A DNA stretch of 64,000 nt, from contig NZ_CP072014.1 in assembly GCF_017603825.1 (NCBI RefSeq), positions 434,001-498,000 of the forward strand, in the 5' to 3' direction. The position numbers were made by a program, and so were the translations under genes. Each line of letters starts with the position of its first letter. Positions within the stretch are counted from its first letter, which is position 1. This DNA is from Arthrobacter crystallopoietes. GTDB lineage: Bacteria > Actinomycetota > Actinomycetes > Actinomycetales > Micrococcaceae. Below, in pieces: positions 1 to 64,000 of the stretch. Under the pieces are notes generated by a model. That model was not told the origin of the DNA. It did not search any database and was given only the letters and a program-made list of their open reading frames with translations.

Positions 1-26
1 ACACATCGACGAGAAAAGGTTGACGC

Positions 27-638
27 GTGAGTCTTCGCTACGCCCTGCTGGCGCTGCTGACAGTTGAGCCGATGACCGGCTACGACCTCTACAAAGAGTT
101 CGAATCGTCGGTGGGCCATGTCTGGCATGCACCGGATTCGCAGATCTACCCGGAGCTGCGGCGAATGGAGAAGGACGGACTGCTCGAAGGCGAGGAGATC
201 AGCTGGGGCCAGCGCGGCAAGAAGCGGCAGTACCACATCACGGAAGCCGGCGTGGAGGCCTTCCGGACCTGGATGAACGGAACTTTGGACTACGCGCGAG
301 TACGGGACCCGGCACACTTGAAGGCCGCATACCTGGAGTGGGCGGAGCCGGACGCGGCCCGAGAGCAGATACTGGCGCACATCCGGCACCATACGGAGCT
401 GCTGCAGCAGTGGCACGACAAGGTACGCGAAATCGAAGAAGGCGGCAGCCCGATGCTCAACCGGCGCCTGGCCAAGGTCCCGCCGGAGCAGCGCCGGAAG
501 ACAGCCGCCTTCAAGAAGTTCACTTATGAGGGCCTGATAGCGCAGGCCGAGCAGGAGATCGCCTGGGCCAACCGCGGCCTCGCCCTGATCGACGAGCTGT
601 ATACGGAGCCGGAGACCGCAGACGCAAGGAAAAGCTGA
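27..638 (+). CDS. PadR family transcriptional regulator
   Basis: This 203-residue protein begins at a GTG preceded by an AAAAGG-type ribosome site. Residues 1-85 form the PadR winged helix, with the family N-terminus (SLRYALLALL), the GYDLYKEFE helix and the basic wing WGQRGKKRQYHIT. Residues 95-190 form a helical C-terminal part of the Vir-type subgroup (PF10400-like). Such proteins are cytosolic repressors, often of efflux or phenolic-acid genes. No target is evident because the upstream neighbour is outside the window. It is convergent with the acyl-CoA synthetase. Family assignment is firm; the regulated genes are unknown. Confidence 0.9.
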   Translation: MSLRYALLALLTVEPMTGYDLYKEFESSVGHVWHAPDSQIYPELRRMEKDGLLEGEEISWGQRGKKRQYHITEAGVEAFRTWMNGTLDYARVRDPAHLKAAYLEWAEPDAAREQILAHIRHHTELLQQWHDKVREIEEGGSPMLNRRLAKVPPEQRRKTAAFKKFTYEGLIAQAEQEIAWANRGLALIDELYTEPETADARKS

Positions 639-663
639 CCCTGCCCGGCGGGCAGGATCAGCT
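633..663. terminator. Inverted repeat terminator between convergent genes
   Basis: A nested stem AGCTGA / CCTGCCC-GGC-GGGCAGG / TCAGCT begins inside the stop codon region of the PadR gene. It lies between two convergent genes, so it can act on both strands. No clear T-tract follows. Confidence 0.55.
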
Positions 664-689
664 GTCCTAGCTTCACTCCCCTGACGGAA

Positions 690-2246
690 TCAGCTGGAGT
701 ACTGTTTGCGCAGGTCGGCCTTGCGGATCTTGCCGCTGGCGGTCCGCGGCAGGTCCTCCACGACCACCACGCTCTTGGGAATCTTGTAGCGGGCCAGCCG
801 GTCCCGCAGATGGTTCTGGACGTCCGCTTCCGACAGGTTGAAACCTTCCCGGACGGTCACGATGGCCCGCGGCACCTCACCCCACTTCGGATCCGGAACA
901 CCGATCACCGCAACGCTGCTGACGGCCTCAAGCTCCACAATGATCTGCTCGACCTCGGCGGGGTAGATGTTTTCGCCGCCGGAAATGATCATGTCCTTGA
1001 GCCGGTCCGAAATGAACAGGTAGCCCTCTTCGTCCACATAGCCCATATCCCCGGATTTGAACCAGACATCATCGGCATAACTCTCCGCCGTGGCATCCGG
1101 CCGGTTCCAGTACTCCTTGATGACATTCGGTCCGGAAATCTGGATTTCGCCGACTTCGCGGGCGGGCAGGATTTTACCGGCAGGATCCGCAATACGGATG
1201 TCACTGAAGAAATGCGGCAGTCCGGCCGACCCGGCCTTCTCGCGCGATTTGTTGGGCGCGAGGCTCGTGGCTCCCGGCGCCGTTTCCGTCATGCCGTAGC
1301 CGCCGGTGAAGGACAAGCCGCGCGATTCATAAGCTTCCAGCACCCGCATCGGCACCGCGGAGCCTCCACAGGTCAGCTTTTGCAGCGAACTGATGTCCGT
1401 CTTGTCCCAGTCCGGATGCTCACAGAGCAACTGGTACGTGGTGGGCACGCCGCTGATGCTCGTCGCCTTGTATTGTTCGATCAACTGCAAGGTCCGGCCG
1501 GGCTCGAACTTGGGCTCCAGGACCACCGTGGCCCCCTTCAGCAGGGCGGGCAGCACGCCCATGCCGAGCGAGGCGACATGGAACATCGGGGCGATCATCA
1601 GCGCCACATCCGTGCTGGCCATGTCATAGTCCACCAGAACGTTAAAGCTGTTCCAGGTCATGTTGCCGTGCGTCAGCAGGGCACCCTTGGGCCGGCCAGT
1701 GGTTCCCGAGGTGTAGAGAATCATCGCCGGGTCACCCAGCGAGACCTCCACATCGCGGTGCTCGTCGGAGCCCGCAGCGATGGCATCCTCGAAAAGCTCG
1801 ATGGCGGCGCCGGATTCGATCTCCTCGTCCGGCGACATGCCGGTCAGCCCGTCCTCGACGATCAACCGGTGCGTCACTGCCGTTTCCCTACCTCCGCGGA
1901 CGGCGAGGCCCTCGAGCGTGCGGGCATGGACCAGGACCCTGCTGCCGGAATCCTGCAGCGCGAACTGGATCTCCGGCGGTGCCAGGCGTGTGTTGAGCGG
2001 GACGAAAATTGCCCCCAGGGTTCCGCAGGCGAAGAACGTCTCGAGGAAGGCCGCATGGTTTTCGCCGAGGTAGGCCACTCGCTCACCCTTCGCAACACCG
2101 CGTTCGGCAAAGGCGCTGGCAAGGCGGTCCACGCGAAGCGCAAATTCGTCATACGTCAACTGGCCCGCACTGCTGATGATGGCGGTTTTGCCCGCAGACT
2201 TAACGCGGCGCTTGTGAATCCATGAACCCAACCCTTGGTTGTGCAT
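690..2246 (-). CDS. Acyl-CoA synthetase (AMP-forming), PhdA/CouL-like candidate
   Basis: This is an ANL-superfamily ligase that activates a carboxylic acid to its CoA thioester through an acyl-adenylate. The P-loop YTSGTTGRPKGA is near residue 175, the adenine motif GYGMTE near 315, and the hinge with core motif SDRLKDMIISGGENIYP near 415. The C-terminal catalytic lysine lies in PRTASGKIRK near 505. I start at the ATG at 2246; the frame stays open a further 7 codons. The length (~518 aa) is normal for medium- or long-chain and aromatic acid ligases. Upstream, at 2353-2365, is the same 13-bp motif found at the MarR/SDR promoter at 49.6 kb. This suggests it supplies the CoA ligase for that side-chain degradation block. 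The substrate itself is inferred, not seen. Confidence 0.9.
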   Translation of the reverse strand: MHNQGLGSWIHKRRVKSAGKTAIISSAGQLTYDEFALRVDRLASAFAERGVAKGERVAYLGENHAAFLETFFACGTLGAIFVPLNTRLAPPEIQFALQDSGSRVLVHARTLEGLAVRGGRETAVTHRLIVEDGLTGMSPDEEIESGAAIELFEDAIAAGSDEHRDVEVSLGDPAMILYTSGTTGRPKGALLTHGNMTWNSFNVLVDYDMASTDVALMIAPMFHVASLGMGVLPALLKGATVVLEPKFEPGRTLQLIEQYKATSISGVPTTYQLLCEHPDWDKTDISSLQKLTCGGSAVPMRVLEAYESRGLSFTGGYGMTETAPGATSLAPNKSREKAGSAGLPHFFSDIRIADPAGKILPAREVGEIQISGPNVIKEYWNRPDATAESYADDVWFKSGDMGYVDEEGYLFISDRLKDMIISGGENIYPAEVEQIIVELEAVSSVAVIGVPDPKWGEVPRAIVTVREGFNLSEADVQNHLRDRLARYKIPKSVVVVEDLPRTASGKIRKADLRKQYSS

Positions 2247-2352
2247 CCTTACACGTACCCTTCGCAATGTTCCGAAACCGGAAAACTTCCCTCAGCCAAC
2301 AGACCCCGTGAGCGCAGTCACAGGAAGATATCCCCACGGTAGAACTTATTCG

Positions 2353-2375
2353 TTGAAAAAGTCAATAGTTGTGAA
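2353..2375 (-). promoter_or_regulatory. Candidate MarR-type operator, site A
   Basis: TTGAAAAAGTCAA (2353-2365), followed by TAGT and TGAA, matches 49652-49674 at 20 of 23 positions. Read on the minus strand it contains TTGACT, a possible -35 of the acyl-CoA synthetase promoter, so a bound repressor would block RNA polymerase. The arms TTGA/TCAA form an imperfect dyad. Confidence 0.55.
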
Positions 2376-2408
2376 AGCACTTGCGACTTGCTTCCCAGGC
2401 GCGGCAAT

Positions 2409-2437
2409 GGGCACCGAAACACGATGCTTCGGTGCCC
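2409..2437 (-). terminator. Hairpin after substrate-binding protein gene
   Basis: A perfect 10-bp stem GGGCACCGAA / TTCGGTGCCC with a 9-nt loop lies 38 bases past the stop of the lipoprotein gene at 2475. There is no T-tract, which is common for actinobacterial terminators. Confidence 0.5.
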
Positions 2438-2474
2438 GTTGGCTGGACTTCCGGCGAACCGGATGTGCTTCCGT

Positions 2475-3455
2475 TTACCGCGGAAGCAGTGCCTGCATGT
2501 CCGGAATCTCCTCGATCAAACCTCCCTTGAGCGAGATGTCAGCAATCTCCTGGATGGATTCCGCGTTCACCTCCTGTGCGAACTTCGGCAGCGTGAGCTC
2601 CTCAATGACGGCGGGATCAAGCTGGGTGTACTCGGGGAGGATTGCACGCACCTTGTCCGGGTTCTCTTCGGCGAAAGCCTGGGACTTCTTCATTGCGCTA
2701 ATGAAGGCCTCGGTGACTTCCGGTTTCTGCTCGGCAATCTGGTCCGAGGTGAAGTAGACGGCCACCGTCAGATCCTCTACCGGATGCGCGTAGTTGGAGA
2801 AAACCGGAACGGCCCCGTCCTGCCGTGCAAGGGTCAGGAACGGCTCCACCGCGGCGATGGCGTCGACATTGTCCTGCTCCAGCGCGGCCCGCATGTCCGG
2901 GAAGGGCATTTCCACATAGTCCACCGTGGAAGGATCGCCGCCAGCCTCTTCGACGGCGGCGCTGATGGTGGAGTCCGAGATGTTGTTCAGCGTATTGACC
3001 GCGATTTTCTTGCCCTCGAGATCCGTGATCTCCTCGATGCCGCTGTCCGGCTTGACCATCACGGCCGCAAAGTCTTCTTTTTCGTTCCCGTTGGTGGACG
3101 AACCGCTGGCGACCATCTGCATGGGCAGCCCCTTGGATCGGGCAATGATCAGGGAGGTGACATTGCTGAAGCCAAAGTCCATCTGCCCGCTGGTGATGGC
3201 CGGGACAATCGCGGCCCCGCCCTGCGCCTGGGTCAGCTCAAGATCCAGTCCGGCTTCCTCGAAAAACCCTTCCTTTTCGCCGAGGTAGATCGGCGCGACG
3301 TCGACAATAGGGATGACGCCAACGTTTACCGGAGTCAGCTCTCCGCCGGCACCGGGCGATCCGCCGCCGCCTTCCTCGCCGGAAGGGCTGCCGCCGCCGC
3401 AGGCGGTCACGGCCAGCACGGCTGTCAGGGCAAAGGCTGCACGAAGTTTCTTCAC
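2475..3455 (-). CDS. ABC transporter substrate-binding lipoprotein (NMT1/SsuA-like)
   Basis: This is a periplasmic-type binding protein tethered by a lipobox (AVTAC, Cys near residue 19) after a KK-led hydrophobic signal. It belongs to the NMT1/THI5-like, SsuA/TauA clan (type II fold), with the family features DVAPIYLGEKEGFFEEAGLD and an FSNVTSLIIARSKGLP segment. I chose the GTG at 3455 because GGAG stands 6 bases upstream; the frame opens earlier at 3485. It has no adjacent permease or ATPase. Three relatives occur in the window (5277-6260, 44966-45958, 52741-53721). It may be a swappable receptor for the importer at 50-53.7 kb. The ligand is unknown, plausibly an organic or aromatic acid. 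Confidence 0.88.
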   Translation of the reverse strand: MKKLRAAFALTAVLAVTACGGGSPSGEEGGGGSPGAGGELTPVNVGVIPIVDVAPIYLGEKEGFFEEAGLDLELTQAQGGAAIVPAITSGQMDFGFSNVTSLIIARSKGLPMQMVASGSSTNGNEKEDFAAVMVKPDSGIEEITDLEGKKIAVNTLNNISDSTISAAVEEAGGDPSTVDYVEMPFPDMRAALEQDNVDAIAAVEPFLTLARQDGAVPVFSNYAHPVEDLTVAVYFTSDQIAEQKPEVTEAFISAMKKSQAFAEENPDKVRAILPEYTQLDPAVIEELTLPKFAQEVNAESIQEIADISLKGGLIEEIPDMQALLPR

Positions 3456-3532
3456 TTGCTTCTCCAAATCCCGGGTTCCCAACAAAGCAAGGCACAGCCG
3501 AAGACTTCATTGTGTGCCCCGCATCACAATAT

Positions 3533-3544
3533 CTATGGCCATAG
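3533..3544. promoter_or_regulatory. Perfect 12-bp palindrome upstream of the lipoprotein gene
   Basis: CTATGGCCATAG is a perfect dyad in the 153-bp space between the ThDP enzyme stop and the lipoprotein start. Its position suits an operator for the lipoprotein gene. No matching copy was noticed elsewhere in the window. Confidence 0.35.
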
Positions 3545-3608
3545 TGCCGGTCAACGTTTCAAGGCGATCTTGTCCGCATCGTGACGCACCGCCTTGGGCG
3601 AATGCCCC

Positions 3609-5249
3609 CTATTCGTCGCCGAACGTATGGGCCAGCACCCACGACGGGAAGGAGCTGATCTTCGCGTCAATCACCAGCGGCGTGGTCCGCTCCCCATCCA
3701 GCCAGTCCTGCACACCCTGCAAGTCCTGGACGGATCGCACCGTAACCGCGGTGCAGCCGAAACCGCGTGCGACGGCGGCGATGTCCGTTTCCGGGAATTC
3801 CACCGTCTCCATTGAGGCGCCCTCGTGGACAAAGTGGTGGACCTCGGCGCCGTAGGCGTTGTCGTTGTAGACCACCGCGACCATCGGCAGCTTCAGCCGA
3901 ACTGCGGTGTCGAGTTCGGTGAGGCTCATCATGAAACCGCCATCGCCGATTCCAGCCACCGCCATCCGGTCGGGAGTCGCCAGTGCGGCACCGATGGCGG
4001 AGGGCAGCGCCAGGCCGATCGACTGGAATGCCAGCGGCACGCAGTAACCGCGCTCATCGGGAATCTGGAAAAACATCGCGGGGTAGCCATTGAAGTTTCC
4101 GCCGTCCGGAACCACTACTCGTTCCATCGGCAGCAGGTCATCCAGCGCGATGGTCAGCGTCCGGGGATCGATAGTCTCCGTTGTCGCTATCTCATCGAAC
4201 GGGACATCGCGCCAGCGCCCGCCGCCCTTTATCTGGACCGCCACGTCCTCCGTCCGGTAGCCCGTTTTACTCACCGCCCGCCTCTCCAGTTCGGCGTCCA
4301 CCGCTGCGGCGACCAGAGCCGAATCTCCGACCACGCCCAGTTGCACCGGCCGGTGGAAGCCGATGGCTTCGGCGGTATCGTCAACCTGCACGACGGTGGC
4401 GGACTCCAGCAGGGAGCCGCTGCGGGAAGTCCAGCGATTCAGACTGGCGCCGAAGGCGACAACGACGTCGGCGCCTTGGACGAGCTCGGCCGTCACCGGG
4501 CTGGCGAAGCCACCCATCACGTCCAAGTGCCACGGGTCCTGGTTGAACAAGCCTCGGCCCACCGCAGAGGTAGTCAGCAGCGCGCCGGCCCTGGCTGCAA
4601 GCGCACGGATTTCCGCCTTCGCGCCGAAGGCCCCGCGGCCTCCCACGAGGACCGGCCGTTCGGCCTGCTCCAGCAGGTCTGCCAGTCGCGACACGGCTTC
4701 CGGCGAGGGGCCGGCGGCGAGCCGAGGCGCAATGTCCGGCACCTGATCCGAGGACCAGTCGATCTGCTCTTCCTGCACATCGAGCGGCAGGTTCAGCAGC
4801 ACCGTCCGCCGCTCATCCCGGGCCAGCCGGTAGGCCCGGACCGTGTCCGCGACTGCCGACCGGGCAGAATGGATCCTCTCGACCTTGGCCCCCAGGGCGC
4901 TAACGGCACCCTCCTGATCGATCCAGAAGTTGGAGGCCTTATCCGTGGGCGGTGTCTCGCCGGAAAGCACCAGCAGAGGCGTCCGGCTCTTGGCCGCTTC
5001 CCCGATTCCGGTCATGGCATTGGTCAGTCCGCAGCCCTGGTGCACGCTGAGCACCGAGACCTGACCGCTGGCGCGGGAGTAGGCATCGGCCATACAGGCC
5101 GCCCCATTCTCATGCCGCGCCGCCGTAAACTTCACGCCGCCGTCGATCAGGGCGTTGGTTACGTGGAAGTTCCCGCTTCCGGTGACCCCGAATGCGTGTC
5201 CGATGCCCAACTGGGCCAAGGTGCGTCCAACAGCTTCTGCGACTCTCAT
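3609..5249 (-). CDS. Thiamine-diphosphate-dependent enzyme, acetolactate synthase-like
   Basis: This 546-residue protein has the three-domain ThDP-enzyme layout: N-terminal Pyr domain with the activating Glu in ARHENGAA (about residue 48), a central domain, and a C-terminal PP domain. The ThDP/Mg motif GDGGFMMS...NDNAYG lies near residues 435-465. The family includes acetolactate synthase, benzoylformate decarboxylase and related 2-oxoacid decarboxylases or lyases. It lacks a regulatory subunit gene, so biosynthetic AHAS is unlikely. It sits between two solute-binding lipoprotein genes, 27 bp after the upstream one, which suggests catabolism of the imported compound. A benzoylformate- or sulfoacetaldehyde-type substrate is possible, but nothing in the sequence fixes it. 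Confidence 0.85.
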   Translation of the reverse strand: MRVAEAVGRTLAQLGIGHAFGVTGSGNFHVTNALIDGGVKFTAARHENGAACMADAYSRASGQVSVLSVHQGCGLTNAMTGIGEAAKSRTPLLVLSGETPPTDKASNFWIDQEGAVSALGAKVERIHSARSAVADTVRAYRLARDERRTVLLNLPLDVQEEQIDWSSDQVPDIAPRLAAGPSPEAVSRLADLLEQAERPVLVGGRGAFGAKAEIRALAARAGALLTTSAVGRGLFNQDPWHLDVMGGFASPVTAELVQGADVVVAFGASLNRWTSRSGSLLESATVVQVDDTAEAIGFHRPVQLGVVGDSALVAAAVDAELERRAVSKTGYRTEDVAVQIKGGGRWRDVPFDEIATTETIDPRTLTIALDDLLPMERVVVPDGGNFNGYPAMFFQIPDERGYCVPLAFQSIGLALPSAIGAALATPDRMAVAGIGDGGFMMSLTELDTAVRLKLPMVAVVYNDNAYGAEVHHFVHEGASMETVEFPETDIAAVARGFGCTAVTVRSVQDLQGVQDWLDGERTTPLVIDAKISSFPSWVLAHTFGDE

Positions 5250-5276
5250 ATCTATCCTTGTCTATGGTTTGGTGGG

Positions 5277-6260
5277 CTACGGCAGCAGCGCGTCCAAGTT
5301 CGGCGCCTTGTCGATGGTCCCGTACTTCACGGCCGCTTCGCCCAGGGTCTGGGCTGCGTCCCGATGGAACTCCGGGGTAAAGCGCGGCAGGGCAATCTCG
5401 TCCAGCAGGTCCTTGTCGATTTGCGTATAGGTGCCGATAATTTCGCGGACTTCTTCGGGGTTGTCCTGCGCGTACTCCATTGACTTCTTCATGGCTGCGG
5501 TGAACTTCTCCACCATCTCCGGGTCCTGCTCGATCTTCTGCTCAGTGGTGAAGTACCCGCCAATGTCCAGGTTCGGATGGCTCTCGGCGTACGGCCAGGA
5601 CACCACGCGGGCGCCGCTCTGGATCGCCGGCGTCAGGAAAGGCTCCAGAATCAGCGCCGCATCAACCTGCCCGTTCTCCACTGCAGCGAGCGCGTCCGGG
5701 AAGGCCACTTCGACAAAGGTCAGCTTGGTACCGTCCCCGCCGGCCTTGTCCACCGCAGTCCGGACCGCAGTATCACCGATGTTGGCGAGGTTGTTGGACG
5801 ACACCGTCTTGCCCTCCAGGTCGGTGACCGTCTGAATGTCCGAATCCTCTGCAACAACGACGCCGGCAAAGTCGCCTTCGTCTCCACCCGCCGTCGTTGT
5901 TCCGTTGGCGACATATTTCAGGTCCAGCCCCTGGTCACGGGCGACCATCAGCGAGACGGTGTTGCCGAAGGCGAAGTCGAAGCTGCCGCTGACCACGCCG
6001 GGAACCGCGACCGCGCCGCCCGTGGTGTTTTCGATGGTTAATTCCAGGCCTTCCTCTTCGAAGAAGCCTTTCGCCTTGCCCAAGTGGATCGGTGCGACGT
6101 CGCCGATGGGGATCGCGCCGACGGTCACCTCGGTCAGGCCCGCGGCCGCAGCGCTGCTGGCAGGCCCGCTGTCGGCCCCCGACATCGAGCCGGAACCGCA
6201 CGCGGTCAAAAGGACCAGCGAGGCTCCAGCGGAAATTGCGGCACCCAGTCGTTTCATCAT
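5277..6260 (-). CDS. ABC transporter substrate-binding lipoprotein (NMT1/SsuA-like)
   Basis: The N-terminus is MMKRLGAAISAG followed by a lipobox LLTAC, giving a membrane-anchored extracellular receptor of 327 residues. It carries the DVAPIHLGKAKGFFEEEGLE signature and ends KYGTIDKAPNLDALLP. That ending and much of the body closely resemble the binding protein at 52741-53721, which belongs to a complete ABC operon. The two look like paralogues of one transport system. It is first in a minus-strand run with the ThDP enzyme and a second binding protein. Its promoter must lie in 6261-6369. Confidence 0.88.
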   Translation of the reverse strand: MMKRLGAAISAGASLVLLTACGSGSMSGADSGPASSAAAAGLTEVTVGAIPIGDVAPIHLGKAKGFFEEEGLELTIENTTGGAVAVPGVVSGSFDFAFGNTVSLMVARDQGLDLKYVANGTTTAGGDEGDFAGVVVAEDSDIQTVTDLEGKTVSSNNLANIGDTAVRTAVDKAGGDGTKLTFVEVAFPDALAAVENGQVDAALILEPFLTPAIQSGARVVSWPYAESHPNLDIGGYFTTEQKIEQDPEMVEKFTAAMKKSMEYAQDNPEEVREIIGTYTQIDKDLLDEIALPRFTPEFHRDAAQTLGEAAVKYGTIDKAPNLDALLP

Positions 6261-6369
6261 GCACTCCCTTGTGTTGAAGCTGAAGGTCCACAGACGGCTT
6301 CAGTCTAGGAAGCGATGGTTCATGACACCACTGAATAATATGACTAGTTGAAATAGATAGGGCTAATAG

Positions 6370-7248
6370 TCACGAGAGGGCGTCAAGCAGCGCTTGATGG
6401 AACCAGGCCAACGCCGCCGATTCCCGGTCCGCCGCGCGCCGGTGCAGCGTCACTTCGAGGGGCGGCACGTCGAAGGGCAAACTCTCGATTTTCAACGGCC
6501 ACTGCTGCAGCCACCCGGCCGCCATAGACTCCGGGACGATGGCAGCTAAATTGCATTCAGAGACAATGGCGGGCAGGACCGCAAAATGGTGGACCATGAC
6601 GGTGGAACGCCGGACGATGCCCAGCGCGTCCATGGCCTGCTCAGCGAGCTGGTGTCCCGTGCTGCGGGCCACGATGGCATGTCCCGCGGCGAGGAACTCC
6701 GCCAGGTTGAGGCGTTCACCGGCCAGCGGGAAGTCTTTGCGCAGCAGACAGACATAGTTTTCCCTTTTCAACAGCACGCTCTCGAAGCTGCCGCTGATGG
6801 GCCAGGACGCTATGGCAGCGTCCACCGACCCCTTGGCCAGCCACTCAGCGAGGTGTGCAATTTCCATCGGAACCACTTCGATTTCCACCTCCGGCGCCTC
6901 GGCGGAAATCCTGCGCAGGATCTGAGGCAAGAAACCCAGCTCACCCAGGTCCGAAAGGCAGAGCCGGAACCGGTACGCCGACGTCGCAGGGTCGAATGAC
7001 CTGACGCTTTCGACGGCGAGGTCGATCCTGCCGACCGACTCCTGGAACACCGGGTAGAGTTCGCGCGCCAACGGTGTCGGTTCCATCCGTCGGCCGCCGC
7101 GGACAAAAAGCTCGTCGCCGAGCTCCTGCCGCAGCCGGGCCAAGGTGTGGCTGACCGAAGGCTGCGTGACAAACAGCGCCCGCGCCGTCAGGGTCAGGCT
7201 GCCCGTCTCGTAGACGGAGAGGAACGTGCGCAGCAGGTTTAGGTCCAT
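6370..7248 (-). CDS. LysR family transcriptional regulator
   Basis: This is a 292-residue regulator. The N-terminal winged helix (residues 1-60) shows MDLNLLRTFLSVYETGSLT, TARALFVTQPSVSHTLARLR and the turn ELFVRGGRRMEPT. A LysR substrate-binding domain covers residues 90-290. It lies upstream of the lipoprotein/ThDP-enzyme run on the same strand (109-bp gap) and divergent from the flavin reductase gene across 64 bp. Either unit may be its target. LysR proteins usually bind T-N11-A sites in such divergent regions and respond to a small effector. Confidence 0.92.
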   Translation of the reverse strand: MDLNLLRTFLSVYETGSLTLTARALFVTQPSVSHTLARLRQELGDELFVRGGRRMEPTPLARELYPVFQESVGRIDLAVESVRSFDPATSAYRFRLCLSDLGELGFLPQILRRISAEAPEVEIEVVPMEIAHLAEWLAKGSVDAAIASWPISGSFESVLLKRENYVCLLRKDFPLAGERLNLAEFLAAGHAIVARSTGHQLAEQAMDALGIVRRSTVMVHHFAVLPAIVSECNLAAIVPESMAAGWLQQWPLKIESLPFDVPPLEVTLHRRAADRESAALAWFHQALLDALS

Positions 7249-7312
7249 CGTCGCCGTCTCCAGTCGGTACCGAGCACTACGCGGATGTGCATAGCCATGG
7301 TGTTATGAAATC

Positions 7313-7918
7313 ATGCGAGTTGATTTCTCCCCTGATGACCTCGGTCCCCGGGACTTCTACAAGTTCCTGACTTCCGTGGTCATCCCGCGCCCAATCGCCT
7401 GGGTCTCAACGCTCAGTGCCGACGGCGTCCCCAACCTTGCCCCGCACTCCTTCTTCACGGTCGCCTCCACCGATCCGCCGATCATCCAATTCACCCCGAC
7501 GGCGCGCAAGGACTCGCTGAACAACGTGGAGGCCACCGGCGAATTCGTGGTCAATTTCGCCTCGGAAGACCTGTTCGCGGAGATCAACGGCACGGGCACC
7601 AATTTTCCGGCAGGCATCAGCGAGTTCGACGCCGTGGGGCTGGCGATGGAGCCGAGCCGCACCGTGCATCCGGCGAGGGTCGCGGAATCGCCGGCAGCGC
7701 TTGAATGCAAGCTGCACCGGATCATCCCGGTGGGCAATTCGTGGCTGGTCCTCGGGGAGGTGAGCCACGCCGTCGTGAATCAGGAGATGATGGACGGCAA
7801 ACATCCGGAGGCACGCAAGTTGAAGCCGCTGGCCAGGCTGGGGCTCAACGAATGGAGCCGGCTGGGGCCGATCGTCACGATCGACCGGATCCCCTACCGC
7901 GACTGGCCGAAAAGCTAA
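7313..7918 (+). CDS. Flavin reductase family protein (DIM6/NTAB)
   Basis: This 201-residue protein has an FMN-binding split-barrel fold. The family core is visible as VVIPRPIAWVSTLSADGVPNLAP (split here at residues ~20-42), SFFTVASTDPPIIQFTP and NNVEATGEFVVNFAS. Such proteins reduce FMN with NAD(P)H for two-component monooxygenases or act as small oxidoreductases. It is divergent from the LysR gene. Its stop overlaps the convergent small membrane protein by 4 bases. No partner monooxygenase is adjacent. Confidence 0.88.
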   Translation: MRVDFSPDDLGPRDFYKFLTSVVIPRPIAWVSTLSADGVPNLAPHSFFTVASTDPPIIQFTPTARKDSLNNVEATGEFVVNFASEDLFAEINGTGTNFPAGISEFDAVGLAMEPSRTVHPARVAESPAALECKLHRIIPVGNSWLVLGEVSHAVVNQEMMDGKHPEARKLKPLARLGLNEWSRLGPIVTIDRIPYRDWPKS

Positions 7919-8139
7919 GCCTTCCTGCGGCCGAAAAGGAAGTAGGCAATAGGGCCAAGGAAATTGACGAACGTCCCGGCCGCCCAGGCCGCCTTCGGCC
8001 CGTTCACTTCCGCGGCGGAGCGGCGCCTCAGGTCCTTCAGCGCCACGGCCTGCAGTCCCAACTGGATGCCGATCATCAGCGCGCCCTTGGCCTTCTGGCC
8101 GCTGTTGAGTTCCTTCCACGTTTTCTTACGTGCCATCAT
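7915..8139 (-). CDS. Small membrane protein, PLDc_N-like
   Basis: This is a 74-residue protein with a basic N-terminus, one amphipathic or hydrophobic helix (KGALMIGIQLGLQAVAL), a central basic stretch and a second hydrophobic segment (FVNFLGPIAYFLFGRR). The GPIAYFLFGRR ending is reminiscent of phospholipase-D-nuclease N-terminal-like membrane proteins. It starts at ATG 8139 or the second ATG at 8136. Function is unknown. It is convergent with the flavin reductase gene (4-bp overlap). Confidence 0.65.
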   Translation of the reverse strand: MMARKKTWKELNSGQKAKGALMIGIQLGLQAVALKDLRRRSAAEVNGPKAAWAAGTFVNFLGPIAYFLFGRRKA

Positions 8140-8214
8140 GCGCTCCTGTCATAAAGGGCCGTCATATAGGGCTGGACCCAGTCTATGGTCAGGGGTGCCG
8201 AGCATAATAGGCCC

Positions 8215-8553
8215 ATGAGCATCGTAAAAATCAACGCCATAACCGTACCCGCCGACTCCGGAGACGAGCTGGCCAAGCGCTTCGCGGCCCGCGCCGGCGC
8301 CGTGGACAACCAGGACGGCTTCGAGGGCTTCGAACTGCTGCAGCCTACCGACGAGCGCAACACTTGGCTGGTTATTACCCGCTGGCGGGACGAGGAGTCC
8401 TTCGAGGCGTGGAAGAGCTCGAAGGCTTTCGGCCACGGCCACTCGCAGGAAGGCGGCGAGGGTGCGCCGGCGCAGAAGCCGGTGGGCATGTCCGCGGAGC
8501 TGTGGAGCTACAAGGTATCCGGCGGCAGCGCGGGCAACACTGCCAGCGCCTGA
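8215..8553 (+). CDS. Antibiotic biosynthesis monooxygenase (ABM) domain protein, HmoA-like
   Basis: This 112-residue protein is a dimeric alpha/beta-barrel ABM domain. Visible are MSIVKINAITVPADSG, the GFEGFELLQP strand, WLVITRWRDEESFEAW and the ending ELWSYKV. This pattern is typical of IsdG/HmoA-type haem-degrading or related monooxygenases. The NWxxH-like haem determinants are not clear, so haem oxygenase activity is uncertain. The ATG at 8215 is preferred over the upstream in-frame GTG at 8185. It is transcribed alone. Confidence 0.8.
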   Translation: MSIVKINAITVPADSGDELAKRFAARAGAVDNQDGFEGFELLQPTDERNTWLVITRWRDEESFEAWKSSKAFGHGHSQEGGEGAPAQKPVGMSAELWSYKVSGGSAGNTASA

Positions 8554-8571
8554 TTGCGTGAGCTCCCCTGG

Positions 8572-9285
8572 CTAGCTCCGCTCGTAGATCCAGTTCAGGC
8601 CGTTCATCGTCAGCCGGTGCCTGCCGGTCGCCTGTGCCGCGAGAGTGTCTTGCCCGTACTCGGCGTCGCCGGCCCAGACAATCACCTGGCTGCCGCCGCT
8701 GGCTGCAAGGCGGCGGCTCTGAAAGGTCTCCGGTTGACCCGAGGACGCCCGCTCCAGGGCGCCGGCCACGGTCGAGTCCTGCAGCAGTGAGTGAAGTGTC
8801 ACCCAGGTCGGCGTAACCAACTGCATGATTGCTTCCCGATGACGGCGCAGGGCTTCGGCGGGGGTTAGCCACGCGTAGTCCATCAGCTCGCCCTCGTTCA
8901 GCTGTATCTCCTGCTCCGGGGCGGGCGCGAGGAAGAACCAGGTTTTGAGCCGCTTCGTCGCCTCCGTCGGGGGGATCCAGCAGGACACGTGGACCAGACT
9001 CTCCGGCGGAACCGCCACGCCCGTTTCTTCCTGCGTTTCCCGCACTCCGGCGCGGCGGGCGGCGGCCAGTTCGTGTGCTTCATCCCCGGGCCTGTACGCG
9101 CCGTCGTCGTTATCGGCATTCGCGGAAGCACCCGCGTAGTCTTCCGGATCGACCCGTCCGCCCGGGAAGACCCAGGCGCCGGCGAAGGAACCGGTGTGCC
9201 GGGGCCGCTCGAGCAGCAGCACTTCCGGTCCGGCCAGGGAATCGCGCAGCAGCACGACTGTCGCCGCAGACCCCACTAAAGTCAT
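8572..9285 (-). CDS. NUDIX hydrolase (NUDT19-like)
   Basis: This 237-residue protein has a split Nudix box. GAWVFPGGRVDPED is separated by about 25 residues from AARRAGVRETQEETGV, which supplies the REx2EE catalytic core. That long insertion is characteristic of NUDT19/RP2p-type coenzyme A diphosphatases. The start is supported by AAGGGA 7 bases upstream. A CoA-derivative substrate would fit the acyl-CoA metabolism around it, but this is inference. Confidence 0.85.
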   Translation of the reverse strand: MTLVGSAATVVLLRDSLAGPEVLLLERPRHTGSFAGAWVFPGGRVDPEDYAGASANADNDDGAYRPGDEAHELAAARRAGVRETQEETGVAVPPESLVHVSCWIPPTEATKRLKTWFFLAPAPEQEIQLNEGELMDYAWLTPAEALRRHREAIMQLVTPTWVTLHSLLQDSTVAGALERASSGQPETFQSRRLAASGGSQVIVWAGDAEYGQDTLAAQATGRHRLTMNGLNWIYERS

Positions 9286-9474
9286 TGCCGGTCCCTTCCA
9301 CTACCGCCACTGCGGCGTCAACTGTCGGTATCAGCTTGACCGTATCGCAGACAATGCAGAAACAGCGCGTACTCTCGATCCATGATGGCGCATTCCTGGG
9401 ATGCGGCGAAGAACGACGCCGAATGGCAGGACTGGCTGGCGAACCGGACACATCCGCTTCGCAGGCTTAAATGC

Positions 9475-9514
9475 AGCAGCACCGGGAACGGATCACTCCG
9501 TTCGCGGTGCTGCT
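9475..9514 (-). terminator. Long hairpin downstream of catA
   Basis: An 18-bp stem with one G:G mismatch (AGCAGCACCG.. / ..CGGTGCTGCT) and a TCAC loop lies 16 bases past the catA stop. It is a strong candidate for transcription termination of catA. Confidence 0.65.
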
Positions 9515-9529
9515 CAGTCTGGGCCAGGT

Positions 9530-10378
9530 TTACTTGGCCGGGTCCAGCACGAAGTTGTAGGTGACTTCGCGGCCGGTGCCGTCCGCCTTGTCCTGCGGAT
9601 CGAGGATGAGCTCCGGCTTGACGGCCGAGGCGATGTCGTCGGAGAGGTGCTCATCGCCGACGAAGTAGAGCTGGGCGGTGATTTCCTGGTGCTCCGGTGC
9701 GTTCACCTTGACGTGAATGTGGGCCGGACGCCAGGCGTGCCAGCCGGCCGCAGCGATGAGCTGGCCGCAAGCACCGTCGGTCGGGATCTGGTACGGCGCC
9801 GGCTGCATGGTGTTGATCTGGAAGTAACCGTCGGCATCAGCTACGACGGTGCCGCGCAGGTTCCACTCGGGCAGGCCCGGTGCGTACTGGGAGTAGAAGC
9901 CCCGGTCGTCGGCGTGCCAGATTTCCACTTCGCCGCCAGCCAGCGGTTCGCCGTCGACATTGGTGATGCGGCCTTCCCAGAGCAGCGGTGTGCCCGGCTC
10001 ATCATCGCGCATCGGAAGGGTTGCCGGGGTTTGCTGCTTCGGTGAATCCGGCACGTAGTAGGGGCCCTCGATGGTGCCCTTGTTGCCTTCACGATTCTCG
10101 TTGGCAACTTCCTCGACGGAGTGCTCAACCCAGACATCGAGGAACAGCGGCCATTCGCCGTCCTCGCCGACCTTGATCAGCCACGCCTTCAGCGCGTTGT
10201 ACTCGTCGTACGTGACCTTTTCTTCGAGCACCGTGTCATTGACGGCCTTGATCAGGCGCGAGGCCAGCAGGTTGACGCGCTCCTGGCTGGTGTCGCCGCC
10301 GAACTTCTTGTTGGCAGCAAAGCGCTCCGTCGCCTTGGCGCCTGAGGCAGCTGCGGTGGCCTGGGTTTCCTGTGTCAT
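9530..10378 (-). CDS. catA: Catechol 1,2-dioxygenase
   Basis: This is an intradiol ring-cleaving non-haem Fe(III) enzyme converting catechol to cis,cis-muconate. The 282 residues contain the helical N-terminal dimerisation part (1-110) and the catalytic beta-sandwich. Expected iron ligands are Tyr in IEGPYYVP (about 134) and GFYSQY, and the two His of WRPAHIHVKV (about 225-230). The segment GQLIAAAGWHAWRPAHIH is diagnostic of the catechol dioxygenase group. It is divergent from benA over a 318-bp shared regulatory region, so the ben and cat steps are probably co-induced. AAGGAAC precedes the ATG. Confidence 0.95.
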   Translation of the reverse strand: MTQETQATAAASGAKATERFAANKKFGGDTSQERVNLLASRLIKAVNDTVLEEKVTYDEYNALKAWLIKVGEDGEWPLFLDVWVEHSVEEVANENREGNKGTIEGPYYVPDSPKQQTPATLPMRDDEPGTPLLWEGRITNVDGEPLAGGEVEIWHADDRGFYSQYAPGLPEWNLRGTVVADADGYFQINTMQPAPYQIPTDGACGQLIAAAGWHAWRPAHIHVKVNAPEHQEITAQLYFVGDEHLSDDIASAVKPELILDPQDKADGTGREVTYNFVLDPAK

Positions 10379-10696
10379 GTCGGTTCCTTACTTTTCCTAT
10401 GGCGGTACCGCTCGCGGGTGCGGCCCTTTTCCCCAAGCCACGCCCGGCGCTTTTGAGTGAGCGGCGGTACAGAAAAACGTGTTCCTGTAACCCTAGCCAC
10501 ATTATTTAGGACGCACAAATACGAAAAGTAGCTGTATTAAGATGCAAAACGTTTCAATCTCACCCTAGGTCAACCCTAGGGGCGCCCCTAGTGTGAGGTG
10601 CGCCTCCGGCTGGAAGAGTAGTCGCTAAATGCCAAGACCCCGTGTGACAGCGACCACAACGTTGCGTGGCCGCGGACATAAATGAAGGAGACGAAG
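10379..10696. promoter_or_regulatory. catA-benA divergent regulatory region with CCTAGG repeats
   Basis: No gene fits here. The region contains ACCCTAGG twice as a direct repeat (10563-10570 and 10574-10581), followed by an inverted CCCCTAG (10585-10591). Together they make a compact cluster of CCTAGG-centred half-sites about 105 bp ahead of benA. An AT-rich stretch lies at 10520-10555. A likely user is the LAL-type LuxR regulator just downstream of benD, but the assignment is inferred. Confidence 0.55.
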
Positions 10697-12112
10697 ATGA
10701 CCCAGGCACTGAGCGATGTCAGCGCGACGCTGGACGATGCCGTCGTCGAGGATCACGAGAACGGAATCCACCGGGCCAAACGCAAGATCTTCACCGATGA
10801 GGAGATCTTCGAGCTCGAGATGAAGCACATTTTCGAGGGCAACTGGGTGTACCTGGCGCATGAGAGCCAGATCCCGAATGTGGGCGATTACTTCACCACC
10901 TACATCGGCCGGACCCCGGTGGTCATTTCCCGGTCGAAGGACGGCGAGCTGAACTGCCTGGTCAACGCGTGCAGCCACCGCGGCGCGATGCTGTGCCGGC
11001 GCAAGACCGATAACCGCAACAACTTCACCTGCCCGTTCCACGGCTGGACGTTCAACAACAAGGGCAAGCTGCTCAAGGTCAAGGACTCCCGCGACGCCGG
11101 CTACCCCGAGCAGTTCAACAAGGACGGCTCGCACGACCTGACCAAGGTCGCCCGTTTCGAGTCCTACCGCGGCTTCCTCTTCGGCTCGCTAAAGGAAGAC
11201 GTCAAGCCCCTCGAGGAGCACCTCGGCGACAGCACCAAGATCATGGACATGCTGATCGACCAGTCGCCGGAAGGCCTCGAGGTGCTGCGCGGCGCCTCCA
11301 CGTACACCTATGACGGGAACTGGAAGGTCCAGGCCGAGAACGGTGCCGACGGCTACCACGTCTCCGCCACGCACTGGAACTATGCGGCCACCACCTCACG
11401 GCGCGGGACCGGCGAATCGGCCAACGAAACCAAGGCCATGGACGCCGGTACCTGGGGCAAGCAGGGCGGCGGCTACTACTCCTTCGAGCACGGCCACCTG
11501 CTGCTGTGGATGTGGTGGGGCAACCCCGAAGACCGCCCGCTGTACGAGCGGCGCGAAGAACTCGCGCAGGAGTTCGGCGCCGAGAAGGCAGAGTTCATGG
11601 TCGGCGCCTCGCGCAACCTGTGCCTCTACCCGAACGTCTACATCATGGACCAGTTCTCCTCGCAGATCCGCCACTTCCGGCCCATCTCCGTGGACCAGAC
11701 CGAGGTCACCATCTACTGCATCGCCCCGAAGGGCGAGTCCGACGCCGCGCGGGCGAACCGGATCCGCCAGTACGAGGACTTCTTCAACGCTTCCGGCATG
11801 GCCACCCCGGACGACCTGGAAGAGTTCCGCTCCTGCCAGAAGACCTACCTGGCCGAAACTGCCCCCTGGAACGATATGAGCCGCGGCGTGACCCACCAGC
11901 TCAACGGCCCGGACGAGCAGGCCAAGAAGATCGGCCTGAACCCGATCTCCAGCGGCGCCAAGACCGAAGATGAGGGTCTCTACCCCGTCCAGCACAGCTA
12001 CTGGGCCGAGACGATGCGCGCCGCCGTCGCGGCCGAGGAACGCGAGGCCGCTGAACGCGCCGCGAACCCCGCCGCCGCGCAGGCCGGCACGTCAACTGGC
12101 TGCGGACACTAG
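10697..12112 (+). CDS. benA: Benzoate 1,2-dioxygenase, large (alpha) subunit
   Basis: This is the terminal oxygenase alpha subunit, which dihydroxylates benzoate to 1,2-dihydroxycyclohexa-3,5-diene-1-carboxylate. The Rieske [2Fe-2S] motif is CSHRGAMLC...CPFHGW (about residues 95-120). The mononuclear iron region follows in [12 protein letters not shown] (about 215-226). I use the ATG at 10697, not 10682, because AAGGAG ends 6 bases before it. The length of 471 aa is slightly above the usual 450-460, due to an Ala-rich tail ending in CGH. It is first of a tight benABCD operon. Confidence 0.96.
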
Positions 12113-12136
12113 AGCGAGAGCGGAAGGAACACCATC

Positions 12137-12670
12137 ATGAGCACCGAAACAACCACCACCCCCCTGGGCGCCGAAGAACAGGCGGTCGAACTCGAACGGA
12201 TCCGCCAGTTCCTGTACCGGGAAGCCCGCTTCCTGGATGACCGCGAGTTCGAGAAGTGGCTCGATTGCTACCATCCCGACGCCGAGTTCTGGATGCCCGC
12301 CTGGGCCGACGACGACGAGCTCACCGAAGATCCGCAGCGCGAGATCTCATTGATCTACTACTCCAACCGCGGCGGTTTGGAGGACCGGGTCTTCCGGATC
12401 CGCACCGACCGCTCCAGTGCCACCAGCCTGCCCGAACCGCGCACCGGCCACAACATCACCAACGTCGAAATCATCGAACAGCGGGGCGATGTCATCGACA
12501 TCCGCTTCAACTGGTTCACCCTGTACTACCGCTACAACAACGTGGACACCTACTTCGGCACCTCCTTCTACACGCTCGATTGCAGCGGCAGCCAGCCCGT
12601 CATCACCAAGAAGAAGGTCGTCTTGAAGAACGACTACATCCACCACGTCGTGGACATCTACCACATCTGA
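12137..12670 (+). CDS. benB: Benzoate 1,2-dioxygenase, small (beta) subunit
   Basis: This 177-residue protein has the cystatin-like/SnoaL-type fold of ring-hydroxylating dioxygenase beta subunits. Family marks are EARFLDDREFEKWLDCY near residue 30, the ISLIYYSNRGGLEDRV segment and the C-terminal VVLKNDYIHHVVDIYHI. The subunit is structural in the alpha3beta3 oxygenase. It lies 24 bp after benA with a GGAAGGAA site, and is co-transcribed with benC and benD. Confidence 0.95.
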   Translation: MSTETTTTPLGAEEQAVELERIRQFLYREARFLDDREFEKWLDCYHPDAEFWMPAWADDDELTEDPQREISLIYYSNRGGLEDRVFRIRTDRSSATSLPEPRTGHNITNVEIIEQRGDVIDIRFNWFTLYYRYNNVDTYFGTSFYTLDCSGSQPVITKKKVVLKNDYIHHVVDIYHI

Positions 12671-12698
12671 TCCAAAGCATCCGGAAAGGAACACCCCC

Positions 12699-13733
12699 AT
12701 GACCTACAAGGTTGCACTGAGCTTCGAAGACGGCGTCACCCGCTTCATCAACTGCGGTCCCAACGAGACCGTCGCGGACGCCTCGTACAAGGCCCGTATC
12801 AACATTCCGTTGGACTGCCGCGACGGCGCCTGCGGTACCTGCAAGTCCCTCTGCGAGTCCGGTACGTACGACGGCGGCGACTACATTGACGAGGCGCTCA
12901 CCGACGACGAGGCGGACGCCGGCTACGCGCTGCCGTGCCAGATGACGCCGAAGAGCGACTTGGTGCTGCAGATCCCCACCACCTCGGACATGGCCAAGAC
13001 CGGTGCCAGCACGCACACTGGCACCGTCACGGACATCAAGCGCTACTCGCCGACCACCATCGGCTTCAGCATGTCCGTCGGCGACCGCGCCGCGCTGTCC
13101 TACTTGCCCGGCCAGTACGTCAACATCCAGGTGCCCGGCCGCGGCGTCGAGCGTTCTTACTCCTTCAGCAACGGCCCGGACGTGGAAGAGATCTCCTTCC
13201 TCGTCAAGATCACCGACGGCGGCGCCATGTCCACCTACCTGAGCGACGAGGCCAAGGTCGGAGACACCCTGGAGTTCACCGGCCCGATGGGCAGTTTCTT
13301 CCTCCGCGAGCCCAAGCGCCCGGCCCTGCTGCTCGGCGGCGGCACCGGCCTGGCCCCGCTGCTGGCCATGCTCGAAACCATGACGACGACGGCGCCCGGC
13401 CAGCCGGTACATCTCATTCTCGGCGTGACCACGGATGCGGATCTGGTGGAGTTGGACAAGCTGCGCCACTACGCCGAGACGATCGAGGGATTCACCTGGG
13501 ACTACTGCGTGGCGGATCCGGACAGTGAGGCCCCGAACAAGGGCTATGTGACCGCGCTGATCGAGCCGACGCATGTTAATGATGGCGACGTCGATGTCTA
13601 CCTCTGCGGCCCGCCTCCCATGGTCGAGGCAGTGCGCGGCTACCTGAAGTCCGAAGGCATCACCCCGGCGAACTTCTACTCCGAAAAGTTCGCCTTGGCA
13701 CCCACAGCGGACCTGGTCGGAGCCTCGGCATGA
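12699..13733 (+). CDS. benC: Benzoate 1,2-dioxygenase electron transfer component
   Basis: This is a 344-residue NADH reductase. The N-terminal plant-type [2Fe-2S] ferredoxin has CRDGACGTCKSLC (about 44-56) and the fourth Cys in YALPCQM (about 82). The FAD domain has the RSYSFSN motif (about 150). The C-terminal NAD domain shows LLLGGGTGLAPLLAML (about 210) and the CGPPPMV ending. Electrons pass from NADH to the BenAB Rieske centre. The last bases overlap the benD start by 4 (ATGA), indicating translational coupling. Confidence 0.95.
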   Translation: MTYKVALSFEDGVTRFINCGPNETVADASYKARINIPLDCRDGACGTCKSLCESGTYDGGDYIDEALTDDEADAGYALPCQMTPKSDLVLQIPTTSDMAKTGASTHTGTVTDIKRYSPTTIGFSMSVGDRAALSYLPGQYVNIQVPGRGVERSYSFSNGPDVEEISFLVKITDGGAMSTYLSDEAKVGDTLEFTGPMGSFFLREPKRPALLLGGGTGLAPLLAMLETMTTTAPGQPVHLILGVTTDADLVELDKLRHYAETIEGFTWDYCVADPDSEAPNKGYVTALIEPTHVNDGDVDVYLCGPPPMVEAVRGYLKSEGITPANFYSEKFALAPTADLVGASA

Positions 13734-14554
13734 CCAGTGTCCCGGAGGCAACGCCCGAAGGTGCGCCCAAGGTGTTCCCGGGCCGGTTCGAGGGCAAGAT
13801 CGCCGTCGTTACCGGCGCCGCGCAAGGCATCGGGCTGGCCGTGGCCCGCCGGATCAGTGCGGAGGGCGCCGCTGTCGTACTGGTGGACCGCGCCGAGCTG
13901 GTCCATGAGGTGGCTGCGGAACTCCGTGCCAACGGCGCCAAAGCCAGCAGCGTGACGGCCGACCTGGAGCGGTTCGATGGCGCGGAGTCGGCTGTGTCTG
14001 AAGCCGTCGCCGCCTTCGGCCGGATCGACGTGCTGATCAACAACGTCGGCGGCACCATCTGGGCCAAACCGTACGAGCACTATGCCGCCGAGGAGATTCA
14101 GAAGGAAATCCAACGCTCGCTGTTCCCCACCTTGTGGACCTGCCGCGCGGCTCTGCCACAGCTGATCGAACAGGGCGCCGGCGTGATCGTCAACGTTTCC
14201 TCGGTGGCCACGCGCGGCGTGAACCGGGCGCCGTACGCGGCGGCGAAGGGTGGCGTCAATGCCCTGACCCAGTCGCTGGCTCTGGAAGCCGCGCAGCACG
14301 GCGTCCGCGTGGTCGCCACGGCCCCGGGCGGCACCGAGGCCCCGGCCCGCAAGGTCAAGCGCGGACCCGAACCGGAGCAGGAACAGGAAAAGGCCTGGTA
14401 CCAGCAGATCGTCGACCAGACGGTGAATTCCTCGCTGCTCAAGCGTTACGGCACCTTGGACGAGCAGGCCGCGGCCATCGTCTTCCTGGCCTCGGACGAA
14501 GCGTCCTACATTACGGGCACCATCCTGCCCGTGGCTGGCGGCGATCTGGGCTGA
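13730..14554 (+). CDS. benD: 1,6-dihydroxycyclohexa-2,4-diene-1-carboxylate dehydrogenase
   Basis: This is a short-chain dehydrogenase of 274 residues. It oxidises and decarboxylates the benzoate cis-diol to catechol, feeding CatA. The Rossmann motif is VTGAAQGIG (about 27), the NNVGG strand is at about 105, the catalytic Ser is in NVSSVATRG and the catalytic YxxxK in YAAAKGG (about 170). It is coupled to benC through an ATGA overlap. Position in the operon makes the functional call firm. Confidence 0.94.
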   Translation: MTSVPEATPEGAPKVFPGRFEGKIAVVTGAAQGIGLAVARRISAEGAAVVLVDRAELVHEVAAELRANGAKASSVTADLERFDGAESAVSEAVAAFGRIDVLINNVGGTIWAKPYEHYAAEEIQKEIQRSLFPTLWTCRAALPQLIEQGAGVIVNVSSVATRGVNRAPYAAAKGGVNALTQSLALEAAQHGVRVVATAPGGTEAPARKVKRGPEPEQEQEKAWYQQIVDQTVNSSLLKRYGTLDEQAAAIVFLASDEASYITGTILPVAGGDLG

Positions 14555-14573
14555 TCGGTGCCCTCGGCGCCAT

Positions 14574-14601
14574 CGGGCTAAGCTCGGGCGGGCTAAGCTC
14601 G
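14574..14601 (+). repeat. 13-nt direct repeat before the LuxR regulator
   Basis: CGGGCTAAGCTCG occurs at 14574-14586 and again at 14589-14601, 15 bp apart. It lies between the benD stop and the ATG of the regulator. It could be a regulatory site or a slipped duplication. No other copy was noticed. Confidence 0.45.
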
Positions 14602-14607
14602 TAGGCA

Positions 14608-17283
14608 ATGGTTTACCGGAGTTACGACAGCCTCTTTGTCGGGCGTTTGCAGGAGCTCTCCGTTCTCGGGGAGCTCCTGCAGGACGTTAAGCAGGGCTGG
14701 TCCAGGACCGTGGTCCTGTCCGGCCCCGGCGGCATTGGAAAAAGCGCTGTGCTGGAAAAATTCCTGGCTGGCCATCCGGAACTGCGGGTCCTGCGCTCCG
14801 GCGGACTGCAATGGGTCGAGTCCGCACCCCGGTCCGGCCTGGTCCGTCTGGCGCAGGGCAGCGATCCGGCGGACCTGCTCGGCCGGCTCCGGGAAGACGG
14901 ACCGGCCGCCGTCGTTCTTGAAGATATCCAGTGGGTCGACGCCGATTCTATTCATGAGCTGCTCCAGCTGGCGGAAGACCCGGCTTCGGGTCCGCTGCTG
15001 GTCCTGCTGACCCTCGACAGCACCGCCGCGATCGACCGCGCCACGGCGCGCCACCTGTCCGGCCACCGGATCACCCGGTTGCTGCTTGAGCCGCTGTCCG
15101 CCGGTGAAATCCGCGAGCTGCACGAGCACCTCACCGGCCGGGAGCTGTCCGGGCCTGCCGCGCAGCAGATCCGCCGCCACACCGGCGGGCTGCCCGGCTA
15201 TGTCTGCGAGCTGCTGCCGGAACTGCCCGCACGTGCCGCGGTGGACGGTCTCAGCCGGCTGCCGGCCTCGACGGCCGTCGCGGCCCAGGTGGCGCACCAG
15301 CTCGCAGAAGTTCCCGCCGCAGTCCGGGCACTGATCGAGGCGACAGCAATCATCGGCCAGTCCGGAGACCTTTTCGACATCGCCGCAATCGCAGGGGTTT
15401 CCGATCCTCTGGCCGTCATGGATGCCGCCGTGGCGACAGGCCTGCTGCGGACCGAGTTTTCCGACAATGCGCACCTGCTCGACTTCCGGCTGCCGCTGTT
15501 CCGGGCCGCGGTCTATGATCAGCTGTCCGGACTGCGTCGTGCCGAGCTGCACCGCCACGCCGCTGAGGTGCTGCCTGATGAGGCCCTGCACCTGTGGCAC
15601 CTGGCGCGGTCCGCTCCAGCCGCCGACGACGAGCTGGCGGGCAAACTGGATGAATTTGCGGCCAGCCAAGCCTCGACCGGAGCGTGGGCGGCCGCCGCCG
15701 ACGCGCTGCTGGAGGCCAGCAGGCTCAGCACGCAGGCGCGCAACCGGCAGGGCCGGTTGGTACGGGCGGCCGATGCCCTGGTCGGTGCCGGACGGCTGGT
15801 CCAGGCCATCCGCCTGCTTCCGGCGCTTGAAAGCATGCCCGCTACGGCCGAGCGCGACGGCGTTCTGGGTTATCTGGCCGTCTGCCGCGGCCGGGAAGCC
15901 GAGGCGCAGTTCCATCTGGACAATGCCTGGAAGCGCCGGCCGCCCGAGGACCCGGCGATCGGCGCCCAGATCGCCCAGCGCCAGGTCATTCATGCGCTGG
16001 CCCGCTGGCGGGGCGCCGACATCATCGAATGGGCCACTCGTGCCGTCGAGCTGGCGGCGCCCGGCAGCCCGATCGCTATCGAGACCGAAGCGATCATCGG
16101 TCTGGGGCTTGCTGCCTCCGGCCAACCCGAAGCCGCGCGCCGACACTATGAGCATGTGCTCGCGGACGCCCCTCCCGGCGCCCATAGCCAGCGGGTCCTG
16201 CTGGGCAGCGGCTGGGCCCGGCTGGCGCTGGACGATCCGGAAACGGCGCGGATGCAGCTGGAGGCCGCCGTGCCCACAGAGTACCGGTCCGGATCGCTGC
16301 GCATCTCGTTGTGGGCCAGCGCCTGGCTGGCACGGACCCATTTCATGCTGGGTGACTGGGACGCCGCCCTTGCCACCGTCGGGGCCGCGACCGCAAAGCT
16401 GGAGCGGGCACAGCTGGATCTGTTGCGGCCGCTGCTCCACTGGACCGCTATCCAGATCCATGCGCTGCGCGGCAACGAGGACCGGGCCCGCGAACACCTC
16501 CGCCTGGGTACGGCATCGGCGGAAAATTATGAAAGCATGCTCAGTCCCGCGTTGCTGGCCCAGGCCCAACTAATGGAGGCACGCGCTGACTACCAAGGGG
16601 TTATCCGGGTGCTTGCGCCGCTCGCGCAGACATGGCCGGGTCAACTGTCCGAACCCTTTTTCTGGATCTGGCAGGACACCTATGCCAACGCGCTGGTCCT
16701 GCAGGACCGCGTCGAAGAAGCTTCGGCGTTCCTCGCGCCGTACGAGAGCCTGGCCGCGGAACGCCGGCACCGCACCGCGCTGTCCCAGCTGAGATATGTG
16801 CGCGGCCGCATCCATGCCGCCCGCGGCGACCTCGACGCCATGCGCCGCTCGTTCGAGGGCGCCTTGGGGCAGCTGGCGCCCTTGTCTGCCCCGTACCACC
16901 GTGCGCGGGTACAGTATGCCTACGGCCAGAGCCTGCGTCGCGCGGGCAAACGGCGGGAGTCCTCCCAGCAGCTGGCCGCCGCACGGCAGGCTTTTGCCTT
17001 ACTGGGCGCGGAAATCTATGTCGCCCGGTGCGACCGTGAGCTCGCGGCCAGCGGCGTCGATGTCCAGCGACGCGAAGACGCGGATGGCAGTTCCTTGACG
17101 GCGCAGGAACACGCCGTGGCCCTGCTCGTCGCGCAGGGCAGAAGCAACCGCGAGGCGGCACAGGAGCTCATAGTCTCGGTCAAAACGGTGGAGTACCACC
17201 TGACCCGGATCTACGCGAAGCTCCAGATCCGTTCCCGCACCGAGCTGGCGGCGCGGTACCGGCCGGAAGGCCAACGCCCCTGA
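14608..17283 (+). CDS. LAL-type LuxR transcriptional regulator (ATP-binding)
   Basis: This is an 891-residue regulator of the MalT/LAL class. The N-terminal STAND-type ATPase shows Walker A GPGGIGKSAVLEKF (about 37-50) and a Walker B-like VVLEDIQWVD (about 105). A long TPR-like helical middle follows. The C-terminal LuxR helix-turn-helix is LTAQEHAVALLVAQGRSNRE...SVKTVEYHLTRIYAKL (about 830-880). It lies 53 bp after benD in the same direction, which makes it the probable activator of the ben/cat genes. That is unusual, because benzoate operons are more often run by AraC (BenR) or LysR (BenM) proteins. The ribosome site is weak. Confidence 0.9.
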   Translation: MVYRSYDSLFVGRLQELSVLGELLQDVKQGWSRTVVLSGPGGIGKSAVLEKFLAGHPELRVLRSGGLQWVESAPRSGLVRLAQGSDPADLLGRLREDGPAAVVLEDIQWVDADSIHELLQLAEDPASGPLLVLLTLDSTAAIDRATARHLSGHRITRLLLEPLSAGEIRELHEHLTGRELSGPAAQQIRRHTGGLPGYVCELLPELPARAAVDGLSRLPASTAVAAQVAHQLAEVPAAVRALIEATAIIGQSGDLFDIAAIAGVSDPLAVMDAAVATGLLRTEFSDNAHLLDFRLPLFRAAVYDQLSGLRRAELHRHAAEVLPDEALHLWHLARSAPAADDELAGKLDEFAASQASTGAWAAAADALLEASRLSTQARNRQGRLVRAADALVGAGRLVQAIRLLPALESMPATAERDGVLGYLAVCRGREAEAQFHLDNAWKRRPPEDPAIGAQIAQRQVIHALARWRGADIIEWATRAVELAAPGSPIAIETEAIIGLGLAASGQPEAARRHYEHVLADAPPGAHSQRVLLGSGWARLALDDPETARMQLEAAVPTEYRSGSLRISLWASAWLARTHFMLGDWDAALATVGAATAKLERAQLDLLRPLLHWTAIQIHALRGNEDRAREHLRLGTASAENYESMLSPALLAQAQLMEARADYQGVIRVLAPLAQTWPGQLSEPFFWIWQDTYANALVLQDRVEEASAFLAPYESLAAERRHRTALSQLRYVRGRIHAARGDLDAMRRSFEGALGQLAPLSAPYHRARVQYAYGQSLRRAGKRRESSQQLAAARQAFALLGAEIYVARCDRELAASGVDVQRREDADGSSLTAQEHAVALLVAQGRSNREAAQELIVSVKTVEYHLTRIYAKLQIRSRTELAARYRPEGQRP

Positions 17284-17295
17284 CTCCGGCAAAAG

Positions 17296-17333
17296 CCAAC
17301 GCCCCTGGCTCCAGTGGGAACCAGGGGCGTCGG
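17296..17333. terminator. Bidirectional terminator between regulator and catC
   Basis: A 17-bp stem with two mismatches (CCAACGCCCCTGGCTCC / GGAACCAGGGGCGTCGG) separates two convergent units. Its left arm is a near copy of the sequence at the regulator's stop codon (around 17270-17286). Confidence 0.65.
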
Positions 17334-17355
17334 TCTACCGAAAGCCGCGGCCGTG

Positions 17356-17634
17356 CTACTTGATCGAGGACGGGTGCTTCGCCAGCGGGATCACGTCAAT
17401 GTCCATGTACGGGAACAGCGGCAGCCCGGAGAGCAGTTCGTGCAGCTCGTCGTTGCTTTCGACGTCGAACACTGAGTAGTTGGCGTACTCACCGACGACG
17501 CGCCAGATGCTGGCCCAGCGGCCATCCTGCTGGAGTTTCTGCGAGTAGGCCTTCTCGGTGGCCTTGATCGAGGCGGCTTCCTCGGCGGGCATGTCGACGG
17601 GCAGGTTGACGTCCATTCGGACCAGATACAGCAT
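17356..17634 (-). CDS. catC: Muconolactone delta-isomerase
   Basis: This is a 92-residue small alpha/beta protein that isomerises muconolactone to 3-oxoadipate enol-lactone. The family N-terminus MLYLVRMDVNLPVDMP and the segment GRWASIWRVVGEYANYSVFD are clear, as is the PLFPYMDIDVIPLAKHP ending. The ATG at 17634 has AAGGAA upstream and gives the standard length. The open frame extends further upstream but is not needed. It is last in the LysR-catB-catC operon. Confidence 0.96.
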   Translation of the reverse strand: MLYLVRMDVNLPVDMPAEEAASIKATEKAYSQKLQQDGRWASIWRVVGEYANYSVFDVESNDELHELLSGLPLFPYMDIDVIPLAKHPSSIK

Positions 17635-17662
17635 GTGATTCCTTCGGTTGGGAACGGCGTGG

Positions 17663-18769
17663 TTACTTGTTGTCCTGGCGGTAATGTGCCAGCTTGGCTT
17701 CATCGATGGCGGCCCCGACACCGGGGACCTGGCGGACGCTGATCTTGCCGTCCTTGATCACCAGCGGCTCGGCCAGCAGGTCATCGCTCATGTCCAGGAA
17801 GTTGGACAGCTCGCCGGCACGGCGCGAAGTGGCTTCGTGCGCGGCACCGAAGGTCACGGTGGCAACGGTGCCGATCTGTGTATCGATCTGGTTACCCATA
17901 ACGACGTCGACGCCGAGTCCGGTGCACAGGCCCAGAATCTGCTGGGCCTCGGTGAAACCGCTGCGGGCGGTCTTGATGCTGATCGCGTTGCAGCCGCCGG
18001 AGAGCAGTTCGCGGGAAACATCCCCCGCCGTCGGTACGCTTTCATCCCCCACCACGGGAATCGGGGACTTGTCCACCAGCCGGCGCCGGCTCATGGCTTC
18101 CTTGGCGTCGCACGGTTCCTCTAGCAGCGAGAGTCCCAGGCCGTCCGTCTGGCGCAGTACTTCCATCGCCTCATTGGCAGTCCAGCCGCGGTTGGCGTCC
18201 AGGTACAGCTCAGTGTCCTGGCCCAGCCCCTCGCGCAGGACGTGGCAGGCCTCGATGTCCAGCGCGAGCGGCCGCCGCCCGACCTTGAGCTTGAAGGTGT
18301 TGATGCCGTAATCGCCGCGGAAGCGCAGGGCCTCGTCGAGCAGCTTCTGCGCGGGCTGGAAGCCGAGCATGTGGGAGACGTCCATGGCGTCGGTGTAGCC
18401 GCCCAGCAGGGAACTGACCGGGGCGTTGGCCGTCTGGCCGATGATGTCCCAGAGCGCGATGTCCAGCCCGCCCTTGGCAGTCTGGTTGTGGATGGTCCGC
18501 GACAGGATGGCGTGGATCTTCTGCCGGTCCATTGGATCAAGACCGACGACGGCGGGTGCGAAGATTTTCGTGACCACCGAAACAATGGAGTCCTGCGTCT
18601 CGCCGTAGGTGTAGGGCCGCGGCGGGGTGTCAGCGGTGCCGACGATGCCTTCATCGGTGTGGACCCGGATCAGCACGTGGTCTGCCTCGGTGACCTGGCC
18701 GCTGGCAAACTTCAGCGGTTTGGCGTACGGGATGGAATAGGGAATTGCCTCGATGCGCTCGATTTTCAC
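17663..18769 (-). CDS. catB: Muconate cycloisomerase
   Basis: This is an enolase-superfamily enzyme of 368 residues that cycloisomerises cis,cis-muconate to muconolactone. Catalytic Lys pair is in TFKLKVGR (about 165-170). Metal ligands are in LDANRGW (about 195), LLEEPC (about 222) and VVGDESV (about 247). The second acid/base Lys is in ISIKTARSG. It starts at GTG 18769, three bases after the LysR stop, with an AAAGGAA site inside the LysR 3' end. The chloromuconate or ordinary muconate preference cannot be read, but the benzoate context favours the ordinary enzyme. Confidence 0.95.
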   Translation of the reverse strand: MKIERIEAIPYSIPYAKPLKFASGQVTEADHVLIRVHTDEGIVGTADTPPRPYTYGETQDSIVSVVTKIFAPAVVGLDPMDRQKIHAILSRTIHNQTAKGGLDIALWDIIGQTANAPVSSLLGGYTDAMDVSHMLGFQPAQKLLDEALRFRGDYGINTFKLKVGRRPLALDIEACHVLREGLGQDTELYLDANRGWTANEAMEVLRQTDGLGLSLLEEPCDAKEAMSRRRLVDKSPIPVVGDESVPTAGDVSRELLSGGCNAISIKTARSGFTEAQQILGLCTGLGVDVVMGNQIDTQIGTVATVTFGAAHEATSRRAGELSNFLDMSDDLLAEPLVIKDGKISVRQVPGVGAAIDEAKLAHYRQDNK

Positions 18770-18772
18770 GGG

Positions 18773-19663
18773 TCAACGTTCCTTTACGGGCTGGGTGACG
18801 GATTGCAGAAGTTCGGTAAAGCGGGCGACCAGCGGCCTGGTGTCCGCGCCGCGCCAGGCCATCGCCAGGTCCACAACGGGTGCGTCCTTGAGCTCGCGGA
18901 AGACGGTGCCGCGGATGGAAAGGGTGCGTGTGGTGGTAGGAATCAGCGCCACTCCGGTCCCGGCCGCGACGAAGGAAAGCAGGGTGGACGTTTCGCGGGC
19001 TTCCTGTACAACGTTCGGGTAGAAGCCGGCTTTGCGGCAGGCATCGATGAAGGCCTCGTTGACCGCGGAATTCGCGGGGTAGCTGATGAACTGCTCCCCT
19101 GCGAGCTGTTCGAGTGACACTGTTTCGAAGGCGGCCAGGGGAGAATCATCCGGCAGCGCCACCACCAGTTCGTCGTGTTCGAGGAACTTCAGTTCCAGTC
19201 CTGCGGCGCGGACCGGTGGCCGCAGGATCGCAACGTCAAGGCTGTGGTCTTCCAAGCCGTCCACCATCTGCGGCGTCAGCATCTCGCCGCGGACCTTGAG
19301 CTGGACCCCGGGCAGTTTGTCCTTGGCCTCGCGGACGATCTGCGGCATTAAGCGGTAGGTCGCGGAGCCGGCAAAACCGATCCGCAGGATGCCCTGCACG
19401 CCGGTGCCCACCTGTGTGACATCGGATTGCAGTGTCTCCAGGTCTTCGAGAATCCGCCGCCCGCGCTCCAGGAGCATCTCACCGGCGGGCGTGAGCTCAA
19501 CTTTGCGCGTAGTGCGGGTGAAAAGGAGCGTGCCCAACTGCTCTTCGAGCTGCTTGATTTGCTGGGAGAGCGGCGGCTGGGCCATGCGCAGACGATCGGC
19601 CGCGCGGCCGAAATGCCGTTCCTCGGCCACGGCAATAAAATAACGCAGGTGCCGGGTTTCCAT
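18773..19663 (-). CDS. LysR family regulator, CatR/BenM-like
   Basis: This 296-residue regulator has the N-terminal HTH METRHLRYFIAVAEERHF...RMAQPPLSQQIKQLE, the exact style of the CatR/BenM/CatM branch. The effector domain covers about 90-290. It is the first gene of an operon with catB and catC rather than being divergent from them. It therefore likely controls its own operon through the space 19664-19760. The ATG has GGAGG upstream. cis,cis-Muconate is the usual inducer in this family; this is known of relatives, not seen here. Confidence 0.92.
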   Translation of the reverse strand: METRHLRYFIAVAEERHFGRAADRLRMAQPPLSQQIKQLEEQLGTLLFTRTTRKVELTPAGEMLLERGRRILEDLETLQSDVTQVGTGVQGILRIGFAGSATYRLMPQIVREAKDKLPGVQLKVRGEMLTPQMVDGLEDHSLDVAILRPPVRAAGLELKFLEHDELVVALPDDSPLAAFETVSLEQLAGEQFISYPANSAVNEAFIDACRKAGFYPNVVQEARETSTLLSFVAAGTGVALIPTTTRTLSIRGTVFRELKDAPVVDLAMAWRGADTRPLVARFTELLQSVTQPVKER

Positions 19664-19898
19664 TACGCACCTCCGTTTCTTCTTCGCGTCCTGATGAATA
19701 CCACCGCTTCCAGATTAGGACGCGCTCATTACTAATGAGAAATACATATTAGGCCCGGATTGATATGCGACGCATCCTAAACTCGCTTCAGCCGGGCCGC
19801 CTTCGCCCACACCGCAGTGGGCTCCCGCTTCCATTCCTGAACTCGCATGACCGCCCTGCCCCCTTCTCCCCGGCGCCAAGCCGTGCAAGAGTGGCCGC

Positions 19899-20639
19899 AT
19901 GGGAGAAATGGTCGAGATCGGCACTGGCGAGAACGCTCTTCCGGTCTACCAGAGCACCCCGGGCCTGGACATCAAGGGCGGCCTCATCGTCATCCACGAA
20001 GTGTGGGGCCTGAACGACCATGTTCGGGACGTGGCCGACCGCTTCGCTGCCCAAGGTTACTTTGCGGTCGCCCCTGACCTGCTCTCGAGTACGGGTCTGG
20101 ACGTCGATGTGGCCGCCCAACTGGGCGAGGCGATGGCGCATCCGGAAAGACGCAGCGCCACGCAGCCCCGGATGCGCCCCTTCCTCGCCCCGCTGCGATC
20201 GAAGAAGACAATCGCCGGCATTACCGCCAACGCGAAGCGTTGCTTCGACTACCTGAAAGGCAACGCCGCCGTAGCCGGACGCATCGCCGTGACAGGTTTC
20301 AGCTTCGGCGGCACCTACGCCTGGTCACTGGCGGTCCACGAACCGGCGCTGAAGGCTGCAGTGCCCTTCTACGGCCACGCGAACTTCAGTGTGGACGAGT
20401 TTCACCACATCGGCTGCCCGGTGCTTGCGTTCTACGGCGAGCGCGACACCCGGCTGATCGAGAAACTGCCGGAGGTCGAGGCCGGCCTGCAGGAAGCCGG
20501 AATCAGCTTCGACTCGGTGGTCTATCCCAATGCCGGCCACGCCTTTTTCAACGACCGCAATCCGAAGGCCTATAACGAAGCCGCCGCAACCGATGCCTGG
20601 AACCGCTCCCTGGCGTTCCTCGACCGGCATCTGAACTGA
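19899..20639 (+). CDS. Dienelactone hydrolase family protein
   Basis: This 246-residue alpha/beta hydrolase has IVIHEVWGLNDHVRDVADRF (residues ~30-49), an APDL strand, a nucleophile elbow GFSFGG (about 131-136) and the His in NAGHAFF (about 210). Classical dienelactone hydrolases carry Cys in the elbow (G-x-C-x-G-G); here the residue is Ser, so esterase-like chemistry is possible. It lies next to the cat operon, on the opposite strand, and could act on lactone intermediates. That role is only suggested by position. Confidence 0.85.
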   Translation: MGEMVEIGTGENALPVYQSTPGLDIKGGLIVIHEVWGLNDHVRDVADRFAAQGYFAVAPDLLSSTGLDVDVAAQLGEAMAHPERRSATQPRMRPFLAPLRSKKTIAGITANAKRCFDYLKGNAAVAGRIAVTGFSFGGTYAWSLAVHEPALKAAVPFYGHANFSVDEFHHIGCPVLAFYGERDTRLIEKLPEVEAGLQEAGISFDSVVYPNAGHAFFNDRNPKAYNEAAATDAWNRSLAFLDRHLN

Positions 20640-20714
20640 TTCCGCGCCGGGATCGTGCCCTCAGCCGCCGCAGGGAACGGCGACAAATCATCGGGGCCAA
20701 GGCACCATGGGTAC

Positions 20715-21008
20715 ATGTGGATCGGCTGGATTGAACTGGACCTGCTTCTGGGAGATGTCCATTCCCTAAAGGAGAAACGCTCTGTTGTCCGGCCCGTCAT
20801 CGCCGAGGTGCGAAAACGCTTCGACGTTTCCATCGCCGAAGTCGACCATCACAACCTGCACCGGCGCGCCGGGCTCGGCGTCGGACTCGTCGGTGCGGAC
20901 CGGGCCCACATCGTTGAGGTGCTCGACGCCGCGGAGAATTACGTGGCCTACCGTCCCGGGGTGGACCTGCTCAGCGCACGTCGGCAGATCCGCTCCAGCG
21001 ACGACTGA
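20715..21008 (+). CDS. DUF503 family protein (YlxP-like)
   Basis: This 97-residue protein matches DUF503: MWIGWIELDLLLGDVHSLKE followed by KRSVVRPVIAEVRKRF, then VSIAEVDHHNLHRRAGLGV. YlxP-type proteins are often encoded near ribosome-maturation genes and have been linked to ribosome assembly, but here the neighbours are metabolic. The ATG at 20715 gives the family-typical start; the frame opens earlier at 20655. Confidence 0.85.
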   Translation: MWIGWIELDLLLGDVHSLKEKRSVVRPVIAEVRKRFDVSIAEVDHHNLHRRAGLGVGLVGADRAHIVEVLDAAENYVAYRPGVDLLSARRQIRSSDD

Positions 21009-21088
21009 CTTCTTGGAGGCGTCCTCCATCGGGCTGTCTCTCCGATACGGTTGACTTCGAGACCCACGCCACTGTCATGGAGGAAACT

Positions 21089-21517
21089 GTGACCACGCCC
21101 GCAGCCAAAGATTACGAGACGGTCGAAGACCGGATCCGCCACCTCTACTCTTTCGATAAGTCCTCGCAGCACCTGGGCATCGAGGTGGTGGAAGCCGAAG
21201 CCGGCCGCGTGGTCATGTCCATGGCGGTACAGGACAGTATGCTCAACGGTCACGGCATCCTGCATGGCGGCTACCTGTTCACCTTGGGCGACACTGTTTT
21301 CGCATTTGTCTGCGAATCCCTCGGACACCCCTCCGTTTCCCGCCAAGCGGAAATCACCTATATTGCACCAGGAGCGGCCGGCTCCAAGCTGATCGCCACC
21401 GGCGTTGAGCGCACCCGCTACGGCCGCAACAACATCGTGGACATCACGATCGAGGACCAGGACGCGCAGCATTTGGCCGAACTGCGGGTCTTCGGCGTCC
21501 ATGTACCCAAAAAATAG
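21089..21517 (+). CDS. PaaI-type hotdog thioesterase
   Basis: This is a hotdog-fold acyl-CoA thioesterase of about 142 residues. The core is GHGILHGGYLFTLGDTVFAF (residues ~55-75), with the conserved HGG and the catalytic Asp in LGD. The end is RYGRNNIVDITIEDQ. Such enzymes hydrolyse phenylacetyl-CoA derivatives and related aryl-CoAs to release trapped CoA. The start is taken at GTG 21089 because GGAGG lies 5 bases before it; an ATG at 21077 would overlap that site. No paa ring-epoxidase genes are nearby, so it may serve the aromatic-acyl-CoA genes elsewhere in the window. Confidence 0.87.
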   Translation: MTTPAAKDYETVEDRIRHLYSFDKSSQHLGIEVVEAEAGRVVMSMAVQDSMLNGHGILHGGYLFTLGDTVFAFVCESLGHPSVSRQAEITYIAPGAAGSKLIATGVERTRYGRNNIVDITIEDQDAQHLAELRVFGVHVPKK

Positions 21518-21558
21518 CCCGCGAAAGAGCCTGTCCGTCTACCGTGAAGGAAACCACC

Positions 21559-22389
21559 ATGGCCACTGTGCCCGCGATCGAACTGAACAACTCCGTCTCT
21601 ATTCCCCAGCTTGGCTTCGGTGTCTTCCAGGTGCCGCCGGCCGAAACACAGCGCGCCGTCGAAGCAGCCCTTGAAGCGGGCTACCGTCATATCGATACGG
21701 CTGCGGCCTACCGCAACGAGTCCGGTGTCGGCGCCGCCCTCAAGGCCAGCGGCATTGCCCGCGAAGACCTGTTCATTACTACCAAGCTGCGCAACGGCGA
21801 GCAGTCCATGTCACGTAAAGCGTTCGATAACAGCCTGCAAGAGCTCGGCCTGGACTATGTGGACTTGTACTTAATCCACTGGCCGGTTCCGACGCAGAAC
21901 CTCTATGTCCAGGTCTGGAAGGAACTGGAGAAGATCCAGTCCGACGGCGGCTCCCGCGCCGTCGGTGTCTCCAACTTCCTTCCCGAGCACCTGGAGGCCG
22001 TGCTCGCGGCGGCGGATCTCGTGCCGGCCGTAAACCAGATCGAAATCCACCCGACGCTGCAGCAGGCGGAGACGGTGGAGCTGAGCCGCAAGCACGGCAT
22101 CGCCATCGAGGCCTACAGCCCGCTGGGCCAGGGCGCGGACCTGAACCATGCTACGGTCACCGACTTGGCGGCCAAGCACAACGCGACGCCAGCGCAGATC
22201 GTCCTGGCCTGGCATCTGGCCCAGGGCAGTATCGTCATCCCCAAGACCGTGAGCCCGGAGCGCATGGCCGAGAACCTCGCTTCGGCCGACCTGACGCTTG
22301 CCCCGGACGAGGTTAACGCCATCACGGCACTGGAAGCCGGCAACAGGATCGGGGCGGATCCGGCCACTGCGGCCTTTACCCAGATGTAG
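21559..22389 (+). CDS. Aldo/keto reductase
   Basis: This 276-residue (beta/alpha)8 NADPH-dependent reductase carries the full AKR tetrad: Asp and Tyr in HIDTAAAYRNE (about 45-50), Lys in FITTKLRN (about 75) and His in LIHWPVP (about 108). The C-terminal NADPH site reads IVIPKTVSPERMAENL. It is close to 2,5-diketo-gluconate reductase or methylglyoxal reductase types. GAAGGAA precedes ATG 21559. A second paralogue occurs at 44002. The substrate is unknown. Confidence 0.9.
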   Translation: MATVPAIELNNSVSIPQLGFGVFQVPPAETQRAVEAALEAGYRHIDTAAAYRNESGVGAALKASGIAREDLFITTKLRNGEQSMSRKAFDNSLQELGLDYVDLYLIHWPVPTQNLYVQVWKELEKIQSDGGSRAVGVSNFLPEHLEAVLAAADLVPAVNQIEIHPTLQQAETVELSRKHGIAIEAYSPLGQGADLNHATVTDLAAKHNATPAQIVLAWHLAQGSIVIPKTVSPERMAENLASADLTLAPDEVNAITALEAGNRIGADPATAAFTQM

Positions 22390-22563
22390 GGTTTCGGCGG
22401 TCCGGCGCCCCGGCAACCATCCCGCTGCTGCAACCACCGGACAGGCCCTAAAGTGCTGCCGCTGCCCCCTTGACGCGGCAACGTAGCAAGCGGACAGTAA
22501 AACTGCGCGGCCGATCGCCAGCGAACGGCGCAGTCTTCGGCCGCACAGGAACCGACAGCTGCC

Positions 22564-23904
22564 ATGAAGAAGCTTTTCGCACAGAAGCAACCCGTAATTA
22601 CTGCTGCGCGGCGGTCCGGGGCCGCGAGGCTCCGGGCCTTGAGGCCGCTGGGCCGGCACGACTTCCGGATCCTGATCACGGCCCTGTCCATCTCCATCTT
22701 CGGCAGCGGCATGTGGGCCGTGACCATGGTCTACCAGGTCATCGCCCTCGGCGGCGGCCCGGCAGAACTGTCGTTCGTGGCCGCGCTGGCGGGTCTTGGG
22801 CTGGTCTCCTTTGTGCTCCTCGGCGGCATTGCGGCGGACCGGTTGCCCCGCAGACTGATCCTGATCTGTGTGGAAGCGGTCAACCTGGTGGCCTTGGCAT
22901 CTGTCACTCTTTTGGCCCTGACCGGGCGGCTGCAGCTGTGGCATGTCGCTGCAGCTGCAGCGATGCTGGGCATCGCATCGGCCTTCTTCTTCCCGGCCTA
23001 TTCCGCTATTCTGCCGCGCATCCTGCCGCCTGAGGAGCTTCTCGCCGCCAACGGCATGGAGGGCACCATCCGGCCGGTGCTGCAGCAGGCAGCCGGCCCG
23101 GCGGTCGCGGGCATGGTGATCGCAGCGACCAGCCCGGGCCACACCGCCGCGCTCATCGCCGCCGCCCACACCATTGCCTTCAGCATCCTGCTGCGTCTGC
23201 GCTCGGGTGGCGGCGGCGCACCTTCGGCACCGGCCCGTTCCTCCGTGTGGGCTGACCTGCGCGAAGGCGTTGCCTACACGGTCCGCACGCCGTGGCTGTT
23301 GTGGACGCTGCTGTACGCCATTGTCCTATTGCTCCTGCTGATGGGGCCGCTGGAAGTGCTGCTGCCCTTTGCCATCCGGCAACAACTCGGTGGCGGGGCC
23401 CAGACGTTCGGATTCATGTTGGCGATGTTCGGGGTCGGCGGCGCGGCCGGTGCGTTGACAGTGTCCAGCTTCCGGCTGCCCCGGCGTTATCTGACCCTGA
23501 TGATGCTGCTGTGGGGTTTCGGGACCGTGCCGATGGGCATTCTCGGGCTGACCAACAGCTTCTGGCTCATGGCGGCAGCGCTCGCCACCTGCGGCTTCAC
23601 CTGGGGCGTGGCGCAGGTCATCTGGGGAACGCTGCTGCAACGCCGGGTTCCGCCCCACCTGCTCGGCCGCGTCTCCAGCCTGGACTTCTTTGTCTCACTG
23701 GCGCTGATGCCGGTGTCGATGGCTCTCGCAGGACCGGTCGCCGAGGTGGTGCCGATCTGGCTGATCTACGTGGTGGTTGCCGTGGCGTCGCCCGTGCTCG
23801 CGATCGCCGCCATTCTCCTTGCCCGGATGCCGCAGGATGAAATCGCGCATCCAATGGAGACAACCGAAGGAGTCACACAACGCGCGCAGCCGCCGTCGTC
23901 GTGA
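22564..23904 (+). CDS. MFS transporter (EntS-like exporter family)
   Basis: This 446-residue integral membrane protein has about 12 hydrophobic segments, starting near residue 35. A loop motif GGIAADRLPRRL (about 97) corresponds to MFS motif A. The topology and the FFFPAYSAILPRILPPEELL segment match the enterobactin-exporter/DHA-like branch. The N-terminus is basic and cytosolic. It is a single gene, convergent with the desaturase. The exported compound is unknown. Confidence 0.87.
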   Translation: MKKLFAQKQPVITAARRSGAARLRALRPLGRHDFRILITALSISIFGSGMWAVTMVYQVIALGGGPAELSFVAALAGLGLVSFVLLGGIAADRLPRRLILICVEAVNLVALASVTLLALTGRLQLWHVAAAAAMLGIASAFFFPAYSAILPRILPPEELLAANGMEGTIRPVLQQAAGPAVAGMVIAATSPGHTAALIAAAHTIAFSILLRLRSGGGGAPSAPARSSVWADLREGVAYTVRTPWLLWTLLYAIVLLLLLMGPLEVLLPFAIRQQLGGGAQTFGFMLAMFGVGGAAGALTVSSFRLPRRYLTLMMLLWGFGTVPMGILGLTNSFWLMAAALATCGFTWGVAQVIWGTLLQRRVPPHLLGRVSSLDFFVSLALMPVSMALAGPVAEVVPIWLIYVVVAVASPVLAIAAILLARMPQDEIAHPMETTEGVTQRAQPPSS

Positions 23905-23921
23905 GCCGCGCTTAATCCGAA

Positions 23922-23948
23922 ACGGCGGCGCCAGCCAGGCACCGCCGT
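23922..23948. terminator. Bidirectional terminator hairpin
   Basis: ACGGCGG-C-GCC / GGC-A-CCGCCGT with a short loop lies between the MFS and desaturase stops, which converge here. Confidence 0.6.
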
Positions 23949-23968
23949 CGTTGTTCGATGGTCTGGGA

Positions 23969-25066
23969 TTACCGCGGGCGGTAGGTGTTGACCATCGGGC
24001 AATCGAACGGATCCCGCGCCGACAGGCCCACCTTGTTGAGGTAGTTGATCACAATGCCATACGACTGCGGCAACGTGGTCTCTGTGTAGGGGATCTTGTG
24101 CGTGGCGCAGTATTCGCGGACGATCTCGCTGGCGTGAGCCAGGTTGGGCCGCGGCATGCTTGGGAAGAGGTGGTGCTCCACCTGGTAGTTCAGCCCGCCC
24201 ATCAGGCCGTTGATGAAGCGGTTGCCCAATCGGGTGCGGCCAATGATATTGCGGCTGGTCAGGACCTGGCGGCTAAGGAAGTCCACCTTGGAATCCTTGG
24301 GGATCAGCGGCATGCCCTTGTGGTTCGGCGCAAAGGACGCACCCATGTAGACGCCGAAGACGGCCAGCTGCACGCCGAGAAAGGCGAAGGCCATGCCGAG
24401 CGGCAGGAAGTAGAAGATGGCCGCGATGTACAAGGCCAGCCGGGCAAACACCATGCCCAGTTCGCGCTTGCGGCCCTTGACGGTCTCGCGCGAGAACAGG
24501 TACCGGATGGACGTGGCGTGCAGGTTCAGGCCCTCGAGCGTGAGCAGCGGGAAGAACAGGTAGCCCTGGCGGCGGGTCAACCAGGCCATGAAGCCCTTGC
24601 GCTCGGCGACCTGCTCCGGCAGGAACGAAATGGTGTCCTGCTCGATATCCGGGTCCTTGCCCAAGGTGTTGGGGTTGGCGTGGTGGCGGTTGTGCTTGTT
24701 AATCCACCACTGGTAGCTGATGCCGACAAAGACGTTGGCCAGCACGCGGCCGGCACGGTCATTCGCCGGACCCGATTCGAACACCTGCCGGTGCGAGGCC
24801 TCGTGCGCAATGAACGCCAACTGCGTGAACAGGACGCCCAGTACACCGGCAATGATCAGCTGGAACCAGCTGTCGCCCAGCAGCACGAAGCCGGTGGCGG
24901 CGCCTGCCAACCCCAGGCAGAGGGCCACGAAGAGGGTGATGTAAAAAGAAGTACGACGGCGCAAGAGGCCGGCTTCGCGGATGGTCTTGATCAGATTCGA
25001 ATAGCTGCTCGAGGCAGCCGTTCCGCGGGTTGTCCGGGCATTGCGCGGTGATGCTGTGATGCTCAT
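23969..25066 (-). CDS. Membrane fatty acid desaturase
   Basis: This is a di-iron membrane desaturase of 365 residues. The three histidine boxes are HEASH (about 108), HNRHH (about 145) and QVEHH (about 300), with hydrophobic pairs between them. The QVEHH third box is typical of front-end or acyl-lipid desaturases. The start ATG 25066 is preceded by GAAGG; the longer frame to 25219 would run into the divergent csp leader. It lies head-to-head with the cold-shock gene, and membrane desaturation under cold is a plausible shared theme. Confidence 0.9.
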   Translation of the reverse strand: MSITASPRNARTTRGTAASSSYSNLIKTIREAGLLRRRTSFYITLFVALCLGLAGAATGFVLLGDSWFQLIIAGVLGVLFTQLAFIAHEASHRQVFESGPANDRAGRVLANVFVGISYQWWINKHNRHHANPNTLGKDPDIEQDTISFLPEQVAERKGFMAWLTRRQGYLFFPLLTLEGLNLHATSIRYLFSRETVKGRKRELGMVFARLALYIAAIFYFLPLGMAFAFLGVQLAVFGVYMGASFAPNHKGMPLIPKDSKVDFLSRQVLTSRNIIGRTRLGNRFINGLMGGLNYQVEHHLFPSMPRPNLAHASEIVREYCATHKIPYTETTLPQSYGIVINYLNKVGLSARDPFDCPMVNTYRPR

Positions 25067-25219
25067 ACGGCCTTCGGGGGATTGAGTCCGACTTCCCAGC
25101 CGTGTGATAAACGGGCGTATGCCCTGCAGATACGTTTCAGTGTAGCCGCCGAATCTGAACGGCGGCTGAACACGCACAAAGCGGTGGTAGAAGCAGTGGT
25201 AATTGGCCCTCCCAAACAT

Positions 25220-25380
25220 CCTGTACAGTTATCCCTGTAGTTGTTGTGTTGCGCATTTGATTTTGAGCAACAGGTTCCTCCGCCGGAGTAACTTGTGCTT
25301 CTCTGAACGGCCGTAAAGAACACCGCTGCGAGGGGTCCCGAAAAGCGGGATCTCATTCAAGGCTCTAGAGGAGTACAAAA
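25220..25380 (+). promoter_or_regulatory. Probable structured 5' leader of cspA
   Basis: About 300 bases separate the desaturase and csp starts. A hairpin GGTCCCG-AAAAG-CGGGATC occurs at 25334-25352, 13 bases before the GAGGAG ribosome site. cspA-type genes commonly carry long thermoregulated leaders. The transcription start is not fixed, so leader length is inferred. Confidence 0.4.
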
Positions 25381-25587
25381 ATGGCAACAGGAACCGTGAA
25401 ATGGTTTAATTCCGAAAAGGGCTTCGGCTTCATCGCTCCGGACGACGGCTCTGCCGACGTTTTCGCTCACTACTCGGCTATCGAAGCCAATGGTGGCTAC
25501 CGCGAACTGCGCGAAGAGCAGAAGGTCGAGTTCGAGACCACCCAGGGCCCCAAGGGCCTGCAGGCAGCGAACATCCGCTCCCTCTAA
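25381..25587 (+). CDS. cspA: Cold-shock protein CspA family
   Basis: This is a 68-residue single cold-shock domain that binds single-stranded nucleic acid. RNP1 is KGFGFI (about 15-20) and RNP2 is VFAHYSAI (about 29-36). The sequence starts [17 protein letters not shown] after Met. A strong GAGGAG site and a T-rich terminator frame it as a highly expressed monocistronic gene. Confidence 0.96.
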
Positions 25588-25621
25588 AGGTGGCTGCGGC
25601 TAACGCCGCACACTGATTCCA

Positions 25622-25667
25622 AACGGAGCCGGTTTCTTCTCACGAAGAGGCCGGCTCCGTTTTTTGT
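25622..25667 (+). terminator. Rho-independent terminator of cspA
   Basis: The stem CGGAGCCGG / CCGGCTCCG (with AA/TT extension) is followed by a T6 run at 25659-25665, giving the classic intrinsic form. Confidence 0.85.
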
Positions 25668-25712
25668 TGCCTGGGACACTCCACTAGCAAGAAGCAGACC
25701 CGGGAGGGCAGA

Positions 25713-26327
25713 ATGGTTGTTATGCTCCCAACCACCGTTGACCCCAGTGCCGCTGAATTTGTGACCGAGGTAGTGCCGCAGATCCTGCTGATTGGTGGCG
25801 CTGTGGTAGCTGCCATGGGTCTGGCATTCGCCGTCACATGCTGGCTGGTGGTCCGCCGGATCCGGCGTTCCGGTGTAGTGCAGCGCGGGGTGCGGAAGGG
25901 CAGCATGGTCGTCCGGTCAGTCGCCGCGGATGACGCCGGTCGCAAACTGGCGCGGCTGAGAATGCAGCTGGAGCGCTCCTCCGAGGCAACCGTCCGCTCG
26001 CTGGCTGCCGCCGATGCCCAGGGCCGGCCGCTGGGCGATCTGCCTGCGGTCGCCGCCAACCTTGCCCGCGCGGAGCGCGCTTTGGACGAACAACTGCATC
26101 TCGCGCAGCGTGAACCGAATCCGCAACTGCGTAAGACCCTTGTCCCGGGGCTCTCCGAGCAGGTCGAAAGGCTGTCCGGATTGTCCGCGGAGCTGCGCCA
26201 GTCGCTGCTGCAGAACGGGCATACCGTCAGCACTTCGCAGATCGAGCGCGTTAGCACGCATCTGGCGTTGGAAGTGGATGCGCTGCGGACCTGGAACACG
26301 GCATACGGCTCGCGGCAACTCCCCTGA
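25713..26327 (+). CDS. Single-span membrane protein with coiled-coil domain
   Basis: This 204-residue protein has one transmembrane helix at about 20-48 (ILLIGGAVVAAMGLAFAV), then a basic patch and a long helical cytosolic part with heptad-like Leu/Ala spacing (about 75-190). I recognise no family with certainty. It is followed 49 bp later by a PspA-like gene. The pair may form a membrane-anchored partner and its soluble coiled-coil protein in envelope-stress response. AGGGAG precedes the start. Confidence 0.7.
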   Translation: MVVMLPTTVDPSAAEFVTEVVPQILLIGGAVVAAMGLAFAVTCWLVVRRIRRSGVVQRGVRKGSMVVRSVAADDAGRKLARLRMQLERSSEATVRSLAAADAQGRPLGDLPAVAANLARAERALDEQLHLAQREPNPQLRKTLVPGLSEQVERLSGLSAELRQSLLQNGHTVSTSQIERVSTHLALEVDALRTWNTAYGSRQLP

Positions 26328-26376
26328 CCACGGCCCTGACCCTGCCCAGCTCCTCTCACCGCTAAAGGATCCTGCC

Positions 26377-27063
26377 ATGTCGATCGGACGACGCCTTTCC
26401 CGCATCATCCGAGCCAAACGGTCGGCCGCCAGCCAGGAGCCCGAGAACCCCATCAGCTCCCTCGACGGCGCCCACCAGCATCAGCTTGACCTACTGGACC
26501 AGGCCCGCCGCAGCGTCGCGGACGTCGCTGCAAACCGCCGTCGCGTGGAGCTGCTGGCCGAGCAGGCCGCCGCTGAGGTGGCTTCGCTCAACCGCTTCGC
26601 CGAAGAAGCGGTGCAGGCAGGAAACGACGACGGCGCGCGGCAGGCGCTGCAGCGCAGCATCACCGTGGGCAAGTGGCTGGAAACCTTGACGGGACAGCGC
26701 CAGCAACTGGACGCCCAAGTGCGCGGGCTCGAACAGACTCTCATGCGGCTGGAGCACGGAATCGAGGATTCCAGATTGCGCTACCAGTCCCTCAAAGCAG
26801 ACCATAACGCGGCGCAGGCCGCCCTTGGGTTGCGCGAAACCCTGACCGCGTCCGGCCAGCAGGCCGCCGCCGCCAACGCCGCAGCGCGGGAAGCGGAGCA
26901 CGAGGCCCGACGGATGCAGGCACAGGCCGCGGCCTACGAAGAGCTGGCATGGTCCGACCCGAACTCGCCGCAGGTCCTGCAGGCCTTCGAGGAACTGGAG
27001 ACCAGGCTGGGCGCGGAAGAGGAACTCAGGCAGCTCAAGGAGCGCCGGAATCCCGGCCAATAG
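26377..27063 (+). CDS. PspA/IM30-like coiled-coil protein
   Basis: This 228-residue, almost wholly helical protein begins MSIGRRLSRIIRAK, an amphipathic N-terminus typical of PspA/IM30. The central part is rich in Ala, Gln, Glu and Arg with long heptads, such as NRRRVELLAEQAAAEVASL. PspA proteins bind stressed inner membranes. The start ATG 26377 has AAAGGA upstream; the same frame is open to 26014 but overlaps the previous gene. Similarity is by pattern, so divergence from true PspA is possible. Confidence 0.75.
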   Translation: MSIGRRLSRIIRAKRSAASQEPENPISSLDGAHQHQLDLLDQARRSVADVAANRRRVELLAEQAAAEVASLNRFAEEAVQAGNDDGARQALQRSITVGKWLETLTGQRQQLDAQVRGLEQTLMRLEHGIEDSRLRYQSLKADHNAAQAALGLRETLTASGQQAAAANAAAREAEHEARRMQAQAAAYEELAWSDPNSPQVLQAFEELETRLGAEEELRQLKERRNPGQ

Positions 27064-27070
27064 CATTCTT

Positions 27071-27084
27071 GATTGTTGACAATC
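27071..27084. promoter_or_regulatory. Candidate GntR operator 1
   Basis: GATTGTTGACAATC has perfect GATTGT/ACAATC arms around a TG centre. An identical 14-mer lies at 31063-31076 in front of the divergent DUF3830/isomerase genes. This copy is 79 bp before the GntR start, consistent with autoregulation. Confidence 0.65.
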
Positions 27085-27132
27085 CACATTCGCCAAGCCC
27101 AACGACCTAGAATGGTCGTGATGACAGTAGCG

Positions 27133-27146
27133 AATGGTCAACAATC
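27133..27146. promoter_or_regulatory. Candidate GntR operator 2
   Basis: AATGGTCAACAATC matches the reverse complement of the 27071 site at 12 of 14 positions. It sits directly before the GGAGGG ribosome site of the GntR gene. Confidence 0.45.
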
Positions 27147-27163
27147 GACGGAGGGCTTCCAAC

Positions 27164-28012
27164 ATGCCTGGACTTGACGATCTGGCGGCGTTGGAGGAGC
27201 GTCCCACCGCTGTGCTGATCGCCAACCGGCTGCGGAACCGCATCATCAACGGCTCTTTTGAGCTGGGCGAGCAAGTCACCGAGGCTGCCATCGCCGCAAA
27301 GCTCAAGGTGTCCCGCGGGCCAGTGCGGGAAGCACTCCAGCGTTTGAGCCAGGAGGGCCTGCTAGTGGGCCACCGGAACCGCGGAGTCTTCGTCCTGGAG
27401 CTCACGCCTAAGGACGTCCATGAGATCTACGTTGCCCGGCGGGCTGTGGAAACGGCGGCCGCCGCCGAAATAATCGCAGCCGGTGACAAAACCATCAAGC
27501 AGACCGCACGAAAGCTGACCACCCTGGTTAGGAAGCTACCGGATGCCGTAGCGGCCCGGGACTGGACCAAGGTCGCCGAACTCGACTTGAAGTTCCACGA
27601 AACACTCGTGGCGGCCTCGGGTAATTCGCGTCTCTCACGCATGTTCATCACCCTAGCGGCAGAATCCCGGATCTGCATGGTCCACGTAAAGATCTCCTAC
27701 CGCCGGATCGACATGCTGGTCGAAGAGCACCAGCAGATGATCGACCTGCTCGTCGCCAAGGACGCCGAGGGCTTGCATGCCGCCATCGTGGACCACATGG
27801 AAACAGCGACGGTGGACCTCACCGAGTCCATGGAGGAAATGCTGCGGCTGCAGGAAGCAGACATAACGGCTCCCGACGCCGAAGCCGAAGCGCCTTCGCC
27901 TGACGGGCAGACACCTAGTCGCGATGCGGAGACACCGGCCGGAGCGGCGGCCAAGCCGACCGCCGTGTCCAAGCGCGACGCCGCAGCAGTCCCGGCGCCG
28001 GCCAGCGCCTAA
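27164..28012 (+). CDS. GntR family regulator (FadR/FCD subfamily)
   Basis: This is a regulator of about 282 residues. The winged helix (about 10-75) includes LRNRIINGSFELGEQVTEAA and the recognition part KVSRGPVREALQRLSQEGLL. The C-terminal FCD all-helical effector domain (about 85-225) has the metal/ligand His-Asp pattern (DLKFHETLV). A disordered Pro/Ala/Glu-rich tail of about 50 residues follows, which is unusual. ATG 27164 is preferred because GGAGGG lies 8 bases upstream. Shared sites link it to the amidase/isomerase cluster downstream. Confidence 0.9.
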   Translation: MPGLDDLAALEERPTAVLIANRLRNRIINGSFELGEQVTEAAIAAKLKVSRGPVREALQRLSQEGLLVGHRNRGVFVLELTPKDVHEIYVARRAVETAAAAEIIAAGDKTIKQTARKLTTLVRKLPDAVAARDWTKVAELDLKFHETLVAASGNSRLSRMFITLAAESRICMVHVKISYRRIDMLVEEHQQMIDLLVAKDAEGLHAAIVDHMETATVDLTESMEEMLRLQEADITAPDAEAEAPSPDGQTPSRDAETPAGAAAKPTAVSKRDAAAVPAPASA

Positions 28013-28044
28013 AAATCCGCCGGCTGAACGCTCCGCCGCCGAAA

Positions 28045-29481
28045 CTACTCCCGCCGCTCCCCTGTCGCAAGTGCCGGCGGCCGCCCGAATTCCCCGCGTG
28101 CCTGCTCATACGCCGCCGCAGCCCGAAGCACCAGCGCGTCGGCGTGCCGCGGGCCCACAATCTGCAGTCCCACCGGCAGCCCCGAGGCTGTCAAACCGCA
28201 CGGCACGCTGATGGCTGGCTGCTGGGTCATGTTGAACGGGTACGTGAACGGGGACCACTGGGCCCAACGCTTCAGGCCGGATCCCGGCGGAACTTCACAG
28301 CCGACGTCGAACGCCGGAATCGGCATGGTGGGGGTGACCAGCAGGTCATACTGCTCGTGGAAAGCGCCGAGCCGCAGGCCCAGATTCGCCCGGACAGCGT
28401 TGGCGTCGAGGTACTGGTCCACGGTCACCGCGTGGCCCTGCCGGCAGACCTCCAGCAGCCCCGGGTCCAGCTCGCCCCAGCGTGCCTCGTCGTAGGCACG
28501 GATGACCTTGCCGGCCCCGGCAAACCACAACGCATGGTACTCATTGATCGGATCCTGGATGCCCGGATCCGCTGTCTCGACCTCCGCACCAAGCGTGGCA
28601 AGCAGGTCCACGGCCCGGGCCACCAACCGCTCTACCTCCGGATCGACTGTGGCGAAACCCAGGTCCGGGCTGAAGCCCATCCGCAGCCCCTTGATGCCGT
28701 CGTACAGCCCCTCAGTGAAGGACTGCCGCGGCGGTGCCAGCGCGGACCAGTCCCGCGAATCGGAGGCGGCCAGCACATCCAGCAGCAAAGCGTTGTCCTG
28801 AACCGTCCTCGTCATCGGTCCGGCGTGCGCCAGCGTGCCATACGGCGTCGGCGGGTACAGCGGAATGGTGCCGTAGGTCGGCTTCATACCCACAATCCCC
28901 GAGAACGACGCGGGAATCCGCACCGAGCCGCCGCCGTCGGTCCCCACGGACAGTGCGCCCATGCCCAGCGCGACGGCGGTTGCCGAACCACCGGACGAAC
29001 CGCCGCAGGTTTTGGACGCATCCCACGGGTTGCCGGTAATGCCCGTCAGCGGGTTGTCCGTCACGCCCTTCCAGCCGAACTCCGGCGTGGTGGTCTTGCC
29101 GACGAACACCGCACCGGCCGCGCGCATCGCGGCGACCGCGGGAGCGTCCTCGTTCCATTCCTGGTCCGGATTGATCAGCTTGGAACCGCGCAGCGTCGGC
29201 CAGCCCTTGGTTAGCAGCAGGTCCTTAATCGAGGTGGGCACGCCATCCAGCGGCCCGGCCGGCTTACCCGCAGCCCAGCGCTGTTCTGATTCCCGTGCCG
29301 CGGCCAGCGCCTCATCCTCCGCGACCAGGCAGAACGCATTGAATTCGGCGTTGTGCGCTTTGATGCGCGCCAGGCTCGCCGCGGTGGCCTCGACCGGCGA
29401 AATTTCCCTGGCCTTGTACCCCTGAAGCAGTTCTACGGCGGAGAAGTCGGCGAGCGCCGTCGTCGTTGTTTCGGTGGTCAT
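28045..29481 (-). CDS. Amidase signature enzyme
   Basis: This 478-residue hydrolase has the Ser-cisSer-Lys triad of the amidase signature family: Lys in TSIKDLLL (about 84), cis-Ser and Gly-rich loop in KTCGGSSGGSATAVALG (about 155-175) and the nucleophilic Ser in GTDGGGSVRIPAS (about 180-190). It cleaves a C-N amide bond of an unknown substrate. It is the last gene of a minus-strand run with two maleate-isomerase-like genes (5-bp gap). One reading is an amide of a dicarboxylic acid being hydrolysed and then isomerised. Confidence 0.9.
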   Translation of the reverse strand: MTTETTTTALADFSAVELLQGYKAREISPVEATAASLARIKAHNAEFNAFCLVAEDEALAAARESEQRWAAGKPAGPLDGVPTSIKDLLLTKGWPTLRGSKLINPDQEWNEDAPAVAAMRAAGAVFVGKTTTPEFGWKGVTDNPLTGITGNPWDASKTCGGSSGGSATAVALGMGALSVGTDGGGSVRIPASFSGIVGMKPTYGTIPLYPPTPYGTLAHAGPMTRTVQDNALLLDVLAASDSRDWSALAPPRQSFTEGLYDGIKGLRMGFSPDLGFATVDPEVERLVARAVDLLATLGAEVETADPGIQDPINEYHALWFAGAGKVIRAYDEARWGELDPGLLEVCRQGHAVTVDQYLDANAVRANLGLRLGAFHEQYDLLVTPTMPIPAFDVGCEVPPGSGLKRWAQWSPFTYPFNMTQQPAISVPCGLTASGLPVGLQIVGPRHADALVLRAAAAYEQARGEFGRPPALATGERRE

Positions 29482-29486
29482 GGTGG

Positions 29487-30239
29487 TCAGCTTCCTGCCG
29501 GAATTCGGATGGCTTCGGTGGAGCGGAACAGGCTGCCCAGGCCGCTGAAGTTCCGCAGCAGGCCGGCGATGCGCAGCCCCTCCCAGACGGTGACCTGGTT
29601 GGCCGTGAGTACGGGCTTGCCGACGGCGTCCTCAAGTTCGTCGAGCCAGGCGAGCGAGTGCATGGCGGTATCCGGGATCAGCACTGCCTCCGCTTCGGGG
29701 CGGTCCGCGGCCGCGGCCATGCGGGCAATCTCATCCAAGCCCATCAGGCCCACCTCTCCCGCCGTCGCTATCCCGCTGCTGCCCAGATGAACTACGTCGA
29801 TGCTTGCATCCGCGAGGAAACGCCGAAAGTGCCGGGCCAGATCTTCGGGGTAGCTGGCGGCAATGGCTACGGTGGACAACCCGAGGTGCTTGACCGCGTG
29901 CGCGAAGGCCAACGAGGTTGAGGATGCCGGCAGGTCCAGGTCTTCGCCGATCCGGCGGGCCTGCTCCTGCGCGCCCTCCCAGCCGTACACGAAGGAGCCC
30001 GAGGTGCAGGCCCACATCACCGCATCGGGTTGGTAGGCGGCGACCCGGCGAGCGCCGTCGAGTAGGTTTGCCGTACTGCCCACGTTCACGAGGGTGTCCA
30101 CCGTATGGAGCACGTCTCCCCCGGCCGTCGTGACCACCGGCAGCCGAAGCTGGCCGTCAAGGCGTTGTTCCAGCCGAGGGAAGTCGTCCTCGGCTCCGAC
30201 TCCGGGGTAGAGCAATCCGATGGTGGGCACTCGGGTCAT
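29487..30239 (-). CDS. Maleate isomerase/arylmalonate decarboxylase-like protein, one Cys
   Basis: This protein of about 250 residues belongs to the Asp/Glu racemase superfamily, maleate cis-trans isomerase (MMI) branch. The N-terminal start TIGLLYPGVGAEDDFPRLE and the first-lobe motif WACTSGSFVYGWEG (Cys about 80) are clear. At the second-lobe position, where its neighbour has ACTNLPT, this protein reads IPDTAMHS with Asp in place of Cys. Enzymes with both Cys isomerise or racemise; loss of one suggests other chemistry or a regulatory copy. The ATG at 30239 is my choice; 30260 is an in-frame alternative. Confidence 0.82.
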   Translation of the reverse strand: MTRVPTIGLLYPGVGAEDDFPRLEQRLDGQLRLPVVTTAGGDVLHTVDTLVNVGSTANLLDGARRVAAYQPDAVMWACTSGSFVYGWEGAQEQARRIGEDLDLPASSTSLAFAHAVKHLGLSTVAIAASYPEDLARHFRRFLADASIDVVHLGSSGIATAGEVGLMGLDEIARMAAAADRPEAEAVLIPDTAMHSLAWLDELEDAVGKPVLTANQVTVWEGLRIAGLLRNFSGLGSLFRSTEAIRIPAGS

Positions 30240-30268
30240 GTCTGCACCTGCTTTCTTCATTCGGCGTT

Positions 30269-31033
30269 CTATCGTTGCGTCGGGTGGACGCTCAGGAGTC
30301 GCTGGCCCGGCCCCACCGGTGCCAGGCCCAGATGGTGGAGGGCGGCCCACATGACCGCCTGGTTGGCGGTAATAATGGGCTTGCCGAGCAGGCGCTCCAG
30401 CGGTTCGATCAAGTGGTAGGTCGGCAGATTGGTGCAGGCCACCACGATCGCCTCGGCATCCGGCCGGTCGGCGGAAACAATCAGTTCGGCGGTGTAGGAG
30501 TAGGGCACCTTCCAGATCTCGCCCGACAGCCCGAGCATCGAGACGTGCCGGACGTCCAACCCGTCCTCATTCAGGAACTTCACGAAACGTTCGGTGACGG
30601 GTGCGGTGTAGGGCGTGGCGACGGCGATGCTGTGCAGATCGAGTGCCGCCAGGGCCTTGAGGATGGCGCCGGAAACGGTGAGGACATTAGGCACGCCGTA
30701 GCCCTGCACCGCGGAGACGAATTCCCGTTCACCTTGGATACCGTGAATAAAACTGCCGGACGTGCAGGCGTAGATATAACAATCCGGTGAAACAGCGCTG
30801 ATCCGCCAGGCCGTATCGGCAACGATGTCCGGTCGGCTCACAAGCTCGGCCTGTTCGACGCCGACCAGGACAGGCTCGAAGGGCGAGCGGGCGAAATAGA
30901 GGTCCGCGCGGCCTTCAGCCCAGCGCGCCATTTCGTGATCCAACGCCATGTCATAAGGGGCGACTACGCCGATTTTGTTCAGCACCAGCGGGCCCGCCGG
31001 GACCATACTTGCATAGCTTGCAAGTGAAGTCAT
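30269..31033 (-). CDS. Maleate isomerase-like protein (Asp/Glu racemase superfamily), two Cys
   Basis: This 254-residue protein keeps both catalytic cysteines, in YACTSGSFIHG (about 88) and VVACTNLPTYHL (about 205). These positions support cis-trans isomerisation of maleate-type diacids or a racemase reaction. It is first in the minus-strand operon with the one-Cys paralogue and the amidase. The operator candidate at 31063 lies 30 bp before its start. The substrate is not determined. Confidence 0.85.
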   Translation of the reverse strand: MTSLASYASMVPAGPLVLNKIGVVAPYDMALDHEMARWAEGRADLYFARSPFEPVLVGVEQAELVSRPDIVADTAWRISAVSPDCYIYACTSGSFIHGIQGEREFVSAVQGYGVPNVLTVSGAILKALAALDLHSIAVATPYTAPVTERFVKFLNEDGLDVRHVSMLGLSGEIWKVPYSYTAELIVSADRPDAEAIVVACTNLPTYHLIEPLERLLGKPIITANQAVMWAALHHLGLAPVGPGQRLLSVHPTQR

Positions 31034-31062
31034 TTCCCCTCCTCACACGTACCGCAATGGTT

Positions 31063-31076
31063 GATTGTTGACAATC
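31063..31076. promoter_or_regulatory. Candidate GntR operator 3 in divergent promoter
   Basis: This is an exact copy of the 14-mer at 27071. The TTGACA inside it can serve as a -35 for the DUF3830 gene, with TACCCT about 19 bases on. A bound GntR protein would control both divergent units. Confidence 0.65.
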
Positions 31077-31191
31077 GTAGGGCATGATCGGTTACCCTCG
31101 CATTAAGAATCGAAGGAAATTTTTTGTGTATTTTTCCTGCCGCCGTTATCGAGCTGTTATGGCTGGCAGGAACGCGAACAAGGAGGATCAG

Positions 31192-31701
31192 GTGGCCCGG
31201 TTTATCAAGGTTTCGCTGGAGCAGCGGCAGGTCTCCTGCATTGCCAGACTGCTCGACGACGAGGCCCCGAGGACGGCAGTGGCGGTCTGGGATGCGCTGC
31301 CACAATCCGGCCAGGTCTTCCACGGCAAGTACGCACGCAACGAGATCTACAACCTGCTGCCGGCGTTCGCGCCGCAGGAGCCTGGACCGGAAAACACCAC
31401 CATCACCCCGATCCCCGGCGACCTGTGCTACTTCACCTTCAACGCGGACATCCTCCATACCCCGGCCTACGGCTACAACGCCGGCGACCGGGTCCAGACG
31501 CCTGAAGCCATCATCGATTTGGCGTTGTTCTACGGCCGCAACAACCTGCTGATCAACGGGGACCAGGGCTGGGTACCGGGAAACGTCTTCGGGACGGTAG
31601 TCGAAGGACTCGAAGAAATGGCTGCCGCCTGCCAGAGCATCTGGATGGATGGAGCGCGCGGAGAGACGCTTACCTTTTCGCGCCACGAGCCCACCGGCTG
31701 A
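31192..31701 (+). CDS. DUF3830 family protein (cyclophilin-like fold)
   Basis: This 169-residue protein begins at GTG 31192 after a strong AAGGAGG site. The sequence VARFIKVSLEQRQVSCIARL, WDALPQSGQVFHGKYARNEI and IPGDLCYFTFN is the DUF3830 pattern, a cyclophilin-like beta-barrel. Members accompany hydantoinase, amidase and racemase genes, but a defined activity is not established to my knowledge. It is divergent from the isomerase gene across the shared operator, so it likely belongs to the same pathway. Confidence 0.8.
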   Translation: MARFIKVSLEQRQVSCIARLLDDEAPRTAVAVWDALPQSGQVFHGKYARNEIYNLLPAFAPQEPGPENTTITPIPGDLCYFTFNADILHTPAYGYNAGDRVQTPEAIIDLALFYGRNNLLINGDQGWVPGNVFGTVVEGLEEMAAACQSIWMDGARGETLTFSRHEPTG

Positions 31702-32054
31702 GGCTTGAACGGTCCCCCCAACCTGCGGGAGTGCCCTGCCCTGCGCCGACCGGCCTAACTGCTGAAGTAAATACCCAATTTCGGGGTTGTCGGCAAGTTA
31801 TCGCAGGCCTACTGTTACAGACACACCGCAGAAGCACGGTGCAGGGGCAAGCTCTTGGGGAGGGCTTCACCAGTTGAAGCAAACTGGAACTGTACGATTA
31901 CAAACCGGTCCGAGTGATGCCGCGATCGGTCTTCGCACAACATGAAACGGCACGCGAGGATGCGTGGCCGGGGGCTTGTGCCGTTTTCAGGGAAACGAGG
32001 CGAACGCTCGTGCGATTCGCTGTGCCCGGCAAAACCAGGAAGTAAAAAGTCATC
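31702..32054. other. 353-bp non-coding stretch with hairpin
   Basis: No gene is supported here. At 31943-31953 and 31978-31989, TGAAACGGCAC and GTGCCGTTTTCA form an 11-bp stem with one bulged T and a 24-nt loop, 66 bases before the next start. It may be a terminator of the DUF3830 unit or part of the leader of the secreted protein. Confidence 0.4.
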
Positions 32055-32594
32055 ATGAAAAAGTCATCAATAACGTGGCGCCTGTTTACCTTAATCACAG
32101 GTACGTTGCTTGGACTCCTTGCAGGACTGGGAATTGCAGCACCAGCCAGCGCAGATAGCGGATCCGCCACTTTAGCGGACCATCCTCAAAGGGACAACGA
32201 CGGCCGCTGGCGCGACGGAGACGATAACCGCCGCGACCACGACGACCGGAGAGACAACCGCCGCGACCACGACGATCGGAGAGACAACCACCGCGATCGC
32301 GGCGACAACGACGACGCTGTGCTGGAAATTGAGAGAGATGGTAGACGAGCCGTCGAAGTCAGCGGCGAAGGATATGAAGACGACCAGCGGGTGACCGTTT
32401 ACCTTGTCCGCAACGGGCATGTCGTGGAGCGGGAGCGCGTATGGCTGGACGACGATGAGGAAGACTTTACTGTCGAGTTCCGCGATCTGCGTTGCGGCCG
32501 CTATGTGGCCTTCACTCACAGCGAGGAAGAAGGCTGGGTACGTAGCGATGACTCGGTCCGCATTTGTAACCGTGATCACGACCGCAAGCACTAA
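32055..32594 (+). CDS. Secreted Asp/Arg-rich repeat protein
   Basis: This 179-residue protein starts MKKSSITWRLFTLITG with a clear signal peptide cleaved near APASA (about 34). Residues 45-90 are a low-complexity tract built of the decapeptide NRRDHDDRRD, repeated twice and decaying. A small beta-rich domain with two Cys (RDLRCGRYVAF and RICNRDH) follows at about 95-179. Strong alternation of Asp and Arg suggests a polyampholytic, possibly metal- or surface-binding part. I recognise no family. AGGAAG lies upstream. Confidence 0.75.
   Translation: MKKSSITWRLFTLITGTLLGLLAGLGIAAPASADSGSATLADHPQRDNDGRWRDGDDNRRDHDDRRDNRRDHDDRRDNHRDRGDNDDAVLEIERDGRRAVEVSGEGYEDDQRVTVYLVRNGHVVERERVWLDDDEEDFTVEFRDLRCGRYVAFTHSEEEGWVRSDDSVRICNRDHDRKH
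32226..32306 (+). repeat. 30-bp tandem coding repeat
   Basis: AACCGCCGCGACCACGACGA plus ten more bases repeats at 32226-32255 and 32256-32285 with one substitution, then a degenerate third copy. It encodes the Asp/Arg decapeptide repeat. Confidence 0.85.
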
Positions 32595-32687
32595 TTAGGA
32601 TCAATAAGAAGCACGGCGTCCGGTTCCAGGGGACTGGGCGCCGTCCCTGTCCCCCCTCGTTGCACTCCGCTAGCCATTGACATAACC

Positions 32688-32721
32688 GGACCCCGGCAGC
32701 TGGGGCGAGCCGCCGGGGTCC
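32688..32721. terminator. Terminator between secreted protein and RNase Z genes
   Basis: A perfect 10-bp stem GGACCCCGGC / GCCGGGGTCC with a 14-nt loop lies between convergent genes. Confidence 0.6.
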
Positions 32722-32787
32722 AGGGCCTTTGACCGTATGGGGTCTCTGACCACTATTACTTTCGTATACGAGACTTGGAAAAACCTC

Positions 32788-33681
32788 CTAAGCAGATTGG
32801 CGCCGTCGCTTGGGGAATCCAATCCGGTCAAAATCGTTCGCCGCTTGGACAACTGTTCCACCTGCCTGCGCACGCGCCTGTTCTTCGAGCGGTCCAACGT
32901 CTACGTAACGCGACGAGAAGTGGGTCAGCACCAGCAGTCCAACCCCGCCGGCGGCCGCCAAGGCACCTGCTTGCCCAGCCGTGAGGTGTCGGTACTGGGC
33001 GGCCAGTTCGGCCTCATCATCGTCAAAAGTGGACTCAGCCACCAGCATGTCGGCGCCATCCGCCAGTTCCTCGGCACCTGCACAAGGAGCCGTATCCATC
33101 ACGAATGCGAAGCGCTGGCCAGGCCGCGGAACGCTCACATCCTCCAAGTTCACGCCGCCCAGCTTCCCTTCGCGCTGCAGGCGGCCGACGTCGGGCCCTG
33201 AAATCCCGGAGGTCGCAAGCTTCTCCGGCAAGAGTGTGCGGCCATCAAGTTCGACGAGCCGGTAGCCGTAGGTTTCGATGCGGTGATGCAAAGGCCGCAC
33301 CTCCAGTCCCGGCGCGATCGGCCCAGCCTCCGCGTGCGGATGCAGCCGCAGATCGATGCCGGGGGACGAAACGGACACCAGCGCTTTGACAACTTCCTCA
33401 CCTGAGGCCGGATAGTGCAGATCCACCGGATGGGCGACGCCGTCCAGCGCCATGCGCGACAGCACGCCGGGCAGGCCATAGCAGTGGTCTCCGTGGACGT
33501 GGGTAAGGCAGATGCGCGTGATCTGCCCCGCGGATACGCCGGCATAGATCATCTGCCGCTGCGTGCCCTCCCCCGGATCGAACAGCAGTCCCTCGCCGTC
33601 CCAGCGCAGCAGGTACCCGTTGTGGTTGCGGGTCCGCGTGGGAACCTGCGAGCCAGTGCCGAAGACAACGAATTCACGCAT
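32788..33681 (-). CDS. rnz: Ribonuclease Z
   Basis: This is a 297-residue metallo-beta-lactamase-fold endonuclease that trims tRNA 3' ends. The zinc motif THVHGDHCYGLPG (about 60) is the RNase Z form of HxHxDH. Later ligands occur in FVMDTAP (about 195) and LVLTHFSSRY (about 257). The substrate-related GTGSQVP N-terminus is intact. Length is typical of the short bacterial form. It is divergent or unlinked to neighbours in function. Confidence 0.93.
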   Translation of the reverse strand: MREFVVFGTGSQVPTRTRNHNGYLLRWDGEGLLFDPGEGTQRQMIYAGVSAGQITRICLTHVHGDHCYGLPGVLSRMALDGVAHPVDLHYPASGEEVVKALVSVSSPGIDLRLHPHAEAGPIAPGLEVRPLHHRIETYGYRLVELDGRTLLPEKLATSGISGPDVGRLQREGKLGGVNLEDVSVPRPGQRFAFVMDTAPCAGAEELADGADMLVAESTFDDDEAELAAQYRHLTAGQAGALAAAGGVGLLVLTHFSSRYVDVGPLEEQARAQAGGTVVQAANDFDRIGFPKRRRQSA

Positions 33682-33719
33682 GGAACAGAGTGTGCCACTT
33701 ATCCGTGGCCTGCTGGCAG

Positions 33720-34187
33720 CTACTGCGCGAGACGGTTGCGGACGATCTCGCTGACGGCCTTGCCGTCGAAGCGGCCAGCGACCTTGGCGGTGACCGGCTT
33801 CATGACCACACCCATCTGTCGCATCGAGAGCTCGGCGCCGTCGGCCTTGAGCCCGGCTATTACCCCGTCCACGATGGCCTCCACGTCCGTTGCCGTGAGC
33901 GGCTCCGGCAGGTAGGCCTCGATAATCTCCGCTTCGGCAATCTCGGCGGCAGCGCGGCCGTCTTCTCCCGCCTCGGTGTAGGTGTTGGCGGTGTCGCGTC
34001 GCTTGGCTGCTTCCTTCTGCAGGAGGGCAGTCACCTGGGCATCGTCCAGTTCCATCGGCGTCTTGCCTGACTTCTCACGCGTGGCAATTTCTCCCAGGAC
34101 GTTGCGCACGGTGGTCAAGGCAACCTTGTTGCCTGCCTTCATATGTACGACGACGTCGGCCTTGAGCTGTTCTTTGAGCGTGGTCAT
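33720..34187 (-). CDS. GatB/YqeY domain protein
   Basis: This 155-residue protein is a YqeY-type helical domain, related to the tail of GatB/GatE amidotransferases. It shows MTTLKEQLKADVVVHMKAGN, LTTVRNVLGEIATRE and the C-terminal GRFDGKAVSEIVRNRL (the tRNA-binding-like Gly-Lys part). It starts at ATG 34187 by fit to the family. It is upstream of rnz on the same strand with 38 bp between. Its biochemical role remains undefined in general. Confidence 0.88.
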   Translation of the reverse strand: MTTLKEQLKADVVVHMKAGNKVALTTVRNVLGEIATREKSGKTPMELDDAQVTALLQKEAAKRRDTANTYTEAGEDGRAAAEIAEAEIIEAYLPEPLTATDVEAIVDGVIAGLKADGAELSMRQMGVVMKPVTAKVAGRFDGKAVSEIVRNRLAQ

Positions 34188-34312
34188 AGTGTTCCTCGTT
34201 CCGATAGCCGAATATGCCTGCCTCCACAATATGTCTTACGCATGCTCAAGATTTGCGGGCTGCCAGCGGTAGTGCCGCTGTCTGCGCCCAGTGCACAAAG
34301 TCCTGGTGCGCG

Positions 34313-34352
34313 AAGAAGCCCCGGCCAATGAACTGCGGCCGGGGCTTCTTCT
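34313..34352 (-). terminator. Perfect 15-bp terminator hairpin
   Basis: GAAGAAGCCCCGGCC / GGCCGGGGCTTCTTC with a 10-nt loop lies 20 bases after the stop of the small membrane peptide gene. In the minus direction the stem ends with TTCTTC then CG. Confidence 0.75.
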
Positions 34353-34372
34353 AACTACTCGGAGGAGATGTC

Positions 34373-34456
34373 CTAAACCGCCGAAACGATCCAGATGATC
34401 AAGGCAATGGCTGCCAGGACGCCTACGATGGTCCAAATAAGACTGCTTCCACGCAT
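34373..34456 (-). CDS. 27-residue hydrophobic membrane peptide
   Basis: The ORF reads MRGSSLIWTIVGVLAAIALI and continues IWIVSAV, a single transmembrane helix with a short basic N-terminus. GGAGGAAG is centred 6-10 bases before the ATG and a perfect terminator hairpin follows, so it is very likely translated. Small peptides of this type are frequent in Arthrobacter-like genomes, but I know of no established function. It could be membrane-stress related or a structural subunit. Confidence 0.7.
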   Translation of the reverse strand: MRGSSLIWTIVGVLAAIALIIWIVSAV

Positions 34457-35332
34457 GTTGCTTCCTCCATTCTGTTTGTACTCCCCATTATTTGCACAGG
34501 AGAAACGTTTTAAGGGGCGAACAGCAATATTCATCTGGTGGTGTGCCTCACGGAGCCGGAACTGGCGCTGGCTCAACTCGCGCAGCTCAGGTCCAATCAG
34601 TCCGTATGTCAGGCGAGTGGCCATGGAGCCGAGGGACCTGAACGAGACCAAACGACTCCTGGACCGAACGGTGTTGCGTGATGTTGACCGCAAAGAGCTT
34701 GACCGGATCGTCGGCCGGTTGCAGGAACAGCATGCTGTTCCTGCATGAGCTCGCGTCAATTTACGACACCCACCAAGGCAGAAATCGGAAGGATCACCTC
34801 CCTCTTCACCGAGCGTTCCCTTCGGCAAACCACCGACGCGATATTGAGCACCTCACCGCGCAGCGCGACCAATACCTGGGTTCTTCACCGTTACATGACC
34901 GGAGAGGAGACGATGGATAGCGGCGTTGGAGTCAAGCAGCCGGCTTCAGCGCTCCAGGGACCGCTCCTGGCGCACACGGGGTGAGCCTGCACATCGATAA
35001 TAGGGCCGTTCAACGCGATGAAACGGCACAGTGCGGCCTCACGCTGATGCTTCTAGCCAGCCCTAGGAGTGGATGAACGCAAGTATGCCGGCTGCGGTTC
35101 TGGGTGCCATGCACGGCAGTACCGGAACGACTGCAAGTAGCCCTACCTGTGACGAAGTGCCGGCAATATTGTCCGGTCCCGGTATTGCCTGCAGGCGCTG
35201 ACAGGTTCCTACTGGTGGGAGGAGCCCTGACCACCGATATAGCTTGCCGCGAGGCGACGTTGACCCCCGAAAATGGCGCCCGGATAGGCAGCGGCAGGCG
35301 AGGCTCCGGCTAATAAACCATTGGAGGCAACT
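34457..35332. other. 876-bp region of weak coding potential
   Basis: Two short overlapping plus-strand ORFs are possible. One, 34623-34748 (41 codons), encodes a charged helix MEPRDLNETKRLLDRTVLR and more. The other, 34745-34984, overlaps it by ATGA. Neither has a good ribosome site or a known family. The stretch just before (34532-34620) looks coding in another frame, so this may be a decayed gene. Nothing else convincing is seen up to 35332. Confidence 0.35.
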
Positions 35333-35620
35333 ATGTTTGCTCGAGTCAGCACTTACCGAGGCAGCCAGGACGGTTCCAGCGGCCCAGCTCAGGATCTCGT
35401 CAGGCGGGTGCTGGAAATCCCGGGCTGCCGGGGCTTTTATTTCATGAATGGGAAGGGGAGCGGTAAGTCTTTATCCATCGCGCTGTACGACACAGAGGAG
35501 AACCTGGCTGCAAGTAAGGAAATGGCGAACAGCCTTCGCTCCGAGGCAAGCAGTTCCCTGAAGCTGGAGATTCTCGACGTCGAAGAGTACGAAGTCGTCA
35601 CTCATGAGCTCAACGGCTGA
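35333..35620 (+). CDS. Small ABM-like (dimeric alpha/beta barrel) protein
   Basis: This 95-residue protein begins MFARVSTYRGSQDGSSGPAQ and has the ferredoxin-like pattern of one strand, one helix (DLVRRVLEIPGCRGFYFM), a strand pair and a C-terminal EILDVEEYEVV strand. It resembles antibiotic biosynthesis monooxygenase-like small proteins without obvious catalytic residues. TTGGAGG stands 6 bases before ATG. It is monocistronic, followed by a hairpin at 35662. Confidence 0.7.
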   Translation: MFARVSTYRGSQDGSSGPAQDLVRRVLEIPGCRGFYFMNGKGSGKSLSIALYDTEENLAASKEMANSLRSEASSSLKLEILDVEEYEVVTHELNG

Positions 35621-35661
35621 ACACATTCATTCAGCCGATCGGATGCGGCACAGCACTACAC

Positions 35662-35698
35662 GGAAAGCGACGGAGAGGAATCCTTTCCGCCGCTTTCC
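35662..35698 (+). terminator. Hairpin downstream of ABM-like gene
   Basis: The 18-bp stem GGAAAGCGACGGAGAGGA / TCCTTTCCGCCGCTTTCC has two mismatches and an almost closed loop. It lies 41 bases past the stop. Confidence 0.6.
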
Positions 35699-35876
35699 AT
35701 TATGTTGAAGCACTCACTTATGCTTGGCTAGTTCATGCTCACAACCGCATGCACCGGAATCAAAAGCTATCCCGCAGATGGCGTTACCGTAGTGCCATGA
35801 CAATGCGATTTCAGAACGGCCATCGAGGCAAAGTGCGGGGTTGCCTCCAGCAAGAGGCAAAAATCCCCGTCAATAG

Positions 35877-35949
35877 TGGAGCTTAGGGGAATCGAACCCC
35901 TGACCTTTTCATTGCGAACGAAACGCTCTACCAACTGAGCTAAAGCCCC
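35877..35949 (-). tRNA. tRNA-Ala (anticodon CGC)
   Basis: A complete 73-nt cloverleaf is encoded on the minus strand. The acceptor stem is GGGGCTT / AAGCTCC and includes the G3:U70 pair that identifies alanine tRNAs. D-arm is GCTCAGTTGGTAGAGC, anticodon loop TTCGCAA with CGC, and T-arm AGGGGTTCGATTCCCCT. No CCA is encoded. It reads GCG codons. A small inverted repeat TTGCCTC/GAGGCAA lies just downstream at 35841-35860. Confidence 0.95.
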
Positions 35950-36106
35950 GTGCCACTGCGTTCGATCATATGGCGGCTGGCGGCTTTGGAACAAGCTGAG
36001 GCGTTAAAAACCTTTACGCGACGGCATCACACAGCCGGCAATAACGAATCGGGAGCACTTCTCCCGCAGCCATGCCGACACCGCACAACAGACCTAGAAT
36101 CTGCTC

Positions 36107-36613
36107 ATGGACGACAAAGTGCTCAAGGCCGTTTACACGGTCTTCCTGGGGGTCATTCTTGCGTTGTTCGTCGGTCTCGGCGTCCGGACCTTCTACCCGC
36201 CGCCTGAGATGCCGGAATTTCCCATCGAATTGTCCGTCCCGACAAGTACGTCGCCAACGAATGAAGAGCTGGCCCAGCAGCAGGAGGCCCAGCGGGAATA
36301 CGAGATCGCGAACCGTGCCTGGATGGATGAAAACGAAGCCTACAACCGCAATGTCACCACGGTATCGCTTGCAGCGTCGGTGGTGATGCTCGGGCTCAGC
36401 CTGCTGCTCGAGAAGCGGAACAAGGTTCTCGCCAACGGCGTCATGCTGGGCAGTCTCTTCACCCTGATCTACAGCATTTTCCGCGGCTTCCTGTCCGGAG
36501 ACACCACGCTCACCTTCATCACGGTGACCATCGGACTGGCCATTGTGCTGTTCCTTGGTTACCGCCGGTTCTTCCAGCCGAGGACCCAGGCGCCGGTGGA
36601 GGCCTCCGGCTGA
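36107..36613 (+). CDS. Four-helix membrane protein of unknown function
   Basis: This 168-residue protein has one N-terminal transmembrane helix (about 8-28), an external Pro/Glu-rich linker (30-85) with EELAQQQEAQREYEIANRAW, and three closely packed helices (about 87-160). The ending is RRFFQ plus a short polar tail. No family was recognised. It is a single gene ended by a strong terminator. Confidence 0.75.
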   Translation: MDDKVLKAVYTVFLGVILALFVGLGVRTFYPPPEMPEFPIELSVPTSTSPTNEELAQQQEAQREYEIANRAWMDENEAYNRNVTTVSLAASVVMLGLSLLLEKRNKVLANGVMLGSLFTLIYSIFRGFLSGDTTLTFITVTIGLAIVLFLGYRRFFQPRTQAPVEASG

Positions 36614-36641
36614 CGCCCGCCGGCCAGTGCATAAAGCAGCA

Positions 36642-36681
36642 AGACCCCTGAATCTGCCAGGATCGGCGGATTCAGGGGTCT
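36642..36681 (+). terminator. Perfect 13-bp terminator hairpin
   Basis: AGACCCCTGAATC / GATTCAGGGGTCT with a 14-nt loop lies 28 bases after the membrane protein stop. Confidence 0.75.
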
Positions 36682-36889
36682 AAAGCTGGTGAACAACAAG
36701 GTCGGCGCTTTGCGGGCTCCTCTGACAGGTTCGCGGCGGGTTGTGCCGTTTCTCCTGCACCTCACGGACACTTGCTTGTGGCGCGGTCCGTTCTGGGAAC
36801 CATTTCAGCAGGACTCGGGCAATCCGTGCAATAGTTGGTTCATTAGTTGGTCAAACTGATCAAAGTAGGCACCCTTTGCAGGACAGGAA

Positions 36890-37360
36890 GTGGTCATTTT
36901 GCAGCAACTCGACCAGACGGACCGCAAAATCCTCCTCGCCCTCGACGAGGATCCCAGGATTCCCGTCATGCTGCTCGCACAGAAGCTCGGATTGGCCCGC
37001 GGCACAGTGCACTCCAGACTGGAACGGCTGGCGGCGGCTGGCACATTGCGACCGAATTCGGCCCGGGTCGTTCCCGAAGCCGTCGGACGCGGCGTCACGG
37101 CCATGGTCAGCGCCGAGCTGGACCAGAGCAAGCTCAACGATGCCATCGACGCCTTGCGGAACATTCCGGAGGTGCTCGAATGCCACGCACCGGCCGGAGA
37201 TACCGACCTGCTGCTGCGGGTGGTGGCCAGGAGCCCGGACGACCTGTACCGGGTCAGCGAGGAAATCAGGCTGTGCCCGGGCATCACCAGGACGTCCACG
37301 CAGATGTTCCTGCGGGAGGTCATCCCCTACCGCATCACGGGGTTGCTCCACGAAGAGTAG
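36890..37360 (+). CDS. Lrp/AsnC family transcriptional regulator
   Basis: This 156-residue regulator has the AsnC-type winged helix LDQTDRKILLALDEDPRIPV...LARGTVHSRLERL (about 5-50) and a C-terminal RAM/ligand domain (about 70-150). Starts at GTG 36890 or, with better spacing from AGGAAG, at TTG 36899. The two TTAGTTGGT-like repeats at 36831-36855 upstream may be its own binding site. Targets are unknown. Confidence 0.88.
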   Translation: MVILQQLDQTDRKILLALDEDPRIPVMLLAQKLGLARGTVHSRLERLAAAGTLRPNSARVVPEAVGRGVTAMVSAELDQSKLNDAIDALRNIPEVLECHAPAGDTDLLLRVVARSPDDLYRVSEEIRLCPGITRTSTQMFLREVIPYRITGLLHEE

Positions 37361-37396
37361 CCGCCGGGGCTAGCCGCTCGGCGGAAAGCCGGCGGG

Positions 37397-37894
37397 TTAG
37401 AAGAAGAAGTGCAGGATGACGCCGATGCTCCAGATGCTGCCGGCTGCGAAGGCGCAGCCCAGCTCGATCAGGATGCCGATTCCCATCGCTTTCAACGCAA
37501 CCGCACTTGAGTGCAGCGCGGGGCGCAGTTCCCGCTGGCGCAGGTACTCGCTGAGCAGCAGGCCTACCGTAAAACCGACAAACAGTCCCACCACCGGGAT
37601 GACGAACATGCCCACCAGTCCAACCACCACGCCGACCACAATGGAGCGGTTGGGAATCTGGCGGCCCTTCAGCCGTTTGCCCGTGAGGACGGCGCTGGCC
37701 AACATGCCGGCAACCACCAGCACCGCGCCCAGCGCGAACACCACCCAGCCCACCGTGTTCTGCAGGACGAGCGCCCAGATGAGCAGGCTGACGCCGATAG
37801 TGATGGCACCGGGCAGCACGGGAACAATAATTCCGGCTACGCCGACGGCGATGAGCAGGCCGCAAACGAGCGTGACGATAATCTGGGCTTCCAT
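37397..37894 (-). CDS. DUF456 membrane protein
   Basis: This 165-residue protein has four to five transmembrane helices. The first reads IIVTLVCGLLIAVGVAGIIV with the family PVLPG motif. Gly-rich segments such as VVGLVGMFVIPVVGLFVGF follow, matching DUF456. It begins 9 bp after the DedA-like gene and is likely co-transcribed with it. Function is unknown. Confidence 0.82.
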   Translation of the reverse strand: MEAQIIVTLVCGLLIAVGVAGIIVPVLPGAITIGVSLLIWALVLQNTVGWVVFALGAVLVVAGMLASAVLTGKRLKGRQIPNRSIVVGVVVGLVGMFVIPVVGLFVGFTVGLLLSEYLRQRELRPALHSSAVALKAMGIGILIELGCAFAAGSIWSIGVILHFFF

Positions 37895-37903
37895 AGCCCC
37901 AGC

Positions 37904-38470
37904 CTATGCGGAACGGTCCGTATGGTCCGGTGGCGCCGCACTGAATGTCGGATCGGACGCGCCCTCGGCGGGCTCCGCCGTCGTTAGTTCTTCCGGTTGT
38001 GGGCCCTGCCGCTTGCCGCGGTTCCTGCGCCAGATCAGGAAGCCCAGAACGCCCAGCAGTACCACCACAATAACGACGGCGGCGATCGGGGACGCGAGGA
38101 CCAGCGCCACCCAGGCGGCGATCGCGGCCATCCCCACCGTTGCGTAGACGATTGCCCAGAGGAGACTGCCCAGCACGACGGCGGGCAGGAACCGGATCAT
38201 TCGCATCCTCGCGATTCCGGCGCTGCTGACCACCGCGGTCTGGATGCCGACGGTGAGGAAGCACAGCGTGACCGCGAAGGGTCCGAAAGTGTTCATGAAC
38301 CGCTCGGCACGCTTCATGACCGGGCCGTTGAGGTGCCGCTCGAACCGCGTATGGCGGCCGCCGGCGGCGATTCCGCGGCCGATCCAGTAGGTGGCGTTTG
38401 AGCGCATCATGGCGACGCAGAACAGTGCCAGAATCGCCCAGCCCAACGGAAGGTCGAGGAAAATATCCAC
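37904..38470 (-). CDS. DedA/VTT-like membrane protein
   Basis: This protein of about 188 residues starts at GTG 38470 with AAAGGAA 5 bases upstream. It has the DedA/SNARE-associated pattern: RSNATYWIGRGIAAGG near residue 25, the RFMNTFGPFAVTLCFLTVGI re-entrant helix and a WAIVYATVGMAA helix. It lacks the full N-terminus of classical DedA proteins. The C-terminal 40 residues are polar and acidic. Such proteins move lipid carriers or maintain envelope potential. Confidence 0.75.
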   Translation of the reverse strand: MDIFLDLPLGWAILALFCVAMMRSNATYWIGRGIAAGGRHTRFERHLNGPVMKRAERFMNTFGPFAVTLCFLTVGIQTAVVSSAGIARMRMIRFLPAVVLGSLLWAIVYATVGMAAIAAWVALVLASPIAAVVIVVVLLGVLGFLIWRRNRGKRQGPQPEELTTAEPAEGASDPTFSAAPPDHTDRSA

Positions 38471-38591
38471 AAACTTCCTTTCGACGCTGCCGTCCTGACA
38501 CCTAAATTCTACAGCCTGTAGAAACATTGTGGAACGGAGTACCCCACCACGTAACGGCCGGTTCCACCCGAATTGTTCCGTTACTGCTCGC

Positions 38592-39866
38592 CTACTGCAC
38601 GCCCTTGATCTTCACCACGAACACCGCCCCGAGCAGGCCCACCACCGCGGCGAGCACAAACAATGCTGTGTAGCCGCCCAGGTAGAGCACCACGGGGGCC
38701 GCCACCAGCGGCGCGAAAACCTGCGGCAGCGAGTTCGCCACGTTGATCACGCCCAGATCCTTGCCCCGGTCCGCCGCGCTGGGCAGCACCTGGGTCAGCA
38801 GGGCGAAGTCGACCGCCAGGAACATGCCGAAACCGGCTCCGAGTACGGCCGCCGCCACGAGCGCCATCGGCCAGCTAGGCCAGAATGCCACCAGCATGGA
38901 CGCCGTCGCAATGGTCACCGCGGAAGCGATCACGAACGGCTTCCGGCGGCCCAGCCGGTCGCTCCACGGTCCGCCGATGACGGCGGTAATCATCACCATT
39001 ACCGCGTAGATGCCGGTCAGGATCAGCACACCGGCGGCCGGATCGGCGTGGCCCACGGCGTCCTGCAGGAAGAAGAACAGGTAGAGCGTGAAGAGGTTGT
39101 TGCCCAGGTTGACCAGGAACCGCGTCAGCCAAGCCCAGCCGAAGTCGGGGTACTTGGCCGGGGAGATGTAGAAGCTCTTCAGGAACCGGCCCCACACAAA
39201 CGGCGGGCGAAGGGCCGGATCCAGCGGAGTGTCCCGGCCCTTGATCAGGAACGCGACGATGCTTACGGCCAGGAACACCGCGCAGTAAATGTAGCCGAGG
39301 ACAAAGCCACCGGCGAGATTGGCGAGAACCACACCGAAGACGATGCCCACGGTCTGGCCCATCGCGGCCAGACCGCCCACCTGCCCGCGCTGCAGCGTGG
39401 GCACCTTGTCCGGAATCGTGGCCGTCACCGCGGCATAAGCGCCGTTGCAGCCAGCCTGGACCAGGCACCAGCCGAGAACCATGACGGCGACGTTCGGGGC
39501 CCCGGAGAGCATGAGCAGGGCGGCGAAGGCCAGGACGGTTCCGCCGAGGACCCACGGGACGCGCCGGCCCAGTCGCGAGGTGGTCCGGTCGCTGAGCGCC
39601 CCGGCGATCGGGTTGGCCACCAGCGACACGGCCGCGCCGAACCCGGTGGCCAGCGCCAGCACGGCTTCCTTGTTCGCGGCGTCGAAACTCTGCGACTGCT
39701 GGGCCAGCAGCACCTGCAGCGAGGCGAAGAGGACCGCGTTGATGCCGAGGTTAGTCAGCAGGACGGCGGTGATCCAGCCCGGCCCGACCTTACGGGTGGG
39801 TTCGCTGTAAACGTCCGGGGCCGCGGGAAAAGCCTGCCCGGTCTCGCCCGGATCCTGGATTGCCAC
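38592..39866 (-). CDS. MFS transporter (sugar-type, SLC45-like)
   Basis: This 424-residue membrane protein has about 12 helices. MFS motif A-like loops read NPIAGALSDRTTSRLGRRVP (about 83) and GGPWSDRLGRRKPF (about 300). The PWVLGG and GYIYCAVF features fit glycoside or sucrose-type MFS proteins. It lies next to no sugar genes, so the substrate is open. It starts at ATG 39866. Confidence 0.85.
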   Translation of the reverse strand: MAIQDPGETGQAFPAAPDVYSEPTRKVGPGWITAVLLTNLGINAVLFASLQVLLAQQSQSFDAANKEAVLALATGFGAAVSLVANPIAGALSDRTTSRLGRRVPWVLGGTVLAFAALLMLSGAPNVAVMVLGWCLVQAGCNGAYAAVTATIPDKVPTLQRGQVGGLAAMGQTVGIVFGVVLANLAGGFVLGYIYCAVFLAVSIVAFLIKGRDTPLDPALRPPFVWGRFLKSFYISPAKYPDFGWAWLTRFLVNLGNNLFTLYLFFFLQDAVGHADPAAGVLILTGIYAVMVMITAVIGGPWSDRLGRRKPFVIASAVTIATASMLVAFWPSWPMALVAAAVLGAGFGMFLAVDFALLTQVLPSAADRGKDLGVINVANSLPQVFAPLVAAPVVLYLGGYTALFVLAAVVGLLGAVFVVKIKGVQ

Positions 39867-39881
39867 CGCTCGCTGCGCCCC

Positions 39882-39986
39882 TTACTGTCCGGCGAACTGC
39901 GTGATGAAGCCCGCCCCGATTGTGGCCACCATGGCCACGACGACGAGCCAGACGAAGGGTGTTTTGAATCTGCGCATAGTCTTCAT
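39882..39986 (-). CDS. Possible 34-residue membrane peptide
   Basis: The frame encodes MKTMRRFKTPFVWLVVVAMV followed by ATIGAGFITQFAGQ, a basic N-terminus and one transmembrane helix. It lies between two minus-strand genes and may be read with the MFS gene. No good ribosome site is seen, so translation is uncertain. Confidence 0.35.
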   Translation of the reverse strand: MKTMRRFKTPFVWLVVVAMVATIGAGFITQFAGQ

Positions 39987-40012
39987 GATGGAACCAGTTT
40001 AGGCCCCGTGGG

Positions 40013-40828
40013 TCAGCCGACCGGCGCGCGGCCGGATTGTTTAGCGAGCTTCTTCAGCCCCGCCGAAACCTGCACCGGCTCCGGCCAGCGCGGCGGCAGG
40101 TTGTCCCCCAGCGTGACGCCTTTAAGCTTGCGCCCGAACATCGGCACCACCCAGTCCCGCAGCCAGGCCCGTTCCACCCGCGCCAGCTCCCGCCAGCCCG
40201 CCCGCTCCAGCGGCTCCAATTGCTTGAGCTTGAGGGTGTGCCGCACGCCGAGCGCCGAGAGCACCTGCGCGGCCATGTATTTGTGCCCCACCGGAGACAT
40301 GTGCAGTTTGTCGGTGTCCCACATCCGCGGGTCCTGGTAGATCTCAAACGCCCAGTGGTCCACCAGCAGCGCATCGTACCGGCGGGCAATCTCGCGCACC
40401 GCCTCGTTGTACAGCCAGTTGCGGCGCCGCATCGGCTCGAGCACCGGCGGCAGCATCACATCGAAGCCGGTGAACAGCAGCAGCTGCGCGCCGGTGGAGG
40501 CCAGCCGCGCCACCGCGTTTTCATACTGCTGCAGCAGGGCGTCCATATCCTTGCGCAGCTCAAGAATGTCGTTGCCGCCGGCATAAAAGGAAACGAGCGT
40601 CGGCTTCATCGCCACGGCGGGCTCGATCTGGTCCGCCACGATCTGGTGCAGCCGCTTGCTCCGCACCGCGAGGTTGGCGTAGCGGAACTCCGGGTCCTGC
40701 TTGCCCAGCTGCTTCGCCACCCGGTCCGCCCAGCCACGCACGCCGTTGGGGAACTTGGCGTCGCGGTCCCCCACACCCTCCGTGAAACTATCCCCGAGCG
40801 CTACAAATAGACCTGCCACCCGCCTCAC
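40013..40828 (-). CDS. SGNH/GDSL-type hydrolase
   Basis: This hydrolase has about 271 residues. Block I is FVALGDSFTEGVGD (Ser nucleophile about 11). Block III is FYAGGNDIL (Asn about 100). The terminal Asp-x-x-His is in DTDKLHMSPVGH (about 190). It has no signal peptide, so it is a cytosolic esterase or lipase. I use the GTG at 40828; the frame open to 41047 would overlap the divergent NmrA-like gene. Confidence 0.87.
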   Translation of the reverse strand: MRRVAGLFVALGDSFTEGVGDRDAKFPNGVRGWADRVAKQLGKQDPEFRYANLAVRSKRLHQIVADQIEPAVAMKPTLVSFYAGGNDILELRKDMDALLQQYENAVARLASTGAQLLLFTGFDVMLPPVLEPMRRRNWLYNEAVREIARRYDALLVDHWAFEIYQDPRMWDTDKLHMSPVGHKYMAAQVLSALGVRHTLKLKQLEPLERAGWRELARVERAWLRDWVVPMFGRKLKGVTLGDNLPPRWPEPVQVSAGLKKLAKQSGRAPVG

Positions 40829-40907
40829 GCTAGCCGCGCGCGGCAACGGCCGGGCAAACAGCGGATGAACTTCCCTGCTCGGCGGCAGTGCGGAATATGC
40901 TGTACCC

Positions 40908-41771
40908 ATGAGCGCTGAACCCACTCCCGCGTCCGCTTCCGCCGAAACCGCCATCACCGGAGCCAGCGGCTCCCTGGGCGGCATGGTTGCCCGGCTGCTC
41001 TCCGAGGTGGGAGTCCCGGCACGCCTGATTGTGCGCGATGAGACCAAGGCCCCGAAACTTCAAGGCATGACGACGGCGCAGGCCGACTTTGGCGACAAGG
41101 ACGCCTCCCGCCGTGCTTTGGAAGGCATCAAGACGCTCCTCATGGTCTCCGCCTCTGAGTCCGAGGACCGCCTCGAGCAGCACGAAACGTTCATTGACGC
41201 CGCCGTGGAGGCAGGCGTGGAGCACATCGTCTACACCTCGTTCTTCGGCGCCGGGCCGGACGCCACCTTCACCCTGGCCCGGACCCACTACGCCACCGAA
41301 CAGAAACTGCGGGAAACGGGCCGCAAGCACACACTGCTGCGGAACAACTTCTACGCCGACATCCTGCCGCACTTTGCCGATGAGAACGGCGTCATCCGCG
41401 GCCCGGCCGGCGACGGCAAGGCCGGCTTCGTGGCCCGCGAGGATGTTGCCCGCGCCGCAGCGGCGATCCTGCAGCAGCCCGTGGCTCACGCCGGCTTCGC
41501 GTACGAGCTGACCGGACCGGAATCGATCAACCTGACCGAAGCGGCAGCCATCATCGCCGACGCAACGGGACGGCCGACGTCGTTCCTCAATGAAACGGTT
41601 GAAGAAGCGTACGCCTCCCGGGCGCACTACGGCGCCCCCGACTGGCAGCTGGATGCGTGGGTGAGCACCTACACGGCGATCGCCAACGGCGAGCTGGACC
41701 AGACAACCAACGACGTCGAGCTGCTCACCGGCCGTCCGCCGCTGAGCCTCCGGGACCTGCTTGCCCAGTAG
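40908..41771 (+). CDS. NmrA-like NAD(P)H-binding protein (QOR2/SDR type)
   Basis: This 287-residue atypical SDR has the Rossmann motif ITGASGSLGG (about 16-25), the RLIVRDETKAP loop and an IVYTSFFGAG strand in place of a catalytic YxxxK. This resembles NmrA/quinone oxidoreductase 2 proteins that sense or reduce redox substrates. It is divergent from the SGNH gene and monocistronic. No DNA-binding part is present. Confidence 0.86.
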   Translation: MSAEPTPASASAETAITGASGSLGGMVARLLSEVGVPARLIVRDETKAPKLQGMTTAQADFGDKDASRRALEGIKTLLMVSASESEDRLEQHETFIDAAVEAGVEHIVYTSFFGAGPDATFTLARTHYATEQKLRETGRKHTLLRNNFYADILPHFADENGVIRGPAGDGKAGFVAREDVARAAAAILQQPVAHAGFAYELTGPESINLTEAAAIIADATGRPTSFLNETVEEAYASRAHYGAPDWQLDAWVSTYTAIANGELDQTTNDVELLTGRPPLSLRDLLAQ

Positions 41772-41792
41772 GTCCCGGATGCCCCGAGAACC

Positions 41793-42638
41793 TTAAGCGT
41801 TCCAGAGGCCGTACGAGTCGGCGAGCGAGGAGATCTTTTCGGCGCGGGCAAGTCGCGGCAGGTAGGAGCCATCGCCCACCACGGCCCCGGCGGCATGCGC
41901 GTCCAGAAGTTCGTGTGCCCAGCGGATTTCGGACTCGCTCGGCGAAAGCGATTTATTGATGGTGTCCGCGGCTTCCAGCAGCAGGCACAGCTTGCCGGTC
42001 ATGCCCATGGACGCCGTGACCTTGCAGGCCTGCTTCAGCTCATCGCCCAGCGCGCCCACGGTGGGGCCGTCGATCGGGCCGGGCAGCTGCCCCACCCGGG
42101 ACGCCACGACCAACCGGGAGCGCGCGTAGGCCAAGGCCATCGGATCGTCGCTGGCGCCGGTATCCTTGCGGAAGTCGCCCACTCCGAAAGCCAGGCGGAA
42201 GGTGCCCGGAGCGCGCGCAATGTCCGTGGCGTTCTCGATGCCGATGGCCGACTCGATAAGCGCAAGCACCGGGGTGCCGGCCTGCAGTCGCATGGCGGTG
42301 TGGGTGACCTGGTCCGGCCGCTCGGTCATGGCCAGCATGACACCGCGCAGCCCCGGCGCCTTGGACAGCGCCGCCAGATCATCGGCCCAGTACTCGGTGT
42401 CGATGCCGTTCACGCGCACCCAGGCCGTCATGCCCGTGGACAGCGCTTCCACCACGCGTTCGCGCGCTTCAGCCTTGCCCGGGGCCGGCACTGCGTCTTC
42501 CATGTCGAAGATCACCGAATCGGCTTCCGACGCCAGCGCCGGAGCGAAATTGGCTTCATCGGCGGCCGAGGCGAGGAGCCAGGAACGGGAAAGTTTTGCA
42601 GGCAGTGCTGCGGCGCGGCTGTTTCTGAACGTGGGCAT
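41793..42638 (-). CDS. HpcH/HpaI aldolase / CitE-like lyase
   Basis: This 281-residue TIM-barrel protein shows RSWLLASAADEANFAPAL, the Asp-rich metal motif VIFDMEDAV (about 43-51), an RVNGIDT strand (Arg about 75) and ALIESAIGIENA (Glu about 128). CitE/MclA proteins cleave or hydrolyse beta-hydroxyacyl-CoA compounds. No citrate lyase CitF or CitD genes are nearby, so it is a stand-alone CitE-like enzyme. It could act on short acyl-CoA products of the region's catabolism. Confidence 0.85.
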   Translation of the reverse strand: MPTFRNSRAAALPAKLSRSWLLASAADEANFAPALASEADSVIFDMEDAVPAPGKAEARERVVEALSTGMTAWVRVNGIDTEYWADDLAALSKAPGLRGVMLAMTERPDQVTHTAMRLQAGTPVLALIESAIGIENATDIARAPGTFRLAFGVGDFRKDTGASDDPMALAYARSRLVVASRVGQLPGPIDGPTVGALGDELKQACKVTASMGMTGKLCLLLEAADTINKSLSPSESEIRWAHELLDAHAAGAVVGDGSYLPRLARAEKISSLADSYGLWNA

Positions 42639-42777
42639 ACTTAGAGCCTACTTAACGCAGGCGCAACCAGCTAACTTCTTGGGTGAAGAATGCGGTCAAC
42701 ATCACGCGATTCACGCGCTTTGTGCGCCTACGGCCCGGCGCTCGGCCTGTGTAGCAGCTGTGGCTTAAGGTGTGATT

Positions 42778-43158
42778 ATGGCGCAGTTGAAACCCCGCAC
42801 CACCGACGCTTTGTCCGACGCCGAAACCAAGCGGCTGGCCCGGGCCCTGGCAGACAGCGATGATGTAACCGTTTTCGTCAATGGCACCACGGTGAAGCTT
42901 CCCACCCAGGCGCGCGACGCCGTCGTCGATGTTTTGCAACGCTTTGCCCAAGGCGACGCGGTCATGGTCAGTTCCGCCGAGGACCTGCTCAATACCTCGC
43001 AGGCGGCCGAAGTTGCCGGTGTTTCGCTCACCTATATGCGGCGGCTGACCGATGCCGGGACCATCCCGGTGGAATACCGCGGCACGCACCGGCGCATCAG
43101 GCTGCGGGATGTGCTCGCCTGGCTCGAAACCCGCGAACAGAAGCAGCCGCAAGGCTGA
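42778..43158 (+). CDS. Excisionase-type HTH DNA-binding protein
   Basis: This 126-residue protein has a C-terminal helix-turn-helix of the MerR/excisionase group: LNTSQAAEVAGVSLTYMRRL and GTHRRIRLRDVLAWLE (about 75-120). An N-terminal domain VTVFVNGTTVKLPTQARDAV resembles antitoxin-like proteins. No toxin gene is adjacent. ATG 42778 has AAGG 7 bases upstream, and it is divergent from the CitE-like gene. Role unknown. Confidence 0.78.
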   Translation: MAQLKPRTTDALSDAETKRLARALADSDDVTVFVNGTTVKLPTQARDAVVDVLQRFAQGDAVMVSSAEDLLNTSQAAEVAGVSLTYMRRLTDAGTIPVEYRGTHRRIRLRDVLAWLETREQKQPQG

Positions 43159-43280
43159 GCCACCTGGCGCTTCGCGCCTACCGTGAGCGGAAACACAGGG
43201 CGAAACAGGCCTTGTGGGGAATGGTTGCAGGGAAGTACGTGGTTACCGATGGTGCACGTACTACTTTGCTAGGAGATTTC

Positions 43281-43841
43281 ATGAGCATCAAGGTCCTGAC
43301 CCTCGTCGGCAGCCTTCGCAACGGTTCCATCAACCGCCAGCTGGCCGAAGCCGCCGCAACGGTCGCCCCTGAAGGTACCGACGTACGGATCTACGACGGC
43401 CTCGAGAACATCCCGTTCTACAACGAGGACCTGGACGTTGAAGGCTCCGTTCCGGCAGCCGCCGAGGCGCTGCGCGAGGCTGCCAAGGAGTCGGACGCCG
43501 TGCTGCTGGTCTCCCCCGAATACAACGGCACCACCCCGGCCGTGCTGAACAACGCCATCGACTGGCTGTCCCGCCCGTTCGGCGCCGGCGCGCTGAACGG
43601 CATGCCGGCCGCAGTCATCGGCACCTCGCCCTCCCCCTACGGTGCACAGTGGGCGCACGACGACGCCCGCAAGGCGCTGGGCATCGCCCAGGCCAAGGTG
43701 CTCGAGGACGCCAAGCTGTCCATCGGCGCCCGCTTCGAGGTCTTCGCCACGACCCACCCCAAGGACCACGCCGAGTCGGCCGCCGAGATCGCCGGCGTCG
43801 TCTCCGCCTTGGCCAACGCGGTGGAACTGGTCAATGCGTAA
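43281..43841 (+). CDS. NADPH-dependent FMN reductase
   Basis: This 186-residue flavodoxin-like protein has the FMN phosphate loop LVGSLRNGSINRQLAEAA (about 7-24), the PEYNGTTPAVLNNAIDWLS motif (about 76-94), and GTSPSPYGAQWA. It reduces FMN, quinones or azo compounds with NADPH. AGGAGA precedes ATG 43281, and a terminator follows. Confidence 0.92.
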   Translation: MSIKVLTLVGSLRNGSINRQLAEAAATVAPEGTDVRIYDGLENIPFYNEDLDVEGSVPAAAEALREAAKESDAVLLVSPEYNGTTPAVLNNAIDWLSRPFGAGALNGMPAAVIGTSPSPYGAQWAHDDARKALGIAQAKVLEDAKLSIGARFEVFATTHPKDHAESAAEIAGVVSALANAVELVNA

Positions 43842-43861
43842 GCATCCTCACCAGATACGGA

Positions 43862-43916
43862 GCGGAGAGCGGCTGCAGCTGGCACCAGCCAGGGCAGCGG
43901 CTCTCCGCTTTTGCTT
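43862..43916 (+). terminator. Rho-independent-like terminator of the FMN reductase gene
   Basis: A 15-bp stem with one mismatch (GCGGAGAGCGGCTGC / GCAGCGGCTCTCCGC) is followed by TTTTGCTTT. Confidence 0.8.
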
Positions 43917-44001
43917 TCCGGGTTCAACCCGAGCGCGGGAGCCCTTAGGCTGAGGGTCTGGCAACATCACCCATGCTTCAGAAACGATCACAGGAGGTCC
44001 C

Positions 44002-44835
44002 GTGAGCGTAGAACTTGCTCCGATCATTGAGCTGCGGAACGGTGCTAAGCTGCCGTTTCTTGGCCTTGGCACCTGGCCCATGGACAACGCGGAAACAGCC
44101 GACGCCGTCGAGGCAGCCCTGAAAATCGGTTACCGGATGATCGATACCGCCGAGAACTACGGCAATGAACAAGGAGTCGGCGAGGGTCTGCGGCGCAGCG
44201 GGCTGGACCGCGGCGATGTCTTCCTGACCAGCAAGTTCAACAAGGAATGGCACAGCTACGACGGCGTTGAACAGGCCTTTGAAGCCAGCGCCCGACGCCT
44301 AGGCGTCGAGTACATCGACCTGTTACTCATCCACTGGCCCAATCCCGCCCAGGACCGGTACGTCGATGCCTTTGCGGGTATGACAAAGCTGCTGTCGGAC
44401 GGCCGGGTCCGCGCCATCGGCACCTCCAATTTCAAGCCGGCCCATTTGCAGCACCTCTTCGATTCGGGCCTCGTGCCTGAGGTAAACCAGATCCAACTGG
44501 ATCCGAGGCACACCCGGCGGGACATCGTCGCCATCCACCAGGAACGCGGCATCGCTACCCAGGCCTGGAGCCCCATCGGCCGCGGCGGCGATCTGCTCAA
44601 AGAGCCGGTCATCACGGAACTGGCCGAAAAGTACCAGAAGACACCGGCCCAGATCGTGCTGCGCTGGCACACCCTGCTGGGGCACGTCGTCATCCCCAAG
44701 TCGTCGAATCCGCAACGGCTGGCAGAGAACTTCAGCATTTTCGACTTCGTCCTCACTGGCGAGGAGCTGCACCGGATCAGCGCTCTGGATATCGGCGACG
44801 ACGAGATTCTCGACGCCGACAGGTTCGGCCACTAA
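44002..44835 (+). CDS. Aldo/keto reductase
   Basis: This 277-residue AKR starts at GTG 44002 with AGGAGG upstream. The tetrad residues occur in RMIDTAENYGNE (Asp, Tyr), FLTSKFNK (Lys) and LLIHWPNP (His). The NADPH motif reads VVIPKSSNPQRLAENF. It is a second family member beside 21559-22389 and is unlikely to be functionally linked to the nearby importer. Substrate is unknown. Confidence 0.9.
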   Translation: MSVELAPIIELRNGAKLPFLGLGTWPMDNAETADAVEAALKIGYRMIDTAENYGNEQGVGEGLRRSGLDRGDVFLTSKFNKEWHSYDGVEQAFEASARRLGVEYIDLLLIHWPNPAQDRYVDAFAGMTKLLSDGRVRAIGTSNFKPAHLQHLFDSGLVPEVNQIQLDPRHTRRDIVAIHQERGIATQAWSPIGRGGDLLKEPVITELAEKYQKTPAQIVLRWHTLLGHVVIPKSSNPQRLAENFSIFDFVLTGEELHRISALDIGDDEILDADRFGH

Positions 44836-44912
44836 GCCTGCGGATCAGCTGCCCTGGGCTGTCTGGTGTTGCTCCGCGCCTGCCTGCAGCTCTAAGCGAG
44901 GAAAGCACGCGT

Positions 44913-44945
44913 ATGGGCGGCTCCCCTGTACAGGGAACCGCCCAT
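44913..44945. terminator. Shared terminator between convergent genes
   Basis: ATGGGCGG...CCGCCCAT with inner CCCTG/CAGGG pairing forms a long stem between the aldo/keto reductase and the substrate-binding protein gene. It can work on both strands. Confidence 0.65.
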
Positions 44946-44965
44946 CCGCGGGTTAGTACGTTCGG

Positions 44966-45958
44966 TTACTGGACGGTCATGGCTGCCACATCAGGCGCCT
45001 TGTCCACGAACTCATACTTGAGCATGAGCTCGCCCATCTTTTGCAGTTGCTCGGCCGGGACTTCACCATTGAAGGCTTCCATCTTCAACTTCTCAGCAAC
45101 GGCGGCGTCCATCCCCATGAATTCCGGCAGGATTGCACGCACGGCGTCGGGATCCTCTTCCGCAGCGGCAAGAGTTTCCGTCACAGCGGCCTTGAAGTCG
45201 GCAACGATCTCCGGATTCTCCTCGGCGAAGCCGCCACTGGTAAAGGTCACCATCGTTGGCATGCCCGGAATGGCTTTCTGGTTCGGGTAGCCCACAAGCT
45301 TGTACTCATCGTTGGCCAGTGCCCGCGACAGGAAGGGCTCCGGAATCCAGATAGCGTCCGTGTTGCCCCGTTCCAGCTGTGCTTCCATATCTGGGAACGG
45401 CATCTCGTTGAACTTCAATGCCGAGGGATCGCCGCCGTCGATCTCCGCGCTTTCCATGATGGTGAGGTCGCCCTGTGTCTTGACGGCATTGACCGACGTG
45501 GTCTTGCCTTCCAGATCGGCGAAGTTCTCAATCCCCGAGTCCTTCCTTGCCACCACACCGTTAGCATCTTCGCCTTCGGCATGCGAAGCCGAATAGCCGG
45601 ACACGATTTTCATGTCCAGGCCCTTATCCACCGCGGTCATGACCGAGAGCGGATTGCCCACCGCGAAATTCATGGTGCCGGTGGAAACAGCCGGAAGCAT
45701 CGCTGCGCCGCCCTGGCCGGTCTGCAGTTCAACATTCAACCCGTGCTTTTCGAAGATGCCCTCGTCGATGCCGTACTGCACTGCGGCGGAAGGGGCAATG
45801 GACAGGATGCCGACAGTGACATCGGTCAGTCCCTCCTTAGCCGCCCCCGATCCGGCCGGGCTGCCGCCGGATCCGGACGGAGAGCCCGATCCACAGCCGG
45901 TCAGAGCAAGCGCAACGATGGCGCCACCGGCAAGAACTTTAGAGATGTGCCTTTTCAT
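44966..45958 (-). CDS. ABC substrate-binding lipoprotein (NMT1-like), end of the side-chain degradation operon
   Basis: This 330-residue lipoprotein has a signal MKRHISKVLAGGAIVALALT ending in the lipobox Cys of TGC, then an NMT1-like body. It is more divergent than the other three paralogues, with IAPSAAVQYGIDEGIFEKHG in place of the usual DVAPIYLG motif, and ends KYEFVDKAPDVAAM. It lies 65 bp after the MaoC gene on the same strand, so it is probably transcribed with SDR-amidohydrolase-dehydrogenase-hydratase. That makes it a plausible receptor for the acid those enzymes degrade. The start ATG 45958 replaces a long upstream frame that overlaps MaoC. Confidence 0.87.
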   Translation of the reverse strand: MKRHISKVLAGGAIVALALTGCGSGSPSGSGGSPAGSGAAKEGLTDVTVGILSIAPSAAVQYGIDEGIFEKHGLNVELQTGQGGAAMLPAVSTGTMNFAVGNPLSVMTAVDKGLDMKIVSGYSASHAEGEDANGVVARKDSGIENFADLEGKTTSVNAVKTQGDLTIMESAEIDGGDPSALKFNEMPFPDMEAQLERGNTDAIWIPEPFLSRALANDEYKLVGYPNQKAIPGMPTMVTFTSGGFAEENPEIVADFKAAVTETLAAAEEDPDAVRAILPEFMGMDAAVAEKLKMEAFNGEVPAEQLQKMGELMLKYEFVDKAPDVAAMTVQ

Positions 45959-46023
45959 AACGAGCCTCTTCCTTGAGGTGGGTAGTGAGTTCGCCCGGAC
46001 GCTGACGTGTCCTGGCGTGGGGT

Positions 46024-46479
46024 TTACGCGTAAAAGCGGGCGAGGAATTCCGCGACGACGGCGGGACGTTCTTCGCCTTCGATCTCGATGGTGTTGCTGG
46101 TCTTGATCTGCACGCCGCCCTTGACCTCGGTGACTTCGGCGATAACGGAGTGCAGGCGGACCTTGGCACCGACCTTGACCGGGTTGGTGAAGCGGACGCG
46201 GTCCAGTCCGTAGTTGACCTTGGTCTTGACGCCCTCGACGTCGAACAGTTCGCTCCACAGCGGGATGATGAGCGACAGGCTGAGGAAGCCGTGCGCGATC
46301 GGGGCGCCGAAGGGACCGTCCTTGGCCTTCTCCGGGTCTGTGTGAATCCACTGGTGGTCATTGGTGGCGTCGGCGAAGGTGTTGATCTGGTCCTGGGTGA
46401 TCTCAAGGTAATCGGTGTAGCCGAGGTCCTTGCCGACCAGCCCGGACAGTTCTTCGAAAGTGACAACGAGGTTGCTCAT
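46024..46479 (-). CDS. MaoC-like enoyl-CoA hydratase, PhdE-like position
   Basis: This 151-residue hotdog-fold hydratase has the hydratase-2 motif DATNDHQWIHTDPEKAKDGP (about 38-57; Asp and His catalytic pair), followed by FGAPIAHGFLSLSL. It adds water to a trans-2-enoyl-CoA. In the operon it follows acyl-CoA dehydrogenase and, with the upstream SDR and amidohydrolase, completes a CoA-dependent side-chain shortening sequence. Confidence 0.92.
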   Translation of the reverse strand: MSNLVVTFEELSGLVGKDLGYTDYLEITQDQINTFADATNDHQWIHTDPEKAKDGPFGAPIAHGFLSLSLIIPLWSELFDVEGVKTKVNYGLDRVRFTNPVKVGAKVRLHSVIAEVTEVKGGVQIKTSNTIEIEGEERPAVVAEFLARFYA

Positions 46480-46523
46480 AAGATGCTCCTGAAAGGGTAG
46501 ATGTTGATGGTTCTGACGGATTT

Positions 46524-47732
46524 CTAGCGGAAGGCTCCCTTGCCCGTGATAGCCCGCCCGACGATCAGCGCATTGATCTCATGCGTGCCTTCGTAGGAAT
46601 AGACAGCTTCCGCATCGGCGTGGAAACGTGCGACGTCGGTGTCCAGCGTGATCCCGTTGCCGCCAACCACTTCGCGGGCCAGGGCGACGGTTTCGCGCAT
46701 CCGGGCACAGCAGAACATCTTGGCCAGCGCGGAGTTCTCATCCGCGTAGATGCCCTGTTCCTGCTGCTGGGTCAGCCGCACCACCATCCCAAGGGAAGCG
46801 GTGACGTTGCCTAGCATCGTGGCAAGCTTCTCCTGTACCAGCTGGAAGCTGCCCAGGCTCTTGCCGAACTGCTGGCGCTGCTTCACGTACCGCACCGCCG
46901 CCTCGTAAGCCCCGGCCTGCAGTCCGGCAGCAATCCACGCTACGTCCGAGCGCATGTTCCGCAGCATTGCGGCGACGTCGGCAAAGGAGTTGACGTTCTG
47001 CAACCGCGCGGATTCCGGCACTGTCACATCGCGGAAGTCGATATCGGCGTTCTGCATCATGCGCAGCGAGGTCTTCCGGTGGATCTTGGAGATGGCCACG
47101 CCCCGCGCGTCGGTCTGAACAAGGAAAGCCTTGACCTGCTGGTCCGCCTCGTCCCGGGCGAAAACCGCCAGCACGTCGGCGGAGGCCGCTCCCCCGATCC
47201 AGCGCTTGGCGCCGTTGATGATCCAGGTGTCGCCGTCCCTCCGGGCACTGGTTTCCAGCCCGCCGGCGATGTCCGAGCCATGTTCCGGCTCGGTCAGCGC
47301 GAAGACGCCCTTGTACTCAAAGGAGCGGATCTTCGGGTCCAGTTCCGCCGCTTGCTCGGCGCTGCCGCCGAGATTGACAGCGGTGCGGAACAGGCCGGAT
47401 TGGGCGTTGTAGAACGTCGCCACGGAGGCATCAGTGCGGGCCAGTTCAAAGTTCCGGAACCCCACATAGAGCCCGCTGGCGGTGGCGCCGCCGTCGGGCT
47501 GCGAGGGTTCCATCAGGTTCAGATCGAACAGCGGCTGCGCAATCTGGTAGGGGAACTCTCCGGCCTCCCAGTAGTCGGCAAGCAGCGGCTGGACCTGCTC
47601 GTCCAGCACCTTGCGCAGCCGCCCCAGCACCGCGAGTTCATTCTCGGTTAGCAGGGATGAGAAGCCGTACTGGTCCGACGGGTAGAACCGTCCCGCCGCG
47701 GCTCCGGTTCGTACGTCTGCGGTCACGCTCAT
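46524..47732 (-). CDS. Acyl-CoA dehydrogenase, PhdD-like position
   Basis: This is a 402-residue FAD flavoprotein. It shows GVFALTEPEHGSDIAGGLET (about 140-160), WIINGAKRWIGGA and the C-terminal catalytic segment AVYSYEGTHEINALIVGRAI (Glu about 385). That layout is of the glutaryl-CoA/short-chain dehydrogenase branch. It would introduce the alpha-beta double bond into an aryl-propanoyl-CoA. Its start overlaps the amidohydrolase stop by 4 bases. Confidence 0.93.
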   Translation of the reverse strand: MSVTADVRTGAAAGRFYPSDQYGFSSLLTENELAVLGRLRKVLDEQVQPLLADYWEAGEFPYQIAQPLFDLNLMEPSQPDGGATASGLYVGFRNFELARTDASVATFYNAQSGLFRTAVNLGGSAEQAAELDPKIRSFEYKGVFALTEPEHGSDIAGGLETSARRDGDTWIINGAKRWIGGAASADVLAVFARDEADQQVKAFLVQTDARGVAISKIHRKTSLRMMQNADIDFRDVTVPESARLQNVNSFADVAAMLRNMRSDVAWIAAGLQAGAYEAAVRYVKQRQQFGKSLGSFQLVQEKLATMLGNVTASLGMVVRLTQQQEQGIYADENSALAKMFCCARMRETVALAREVVGGNGITLDTDVARFHADAEAVYSYEGTHEINALIVGRAITGKGAFR

Positions 47733-48634
47733 GCCTTTTTCCCAGTCTCGAGGCCCAGCAGCTTCACGGCGTTGGCCTTCAGGATTTTCGGCCGGACTTC
47801 ATCCTTCAGCGGCAGGTCGGCGAATGCGCTGAGCCATTTCTGCGGGGTAATCAGCGGGTAGTCCGTGCCGAAGAGGACCTTGTCCTGCAGCACGGAGTTG
47901 GACATTTTGACCAGTGACTCCGGGAAGTACTTCGGGGACCATCCGGAGAGGTCGATGTAGACGTTTGCCTTGTGCGTGGCAATCGAATTCGCCTCGTCCT
48001 GCCAGGGCACCGAGGGGTGGGCCATGATGATCTGGAACTCCGGGAAGTCCGCAGCGACGGCGTCGAGCAGCAGCGGGTTGGAATAGGCCAACTTGATGCC
48101 GTAGCCGCCGGGCAGTCCGGCACCCATGCCGTTCTGGCCGGTGTGGAAGATTGCCGGCAGACCGATTTCCTGCAGCACCTCCCAGAGAGGGTAGTATTGC
48201 TCATCGCTCGGGTCGAAGCCCTGCAGGCTGGGGTGGAATTTGAAGCCGCGCACCCCGTAGTCGCCGGCCAGCCGCTTGGCCCGGTCGATCGCGTCCGCAC
48301 CGGTCAGCGGGTCGACGGAGCCAAACGGGATCAGCACGTCATTGTTCCGCGCCGCGCCCTCGACCATGTCCTCGATGCTGTTGGGTTCGCGCTTGAGCTT
48401 GGTGCGCGCGTCGACGGTGAAGACGACGGCGGCCATGTTCAGCCCGCGGTAGGTTTCCGCGATGCTGTCCAGGGACGGCGTGCGCTCCTCGGCCTTGAAG
48501 TACTTGCTCGACGCGTCGTTCAGCGCCGGAGGCAGGGACACGTGGCCGCAGCTGTCGATCTCCACATGCACGTGCATGTCGACCGCTTCAATCGCCCCGG
48601 CGTCGATCCCGAGTTCGTATGCCGTCGCCGCCAT
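47729..48634 (-). CDS. Amidohydrolase (metal-dependent TIM barrel), PhdC/CouO-like
   Basis: This 301-residue amidohydrolase-2 family protein shows DMHVHVEID (about 19; metal-binding H-x-H), GFKFHPSLQG (about 130), AIFHTGQNG (about 165), IIMAHPSVPW (about 200) and FGTDYPLI (about 260). In phenylpropanoid operons a protein of this type is placed between the SDR and the acyl-CoA dehydrogenase and is thought to cleave the beta-ketoacyl-CoA hydrolytically. It lies 2 bases after the SDR stop. Substrate assignment is by gene order. Confidence 0.88.
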   Translation of the reverse strand: MAATAYELGIDAGAIEAVDMHVHVEIDSCGHVSLPPALNDASSKYFKAEERTPSLDSIAETYRGLNMAAVVFTVDARTKLKREPNSIEDMVEGAARNNDVLIPFGSVDPLTGADAIDRAKRLAGDYGVRGFKFHPSLQGFDPSDEQYYPLWEVLQEIGLPAIFHTGQNGMGAGLPGGYGIKLAYSNPLLLDAVAADFPEFQIIMAHPSVPWQDEANSIATHKANVYIDLSGWSPKYFPESLVKMSNSVLQDKVLFGTDYPLITPQKWLSAFADLPLKDEVRPKILKANAVKLLGLETGKKA

Positions 48635-48636
48635 GT

Positions 48637-49572
48637 TTACTTGGCTCCCGCTGCTTCGGGCTGCAGGTCGGCGGGCAGTTCCGGGAACTCCTCGCCCACG
48701 CTCTGCAGCCGCTCGCCGAAGAGATCATCGAACCGCTCGACCAGTTCCTCGTAGCTCCAGCCGCCGTCCTTGTACTCGGTGGCCACGGCCTCCGGGTGCG
48801 ACCACAGCTGCAGGCGGTCGCCGCCGACACCGATCGCTTGGCCGGTCACCTTGGCCGCGGCGTCGGAGGCGAGGAAGGCCACCAGGCCGGCAACGTCGTC
48901 GGCCGTTCCAAAGCCCAGGTCCTTGCGGAAGAAGTCCGGCATGGCCTCGCCGCGCTCGTCGGCCTCCACAGCCTTCTGGAAGAACGGCACGGTCTTGGTC
49001 ATGGCCGTCGCCGCCACCGGAATGATGGCGTTGGCGGTGACGCCGGCCTTCTTCATTTCCAGCGCCCAAGTGCGCACCATACCGACAATGCCGGCCTTCG
49101 CGGCGGCGTAGTTGGTCTGGCCGAAGTTGCCGCGCTGCCCGGTCGGGGACCCGATGGTGATAATCCGGCCGGCGACGTTGTTTTCCTTGAAGTAGGCGTA
49201 GGCCTCGCGGACGCAGGTGAAGGTCCCGCGCAGGTGCACATTGATGACCAGGTCGAAGTCCTCATCGGTCATCTTCAGCAGGGACTTGTCCCGCAGCACG
49301 CCGGCGTTGGTGACCAGGATGTCCAGCCCGCCGAAGGATTCGACGGCGGTCTTGACCAACTGCTGCGCGGTCTCGGTGGAACCGACGGGAGCGACAACGG
49401 CCACGGCCTTGCCGCCGGCACCGGTGATGCTCTCGACGGCCTCGCCGGCCACCTGCTCGTCAACATCATTAATAACGACGGCGGCACCCTGGCGGGCGAG
49501 CTCCTGAGCATAGGCGAGACCCAGTCCGCGTCCGCTACCAGTAACAATGGCTACTTTTCCTGCCAGTGACAT
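48637..49572 (-). CDS. Short-chain dehydrogenase, 3-hydroxyacyl-CoA type, PhdB-like position
   Basis: This 311-residue SDR has VTGSGRGLG (about 10-18), the NAGVLRD motif (about 90), catalytic Ser-Tyr-Lys region SPTGQRGNFGQTNYAAAKAG (about 142-161) and a long C-terminal extension (about 240-311) of the peroxisomal multifunctional-enzyme style. It probably oxidises a beta-hydroxyacyl-CoA to the ketone. It is first of the operon, divergent from the MarR gene. Confidence 0.92.
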   Translation of the reverse strand: MSLAGKVAIVTGSGRGLGLAYAQELARQGAAVVINDVDEQVAGEAVESITGAGGKAVAVVAPVGSTETAQQLVKTAVESFGGLDILVTNAGVLRDKSLLKMTDEDFDLVINVHLRGTFTCVREAYAYFKENNVAGRIITIGSPTGQRGNFGQTNYAAAKAGIVGMVRTWALEMKKAGVTANAIIPVAATAMTKTVPFFQKAVEADERGEAMPDFFRKDLGFGTADDVAGLVAFLASDAAAKVTGQAIGVGGDRLQLWSHPEAVATEYKDGGWSYEELVERFDDLFGERLQSVGEEFPELPADLQPEAAGAK

Positions 49573-49651
49573 CTAAAGCTCCTTCGCTTCCACCGGTCTC
49601 AGACCAGTGTTTGGGGTTATCCTGAACTAAGATCAATGACAACGTATACCA

Positions 49652-49674
49652 TTGAAAAAGTCAACAGTATTGAA
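49652..49674. promoter_or_regulatory. Candidate MarR-type operator, site B
   Basis: TTGAAAAAGTCAA (49652-49664), followed by CAGT and TGAA, lies in the 123-bp divergent space of the MarR and SDR genes. It is identical in its 13-bp core to 2353-2365. It is positioned to repress both directions. Confidence 0.6.
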
Positions 49675-49695
49675 CCAATCAACGGATGAGGAACG

Positions 49696-50184
49696 ATGTC
49701 CGCACAAACTACGACCAGGGGCAACGACGCCGACCTGGCCGAGAACGCAAACGGGGCCCAGCGTCTCCACACCACCGAACTGGCCAACGAGATCGAGTTC
49801 CTCACGGCGCGCGCCCGGTCCTTGGGGTCAGGACGGGCCAACAACATGCTCGCGGAGCTGGATTTGAAGGTCCGTTCCTATTCGGTCCTCTCCCTTGCAT
49901 GCAGCGGCGAGAATCCTTCACAGCGCGAACTCGCGGACTTCCTTAGCCTGGATCCCAGCCAGATCGTCGCCCTGGTGGACCAACTGGAGCAGCGCGGCGC
50001 CGTCACCCGTGAAACAGACCCGCGCGACCGACGCTCCAAGGTCATCGTGGCCACGACAGCGGGCCGGAACCTCTACAAGCGCGCCGAGGGGATAATCCGC
50101 CGCGCAGAGGACCAGTCCCTGTCAACGCTATCGCCGCAAGAACGCGAAACCCTTCGCGATCTGCTCAAGCGCATCGCGTTCTAG
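49696..50184 (+). CDS. MarR family regulator, PhdR/CouR-like
   Basis: This 162-residue regulator has a winged helix (about 60-125) with PSQRELADFLSLDPSQIVAL...DQLEQRGAVTRETDPRDRRS and a C-terminal dimer helix. GAGGAACG precedes the ATG. Such repressors (PhdR, CouR) release DNA on binding an aryl-CoA. Its divergent position and shared site B make control of the operon very likely. Ligand identity is inferred. Confidence 0.9.
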   Translation: MSAQTTTRGNDADLAENANGAQRLHTTELANEIEFLTARARSLGSGRANNMLAELDLKVRSYSVLSLACSGENPSQRELADFLSLDPSQIVALVDQLEQRGAVTRETDPRDRRSKVIVATTAGRNLYKRAEGIIRRAEDQSLSTLSPQERETLRDLLKRIAF

Positions 50185-50197
50185 ACAGTTCGACCGG

Positions 50198-50236
50198 AAG
50201 CGCCGGCCTCCCCAGCGGGGAAGGCCGGCGCTTTTT
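50198..50236 (+). terminator. Terminator of the MarR gene
   Basis: The stem AAGCGCCGGCCTCCCC / GGGGAAGGCCGGCGCTT has one bulge and is followed by T5. It also stands before the convergent ABC ATPase stop. Confidence 0.82.
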
Positions 50237-50251
50237 GTTCGCACGGGCTTA

Positions 50252-51142
50252 TCAGGCCGTGGCGGAACCTGCGCCGGAATCGGTCTGGACCGCAGCCGCG
50301 GGGCGGTGGCCCTGTTTGGCGAGCTGGATTTGTTCGTAGACGTGGTGGCGCAGTTCGGTGAAGCGTGGCAGCGAGCGAGTGTTGAGCTGGTCACGCTCGT
50401 CCGGCAGATCGATGGCCAGGTCTTCCTGGATGACCGTCGGCGAGCTGGAAAGGATGATCACGCGTTCACCGAGGTAGACGGACTCGTCGATGTCGTGGGT
50501 GACGAACAGGACCGTGACGCCGAGTTTGCGCCAGACCGTGCGGATCAGGTCTTCCAGGTCCGCCCGGGTCTGCGCGTCCACCGCGGCGAACGGCTCGTCC
50601 ATGAGCAGCACTTCGGGCTGGTACGCCACGGCGCGGGCGATCGCCACGCGCTGCTGCATGCCACCGGAGAGCTGCCAGGGGTAGGACTGCGGCACGTGGG
50701 ACAGTCCGACGGCCTCCAGCGCATCGTCGACAAGCTTGTCCCGCTCGGCCCGCGGCACGCCCTGGTTCTTCAGCGGCAGCTCGACGTTCTCGCGCACCCG
50801 CATCCAAGGAAAGAGGGAGCGGCCGTATTCCTGGAACACGACGGCCATCTTCTTCGGCGGCCCGGAGACGCGTGTACCGTTTAGCAGCACTTCGCCCTCG
50901 GTCGGCGCCATCAGCCCGGAGATGCACTTGAGCAGGGTGGTCTTGCCGGAGCCGGACGGGCCTACCAGGCAGGCCAGCTCGCCGGCCTTCAGGTCGAAAG
51001 TCAGGTTTCGCACGGCCTCGATGTCGCCGCCGTCGGTCTTGTAGACCTTTTTCAGGTTCCGGACCGAGAGCATGGCCTCGTTCCCGGGCAGGGTCTTGCC
51101 TGCCGGGGCGGGAGTGGTTCCGGGTGTTGTTTCAGACTGCAT
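50252..51142 (-). CDS. ABC importer ATPase (SsuB/TauB-like)
   Basis: This 296-residue ATPase has Walker A GPSGSGKTT (about 60-68), Q-loop FQEYGRSLFPW (about 107), ABC signature LSGGMQQR (about 158), Walker B VLLMDEPFAAVD (about 178) and the switch His in FVTHDIDES (about 213). This is the nitrate/sulfonate/taurine importer class. It overlaps the permease gene by 11 bases and is last in a four-gene operon. Confidence 0.94.
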   Translation of the reverse strand: MQSETTPGTTPAPAGKTLPGNEAMLSVRNLKKVYKTDGGDIEAVRNLTFDLKAGELACLVGPSGSGKTTLLKCISGLMAPTEGEVLLNGTRVSGPPKKMAVVFQEYGRSLFPWMRVRENVELPLKNQGVPRAERDKLVDDALEAVGLSHVPQSYPWQLSGGMQQRVAIARAVAYQPEVLLMDEPFAAVDAQTRADLEDLIRTVWRKLGVTVLFVTHDIDESVYLGERVIILSSSPTVIQEDLAIDLPDERDQLNTRSLPRFTELRHHVYEQIQLAKQGHRPAAAVQTDSGAGSATA

Positions 51143-51905
51143 TTTCTACCTCTCGCAGGCCGTGGTACCAGCGCAGCACACGCCGCTCGGTCCACTGGAA
51201 GATGAATGACAAGGCGACGCCGATCAGGCCCAGGACCACAATCCCGGACCACATTTCCGGAATCGCGAAGGACCGCTGGAACTGCACGATCGTGAAGCCG
51301 AGCCCCGAGGACGAGGCGAACATTTCGGAAATGACCATCAGGATCAAGCCGATGGACAGGCACTGGCGGATACCGGCCATGATCTGCGGACCGGCCGAGG
51401 GAAGCACCAGGTACTTGATCCGCGCCCAGCCGTGGATGCCGTAGGTGTGCGCCGAATCCGAGAGCACCCCGTCAATGGCGCGGACACCTTCGATGGTGTT
51501 CAGCAGCACCGGCCACACGCAACCCGAAATGATCACCGCGACCTTCATACCGTCCGTAATGCCCATCAGCAGCATCAGCACCGGCACCAGGACCGGCGGC
51601 GGAATGGCGCGGAAGAATTCGAGCACCGGCTCCGTCAGATCCCGCAGCCACTTGACCGAACCGATCAGCAGGCCCGCGACAATGCCGATGATGATCGCCG
51701 AGACAACTCCGACGACCAACCGCCCGATACTGGGCAGCACATCAGAGAGGATCCGCTCCCCGAACCATGTCTCGGCAAACGCCTCGGCCAGCAGGGCCGG
51801 GGTCGGCACGAAGAAATTCGTCTCCCCCAGCGTCGAAGCCCACCAGATCGCAACCAGGATCAGAGGCAGTGCCAGCACGTATCCGAGAGTCTTCAAGAAC
51901 CTCAT
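51132..51905 (-). CDS. ABC importer permease (SsuC-like) 1
   Basis: This 257-residue permease has six transmembrane helices. The EAA coupling loop lies around GWARIKYLVLPSAGPQIMAG (about 158-177). Family features include WWASTLGETNFFVPTPALL near the N-terminus. It pairs with the second permease to form a heterodimeric channel. Its start overlaps the stop of the other permease by 4 bases (ATGA). Confidence 0.93.
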   Translation of the reverse strand: MRFLKTLGYVLALPLILVAIWWASTLGETNFFVPTPALLAEAFAETWFGERILSDVLPSIGRLVVGVVSAIIIGIVAGLLIGSVKWLRDLTEPVLEFFRAIPPPVLVPVLMLLMGITDGMKVAVIISGCVWPVLLNTIEGVRAIDGVLSDSAHTYGIHGWARIKYLVLPSAGPQIMAGIRQCLSIGLILMVISEMFASSSGLGFTIVQFQRSFAIPEMWSGIVVLGLIGVALSFIFQWTERRVLRWYHGLREVENAV

Positions 51906-52744
51906 ACGATCACCTCCGAACGGATCGAGGAATGCCAGGACAGGGTCTTGCGCTCAATGAAACGCATGAGCAGATTAATGACGACGCCGATCAGGCCGGT
52001 CGCGAGTACCAGCGCGTACATCCCCGAGATCGCGCCGCCCGACTGGGCCAGGGCGATCTCCCTGCCCAAACCGGGCGAACCGATCACCAGTTCCGCCGTG
52101 ATCGCCAGGATCAGCGCCACCGAGGCGGCAAGGCGGATGCCGGTCATCAGGTACGGCAGGGCCGTCGGGAACACCACGTGGCGGACCCGCGCCATGGAGC
52201 CCAGGCCGTAGGACTTGGCCGTCTGCATCGCCACATTGTCCACATCGGCGACCCCGTAAAGCACCTGGATGAAGACCTGCCAGAACGATGCGTAGACCAC
52301 CAGCATCAGGGTTGATTCGATCTTCACGCCGAACAGCAGCACGGCCAGCGGAATCAACGCCACCGACGGTATCGGACGGAGGAACTCCACGGTCGAGTTG
52401 GTGAACTTCCGCAGGAACATCGACGAACCGATAATGAAGCCCAGCACCACGGCCAGCACGATCGCCATCACCAGACCGATCGCCCAGGCCAGCATGGTCT
52501 CGCCCACCGCAACCCAGAACGCCGTCAAACCGAAGTCAGTGACCAGCGCCGCGATGACCTCACTGGCCGGCGGCAGGAAGCGGGGCTCAACGATGCCCAC
52601 CCGGGGAACCAACTCCCACAGCAACAAAAACCCGATAATGCCCGCGATCCCAAGCAACTGCTTCGACGGCAGCTTCTTTGCTGGCTGCTTTCCGCCCCGC
52701 GGGATGGGCGCAGCACTATTGGTTGTTACGGCTTCTTGGGTCAT
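51902..52744 (-). CDS. ABC importer permease (SsuC-like) 2
   Basis: This 280-residue permease has a cytosolic Lys-rich N-terminus (about 1-28) and six transmembrane helices. The coupling loop LGSMARVRHVVFPTALPYLM is at about 180-199, and GIVEPRFLPPASEVIAALV is the typical periplasmic segment. It is coupled to the binding-protein gene by a 4-base overlap. Confidence 0.93.
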   Translation of the reverse strand: MTQEAVTTNSAAPIPRGGKQPAKKLPSKQLLGIAGIIGFLLLWELVPRVGIVEPRFLPPASEVIAALVTDFGLTAFWVAVGETMLAWAIGLVMAIVLAVVLGFIIGSSMFLRKFTNSTVEFLRPIPSVALIPLAVLLFGVKIESTLMLVVYASFWQVFIQVLYGVADVDNVAMQTAKSYGLGSMARVRHVVFPTALPYLMTGIRLAASVALILAITAELVIGSPGLGREIALAQSGGAISGMYALVLATGLIGVVINLLMRFIERKTLSWHSSIRSEVIV

Positions 52745-53721
52745 GGCAGCAGCTCATCCAGGTTCGGGGCCTCGCTCAACGTGCCGTACTTTGCGGCCGC
52801 TTCGCCGAGCGTCTGGGCCGCTTCACGGCTGAACTCCGGGCGGTATTCCGGCAGGGTCAGCTTTGCGAGGGTTTCAGCATCGATTTCGGTGTAGGTTCCG
52901 ACAATGTCCCGGACCTCCTGCGGGTTCTCCTGCGCGTATTCAAGTGACTTGTTCATGGCCCTGGTGAACTTGTCCACAAGTTCCGGTTCGCTCTGAACCT
53001 TTTCGGAAGTCGTAAAGTAGCCGGCAATGTCAAGCTCGGGATGCATCTCCGTGAAATTCCACGAAATTACCCGGGCTCCCTCTGACCGCGCCTGGGTCAG
53101 GAACGGATCCAGGATCCACGCGGCATCGACCTGGCCGTTCTGGAGTGCTGCCGGAGCGTCCGGGAATGCGACTTCCACGAAGTCGATGTTGTCCGGGTTG
53201 CCGCCGTCCTTTTCAACCACGTGCTTGATGGTTGTGTCGCCGATATTGGAGAGATTGTTGACCGAAACGGTCTTGCCTTCGAGGTCGGCCGCGGACTTAA
53301 TGTCGGAATCTTCCGGAACGACTACGGCACCAAAGCCTGCCCCTTCCTCACCGGTGGTGGAGGCCCCGTTGGCAACGAACTGCAGGTCCAGTCCTTTGTC
53401 GTTCGCCACCATCACCGAAATCAGATTGGAGAAAGCAAAGTCAAAACTACCGCTGACCACGCCGGGAACGATCGCGGCTCCGCCGGTAGCGGTCTGTAGA
53501 TCCAACTCAAGACCTTCTTCGGCGAAGAAGCCCTTCTCGTCACCGAGCCAGATGGGCGCTGTATCCACAATCGGGATCACCCCGACGGTGATCTTGGTCA
53601 GTCCGCCGCTACCGGCGTCGGCGGGCGCCTCGGAGCCGCCACCGCTCGGGGAGCCACTGCCGCAGGCAGATAGGGCGAGCACTGAAACTGCGGCCACAAG
53701 CGCGGTCAGTCTACGTTTCAT
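52741..53721 (-). CDS. ABC importer substrate-binding lipoprotein
   Basis: This 326-residue lipoprotein has signal MKRRLTALVAAVSVLALSAC with the lipobox Cys at 20. It shows DTAPIWLGDEKGFFAEEGLE and ends KYGTLSEAPNLDELLP. It is the closest paralogue of the 5277-6260 protein. It leads the four-gene importer operon and its own promoter carries a relative of the MarR motif at 53883. GGAG lies 5 bases before the ATG. Confidence 0.94.
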   Translation of the reverse strand: MKRRLTALVAAVSVLALSACGSGSPSGGGSEAPADAGSGGLTKITVGVIPIVDTAPIWLGDEKGFFAEEGLELDLQTATGGAAIVPGVVSGSFDFAFSNLISVMVANDKGLDLQFVANGASTTGEEGAGFGAVVVPEDSDIKSAADLEGKTVSVNNLSNIGDTTIKHVVEKDGGNPDNIDFVEVAFPDAPAALQNGQVDAAWILDPFLTQARSEGARVISWNFTEMHPELDIAGYFTTSEKVQSEPELVDKFTRAMNKSLEYAQENPQEVRDIVGTYTEIDAETLAKLTLPEYRPEFSREAAQTLGEAAAKYGTLSEAPNLDELLP

Positions 53722-54123
53722 TTCTACTCCTTAGTGATCCCTTGGAGACACGGGATAACCTGAATGTTCGCTTAACGAACGCGTGTTCACCCATCAGTCT
53801 GCGCGACTCCTTTTGTGACGTCAAACACATCACCTCTTCGTTATAGACACGATACTCGGTGACGCCCCTATGCGGGACTGAATTGAACTTTTCAACGAAT
53901 TGTGAAGCGAGATAACAAACGGGAGCTCACGACTCTCCAGTGTCAGAACTGCGTAGAATCGATGAGTCCTGGACGTGACAAACCTGCAACGGGATGGTGA
54001 CCGGAAACCCATTTGTGGCTGGTTCTTTCGCGCGTATCGTGAGTGATAACCACAGGCCACCGGCCCCTGAGCGGAGACATGAGCATCCTCGTTCCGGCGG
54101 CATCACGTTTACACGGGGTCAAT
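53722..54123. promoter_or_regulatory. 402-bp divergent promoter region with operator site C
   Basis: TTGAACTTTTCAA (53883-53895), followed by CGAATTGTGAA, matches the reverse complement of the site A/B core at 11 of 13 positions. Read on the minus strand, TTGAAA and CATAGG about 17 bases apart suit a promoter for the importer. The rest, including the leader of the GerMN-like gene, shows no convincing gene. Confidence 0.45.
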
Positions 54124-55254
54124 ATGAGCAGGCAACGAGTTCTGGGGACCGCATCCGCAGCACTGCTGCTGGCTCTGACAGCGTGCAGCCCTTCGACCGG
54201 ACAAGGGCAGTCACCCACGGCAAATCCACCGGCCACGGTCGCTGCCGAGCCCCAGGCCATTACCCCGCCTACAACTCCGGTTCGCGGCCCATCGGATCCG
54301 CCAGCGGCGTCGGCGCCACCGGTTAAGGCCCCCGCACCGACCGAGGAAAAGGCTACATCGCCTGTCACCCAGTCGGAAGTTTCAGTGAGATCCGAGAACG
54401 GGGCCGGAGTTCCCCTGACGATGTACTACATCGCAGTAGAAGACGGAGGTGCCTCCGGCGCGGAGATCGGCTGCAGGGACAGCCTCGTCGCCACCTATAC
54501 GGAGCCTGTCAAGACTAACGATCAGGTCCAGGCCAGCATCGAGCACCTGCTCGCGGACGGGGATAGATTGCACGGATCATCCGGACTCTACAACGCCCTC
54601 CACGAATCCGCACTGACCTTCGAACGAGCCAGGATCGATGGTGACACCGTCACTGTCCACCTTTCCGGCGAGCTCAAATCCGGAGGCTCGTGCGATGACC
54701 CGCGGGTGGAATGGCAGCTGAGGCAGACCGCAGCCACTGCCGCCGGAGTCGGCGAGGCCATCATCCTGGTCAACGGGATCCGGATTGAGGATTACCTCAG
54801 CGGACGCGGCCCTGCCGCTCCCAAAGCACCAGCTGCACAGGCCGCCATTACAGTTCCTTTGACCATCTATTACATCGGGCTTGCCGGCGAGGAGACTTCA
54901 GGCGGCGGCATAGGGTGCGGCGACAGCCTCATTGCCACCCTTACACAACCTGTAACGTTCACCGATCAGCTTGGGGCGAGCATCACACATTTGTTGGCAA
55001 ACAAGCAAGAGTTTCTTGGCGAGTCAGGCCTCTATAACGCGCTGAATTCCTCCGCATTGTCCTACCAGGGCAGCAGCTACGACGGCGATACCGTGACAGT
55101 TAAGCTGTCCGGCAGTGTTACGGTCGGTGGAACCTGTGACGGTCCTCGCATCGAAGCGCAGCTGGAGCAGACCGCCGCCACAGCCGCCGGTGTTGCCGAA
55201 GCCGTGGTGCTGGTCAACGGCATCCCAATTGAAAAACTCCTCGACGTGAAGTAG
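54124..55254 (+). CDS. Lipoprotein with two GerMN-like domains
   Basis: This 376-residue lipoprotein has signal MSRQRVLGTASAALLLALTA and the lipobox Cys at about 21. A Pro/Ala-rich disordered linker follows (about 25-90). Two copies of a roughly 130-residue domain share PLTMYYIAVEDGG / PLTIYYIGLAGEE, a conserved CxDSL/CGDSL, SGLYNALHESAL / SGLYNALNSSAL, and QTAATAAGV...LVNGI. This fits GerMN (sporulation/spore germination) domains, also common in actinobacterial surface lipoproteins such as LpqB-like proteins. It is convergent with the SpaB_C gene. The start ATG 54124 gives the signal directly. Confidence 0.82.
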   Translation: MSRQRVLGTASAALLLALTACSPSTGQGQSPTANPPATVAAEPQAITPPTTPVRGPSDPPAASAPPVKAPAPTEEKATSPVTQSEVSVRSENGAGVPLTMYYIAVEDGGASGAEIGCRDSLVATYTEPVKTNDQVQASIEHLLADGDRLHGSSGLYNALHESALTFERARIDGDTVTVHLSGELKSGGSCDDPRVEWQLRQTAATAAGVGEAIILVNGIRIEDYLSGRGPAAPKAPAAQAAITVPLTIYYIGLAGEETSGGGIGCGDSLIATLTQPVTFTDQLGASITHLLANKQEFLGESGLYNALNSSALSYQGSSYDGDTVTVKLSGSVTVGGTCDGPRIEAQLEQTAATAAGVAEAVVLVNGIPIEKLLDVK

Positions 55255-55307
55255 CCAGCAACGAGCGGGGACAGACGGGGAGCGTACAGTTTGGCCCCGA
55301 ACAGCCG

Positions 55308-55444
55308 ACTGGCCGGAACCGTTGGGGGCAGTTCCGGCCAGTAAGCCTTGGGGGAACTGGCCGGAACCGTTGGGGGAAGTTCCGGCCAGTAGTTTTATTG
55401 GGGGGGGTAACTGGCCGGAGCCGTTGGGGGAAGCTCCGGCCAGT
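55308..55444. repeat. Three tandem hairpin repeats
   Basis: Three units have 12-bp perfect stems and 11-nt loops. Unit 1 is ACTGGCCGGAAC (55308-55319) / GTTCCGGCCAGT (55331-55342). Unit 2 is the same at 55356-55367 / 55379-55390. Unit 3 is ACTGGCCGGAGC (55410-55421) / GCTCCGGCCAGT (55433-55444). The loops read CGTTGGGGGCA, CGTTGGGGGAA and CGTTGGGGGAA. The stem in unit 3 changed on both arms and kept pairing. They lie between convergent genes. Confidence 0.9.
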
Positions 55445-55469
55445 GGTTCATGGGGTTGTGATGCGGGAT

Positions 55470-55658
55470 TTACTGCCAGGCGTGGTCTGCCCAAGCTGCA
55501 TCTCGCGAGTAATCGCTGCCAGTCAAGTTCCACAGATCGCCATCCTGGCCATGAGCTCCCACAACTCCGATCTGGTCGAGTGCTGAAGCCGGGCCTTGTT
55601 CTTTGTTGCCGGAGGCCAGCGGGCCCAAGGGCGCCGATGTGATGCCATAGGGAGTCAT
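55470..55658 (-). CDS. Possible 62-residue peptide coupled to the SpaB_C gene
   Basis: The ATG overlaps the TGA of the SpaB_C gene (ATGA at 55655-55658), which suggests coupled translation. The protein is polar, begins MTPYGITSAPLGPLASGNKE and is rich in Asp, Trp and Gly toward the end (DLWNLTGSDYSRDAAWADHA). I recognise no family. It could be a small partner of the enzyme, a second substrate peptide, or an unused frame. Confidence 0.4.
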   Translation of the reverse strand: MTPYGITSAPLGPLASGNKEQGPASALDQIGVVGAHGQDGDLWNLTGSDYSRDAAWADHAWQ

Positions 55659-56626
55659 CGTCTTCTCTTCTCCAACAGAGCGGATTCAGTTTCCGGAGTC
55701 CAGGCACGGGCATAAATTCCCAAAGCCGCCTCTTCCCACAGTGTGAAGCCCAAGCGGTTCATCATCAGATGTGACTGGCTAAAAGTCAGATTCTGCGCAC
55801 CGCGGCTAACCCTCGATTTATCTGCCCGGTACAAGTAGGCGTCAATAGCCCGCTTCCAGCGGCGACGCCAGTTTTGCACGCTTCCCTCGGCTGCAGTGGC
55901 GGCCATCAGACGGTGCATCGGTGCGGTTTTCGGCGCCAGAGTGGCGGCCAAACCGAGTCGGGCTTTGGCAGCGCCACGTCCAAGCTCCATTGTCGAGACA
56001 CGGAGGTGGTTGTCCCAGCAGTAATCCCAGGAGAGCCGGCGGCGGTCAGGCCATTGCGGAGCCTTCGGCCCGTTGAGCATGGCCCAAGCAGCGTCGGAGA
56101 GCAACAGGGCGCCGAGGGCAGTGCGGCCTTGCGACTTGTTGAACCGCTGCGCTGCCCAGCTACCAAGTTCAGAAGACAGTTCGAAGACCTCTTCGGCAAG
56201 TTCGAGCCCTTCGAGCCCGCCGAATCTGTCCAGATCCGATTCCTGCACCAAGGCGACAGAATCCGTTCCTAGAGTGCCGATCAGATCCACGCTGTCCGGC
56301 GACACGACATAGTGCTGCTGGACTCGAACGGTTGGCAGGATCTCAAGGAGCCGGTTCCGGGCCGCCAACTCAAACCTTTGGAGGCTATCAAGGGCTGAGC
56401 GGTGGCCCAGGAACCGGACCTTTATGTGAGGCCCCACCTCATCAACATGGTGACTGAAGTACCAGCGGCCCACGCCTTCGCGGCGAGCGTGGGCCACCAG
56501 TGGTGTAACCAGTTCTCCTATGACGGTTTCGGCTACGTCTTGTCTACCCGTGTAAATAGACAGGACCCACCAGTAGCGTTTGAGACTGAGCTTTTCCGAA
56601 GAGCGTACGGCTGTCAGCTGGCTCAT
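55655..56626 (-). CDS. SpaB_C (lantibiotic dehydratase C-terminal / thiopeptide-type) protein
   Basis: This 323-residue stand-alone protein matches the C-terminal elimination domain of LanB enzymes. It shows WWVLSIYTGRQDVAETVIGE near residue 18, RWYFSHHVDEVGPHIKVRFL (about 54-73) and a VQQHYVVSPDSVDLIG segment. In class I lanthipeptides this domain removes glutamate from glutamylated Ser/Thr; relatives in thiopeptide pathways perform the [4+2] ring closure. No LanB N-terminal (glutamylation), LanC or YcaO partner is present. Upstream on the same strand is a 44-codon peptide gene. AGGAG precedes the ATG. Confidence 0.82.
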   Translation of the reverse strand: MSQLTAVRSSEKLSLKRYWWVLSIYTGRQDVAETVIGELVTPLVAHARREGVGRWYFSHHVDEVGPHIKVRFLGHRSALDSLQRFELAARNRLLEILPTVRVQQHYVVSPDSVDLIGTLGTDSVALVQESDLDRFGGLEGLELAEEVFELSSELGSWAAQRFNKSQGRTALGALLLSDAAWAMLNGPKAPQWPDRRRLSWDYCWDNHLRVSTMELGRGAAKARLGLAATLAPKTAPMHRLMAATAAEGSVQNWRRRWKRAIDAYLYRADKSRVSRGAQNLTFSQSHLMMNRLGFTLWEEAALGIYARAWTPETESALLEKRRR

Positions 56627-56725
56627 GCGCTTCTCCTAGATCTGCTCGCTGGTGGTTGGGGAGGGATAGCCGTTGCCGTCCTGGTTACAGGATCAGCGGG
56701 TATGCTGTTGCGGTGGGGCAGCTTT

Positions 56726-56860
56726 TTACCAGTCCCAGGCAGCCGTAACGATTGCGTTGGACTGCTGGCCCTGGTCGACTGCCACCGCAGGAGTGGCCGC
56801 CGAGACCGCACCTACAGCAAGCAGTAGACCTGCCGTAATGCCGGCGATCTTCTTGAACAT
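56726..56860 (-). CDS. Small exported-looking peptide, candidate substrate of the SpaB_C protein
   Basis: This is a 44-residue ORF with AAGGGGA ending 6 bases before its ATG. It begins MFKKIAGITAGLLLAVGAVS and has an AVA cleavage-like motif near residue 27. The remainder VDQGQQSNAIVTAAWDW is 17 residues and ends Trp-Asp-Trp. It ends 99 bp before the SpaB_C gene on the same strand. The N-terminus looks like a Sec signal rather than an ordinary LanA leader. There are only two Ser/Thr in the tail and no Cys, so classic lanthionine rings are impossible. Confidence 0.6.
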   Translation of the reverse strand: MFKKIAGITAGLLLAVGAVSAATPAVAVDQGQQSNAIVTAAWDW

Positions 56861-57159
56861 GTCATTCCCCTTCGATGTGAGTGGCAATCCATCGAGTATC
56901 GTTCCCCCGACTCTTCAAGAGTTCCGCGTCACCCTGCATACTGTCCAGTCCATAAGGGGGCAACATCATGACATGCCCTTATCGGGACGAATCCCGGCGT
57001 CCTTGAACGTCCTGACACCTGGTCGAAACCGCGGATTCCCGCCTGATTCAAGGATTTTCCAACATGAGTATGATTTGAGTATGACCACTACAGTTGGGTG
57101 GCATATACCGGACATGGCAAATAGTTACTTGTCGCGAATCATGCTTGAGGGGGCACCAA
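56861..57159. promoter_or_regulatory. Divergent regulatory region of peptide and LuxR genes
   Basis: Between the divergent small-peptide and regulator genes lies an inverted repeat ATAAGGG (56952-56958) / CCCTTAT (56976-56982) with extra pairing inside. There is also a direct repeat TGAGTATGA at 57065 and 57077. Either may be a LuxR-type binding site. No other gene fits. Confidence 0.45.
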
Positions 57160-58134
57160 ATGTTGAGTGGGACAGCCTTTGAGCTCTATGAATACGCGGT
57201 AACCCACCCGGACTGGACCAAGGAGTCCGCTTCGACTGCGCTCGGCTACACCATTCGGGATCTCAATAGCGCCATTACTGAGCTCACTGGACGACGCCTG
57301 TTCCAACAGCCGGCGCCGGATGTGGACTGCTTTACTGCCATCTCTCCGGACGTGGCCTTGGCGCAGCTAGTCGAGGCCGACGAACGCCTGCTTATCGATC
57401 TACGCGCCAAGATCAGCGGGCACCGGAGCGACATGGCTTCGCTTGTTCCCACATACCTTGCGGCACGAAAGCGAATCGCCCTCGATTCGTCCATTGAAAT
57501 ACTCGAAGACCCTGGGGTAATTCGAAAGTTGCTGATTGACTATGGGCGGGATGTCACAGAACAGGTCCTGATCAGCCAGCCCGGCTCAGGATCTACGGCG
57601 GAGGTCCATGAAGAGGGCATCCAGAAGGACCTGGAACTCCTGGAACGCGGGATAGTCAGAAAAAATCTCTATAACGCCAGCACTCTCGATCATGTGCCTA
57701 CGCGGAAGGCGGTCGCCGCCACAGCCCCTGCGGGCTTGGAATATCGGACATTGCCCTACGTGCCACTGAAAGTCCTGATCTTCGACCAGTCCTTGGCACT
57801 CGTTGCCCGCCAACTGGACGCGGACGATCGAGCAGCTCTGGTGGTGCGTGATGTCAATCTGATCCATGTATTCACGCAGCTATTCAACGTGGCATGGGAA
57901 CTTGCCACCCCCTACGGCTGGGAGGCTGAAAGCCGAACCCCTGCTGGCCTCAACAGCATCCAGCGGTCCGTACTCCGGGGCATGGCTGCTGGTTATTCCG
58001 ACGAAGTGATTGCACGGAGGCTGGACATCAGCGTGCGCACCTGCCGGCGGCATATCGCATGGATGCTCGAAGAACTGGGCGCCGAAAGCCGCTTCCAGGC
58101 AGCGTTGAAGGCCAAAGAAGCGGGCTGGCTTTAA
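57160..58134 (+). CDS. LuxR-type transcriptional regulator with N-terminal TrmB-like part
   Basis: This 324-residue regulator starts at ATG 57160 after GAGGGGG. A TrmB/winged-like N-terminal region (about 1-70) contains MLSGTAFELYEYAVTHPDWT. A central domain follows (about 75-240), with KVLIFDQSLALVARQLDADD resembling the phospholipase-D-like repeat of such regulators. The C-terminal LuxR HTH (about 265-320) reads RSVLRGMAAGYSDEVIARRL...SVRTCRRHIAWML. It is divergent from the small-peptide/SpaB_C unit and probably controls it. The ligand is unknown. Confidence 0.85.
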   Translation: MLSGTAFELYEYAVTHPDWTKESASTALGYTIRDLNSAITELTGRRLFQQPAPDVDCFTAISPDVALAQLVEADERLLIDLRAKISGHRSDMASLVPTYLAARKRIALDSSIEILEDPGVIRKLLIDYGRDVTEQVLISQPGSGSTAEVHEEGIQKDLELLERGIVRKNLYNASTLDHVPTRKAVAATAPAGLEYRTLPYVPLKVLIFDQSLALVARQLDADDRAALVVRDVNLIHVFTQLFNVAWELATPYGWEAESRTPAGLNSIQRSVLRGMAAGYSDEVIARRLDISVRTCRRHIAWMLEELGAESRFQAALKAKEAGWL

Positions 58135-58202
58135 TCCCGAAGCAAGCCGTCAACAACACAAATAGAAAACAGGTGTTGCCTTCAGAGCAACTGTTCGGGT
58201 TA

Positions 58203-58226
58203 TCCTGTGTGAGTGAGAACACAGGA
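58203..58226 (+). promoter_or_regulatory. Palindrome over the start of the aminotransferase gene
   Basis: TCCTGTGT-N8-ACACAGGA is a perfect 8-bp dyad. TATCCT at 58201-58206 could be a -10, placing the transcript start at or near GTG 58213, which would be leaderless. No ribosome site is seen for any in-frame start. Confidence 0.4.
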
Positions 58227-59496
58227 ATCTTCCGCTTCTGCCGACATGCCAACCGAAACCGAAGTTGCCCTTGAACGCGCGGTCACTTCACATCGGCACC
58301 ACAGCCTTTACTCCGACCGGGCCGCCAAAATCAAGCAGTCCGCCGTTCGTGATGTCTTCGATATTTCGCTGCAGCCTGGCCTCGTCTCTCTCGCTGGCGG
58401 GAATCCGTTCCTGCAGTCCCTGCCTCTGGAGAAGCTCGGCGGGATGGCCTACCGTCTCATAACAGAGCAGGGCCTAACAGCTCTCCAGTACGGCGGCGGC
58501 CAAGGAACCGAGCGGCTTCGGGCCCAGGCCTGCGAAGTGATGGCCGAGGAGGGCATTGAGGATGCGGACCCGGCGAACGTTGTGATCACCACCGGTTCCC
58601 AGTCCGCCCAAGACGTCGCCTGCAAAGTCTTCTGCAATCCCGGCGATGTTGTGCTCTGCGAAGACCCAACTTATGTGGGTGCCCTGAACACTTTCGAGGC
58701 TTACGAGGTCATAGTGGAGACCGTGGCCATGGACGAGCTTGGCCTCGTCCCCGATGAACTGCAGCGGCGGATTGATGAGGTCCAATCTGCCGGCGGCAAC
58801 ATCAAGTTCCTTTACACCATCCCCAACTTCAACAACCCGTCGGGCATCACGCTCGCCGCAGAGCGCCGGCAGCGCATCGTGGAGATCTGCCAGGACGCGA
58901 ACATCCTGATTATTGAGGACAACCCGTACGGCTTGCTGCGCTTCGATGGCCATCCGATCGCCCCGCTCCGCGCTGGCAACCCGGACGACGTAATCTACAT
59001 GGGCTCGTTTTCCAAGATTCTCGCGCCCGGGCTGAGGATCGGATGGGCCCTGGTGCCGGCGCACTTGCAACGGCGTTTCTACCTAGCCAGCGAGGCCGTC
59101 ACGCTCTGCCCGCCCACGCTGAACCAGATGCTCATCTCGGAGTATCTGGATGGCCACGATTGGCGCGGCCAGATCACCACCTACCGCAGCCTCTATTCCG
59201 AGCGATGCGCAGCCATGCTCCACGCGCTCGAAGACTTCATGCCGGAGGGCGTCAGCTGGACGCAGCCGCAGGGAGGTTTCTTCGTCTGGGTGAGCCTGCC
59301 GGAGGGAATCGATACCTATCCACTGCTGTACAAGGCGATCGACGCCGGCGTCATCTTCATTCCCGGTGCCGCTTTCACCCCGTCCGACGATCCCTCCAGC
59401 AAGCTCAGGCTGGCATTTAGCGCCGTGTCAGCAGAGAACATCCGCGAGGGCGTGCGGCGGCTGGCTCCCGTATTGCAGGAGGCTATGAGCGCCTGA
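58213..59496 (+). CDS. PLP-dependent aminotransferase (class I/II, LysN/AraT type)
   Basis: This 427-residue fold-type I enzyme has VSLAGGNPFLQSLPLE at about 55, GSQSAQD (phosphate loop, about 127), EDPTYVGAL (about 150), the Asn-Pro site in IPNFNNPSGITL (about 205), and the Schiff-base Lys in MGSFSKILAPGLRIGW (about 265). It resembles 2-aminoadipate or aromatic amino acid transaminases without the MocR HTH. It may start at GTG 58213 (leaderless) or ATG 58246. It is downstream of the LuxR gene but across a promoter-like gap, so membership in the peptide locus is uncertain. Confidence 0.9.
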   Translation: MRTQESSASADMPTETEVALERAVTSHRHHSLYSDRAAKIKQSAVRDVFDISLQPGLVSLAGGNPFLQSLPLEKLGGMAYRLITEQGLTALQYGGGQGTERLRAQACEVMAEEGIEDADPANVVITTGSQSAQDVACKVFCNPGDVVLCEDPTYVGALNTFEAYEVIVETVAMDELGLVPDELQRRIDEVQSAGGNIKFLYTIPNFNNPSGITLAAERRQRIVEICQDANILIIEDNPYGLLRFDGHPIAPLRAGNPDDVIYMGSFSKILAPGLRIGWALVPAHLQRRFYLASEAVTLCPPTLNQMLISEYLDGHDWRGQITTYRSLYSERCAAMLHALEDFMPEGVSWTQPQGGFFVWVSLPEGIDTYPLLYKAIDAGVIFIPGAAFTPSDDPSSKLRLAFSAVSAENIREGVRRLAPVLQEAMSA

Positions 59497-59505
59497 TAGC
59501 AGCTA

Positions 59506-59721
59506 TTAGCGCTTCTTGAGGTACTTGTAGTAGACATAGCGGCCACCGAAGTAGAGGCCAAGGACAAGGATGATGCGCAGAATGCCGTTCATGCCCGGGA
59601 ACAGAAATATGAATACATAGCTCAGCAGGAATATGACGGCCATGCCCCACAAGGTGCGCCGCCAGTCGATCTTAGGCACGTCGGGACGGTTGCCGGACCC
59701 CGAAGGTCGGTTATTGCTCAT
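59506..59721 (-). CDS. Small two-helix membrane protein
   Basis: This 71-residue protein has a polar basic N-terminus (MSNNRPSGSGNRPDVPKIDW) and two transmembrane helices (about 28-45 and 48-64) with a Tyr-Lys-rich end YYKYLKKR. No family recognised. It is convergent with the aminotransferase gene. Confidence 0.7.
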   Translation of the reverse strand: MSNNRPSGSGNRPDVPKIDWRRTLWGMAVIFLLSYVFIFLFPGMNGILRIILVLGLYFGGRYVYYKYLKKR

Positions 59722-59766
59722 GGCCCCAGTCAATCACAGGCACAGGCGATCCCTGTTGTCGAATGG

Positions 59767-60255
59767 TCAGCGCTCGACGAGGATGCCGTCCACGTCGGCA
59801 TAAGCCATCGCGCCTGGCCGGAATGCCACACCAGCGATCTCGACGGGTACGTCCACCTCGCCAAGAGAGTCCTTAGCACTCTTGCGCGGGTTACTGCCCA
59901 GTGCCTTGACCCCCAGCGACAGTTGCGCAATGGCAGTGCGGTCGCGAATGGGCCCATTGATGATGACGCCGGCCCAACCGTTTTCTACCGCTGCTGCGGC
60001 GATCATGTCCCCCATCAGGGCGGTGTTGAGCGAGCCGCCGCCGTCCACCACGAGAACCGAGCCTTCGCCGGGTGAATTCAGAACGGATTTCACCAATCCG
60101 TTGTCTTCATAGCAGCGAATGGTACGGATGGGTCCGCTGAATGCAACGTTGCCGCCCAGGTCCTGGAACTGCAGCGGCACCGACTGGAGGTCCTCGCCTC
60201 GCTCGTCATACAGGTCCGCGGTGGAAACAGAACCGGACAGATCAGTGCTGGTCAT
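59767..60255 (-). CDS. rraA: RraA family protein
   Basis: This 162-residue protein matches RraA / HMG-aldolase-type folds: MTSTDLSGSVSTADLYDERG, LVVDGGGSLNTALMGDMIAA (about 68-87) and GVIINGPIRDRTAI (about 95-108). Arg in PIRDR and the downstream region fit the metal/oxaloacetate decarboxylase-like site of the wider family. In E. coli, RraA inhibits RNase E, but actinobacterial members may be aldolases or decarboxylases. Confidence 0.88.
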   Translation of the reverse strand: MTSTDLSGSVSTADLYDERGEDLQSVPLQFQDLGGNVAFSGPIRTIRCYEDNGLVKSVLNSPGEGSVLVVDGGGSLNTALMGDMIAAAAVENGWAGVIINGPIRDRTAIAQLSLGVKALGSNPRKSAKDSLGEVDVPVEIAGVAFRPGAMAYADVDGILVER

Positions 60256-60365
60256 CGGGATGGACTCCTTTTCGCCACATGCGCTCGATCATAGCCCACG
60301 ACAGAAGGGAACCACTTCGCGCGTCCGTCGCGGATCCCGTCGACGACTACGCCGTTCCGCGGCAC

Positions 60366-61928
60366 TTAATCGAGCAGGAGCGCCGGTTCTTCCAAAATCG
60401 CGGCAACGTCGGCCATAAAGCGGGCGGAGAGGTCGCCGTCCACCACACGATGGTCAAAGGAGCCGCCAAGGGTAGTGATCCAGCGAGGAATGACTTCCCC
60501 GTCCAGCACCCAAGGCTTCTGCTTGATGGTGCCGAAGGCCACGATCGCGACTTCGCCCGGATTGATGATGGGAGTGCCGGTGTCGATGCCCAATGCACCA
60601 ACGTTGGTGATGGTCAACGTGCCGCCCTGCATCTCGGCCGGTTGGGTCTTGCCCGCGCGCGCTTTGGTAGCCAGCTCGTTGAGGGCGATGGCCAGTTCCT
60701 TCAGGGACAGATCCTGTGCATCCTTGATGTTCGGCACCATCAGACCGCGCGGCGTGGCGGCAGCGATCCCGAGATTCATGAAGTGCTTGATCAGGATCTC
60801 GTCATCGGTCCACGTGGCGTTGACGGAGGGGTTCCGCGCTGCCGCCCAAATCACCGCTTTAGCCAGAATCAGCAACGGTGAAATCTTGATGCCTTCGAAG
60901 TCGCGGCTGGCCTTAAGCCGCTTGACGAACTCCATCGTCCGGGAGGCGTCCACATCCACGAAGATGCTTACATGCGGAGCGGAGAAGGCCGATTCGACCA
61001 TGGCCCTAGCCGTGGCCTTGCGGACACCCTTGACCTTGACCCGTTCGATGCGCTGGTTCTGCGGCTTCTTGCTCGGCGCCCAGAAGGTCTCGGCCTGGTC
61101 CAGTTCGGCATCCCGCTGTGCCTGATAGCTCAGCAGGTCCGCCTTGGTGACCTCTCCACCGCGGCCTGTAGGGGTGATGTCCGCCAGATCGATCCCCAGA
61201 TCCTTGGCGGCCTTGCGCACCGGCGGCTTCGCCAGCACACGGGTCAGCAAGCGGTTCACCGCGGCCTGCACGGCCTCGCCGCGCTGCTGTCCCTTGGAAC
61301 CATCCCGGGTTAGTCCGCTTTCGCCCGCGGAGTCAGGGGACGCTGCCGAGGGAACCGGCGGCACGTGCGGTGCATGCTGCTGTGGCGCCGAATCGGAGAC
61401 GCCGTGGTGATGGGGAGCCGTCGTCGTTGTTTGGTCCGCAGTTGGGCTGGGGCTTGATGTGCGGCGCGGCCGGCGCTTGACGGCATCGGCCTTCGGTCCT
61501 GAGCCGACCAGCGACCCGCTTGTCGGGCCTGGTTCGCTGGCTGCGGGCGCTGACCCGACCACGCCAGCCAGCGGATCGCCCTCCGTTTTCCCTGGCGCCT
61601 CCTGCGGCAGGGCACCTTTAACCGGACGCGCGGTGGCCTGAAGCGCGTCCCCGGAGTCCTTCACGGGTGCGGGCTGACCGGCACCGCCGACGCTCACGGA
61701 GATGATCGGTGTGCCTACCTCGATGGTCTGGCCCTCGGGCACGAGCAGTTCCGCTACGACGCCCGCGTAAGGGCTTGGTAGCTCCACCAGGGATTTGGCC
61801 GTTTCGATCTCCACGATCACGTCATTGACGGCGACGGTGTCCCCGGGCTTGACCTTCCAGGAGACGATTTCGGCTTCGACCAGGCCTTCGCCGACGTCGG
61901 GGAGGTTGAATGATTCGATGTTCGACAT
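60366..61928 (-). CDS. Dihydrolipoamide acyltransferase (E2) of a 2-oxoacid dehydrogenase
   Basis: This 520-residue E2 has one lipoyl domain with the lipoylated Lys in [11 protein letters not shown] (about 42-52), a long Pro/Ala/Ser-rich linker (90-225), an E3/E1-binding domain [20 protein letters not shown] (about 232-251) and the catalytic core ending [18 protein letters not shown] (about 495-512). It transfers an acyl group to CoA. With E1-alpha and E1-beta it makes the branched-chain or pyruvate-type complex; the substrate is not decided. The linker is unusually long. Confidence 0.95.
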
Positions 61929-61943
61929 GGAAACTCCGATACG

Positions 61944-62918
61944 TCAGTAGGCGAGGGAACGGTCGAGGGCCTCAAGCAGGCGGTCGATGTCCGGAAGATA
62001 GTGCTCTTCCACCTTGGCCACGGGGTAGGGCATGTGGAAACCGCCCACCCGCAGGACCGGGGCCTCGAGGCTGAAGAAGGCGCGTTCGGAGATACGTGCG
62101 GCAATCTCGCCGCCGACGCCGCCGAACGTGGGTGCCTCGTGAGTGACGATCAGGTGCCCGGTCTTGCGCACCGACGTCGTAATGGTGTCGAAGTCGATCG
62201 GCGAGATGGAGCGCAGATCGATCACCTCCACGCTGTTGCCGTCATCTTCGGCAGCTTGCGCCGCTGCCAGTGCAACCGGCACCAGCGGGCCGTAAGCGAC
62301 TATGGTGGCGTCCGTTCCCTCGCGGACCACCTTGGCGCTGAACGCGTCCTGGCCGGGACTCTCCGTGTCCACTTCGCCCTTGAGCCAATAGCGGCGCTTG
62401 GGCTCGAACACGATGACCGGGTCGTTCGACTCGACGGCCTGCTGGATCATCCAGTAGGCGTCGTGCGGATTGGACGGGGTAATGATCCGCAGCCCCGCGG
62501 TATGCGCGAAGAGCGCCTCCGGCGATTCCGAGTGGTGCTCGATGGAGCCGATACCGCCGCCGTAGGGAATGCGGATGACAACGGGCGCACTGAGATCGCC
62601 GGAACTACGGGCATGGATTTTGGCCAGCTGCGTGGTGATCTGATTGAAGCCCGGGAACACGAAACCGTCGAACTGGATTTCGCAAATCGGCCGATAACCG
62701 CGGAACGCCAGGCCGATCGCCGTGCCGATAATGCCGGATTCTGCAAGCGGGGTGTCGACCACGCGGGTCTTGCCGAACTCGGCCTGCAGGCCTTCGGTCA
62801 CCCGGTAGACGCCGCCCAAAGCGCCGATATCCTCGCCCATAAGCATGGACTTCGGGTTGTTTTTCATCGTTTCGCGCAGGCCGGCGGTAATGGCCTTGGC
62901 AATGGTCATGTTGGCCAC
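61944..62918 (-). CDS. 2-oxoacid dehydrogenase E1 component, beta subunit
   Basis: This 324-residue subunit shows the transketolase-like pyrimidine domain and C-terminal domain: MLMGEDIGALGGVYRVTEGL (about 24-43), TPLAESGIIGTAIGLAFRGY and EVIDLRSISPIDFDTI. It starts at GTG 62918, which overlaps the E1-alpha stop by one base (TAGTG), so translation is coupled. It precedes E2 by 15 bp. Confidence 0.95.
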   Translation of the reverse strand: MANMTIAKAITAGLRETMKNNPKSMLMGEDIGALGGVYRVTEGLQAEFGKTRVVDTPLAESGIIGTAIGLAFRGYRPICEIQFDGFVFPGFNQITTQLAKIHARSSGDLSAPVVIRIPYGGGIGSIEHHSESPEALFAHTAGLRIITPSNPHDAYWMIQQAVESNDPVIVFEPKRRYWLKGEVDTESPGQDAFSAKVVREGTDATIVAYGPLVPVALAAAQAAEDDGNSVEVIDLRSISPIDFDTITTSVRKTGHLIVTHEAPTFGGVGGEIAARISERAFFSLEAPVLRVGGFHMPYPVAKVEEHYLPDIDRLLEALDRSLAY

Positions 62919-64000
62919 TAGTTGTTCTCCCCTGCCTCGTCGGCGTCCGCGAAGCCTGCCTCATACTCCCGGTGCCAGGCGAGCTCTTCGGCGACCAGCG
63001 GGTGCGGGTCGGCGTAGACGTTGTTGAAGCTCTGCACCATTTCCGGACCGGTCATGGCCAGGACCTCGGCGCGGACCTTGGCTGCCAGCTCATCGCCCTG
63101 GACTTCAACCTGCTCGAAAAAGGAGTCATCCGCGGTGTTGCTGGAGCGCAGATACCGTTCCAGGCGCTTAAGCGGGTCTTTTTCCTTCCACGCGTCCTCC
63201 TCGGCGGAGAGCCGGTACTTGGTGGGATCGTCGGCGGTGGTGTGCGCGCTCATCCGGTAGGTGAACGCCTCGATGAGCACCGGGCCACGGCCGGAACGGG
63301 CATGCTCCAACGCCCAGCGCATGACGGCGTGGACGGCAACCACATCATTGCCGTCCACCCGGATCCCCGGGAAGCCGTAGCCGCTGGCACGGTTCGACAG
63401 CGGGATCCGCGACTGCACTTCGGTAGGCACGGAGATGGCCCAGTGGTTGTTCTGGCAGAAGAAGACCACGGGAGACTGGTTCGAGGCCGCGAAGACCATC
63501 GACTCGTGAACGTCCCCCTCGGAGCTGGCTCCATCGCCGAAGTAGGCGACACTGACGCCGTCCTCACTGTCCCGCTGCAGGCCCATGGCGTAGCCGACGG
63601 CGTGCAGGGTCTGGGCGGCGAGGACCAGCGTGTAGAGGTGGAAGTTCTTTTCCCGGGGATCCCAACCGCCGCTGGAAACACCGCGGAAGAGCTTGAGCAA
63701 GGCGGACAGCTCGAGCCCGCGGGTCAGCGCCACACCGTGCTCACGATACGTCGGGAAGACATAGTCATTCGCCTGCAATGCGGTCCCGGAGCCTATCTGG
63801 GCGGCTTCCTGCCCCAGCAACGGCGGCCACATAACGAGTTGCCCCTGGCGCTGCAGCGCCACGGCTTCCTGGTCGAAGCGCCTCACCAGGAACATGTCCC
63901 GGTACAGCCCGCGCAGGGCCTCGCCGTCCAGATGCGCGGCGTAGGGCCCGTACTGGACGTCCTCCCGCAGCGTTCCGTCCGAGGCAAGTAGCTGCACCAT
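62918..64000 (-). CDS. 2-oxoacid dehydrogenase E1 component, alpha subunit
   Basis: This subunit, at least 360 residues, holds the ThDP-binding motif GDGASSEGDVHESMVFA...CQNNHWAIS (about 153-190) and the phosphorylation-loop-like YRMSAHTTADDPTKYR (about 262-277). An ATG lies at the window edge (64000), so the true start may be there or upstream. E1-alpha, E1-beta and E2 form one operon on the minus strand. Similarity favours BCKDH/PDH-like complexes of actinobacteria. Confidence 0.92.
   Translation of the reverse strand: MVQLLASDGTLREDVQYGPYAAHLDGEALRGLYRDMFLVRRFDQEAVALQRQGQLVMWPPLLGQEAAQIGSGTALQANDYVFPTYREHGVALTRGLELSALLKLFRGVSSGGWDPREKNFHLYTLVLAAQTLHAVGYAMGLQRDSEDGVSVAYFGDGASSEGDVHESMVFAASNQSPVVFFCQNNHWAISVPTEVQSRIPLSNRASGYGFPGIRVDGNDVVAVHAVMRWALEHARSGRGPVLIEAFTYRMSAHTTADDPTKYRLSAEEDAWKEKDPLKRLERYLRSSNTADDSFFEQVEVQGDELAAKVRAEVLAMTGPEMVQSFNNVYADPHPLVAEELAWHREYEAGFADADEAGENN

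Follow-up and report, generated by a model that had tools for sequence, protein, structure and literature searches.

A conserved short-peptide locus of Arthrobacter crystallopoietes linking a W-x-W peptide gene to a stand-alone SpaB_C protein and a divergent LuxR-type regulator

The window analysed here is a stretch of 64,000 nucleotides from Arthrobacter crystallopoietes (contig NZ_CP072014.1, positions 434,001 to 498,000), and all coordinates refer to it. Three genes lie on its minus strand: wdwA (56726..56860, -), coding for a peptide of 44 codons, wdwB (55655..56626, -), coding for a stand-alone SpaB_C (Lant_dehydr_C) protein of 323 amino acids (PF14028, E=8.6e-24), and wdwC (55470..55658, -), a small ORF of 62 codons overlapping the stop of wdwB. 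The divergent gene wdwR (57160..58134, +) codes for a LuxR-type regulator (GerE, E=5.8e-9). A conserved-site scan detected two operator-like elements between wdwA and wdwR, dyad 1 (TGNCAT-N9-ATGNCA, 57099..57119) and, 141 nt from it, site 2 (GGGCATGTC-N7-TGCCC type, 56958..56978). Three tandem 45-nt stem-loop repeats (55302..55448), likely terminators, separate wdwC from a convergent lipoprotein gene. A preliminary description of this DNA had placed here a 44-codon ORF with a ribosome site, a downstream stand-alone SpaB_C gene and a divergent LuxR-type regulator, and all of them were found at these positions. wdwR and wdwA-wdwB-wdwC may form a self-contained short-peptide cassette; we hold the whole explanation developed below, taken jointly, with about even confidence.

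In the window the ATG of wdwA is preceded by GAAGGGGAATGAC. The N-terminus of the peptide is signal-peptide-like as judged by eye, 17 residues follow an AVA motif and end with AAWDW, and the translation contains no Cys, in agreement with the preliminary description. That description had also proposed checking whether homologues of SpaB_C are accompanied by a conserved small ORF. The regulator gene was detected in 47 and the SpaB_C gene in 48 of 245 genomes of the family, in the same genomes except for G014, which has SpaB_C without LuxR. A small ORF with a ribosome site and a W-x-W core (once Y-x-W) was present upstream of SpaB_C, with the regulator gene nearby (about 9 kb away in G148 and G086), in 46 of the 47 LuxR-bearing genomes (45 were identified by script and G073 was read by eye; G030 had no peptide). 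The aromatic-x-Trp core, WDW in 34 genomes, WEW in nine and WGW, WAW and YDW in one each, was the sole constant part of the 46 peptides. Thus W-[D/E]-W was found in 43 and Asp or Glu in 44 of them. The core was free of Cys, and neither Ser nor Thr was constant beside it.

The rest of the peptide occurs in two forms. A signal-peptide-like start was seen in 28 of the 46 peptides, followed by one to six cores (GVWDWPQ up to six times, SWDWPK two to three times), and a small-x-Ala motif often precedes the core in these precursors. The other 18 are leaderless ORFs of 7-22 codons, the shortest (MKSWDWF) being approximately the size of one core. The leaderless forms are forced by an in-frame stop, the ATG being the only listed start, for example in loci L042 and L043. 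Tandem cores occurred in 11 of the 46 peptides, and their copy number varied between four and six within a single genus (g25).

The association of such peptides with SpaB_C was compared with chance in the loci retrieved (1.8 million bases over both strands; nested starts counted). W[DE]W with at most six residues to the end was encoded by 65 of 8,302 small ORFs having a ribosome site, and 52 of the 65 were located within 450 nt upstream of SpaB_C. Outside these stretches there were 13 ORFs: four encoded this same peptide in three loci with a SpaB_C absent from the list used, and nine belonged to one homologous-looking place in three loci. The position of wdwA beside SpaB_C is not due to chance. 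The pN/pS ratio was 0.28 among five genomes with the double-core form (0.21 for the tail of this form) and 0.49 among seven genomes of the window's genus; by these ratios wdwA appears to be under purifying selection.

The product of wdwB is predicted to be a SpaB_C / Lant_dehydr_C domain protein: residues 19-303 matched positions 1-248 of the 255 of PF14028 with 85.5 bits (cut-off 24.4), and the score with NCBIfam TIGR03891 was just under the cut-off (48.2 against 48.45). It was the only PF14028 match in the A. crystallopoietes genome. The structure model was of low confidence (mean pLDDT 59), and the fold search, which served only to confirm the fold family, returned MibB, TbtD, MadB, TsrL and NisB, with only MibB clearly below E 0.001. 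According to PMC4979651, R786, R826 and H961 of NisB are required for glutamate elimination. Among 46 genomes the R786-equivalent was R in 24, K in eight and S, H or N in 14; the R826-equivalent was K in 26, R in 14 and T or A in six; and the H961-equivalent, placed via a short NRL motif, was H in 43, Q in two and R in one. Two split-LanB proteins used for comparison carry R, K and H at the three positions. Since H961 is mostly retained and Lys at the R826 position occurs also in the split-LanB pair, elimination-related chemistry is still conceivable. Four other residues, D178, H207, R254 and Y264, were kept in all 46 genomes with letters at these positions; because the split-LanB pair and almost every paralogue share them, their conservation may reflect only the fold. 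Genus g32 has many extra copies of SpaB_C, and no adjoining core peptide was found for these paralogues.

The preliminary description did not mention wdwC, although the interval it dealt with begins there. In the window wdwC is coupled to the SpaB_C gene via an ATGA overlap. It was detected in 44 of the 47 LuxR-bearing genomes; in G073 the locus meets the contig end, and in G016, where SpaB_C, LuxR and the YDW peptide remain, wdwC was not found. The C-terminus of WdwC is conserved (Y-x-R-D-A-A-W-A-x-x-x-W) and its N-terminus drifts. Comparison of its profile with the precursor of an azole cluster of G030 (L118, see below) gave nothing for the idea that it is a detached thiopeptide leader.

The wdwR protein consists of a C-terminal LuxR (GerE) HTH, a central TrmB/DUF7436-like stretch, for which both matches were below the cut-offs, and an N-terminus that is possibly, on weak evidence, a winged helix. 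Matching GerE, it would not count as an RRNPPA-type receptor. In a search with defence models its HTH region touched a stretch of a CARF entry at E=0.0025. Its structure model was worse than that of SpaB_C (mean pLDDT 51.7), and because both models are weak no pocket or active-site argument is made for either protein. Two conserved sites, each with at least nine matching letters, preceded wdwA in 41 of 46 genomes. They were separated by 118-119 nt in five genomes, 129-131 in 13, 140-142 in 22 and 152 in one; the steps are approximately one helical turn, and the sites thus seem to be held in helical phase. In G148 and G086 (loci L116 and L117), where ~9 kb of other genes separate wdwR from wdwA, both sites stay with wdwA and not with the distant LuxR gene. 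A genome-wide regulon could not be derived from dyad 1, as the pattern is too loose (62 places with at most one mismatch, 17 in the control); one other exact match was inspected and offered no clear lead.

Outside the family, samples of genomes were searched; for SpaB_C, scores were computed for the top five first-look candidates of each genome. Among 396 genomes of the order the wdwC profile matched eight, all in the window's family, and the SpaB_C profile 11, nine in the family and two weak. Among 396 genomes of the phylum the SpaB_C profile matched the window's own genome and two weakly. In the samples searched the cassette was seen only in the window's family. A plasmid-borne cassette was rejected, as none of 72,556 plasmid records gave a match. 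As the genomes are related, the counts do not represent independent events. A search of the open-access literature (titles and abstract starts) found no description of a W-x-W peptide with SpaB_C.

The surroundings were scanned in 34 cassette loci (ORFs of at least 100 aa, greedy calling). Among the ten recurrent neighbour groups obtained there was no protease, no immunity-like gene and no other tailoring gene; the sole transporter was of the MFS type, in four loci, all of genus g32. The aminotransferase gene beside wdwR (58213-59496) was rejected as a component, as its distribution extends far beyond the cassette (93 of 120 genomes of the family, from 26 of 32 genera; the weakest matches, 42-54% identical, may be paralogues). 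The genes for a 2-oxoacid dehydrogenase E2 (26 of 34 loci), a transketolase-type subunit (20) and alanine dehydrogenase (17) look metabolic. The ABC transporter genes (50252-53721) were also set aside: within the loci examined, the label for the solute-binding gene appeared in just four, all from the window's genus. A defence system was discarded, no PADLOC model matching SpaB_C or WdwC.

The preliminary description had seen no LanB N-terminal domain, cyclase or YcaO nearby, and the search extended this to the whole A. crystallopoietes genome, where none had a match. The LanB N-domain (PF04738) and the LanC cyclase (PF05147) were each detected in none of the 46 cassette genomes; YcaO was found in three, at places away from the cassette. 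These counts bear out the earlier statement that the locus matches no standard lanthipeptide or thiopeptide cluster. With neither LanB N-domain and LanC matches nor a core of Ser/Thr and Cys, the cassette would not be of the class I lanthipeptide type, and with neither a YcaO of its own nor a Cys/Ser-rich precursor it would not be of the thiopeptide/azole type. With no LanB N-domain or LanC match and no invariant Ser, Thr or Cys in the core, dehydration of Ser/Thr is unlikely. The LanB N-domain protein of G030 was hit by PF04738 at E=1.2e-4 in the genome search, below the cut-off (in another search, 30.1 bits against 28). The sensitivity of this model is thus low here, and it could overlook a diverged glutamyl transferase encoded elsewhere. 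Small PEARLs (peptide aminoacyl-tRNA ligases) may also escape this model, and the count of zero in 46 for a PEARL-type small LanB N-domain enzyme is to be read accordingly.

In the explanation we favour, the SpaB_C protein would bind the W-x-W peptide and modify it by chemistry other than glutamate elimination, the candidate residues being the constant ones of the core, Asp/Glu or Trp. The precursor would be exported via Sec and cut to a product of 5-7 residues, and leaderless versions would be used directly. WdwR would bind both sites, loop the promoter and respond to the mature peptide, resulting in density- or state-sensing feedback, and WdwC might either assist SpaB_C as a docking or helper peptide or be acted on by it as a second substrate. 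The preliminary description had suggested either a new RiPP class or a modified secreted peptide signal that its own regulator senses. The form fits this suggestion, with signal-peptide-like and leaderless versions, tandem cores, co-occurrence with LuxR and phased sites; modification and sensing are what we infer. Whether the LuxR protein responds to the signal of a short peptide which SpaB_C modifies or binds seems to us evenly balanced. The narrower proposal of a new actinobacterial peptide-signal class (5-7-residue W-[D/E]-W products, modified by SpaB_C beyond glutamate chemistry, originating from Sec-exported multi-core precursors or directly from genes of down to seven codons, and sensed by a LuxR/TrmB-like protein looping its promoter over the two helically phased sites) is, as a whole, tentative and somewhat short of even. 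A cytosolic enzyme combined with Sec export would need modification before export, which is unusual for RiPPs, and we know of no pheromone receptor with a LuxR/TrmB-like build.

The product could instead be a new RiPP without a signal function, such as an antibiotic, a cofactor or a metal/redox compound, with SpaB_C modifying W-x-W and LuxR being a plain cluster-situated regulator. The LuxR relative of G030 (38%) inside a full YcaO/split-LanB cluster, the precedent of multi-core precursors in RiPPs and the strong constraint on the core (pN/pS) speak for it. We nevertheless regard it as rather unlikely, since the scanned neighbours include no protease or immunity-like gene and an MFS transporter in just the four g32 loci, the seven-codon form offers the enzyme no leader to recognise, and near-invariance of the core across species would be less expected of an antibiotic than of a cofactor or a signal bound by a receptor. 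An unlikely alternative is a SpaB_C protein that is no longer catalytic and whose sole part is to bind the peptide in unmodified form, as carrier, chaperone or LuxR co-sensor. Degeneration of the R786 position in 14 of 46 genomes is consistent with this, as are the missing glutamyl donor enzyme (46 cassette genomes, PF04738) and tailoring gene (recurrent neighbours scanned); the invariance of D178, H207, R254 and Y264 argues against it, if it is not merely a matter of fold.

WdwC, given its coupling to SpaB_C in the window and its conserved C-terminus (RDAAWA...W) behind a drifting N-terminus, could be the real substrate, wdwA coding for an unrelated secreted peptide. This is improbable, as G016 retains SpaB_C, LuxR and the YDW peptide where wdwC was not found, and wdwA occurs in 46 of 47 genomes. 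Still less probable is a purely regulatory role, in which wdwA, as a Trp-rich leader ORF, controls SpaB_C by attenuation or ribosome stalling and has a functionless product. MKSWDWF with its two Trp codons resembles a leader ORF, and strong hairpins follow the ORF in G016 (z -6.3) and G033 (z -3.9), with G202 borderline (-2.2). However, such a leader needs neither signal-peptide-like starts nor up to six tandem cores, a sensor of Trp codons would have no use for the Asp/Glu that 44 of 46 peptides retain, and z was above -2 in 16 of the 19 genomes folded, indicating no general structure.

If the favoured explanation is true, the SpaB_C fold would have a new reaction, beyond the elimination and [4+2] cycloaddition described in the literature consulted, and actinobacteria a peptide-signal system; to our knowledge few peptide-signal/regulator pairs are known in this group. 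Seven-codon wdwA would, as far as we know, be among the smallest RiPP-type genes, and genes of this size are too short for usual gene finding. The leader-bearing, tandem-core and leaderless forms at one orthologous place make the locus a natural experiment on gain and loss of precursor leaders, be it of a RiPP or a pheromone.

Among known systems, microcin C7 offers a parallel in size: mccA is a seven-codon gene giving a modified peptide. Its sequence and its partner enzyme, the ThiF-type MccB, differ from those of the cassette. L118 of G030, probably a goadsporin/thiopeptide-type azole cluster, contains homologous SpaB_C and LuxR (38%) genes and comes from the same bacterial family. Its precursor is rich in Ser, and it also encodes YcaO, nitroreductase-family proteins and a LanB N-domain protein; the cassette has none of them. 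PF14028 is shared by wdwB with split or stand-alone SpaB_C lyases and thiopeptide [4+2] enzymes (SptBb, the CoiSA domain, TbtC, TbtD, TclM), and PMC7268733 and PMC9486935 describe additional SpaB_C proteins whose chemistry may differ. As far as these accounts go, such enzymes sit in clusters with LanB or a glutamyl transferase, which PF04738 did not detect in any of the 46 cassette genomes; moreover, in 14 of 46 cassette genomes S, H or N stands at the R786 position, and constant Ser, Thr and Cys are missing from the core. Gram-positive signals, according to PMC10518010, comprise 5-8 residues and are cut from secretion-signal propeptides or directly encoded as leaderless communication peptides. 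The cassette has in common with the SIP/RopB and SHP/XIP-type systems of Firmicutes an ultrasmall ORF beside a regulator, the secretion-signal and leaderless forms and, for its predicted product of 5-7 residues, the size range of 5-8. XIP has a Trp-rich motif. In contrast to those systems the cassette is actinobacterial, its regulator is LuxR/TrmB-like and not of the RRNPPA type, a SpaB_C gene is linked to it, and both forms of the peptide, plus tandem cores, occur at one orthologous locus.

The 44-codon ORF (wdwA, 56726-56860, minus strand), the SpaB_C gene (wdwB, PF14028, 55655-56626, minus strand) and the divergent LuxR gene (wdwR, 57160-58134, plus strand) were all found as stated in the preliminary description. 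Its interval also holds a 62-codon ORF that its text did not mention (wdwC, 55470-55658, minus strand), whose ATG overlaps the SpaB_C stop codon. SpaB_C is the sole PF14028 match in the 4.38 Mb genome. Three tandem 45-nt stem-loop repeats (55302-55448, ACTGGCCGGAAC...GTTCCGGCCAGT) lie between the convergent genes, and a resembling sequence seems to be present after wdwC in two other loci (L007 and L011). A gene for a lipoprotein-like product that matches Germane (GerMN) twice (54043-55254) runs towards the cassette from the convergent strand; in only part of the loci is a relative labelled alongside.

All ten genomes of the window's genus encode SpaB_C (73-100% identity), accompanied in each by wdwA and wdwC; the seven relatives in the named collection are Arthrobacter, including A. 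crystallopoietes BAB-32, A. mangrovi, A. mobilis and A. hankyongi. Among 245 Micrococcaceae genomes, which are related to one another, SpaB_C was present in 48 (9 of 32 genera) and a wdwR-type LuxR protein in 47 (8 of 32 genera). The LuxR-bearing genomes are the SpaB_C-bearing ones minus G014, which has a split-LanB-type cluster without such a LuxR protein. Genome G030, where the LuxR gene lies inside a full cluster without a W-x-W peptide, was left out of the cassette set, which thus comprises 46 genomes of seven genera (g1, g5, g8, g13, g25, g31, g32). Each cassette genome has one main LuxR match, even with several SpaB_C copies; G202 has one further partial match. A neighbouring aminotransferase gene was ruled out as a member of the system: with copies in 93 of the 120 genomes, it is a marker of chromosomal location only. 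The other recurrent neighbours look metabolic.

A profile built from 23 copies detected wdwC in 44 of the 47 LuxR-bearing genomes and not in G016, G030 or G073, the last at a contig end. The match in G159 was weak (36.5 bits), with the Tyr lost and DDLRDAAWADQLWR as its C-terminal end. Only 8 of 396 genomes of the order had wdwC, all from this family. All 23 aligned copies share G37, Y50, R52, D53, A54, W56, A57 and W61 (window numbering), while the N-terminus drifts.

An RBS-bearing ORF with an aromatic-x-Trp core was located upstream of SpaB_C in 46 of the 47 LuxR-bearing genomes (45 by script, G073 by reading the DNA); none was found there in G030. Thirty-four peptides have WDW as their last core, nine have WEW, and WGW, WAW and YDW occur once each; across the 46 cassette genomes the core contains no constant Ser, Thr or Cys. 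By eye, 28 peptides are signal-peptide-like (>35 residues); the other 18 are leaderless (7-22 residues). Eleven carry two to six cores: GVWDWPQ is repeated six times in one g25 species and four times in another, and peptides of genus g31 contain SWDWPK or NWEWPK in two or three copies. Cores of the tandem forms often directly follow a small-x-Ala motif, a putative processing site, as in SVTA-SWDWPK. At the other extreme, five g32 genomes encode peptides as small as MKSWDWF, the size of a single core unit of the other forms; one has a possible alternative ATG one codon earlier. In two loci (L042 and L043) an in-frame stop lies just 11 codons from the MKSWDWF gene, whose sole listed start is ATG.

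As a control for chance, 8,302 RBS-bearing small ORFs, nested starts included, were collected from both strands of the fetched loci (1.8 million bases). W[DE]W with at most six residues following ended 65 of them, 52 of which lie within 450 nt before SpaB_C. The remaining 13 comprise four instances of the same peptide, in three loci absent from the SpaB_C list, and nine from one homologous-looking place in three loci. Codon comparisons showed wdwA to be under purifying selection: five double-core genes gave a pN/pS of 0.28 (0.21 for the tail), and the seven genes compared from the window's genus gave 0.49.

The LuxR-wdwA intergenic region contains two conserved operator-like sites, TGNCAT-N9-ATGNCA (site 1, 57099-57119) and a GGNCATGTC-type site (site 2, 56958-56978). 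The 8-mer GACATGGC occurred, on either strand, in 13 of 22 representatives; none of 20 mononucleotide shuffles gave more than 5. Both sites have at least nine matching letters in 41 of the 46 genomes. Their spacing in these related genomes is 118-119 (5 genomes), 129-131 (13), 140-142 (22) or 152 (1), a ladder whose rungs lie roughly 11 nt, or one helical turn, apart, and it varies within g31 (140-142, 152) and within g32 (118-119, 129-131). The five genomes left out of this count have a weak site 1 (G064 and G211, spacing 140; G043, spacing 108; all on the ladder) or no credible sites (G016 and G073, 121 and 178). LuxR and wdwA lie about 9 kb apart in G148 and G086, separated by other genes that are probably sugar-catabolic, judged from sequence starts, and both sites stay with wdwA. 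We infer that WdwR binds both sites.

In searches of solved-structure sequences, the genus profile of SpaB_C matched MibB at E 0.023, and a wider profile matched it at E 0.00056, the sole match below 0.1. A low-confidence structure model (mean pLDDT 59) had MibB, TbtD, MadB, TsrL and NisB as first apparent fold neighbours, only one match passing E 0.001. According to the excerpt of PMC4979651, the NisB mutants R786A, R826A and H961A keep glutamylation and lose elimination. Aligning G030 SpaB_C to NisB placed R784/R786 in PHIRLRI and R826 in VERYGG; H961 was tentatively placed via the NRL motif common to MibB. In the 46 cassette proteins these positions hold R (24), K (8) or S/H/N (14) for R786, K (26), R (14) or T/A (6) for R826, and H (43), Q (2) or R (1) for H961. 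Because the two split-LanB comparison proteins carry R, K and H, a change from R826 to K is uninformative by itself. None of the 46 genomes had a LanB N-domain or LanC match within the reach of the models, and YcaO occurred in three, elsewhere in the genome. Since the core moreover has no constant Ser, Thr or Cys, glutamylation-elimination by the cassette protein is unlikely, which leaves a different reaction or simple binding. A diverged LanB N-protein could escape PF04738, because G030's own was found only below the model cut-off in the genome search. In g25, g31 and g32 a similar CGCCCCAGCGG-type stretch (CGCTCCAGCGG in G134; also noted in G033, G039, G064, G040, G105 and others) precedes SpaB_C in the gap after wdwA and may act in processing or form a structured 5' leader.

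The G030 cluster (L118) combines a LuxR relative (38% identical to the window's) and SpaB_C with YcaO, two nitroreductase-family genes (Pfam), a LanB N-domain protein and a Ser-rich precursor. This cluster and that of G014 (L119) are both split-LanB-type with Ser-rich precursors, possibly making uncharacterised azole/thiopeptide-type products. In a 73-row SpaB_C tree all 15 included proteins of the g32 leaderless form group together (95/91), and 25 of 26 paralogue rows, all from g32, adjoin them (87/98). From this grouping, in a midpoint-rooted tree with poorly supported deep branches, the leaderless form may have derived within g32. Genomes of g32 have up to seven scattered SpaB_C matches, some partial, and only one LuxR match each where extra copies occur; no core peptide was found adjoining the extra copies at 23 loci. 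In G065 SpaB_C is split into two overlapping frames (a frameshift, pseudogene or sequencing error), with no apparent damage to the MKKATAPVSIKSWEWF peptide or to wdwC.

The data establish that the cassette is conserved and under selection, that its genes co-occur, that the two sites are phased and that, as far as the models reach, the usual partner enzymes are missing. The likeliest reading, to which we give an even chance, is that wdwA encodes a short signalling peptide which SpaB_C modifies or binds; the wdwA product would be processed, modified, exported and sensed. A RiPP of other use ranks next. A non-catalytic SpaB_C comes third. The signal reading has a parallel in Gram-positive peptide signals (PMC10518010). 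The wdw cassette resembles them in its signal-peptide-like or leaderless peptides, one or more short cores and a dedicated regulator with phased sites, and resembles RiPPs in having a SpaB_C protein linked to the peptide gene.
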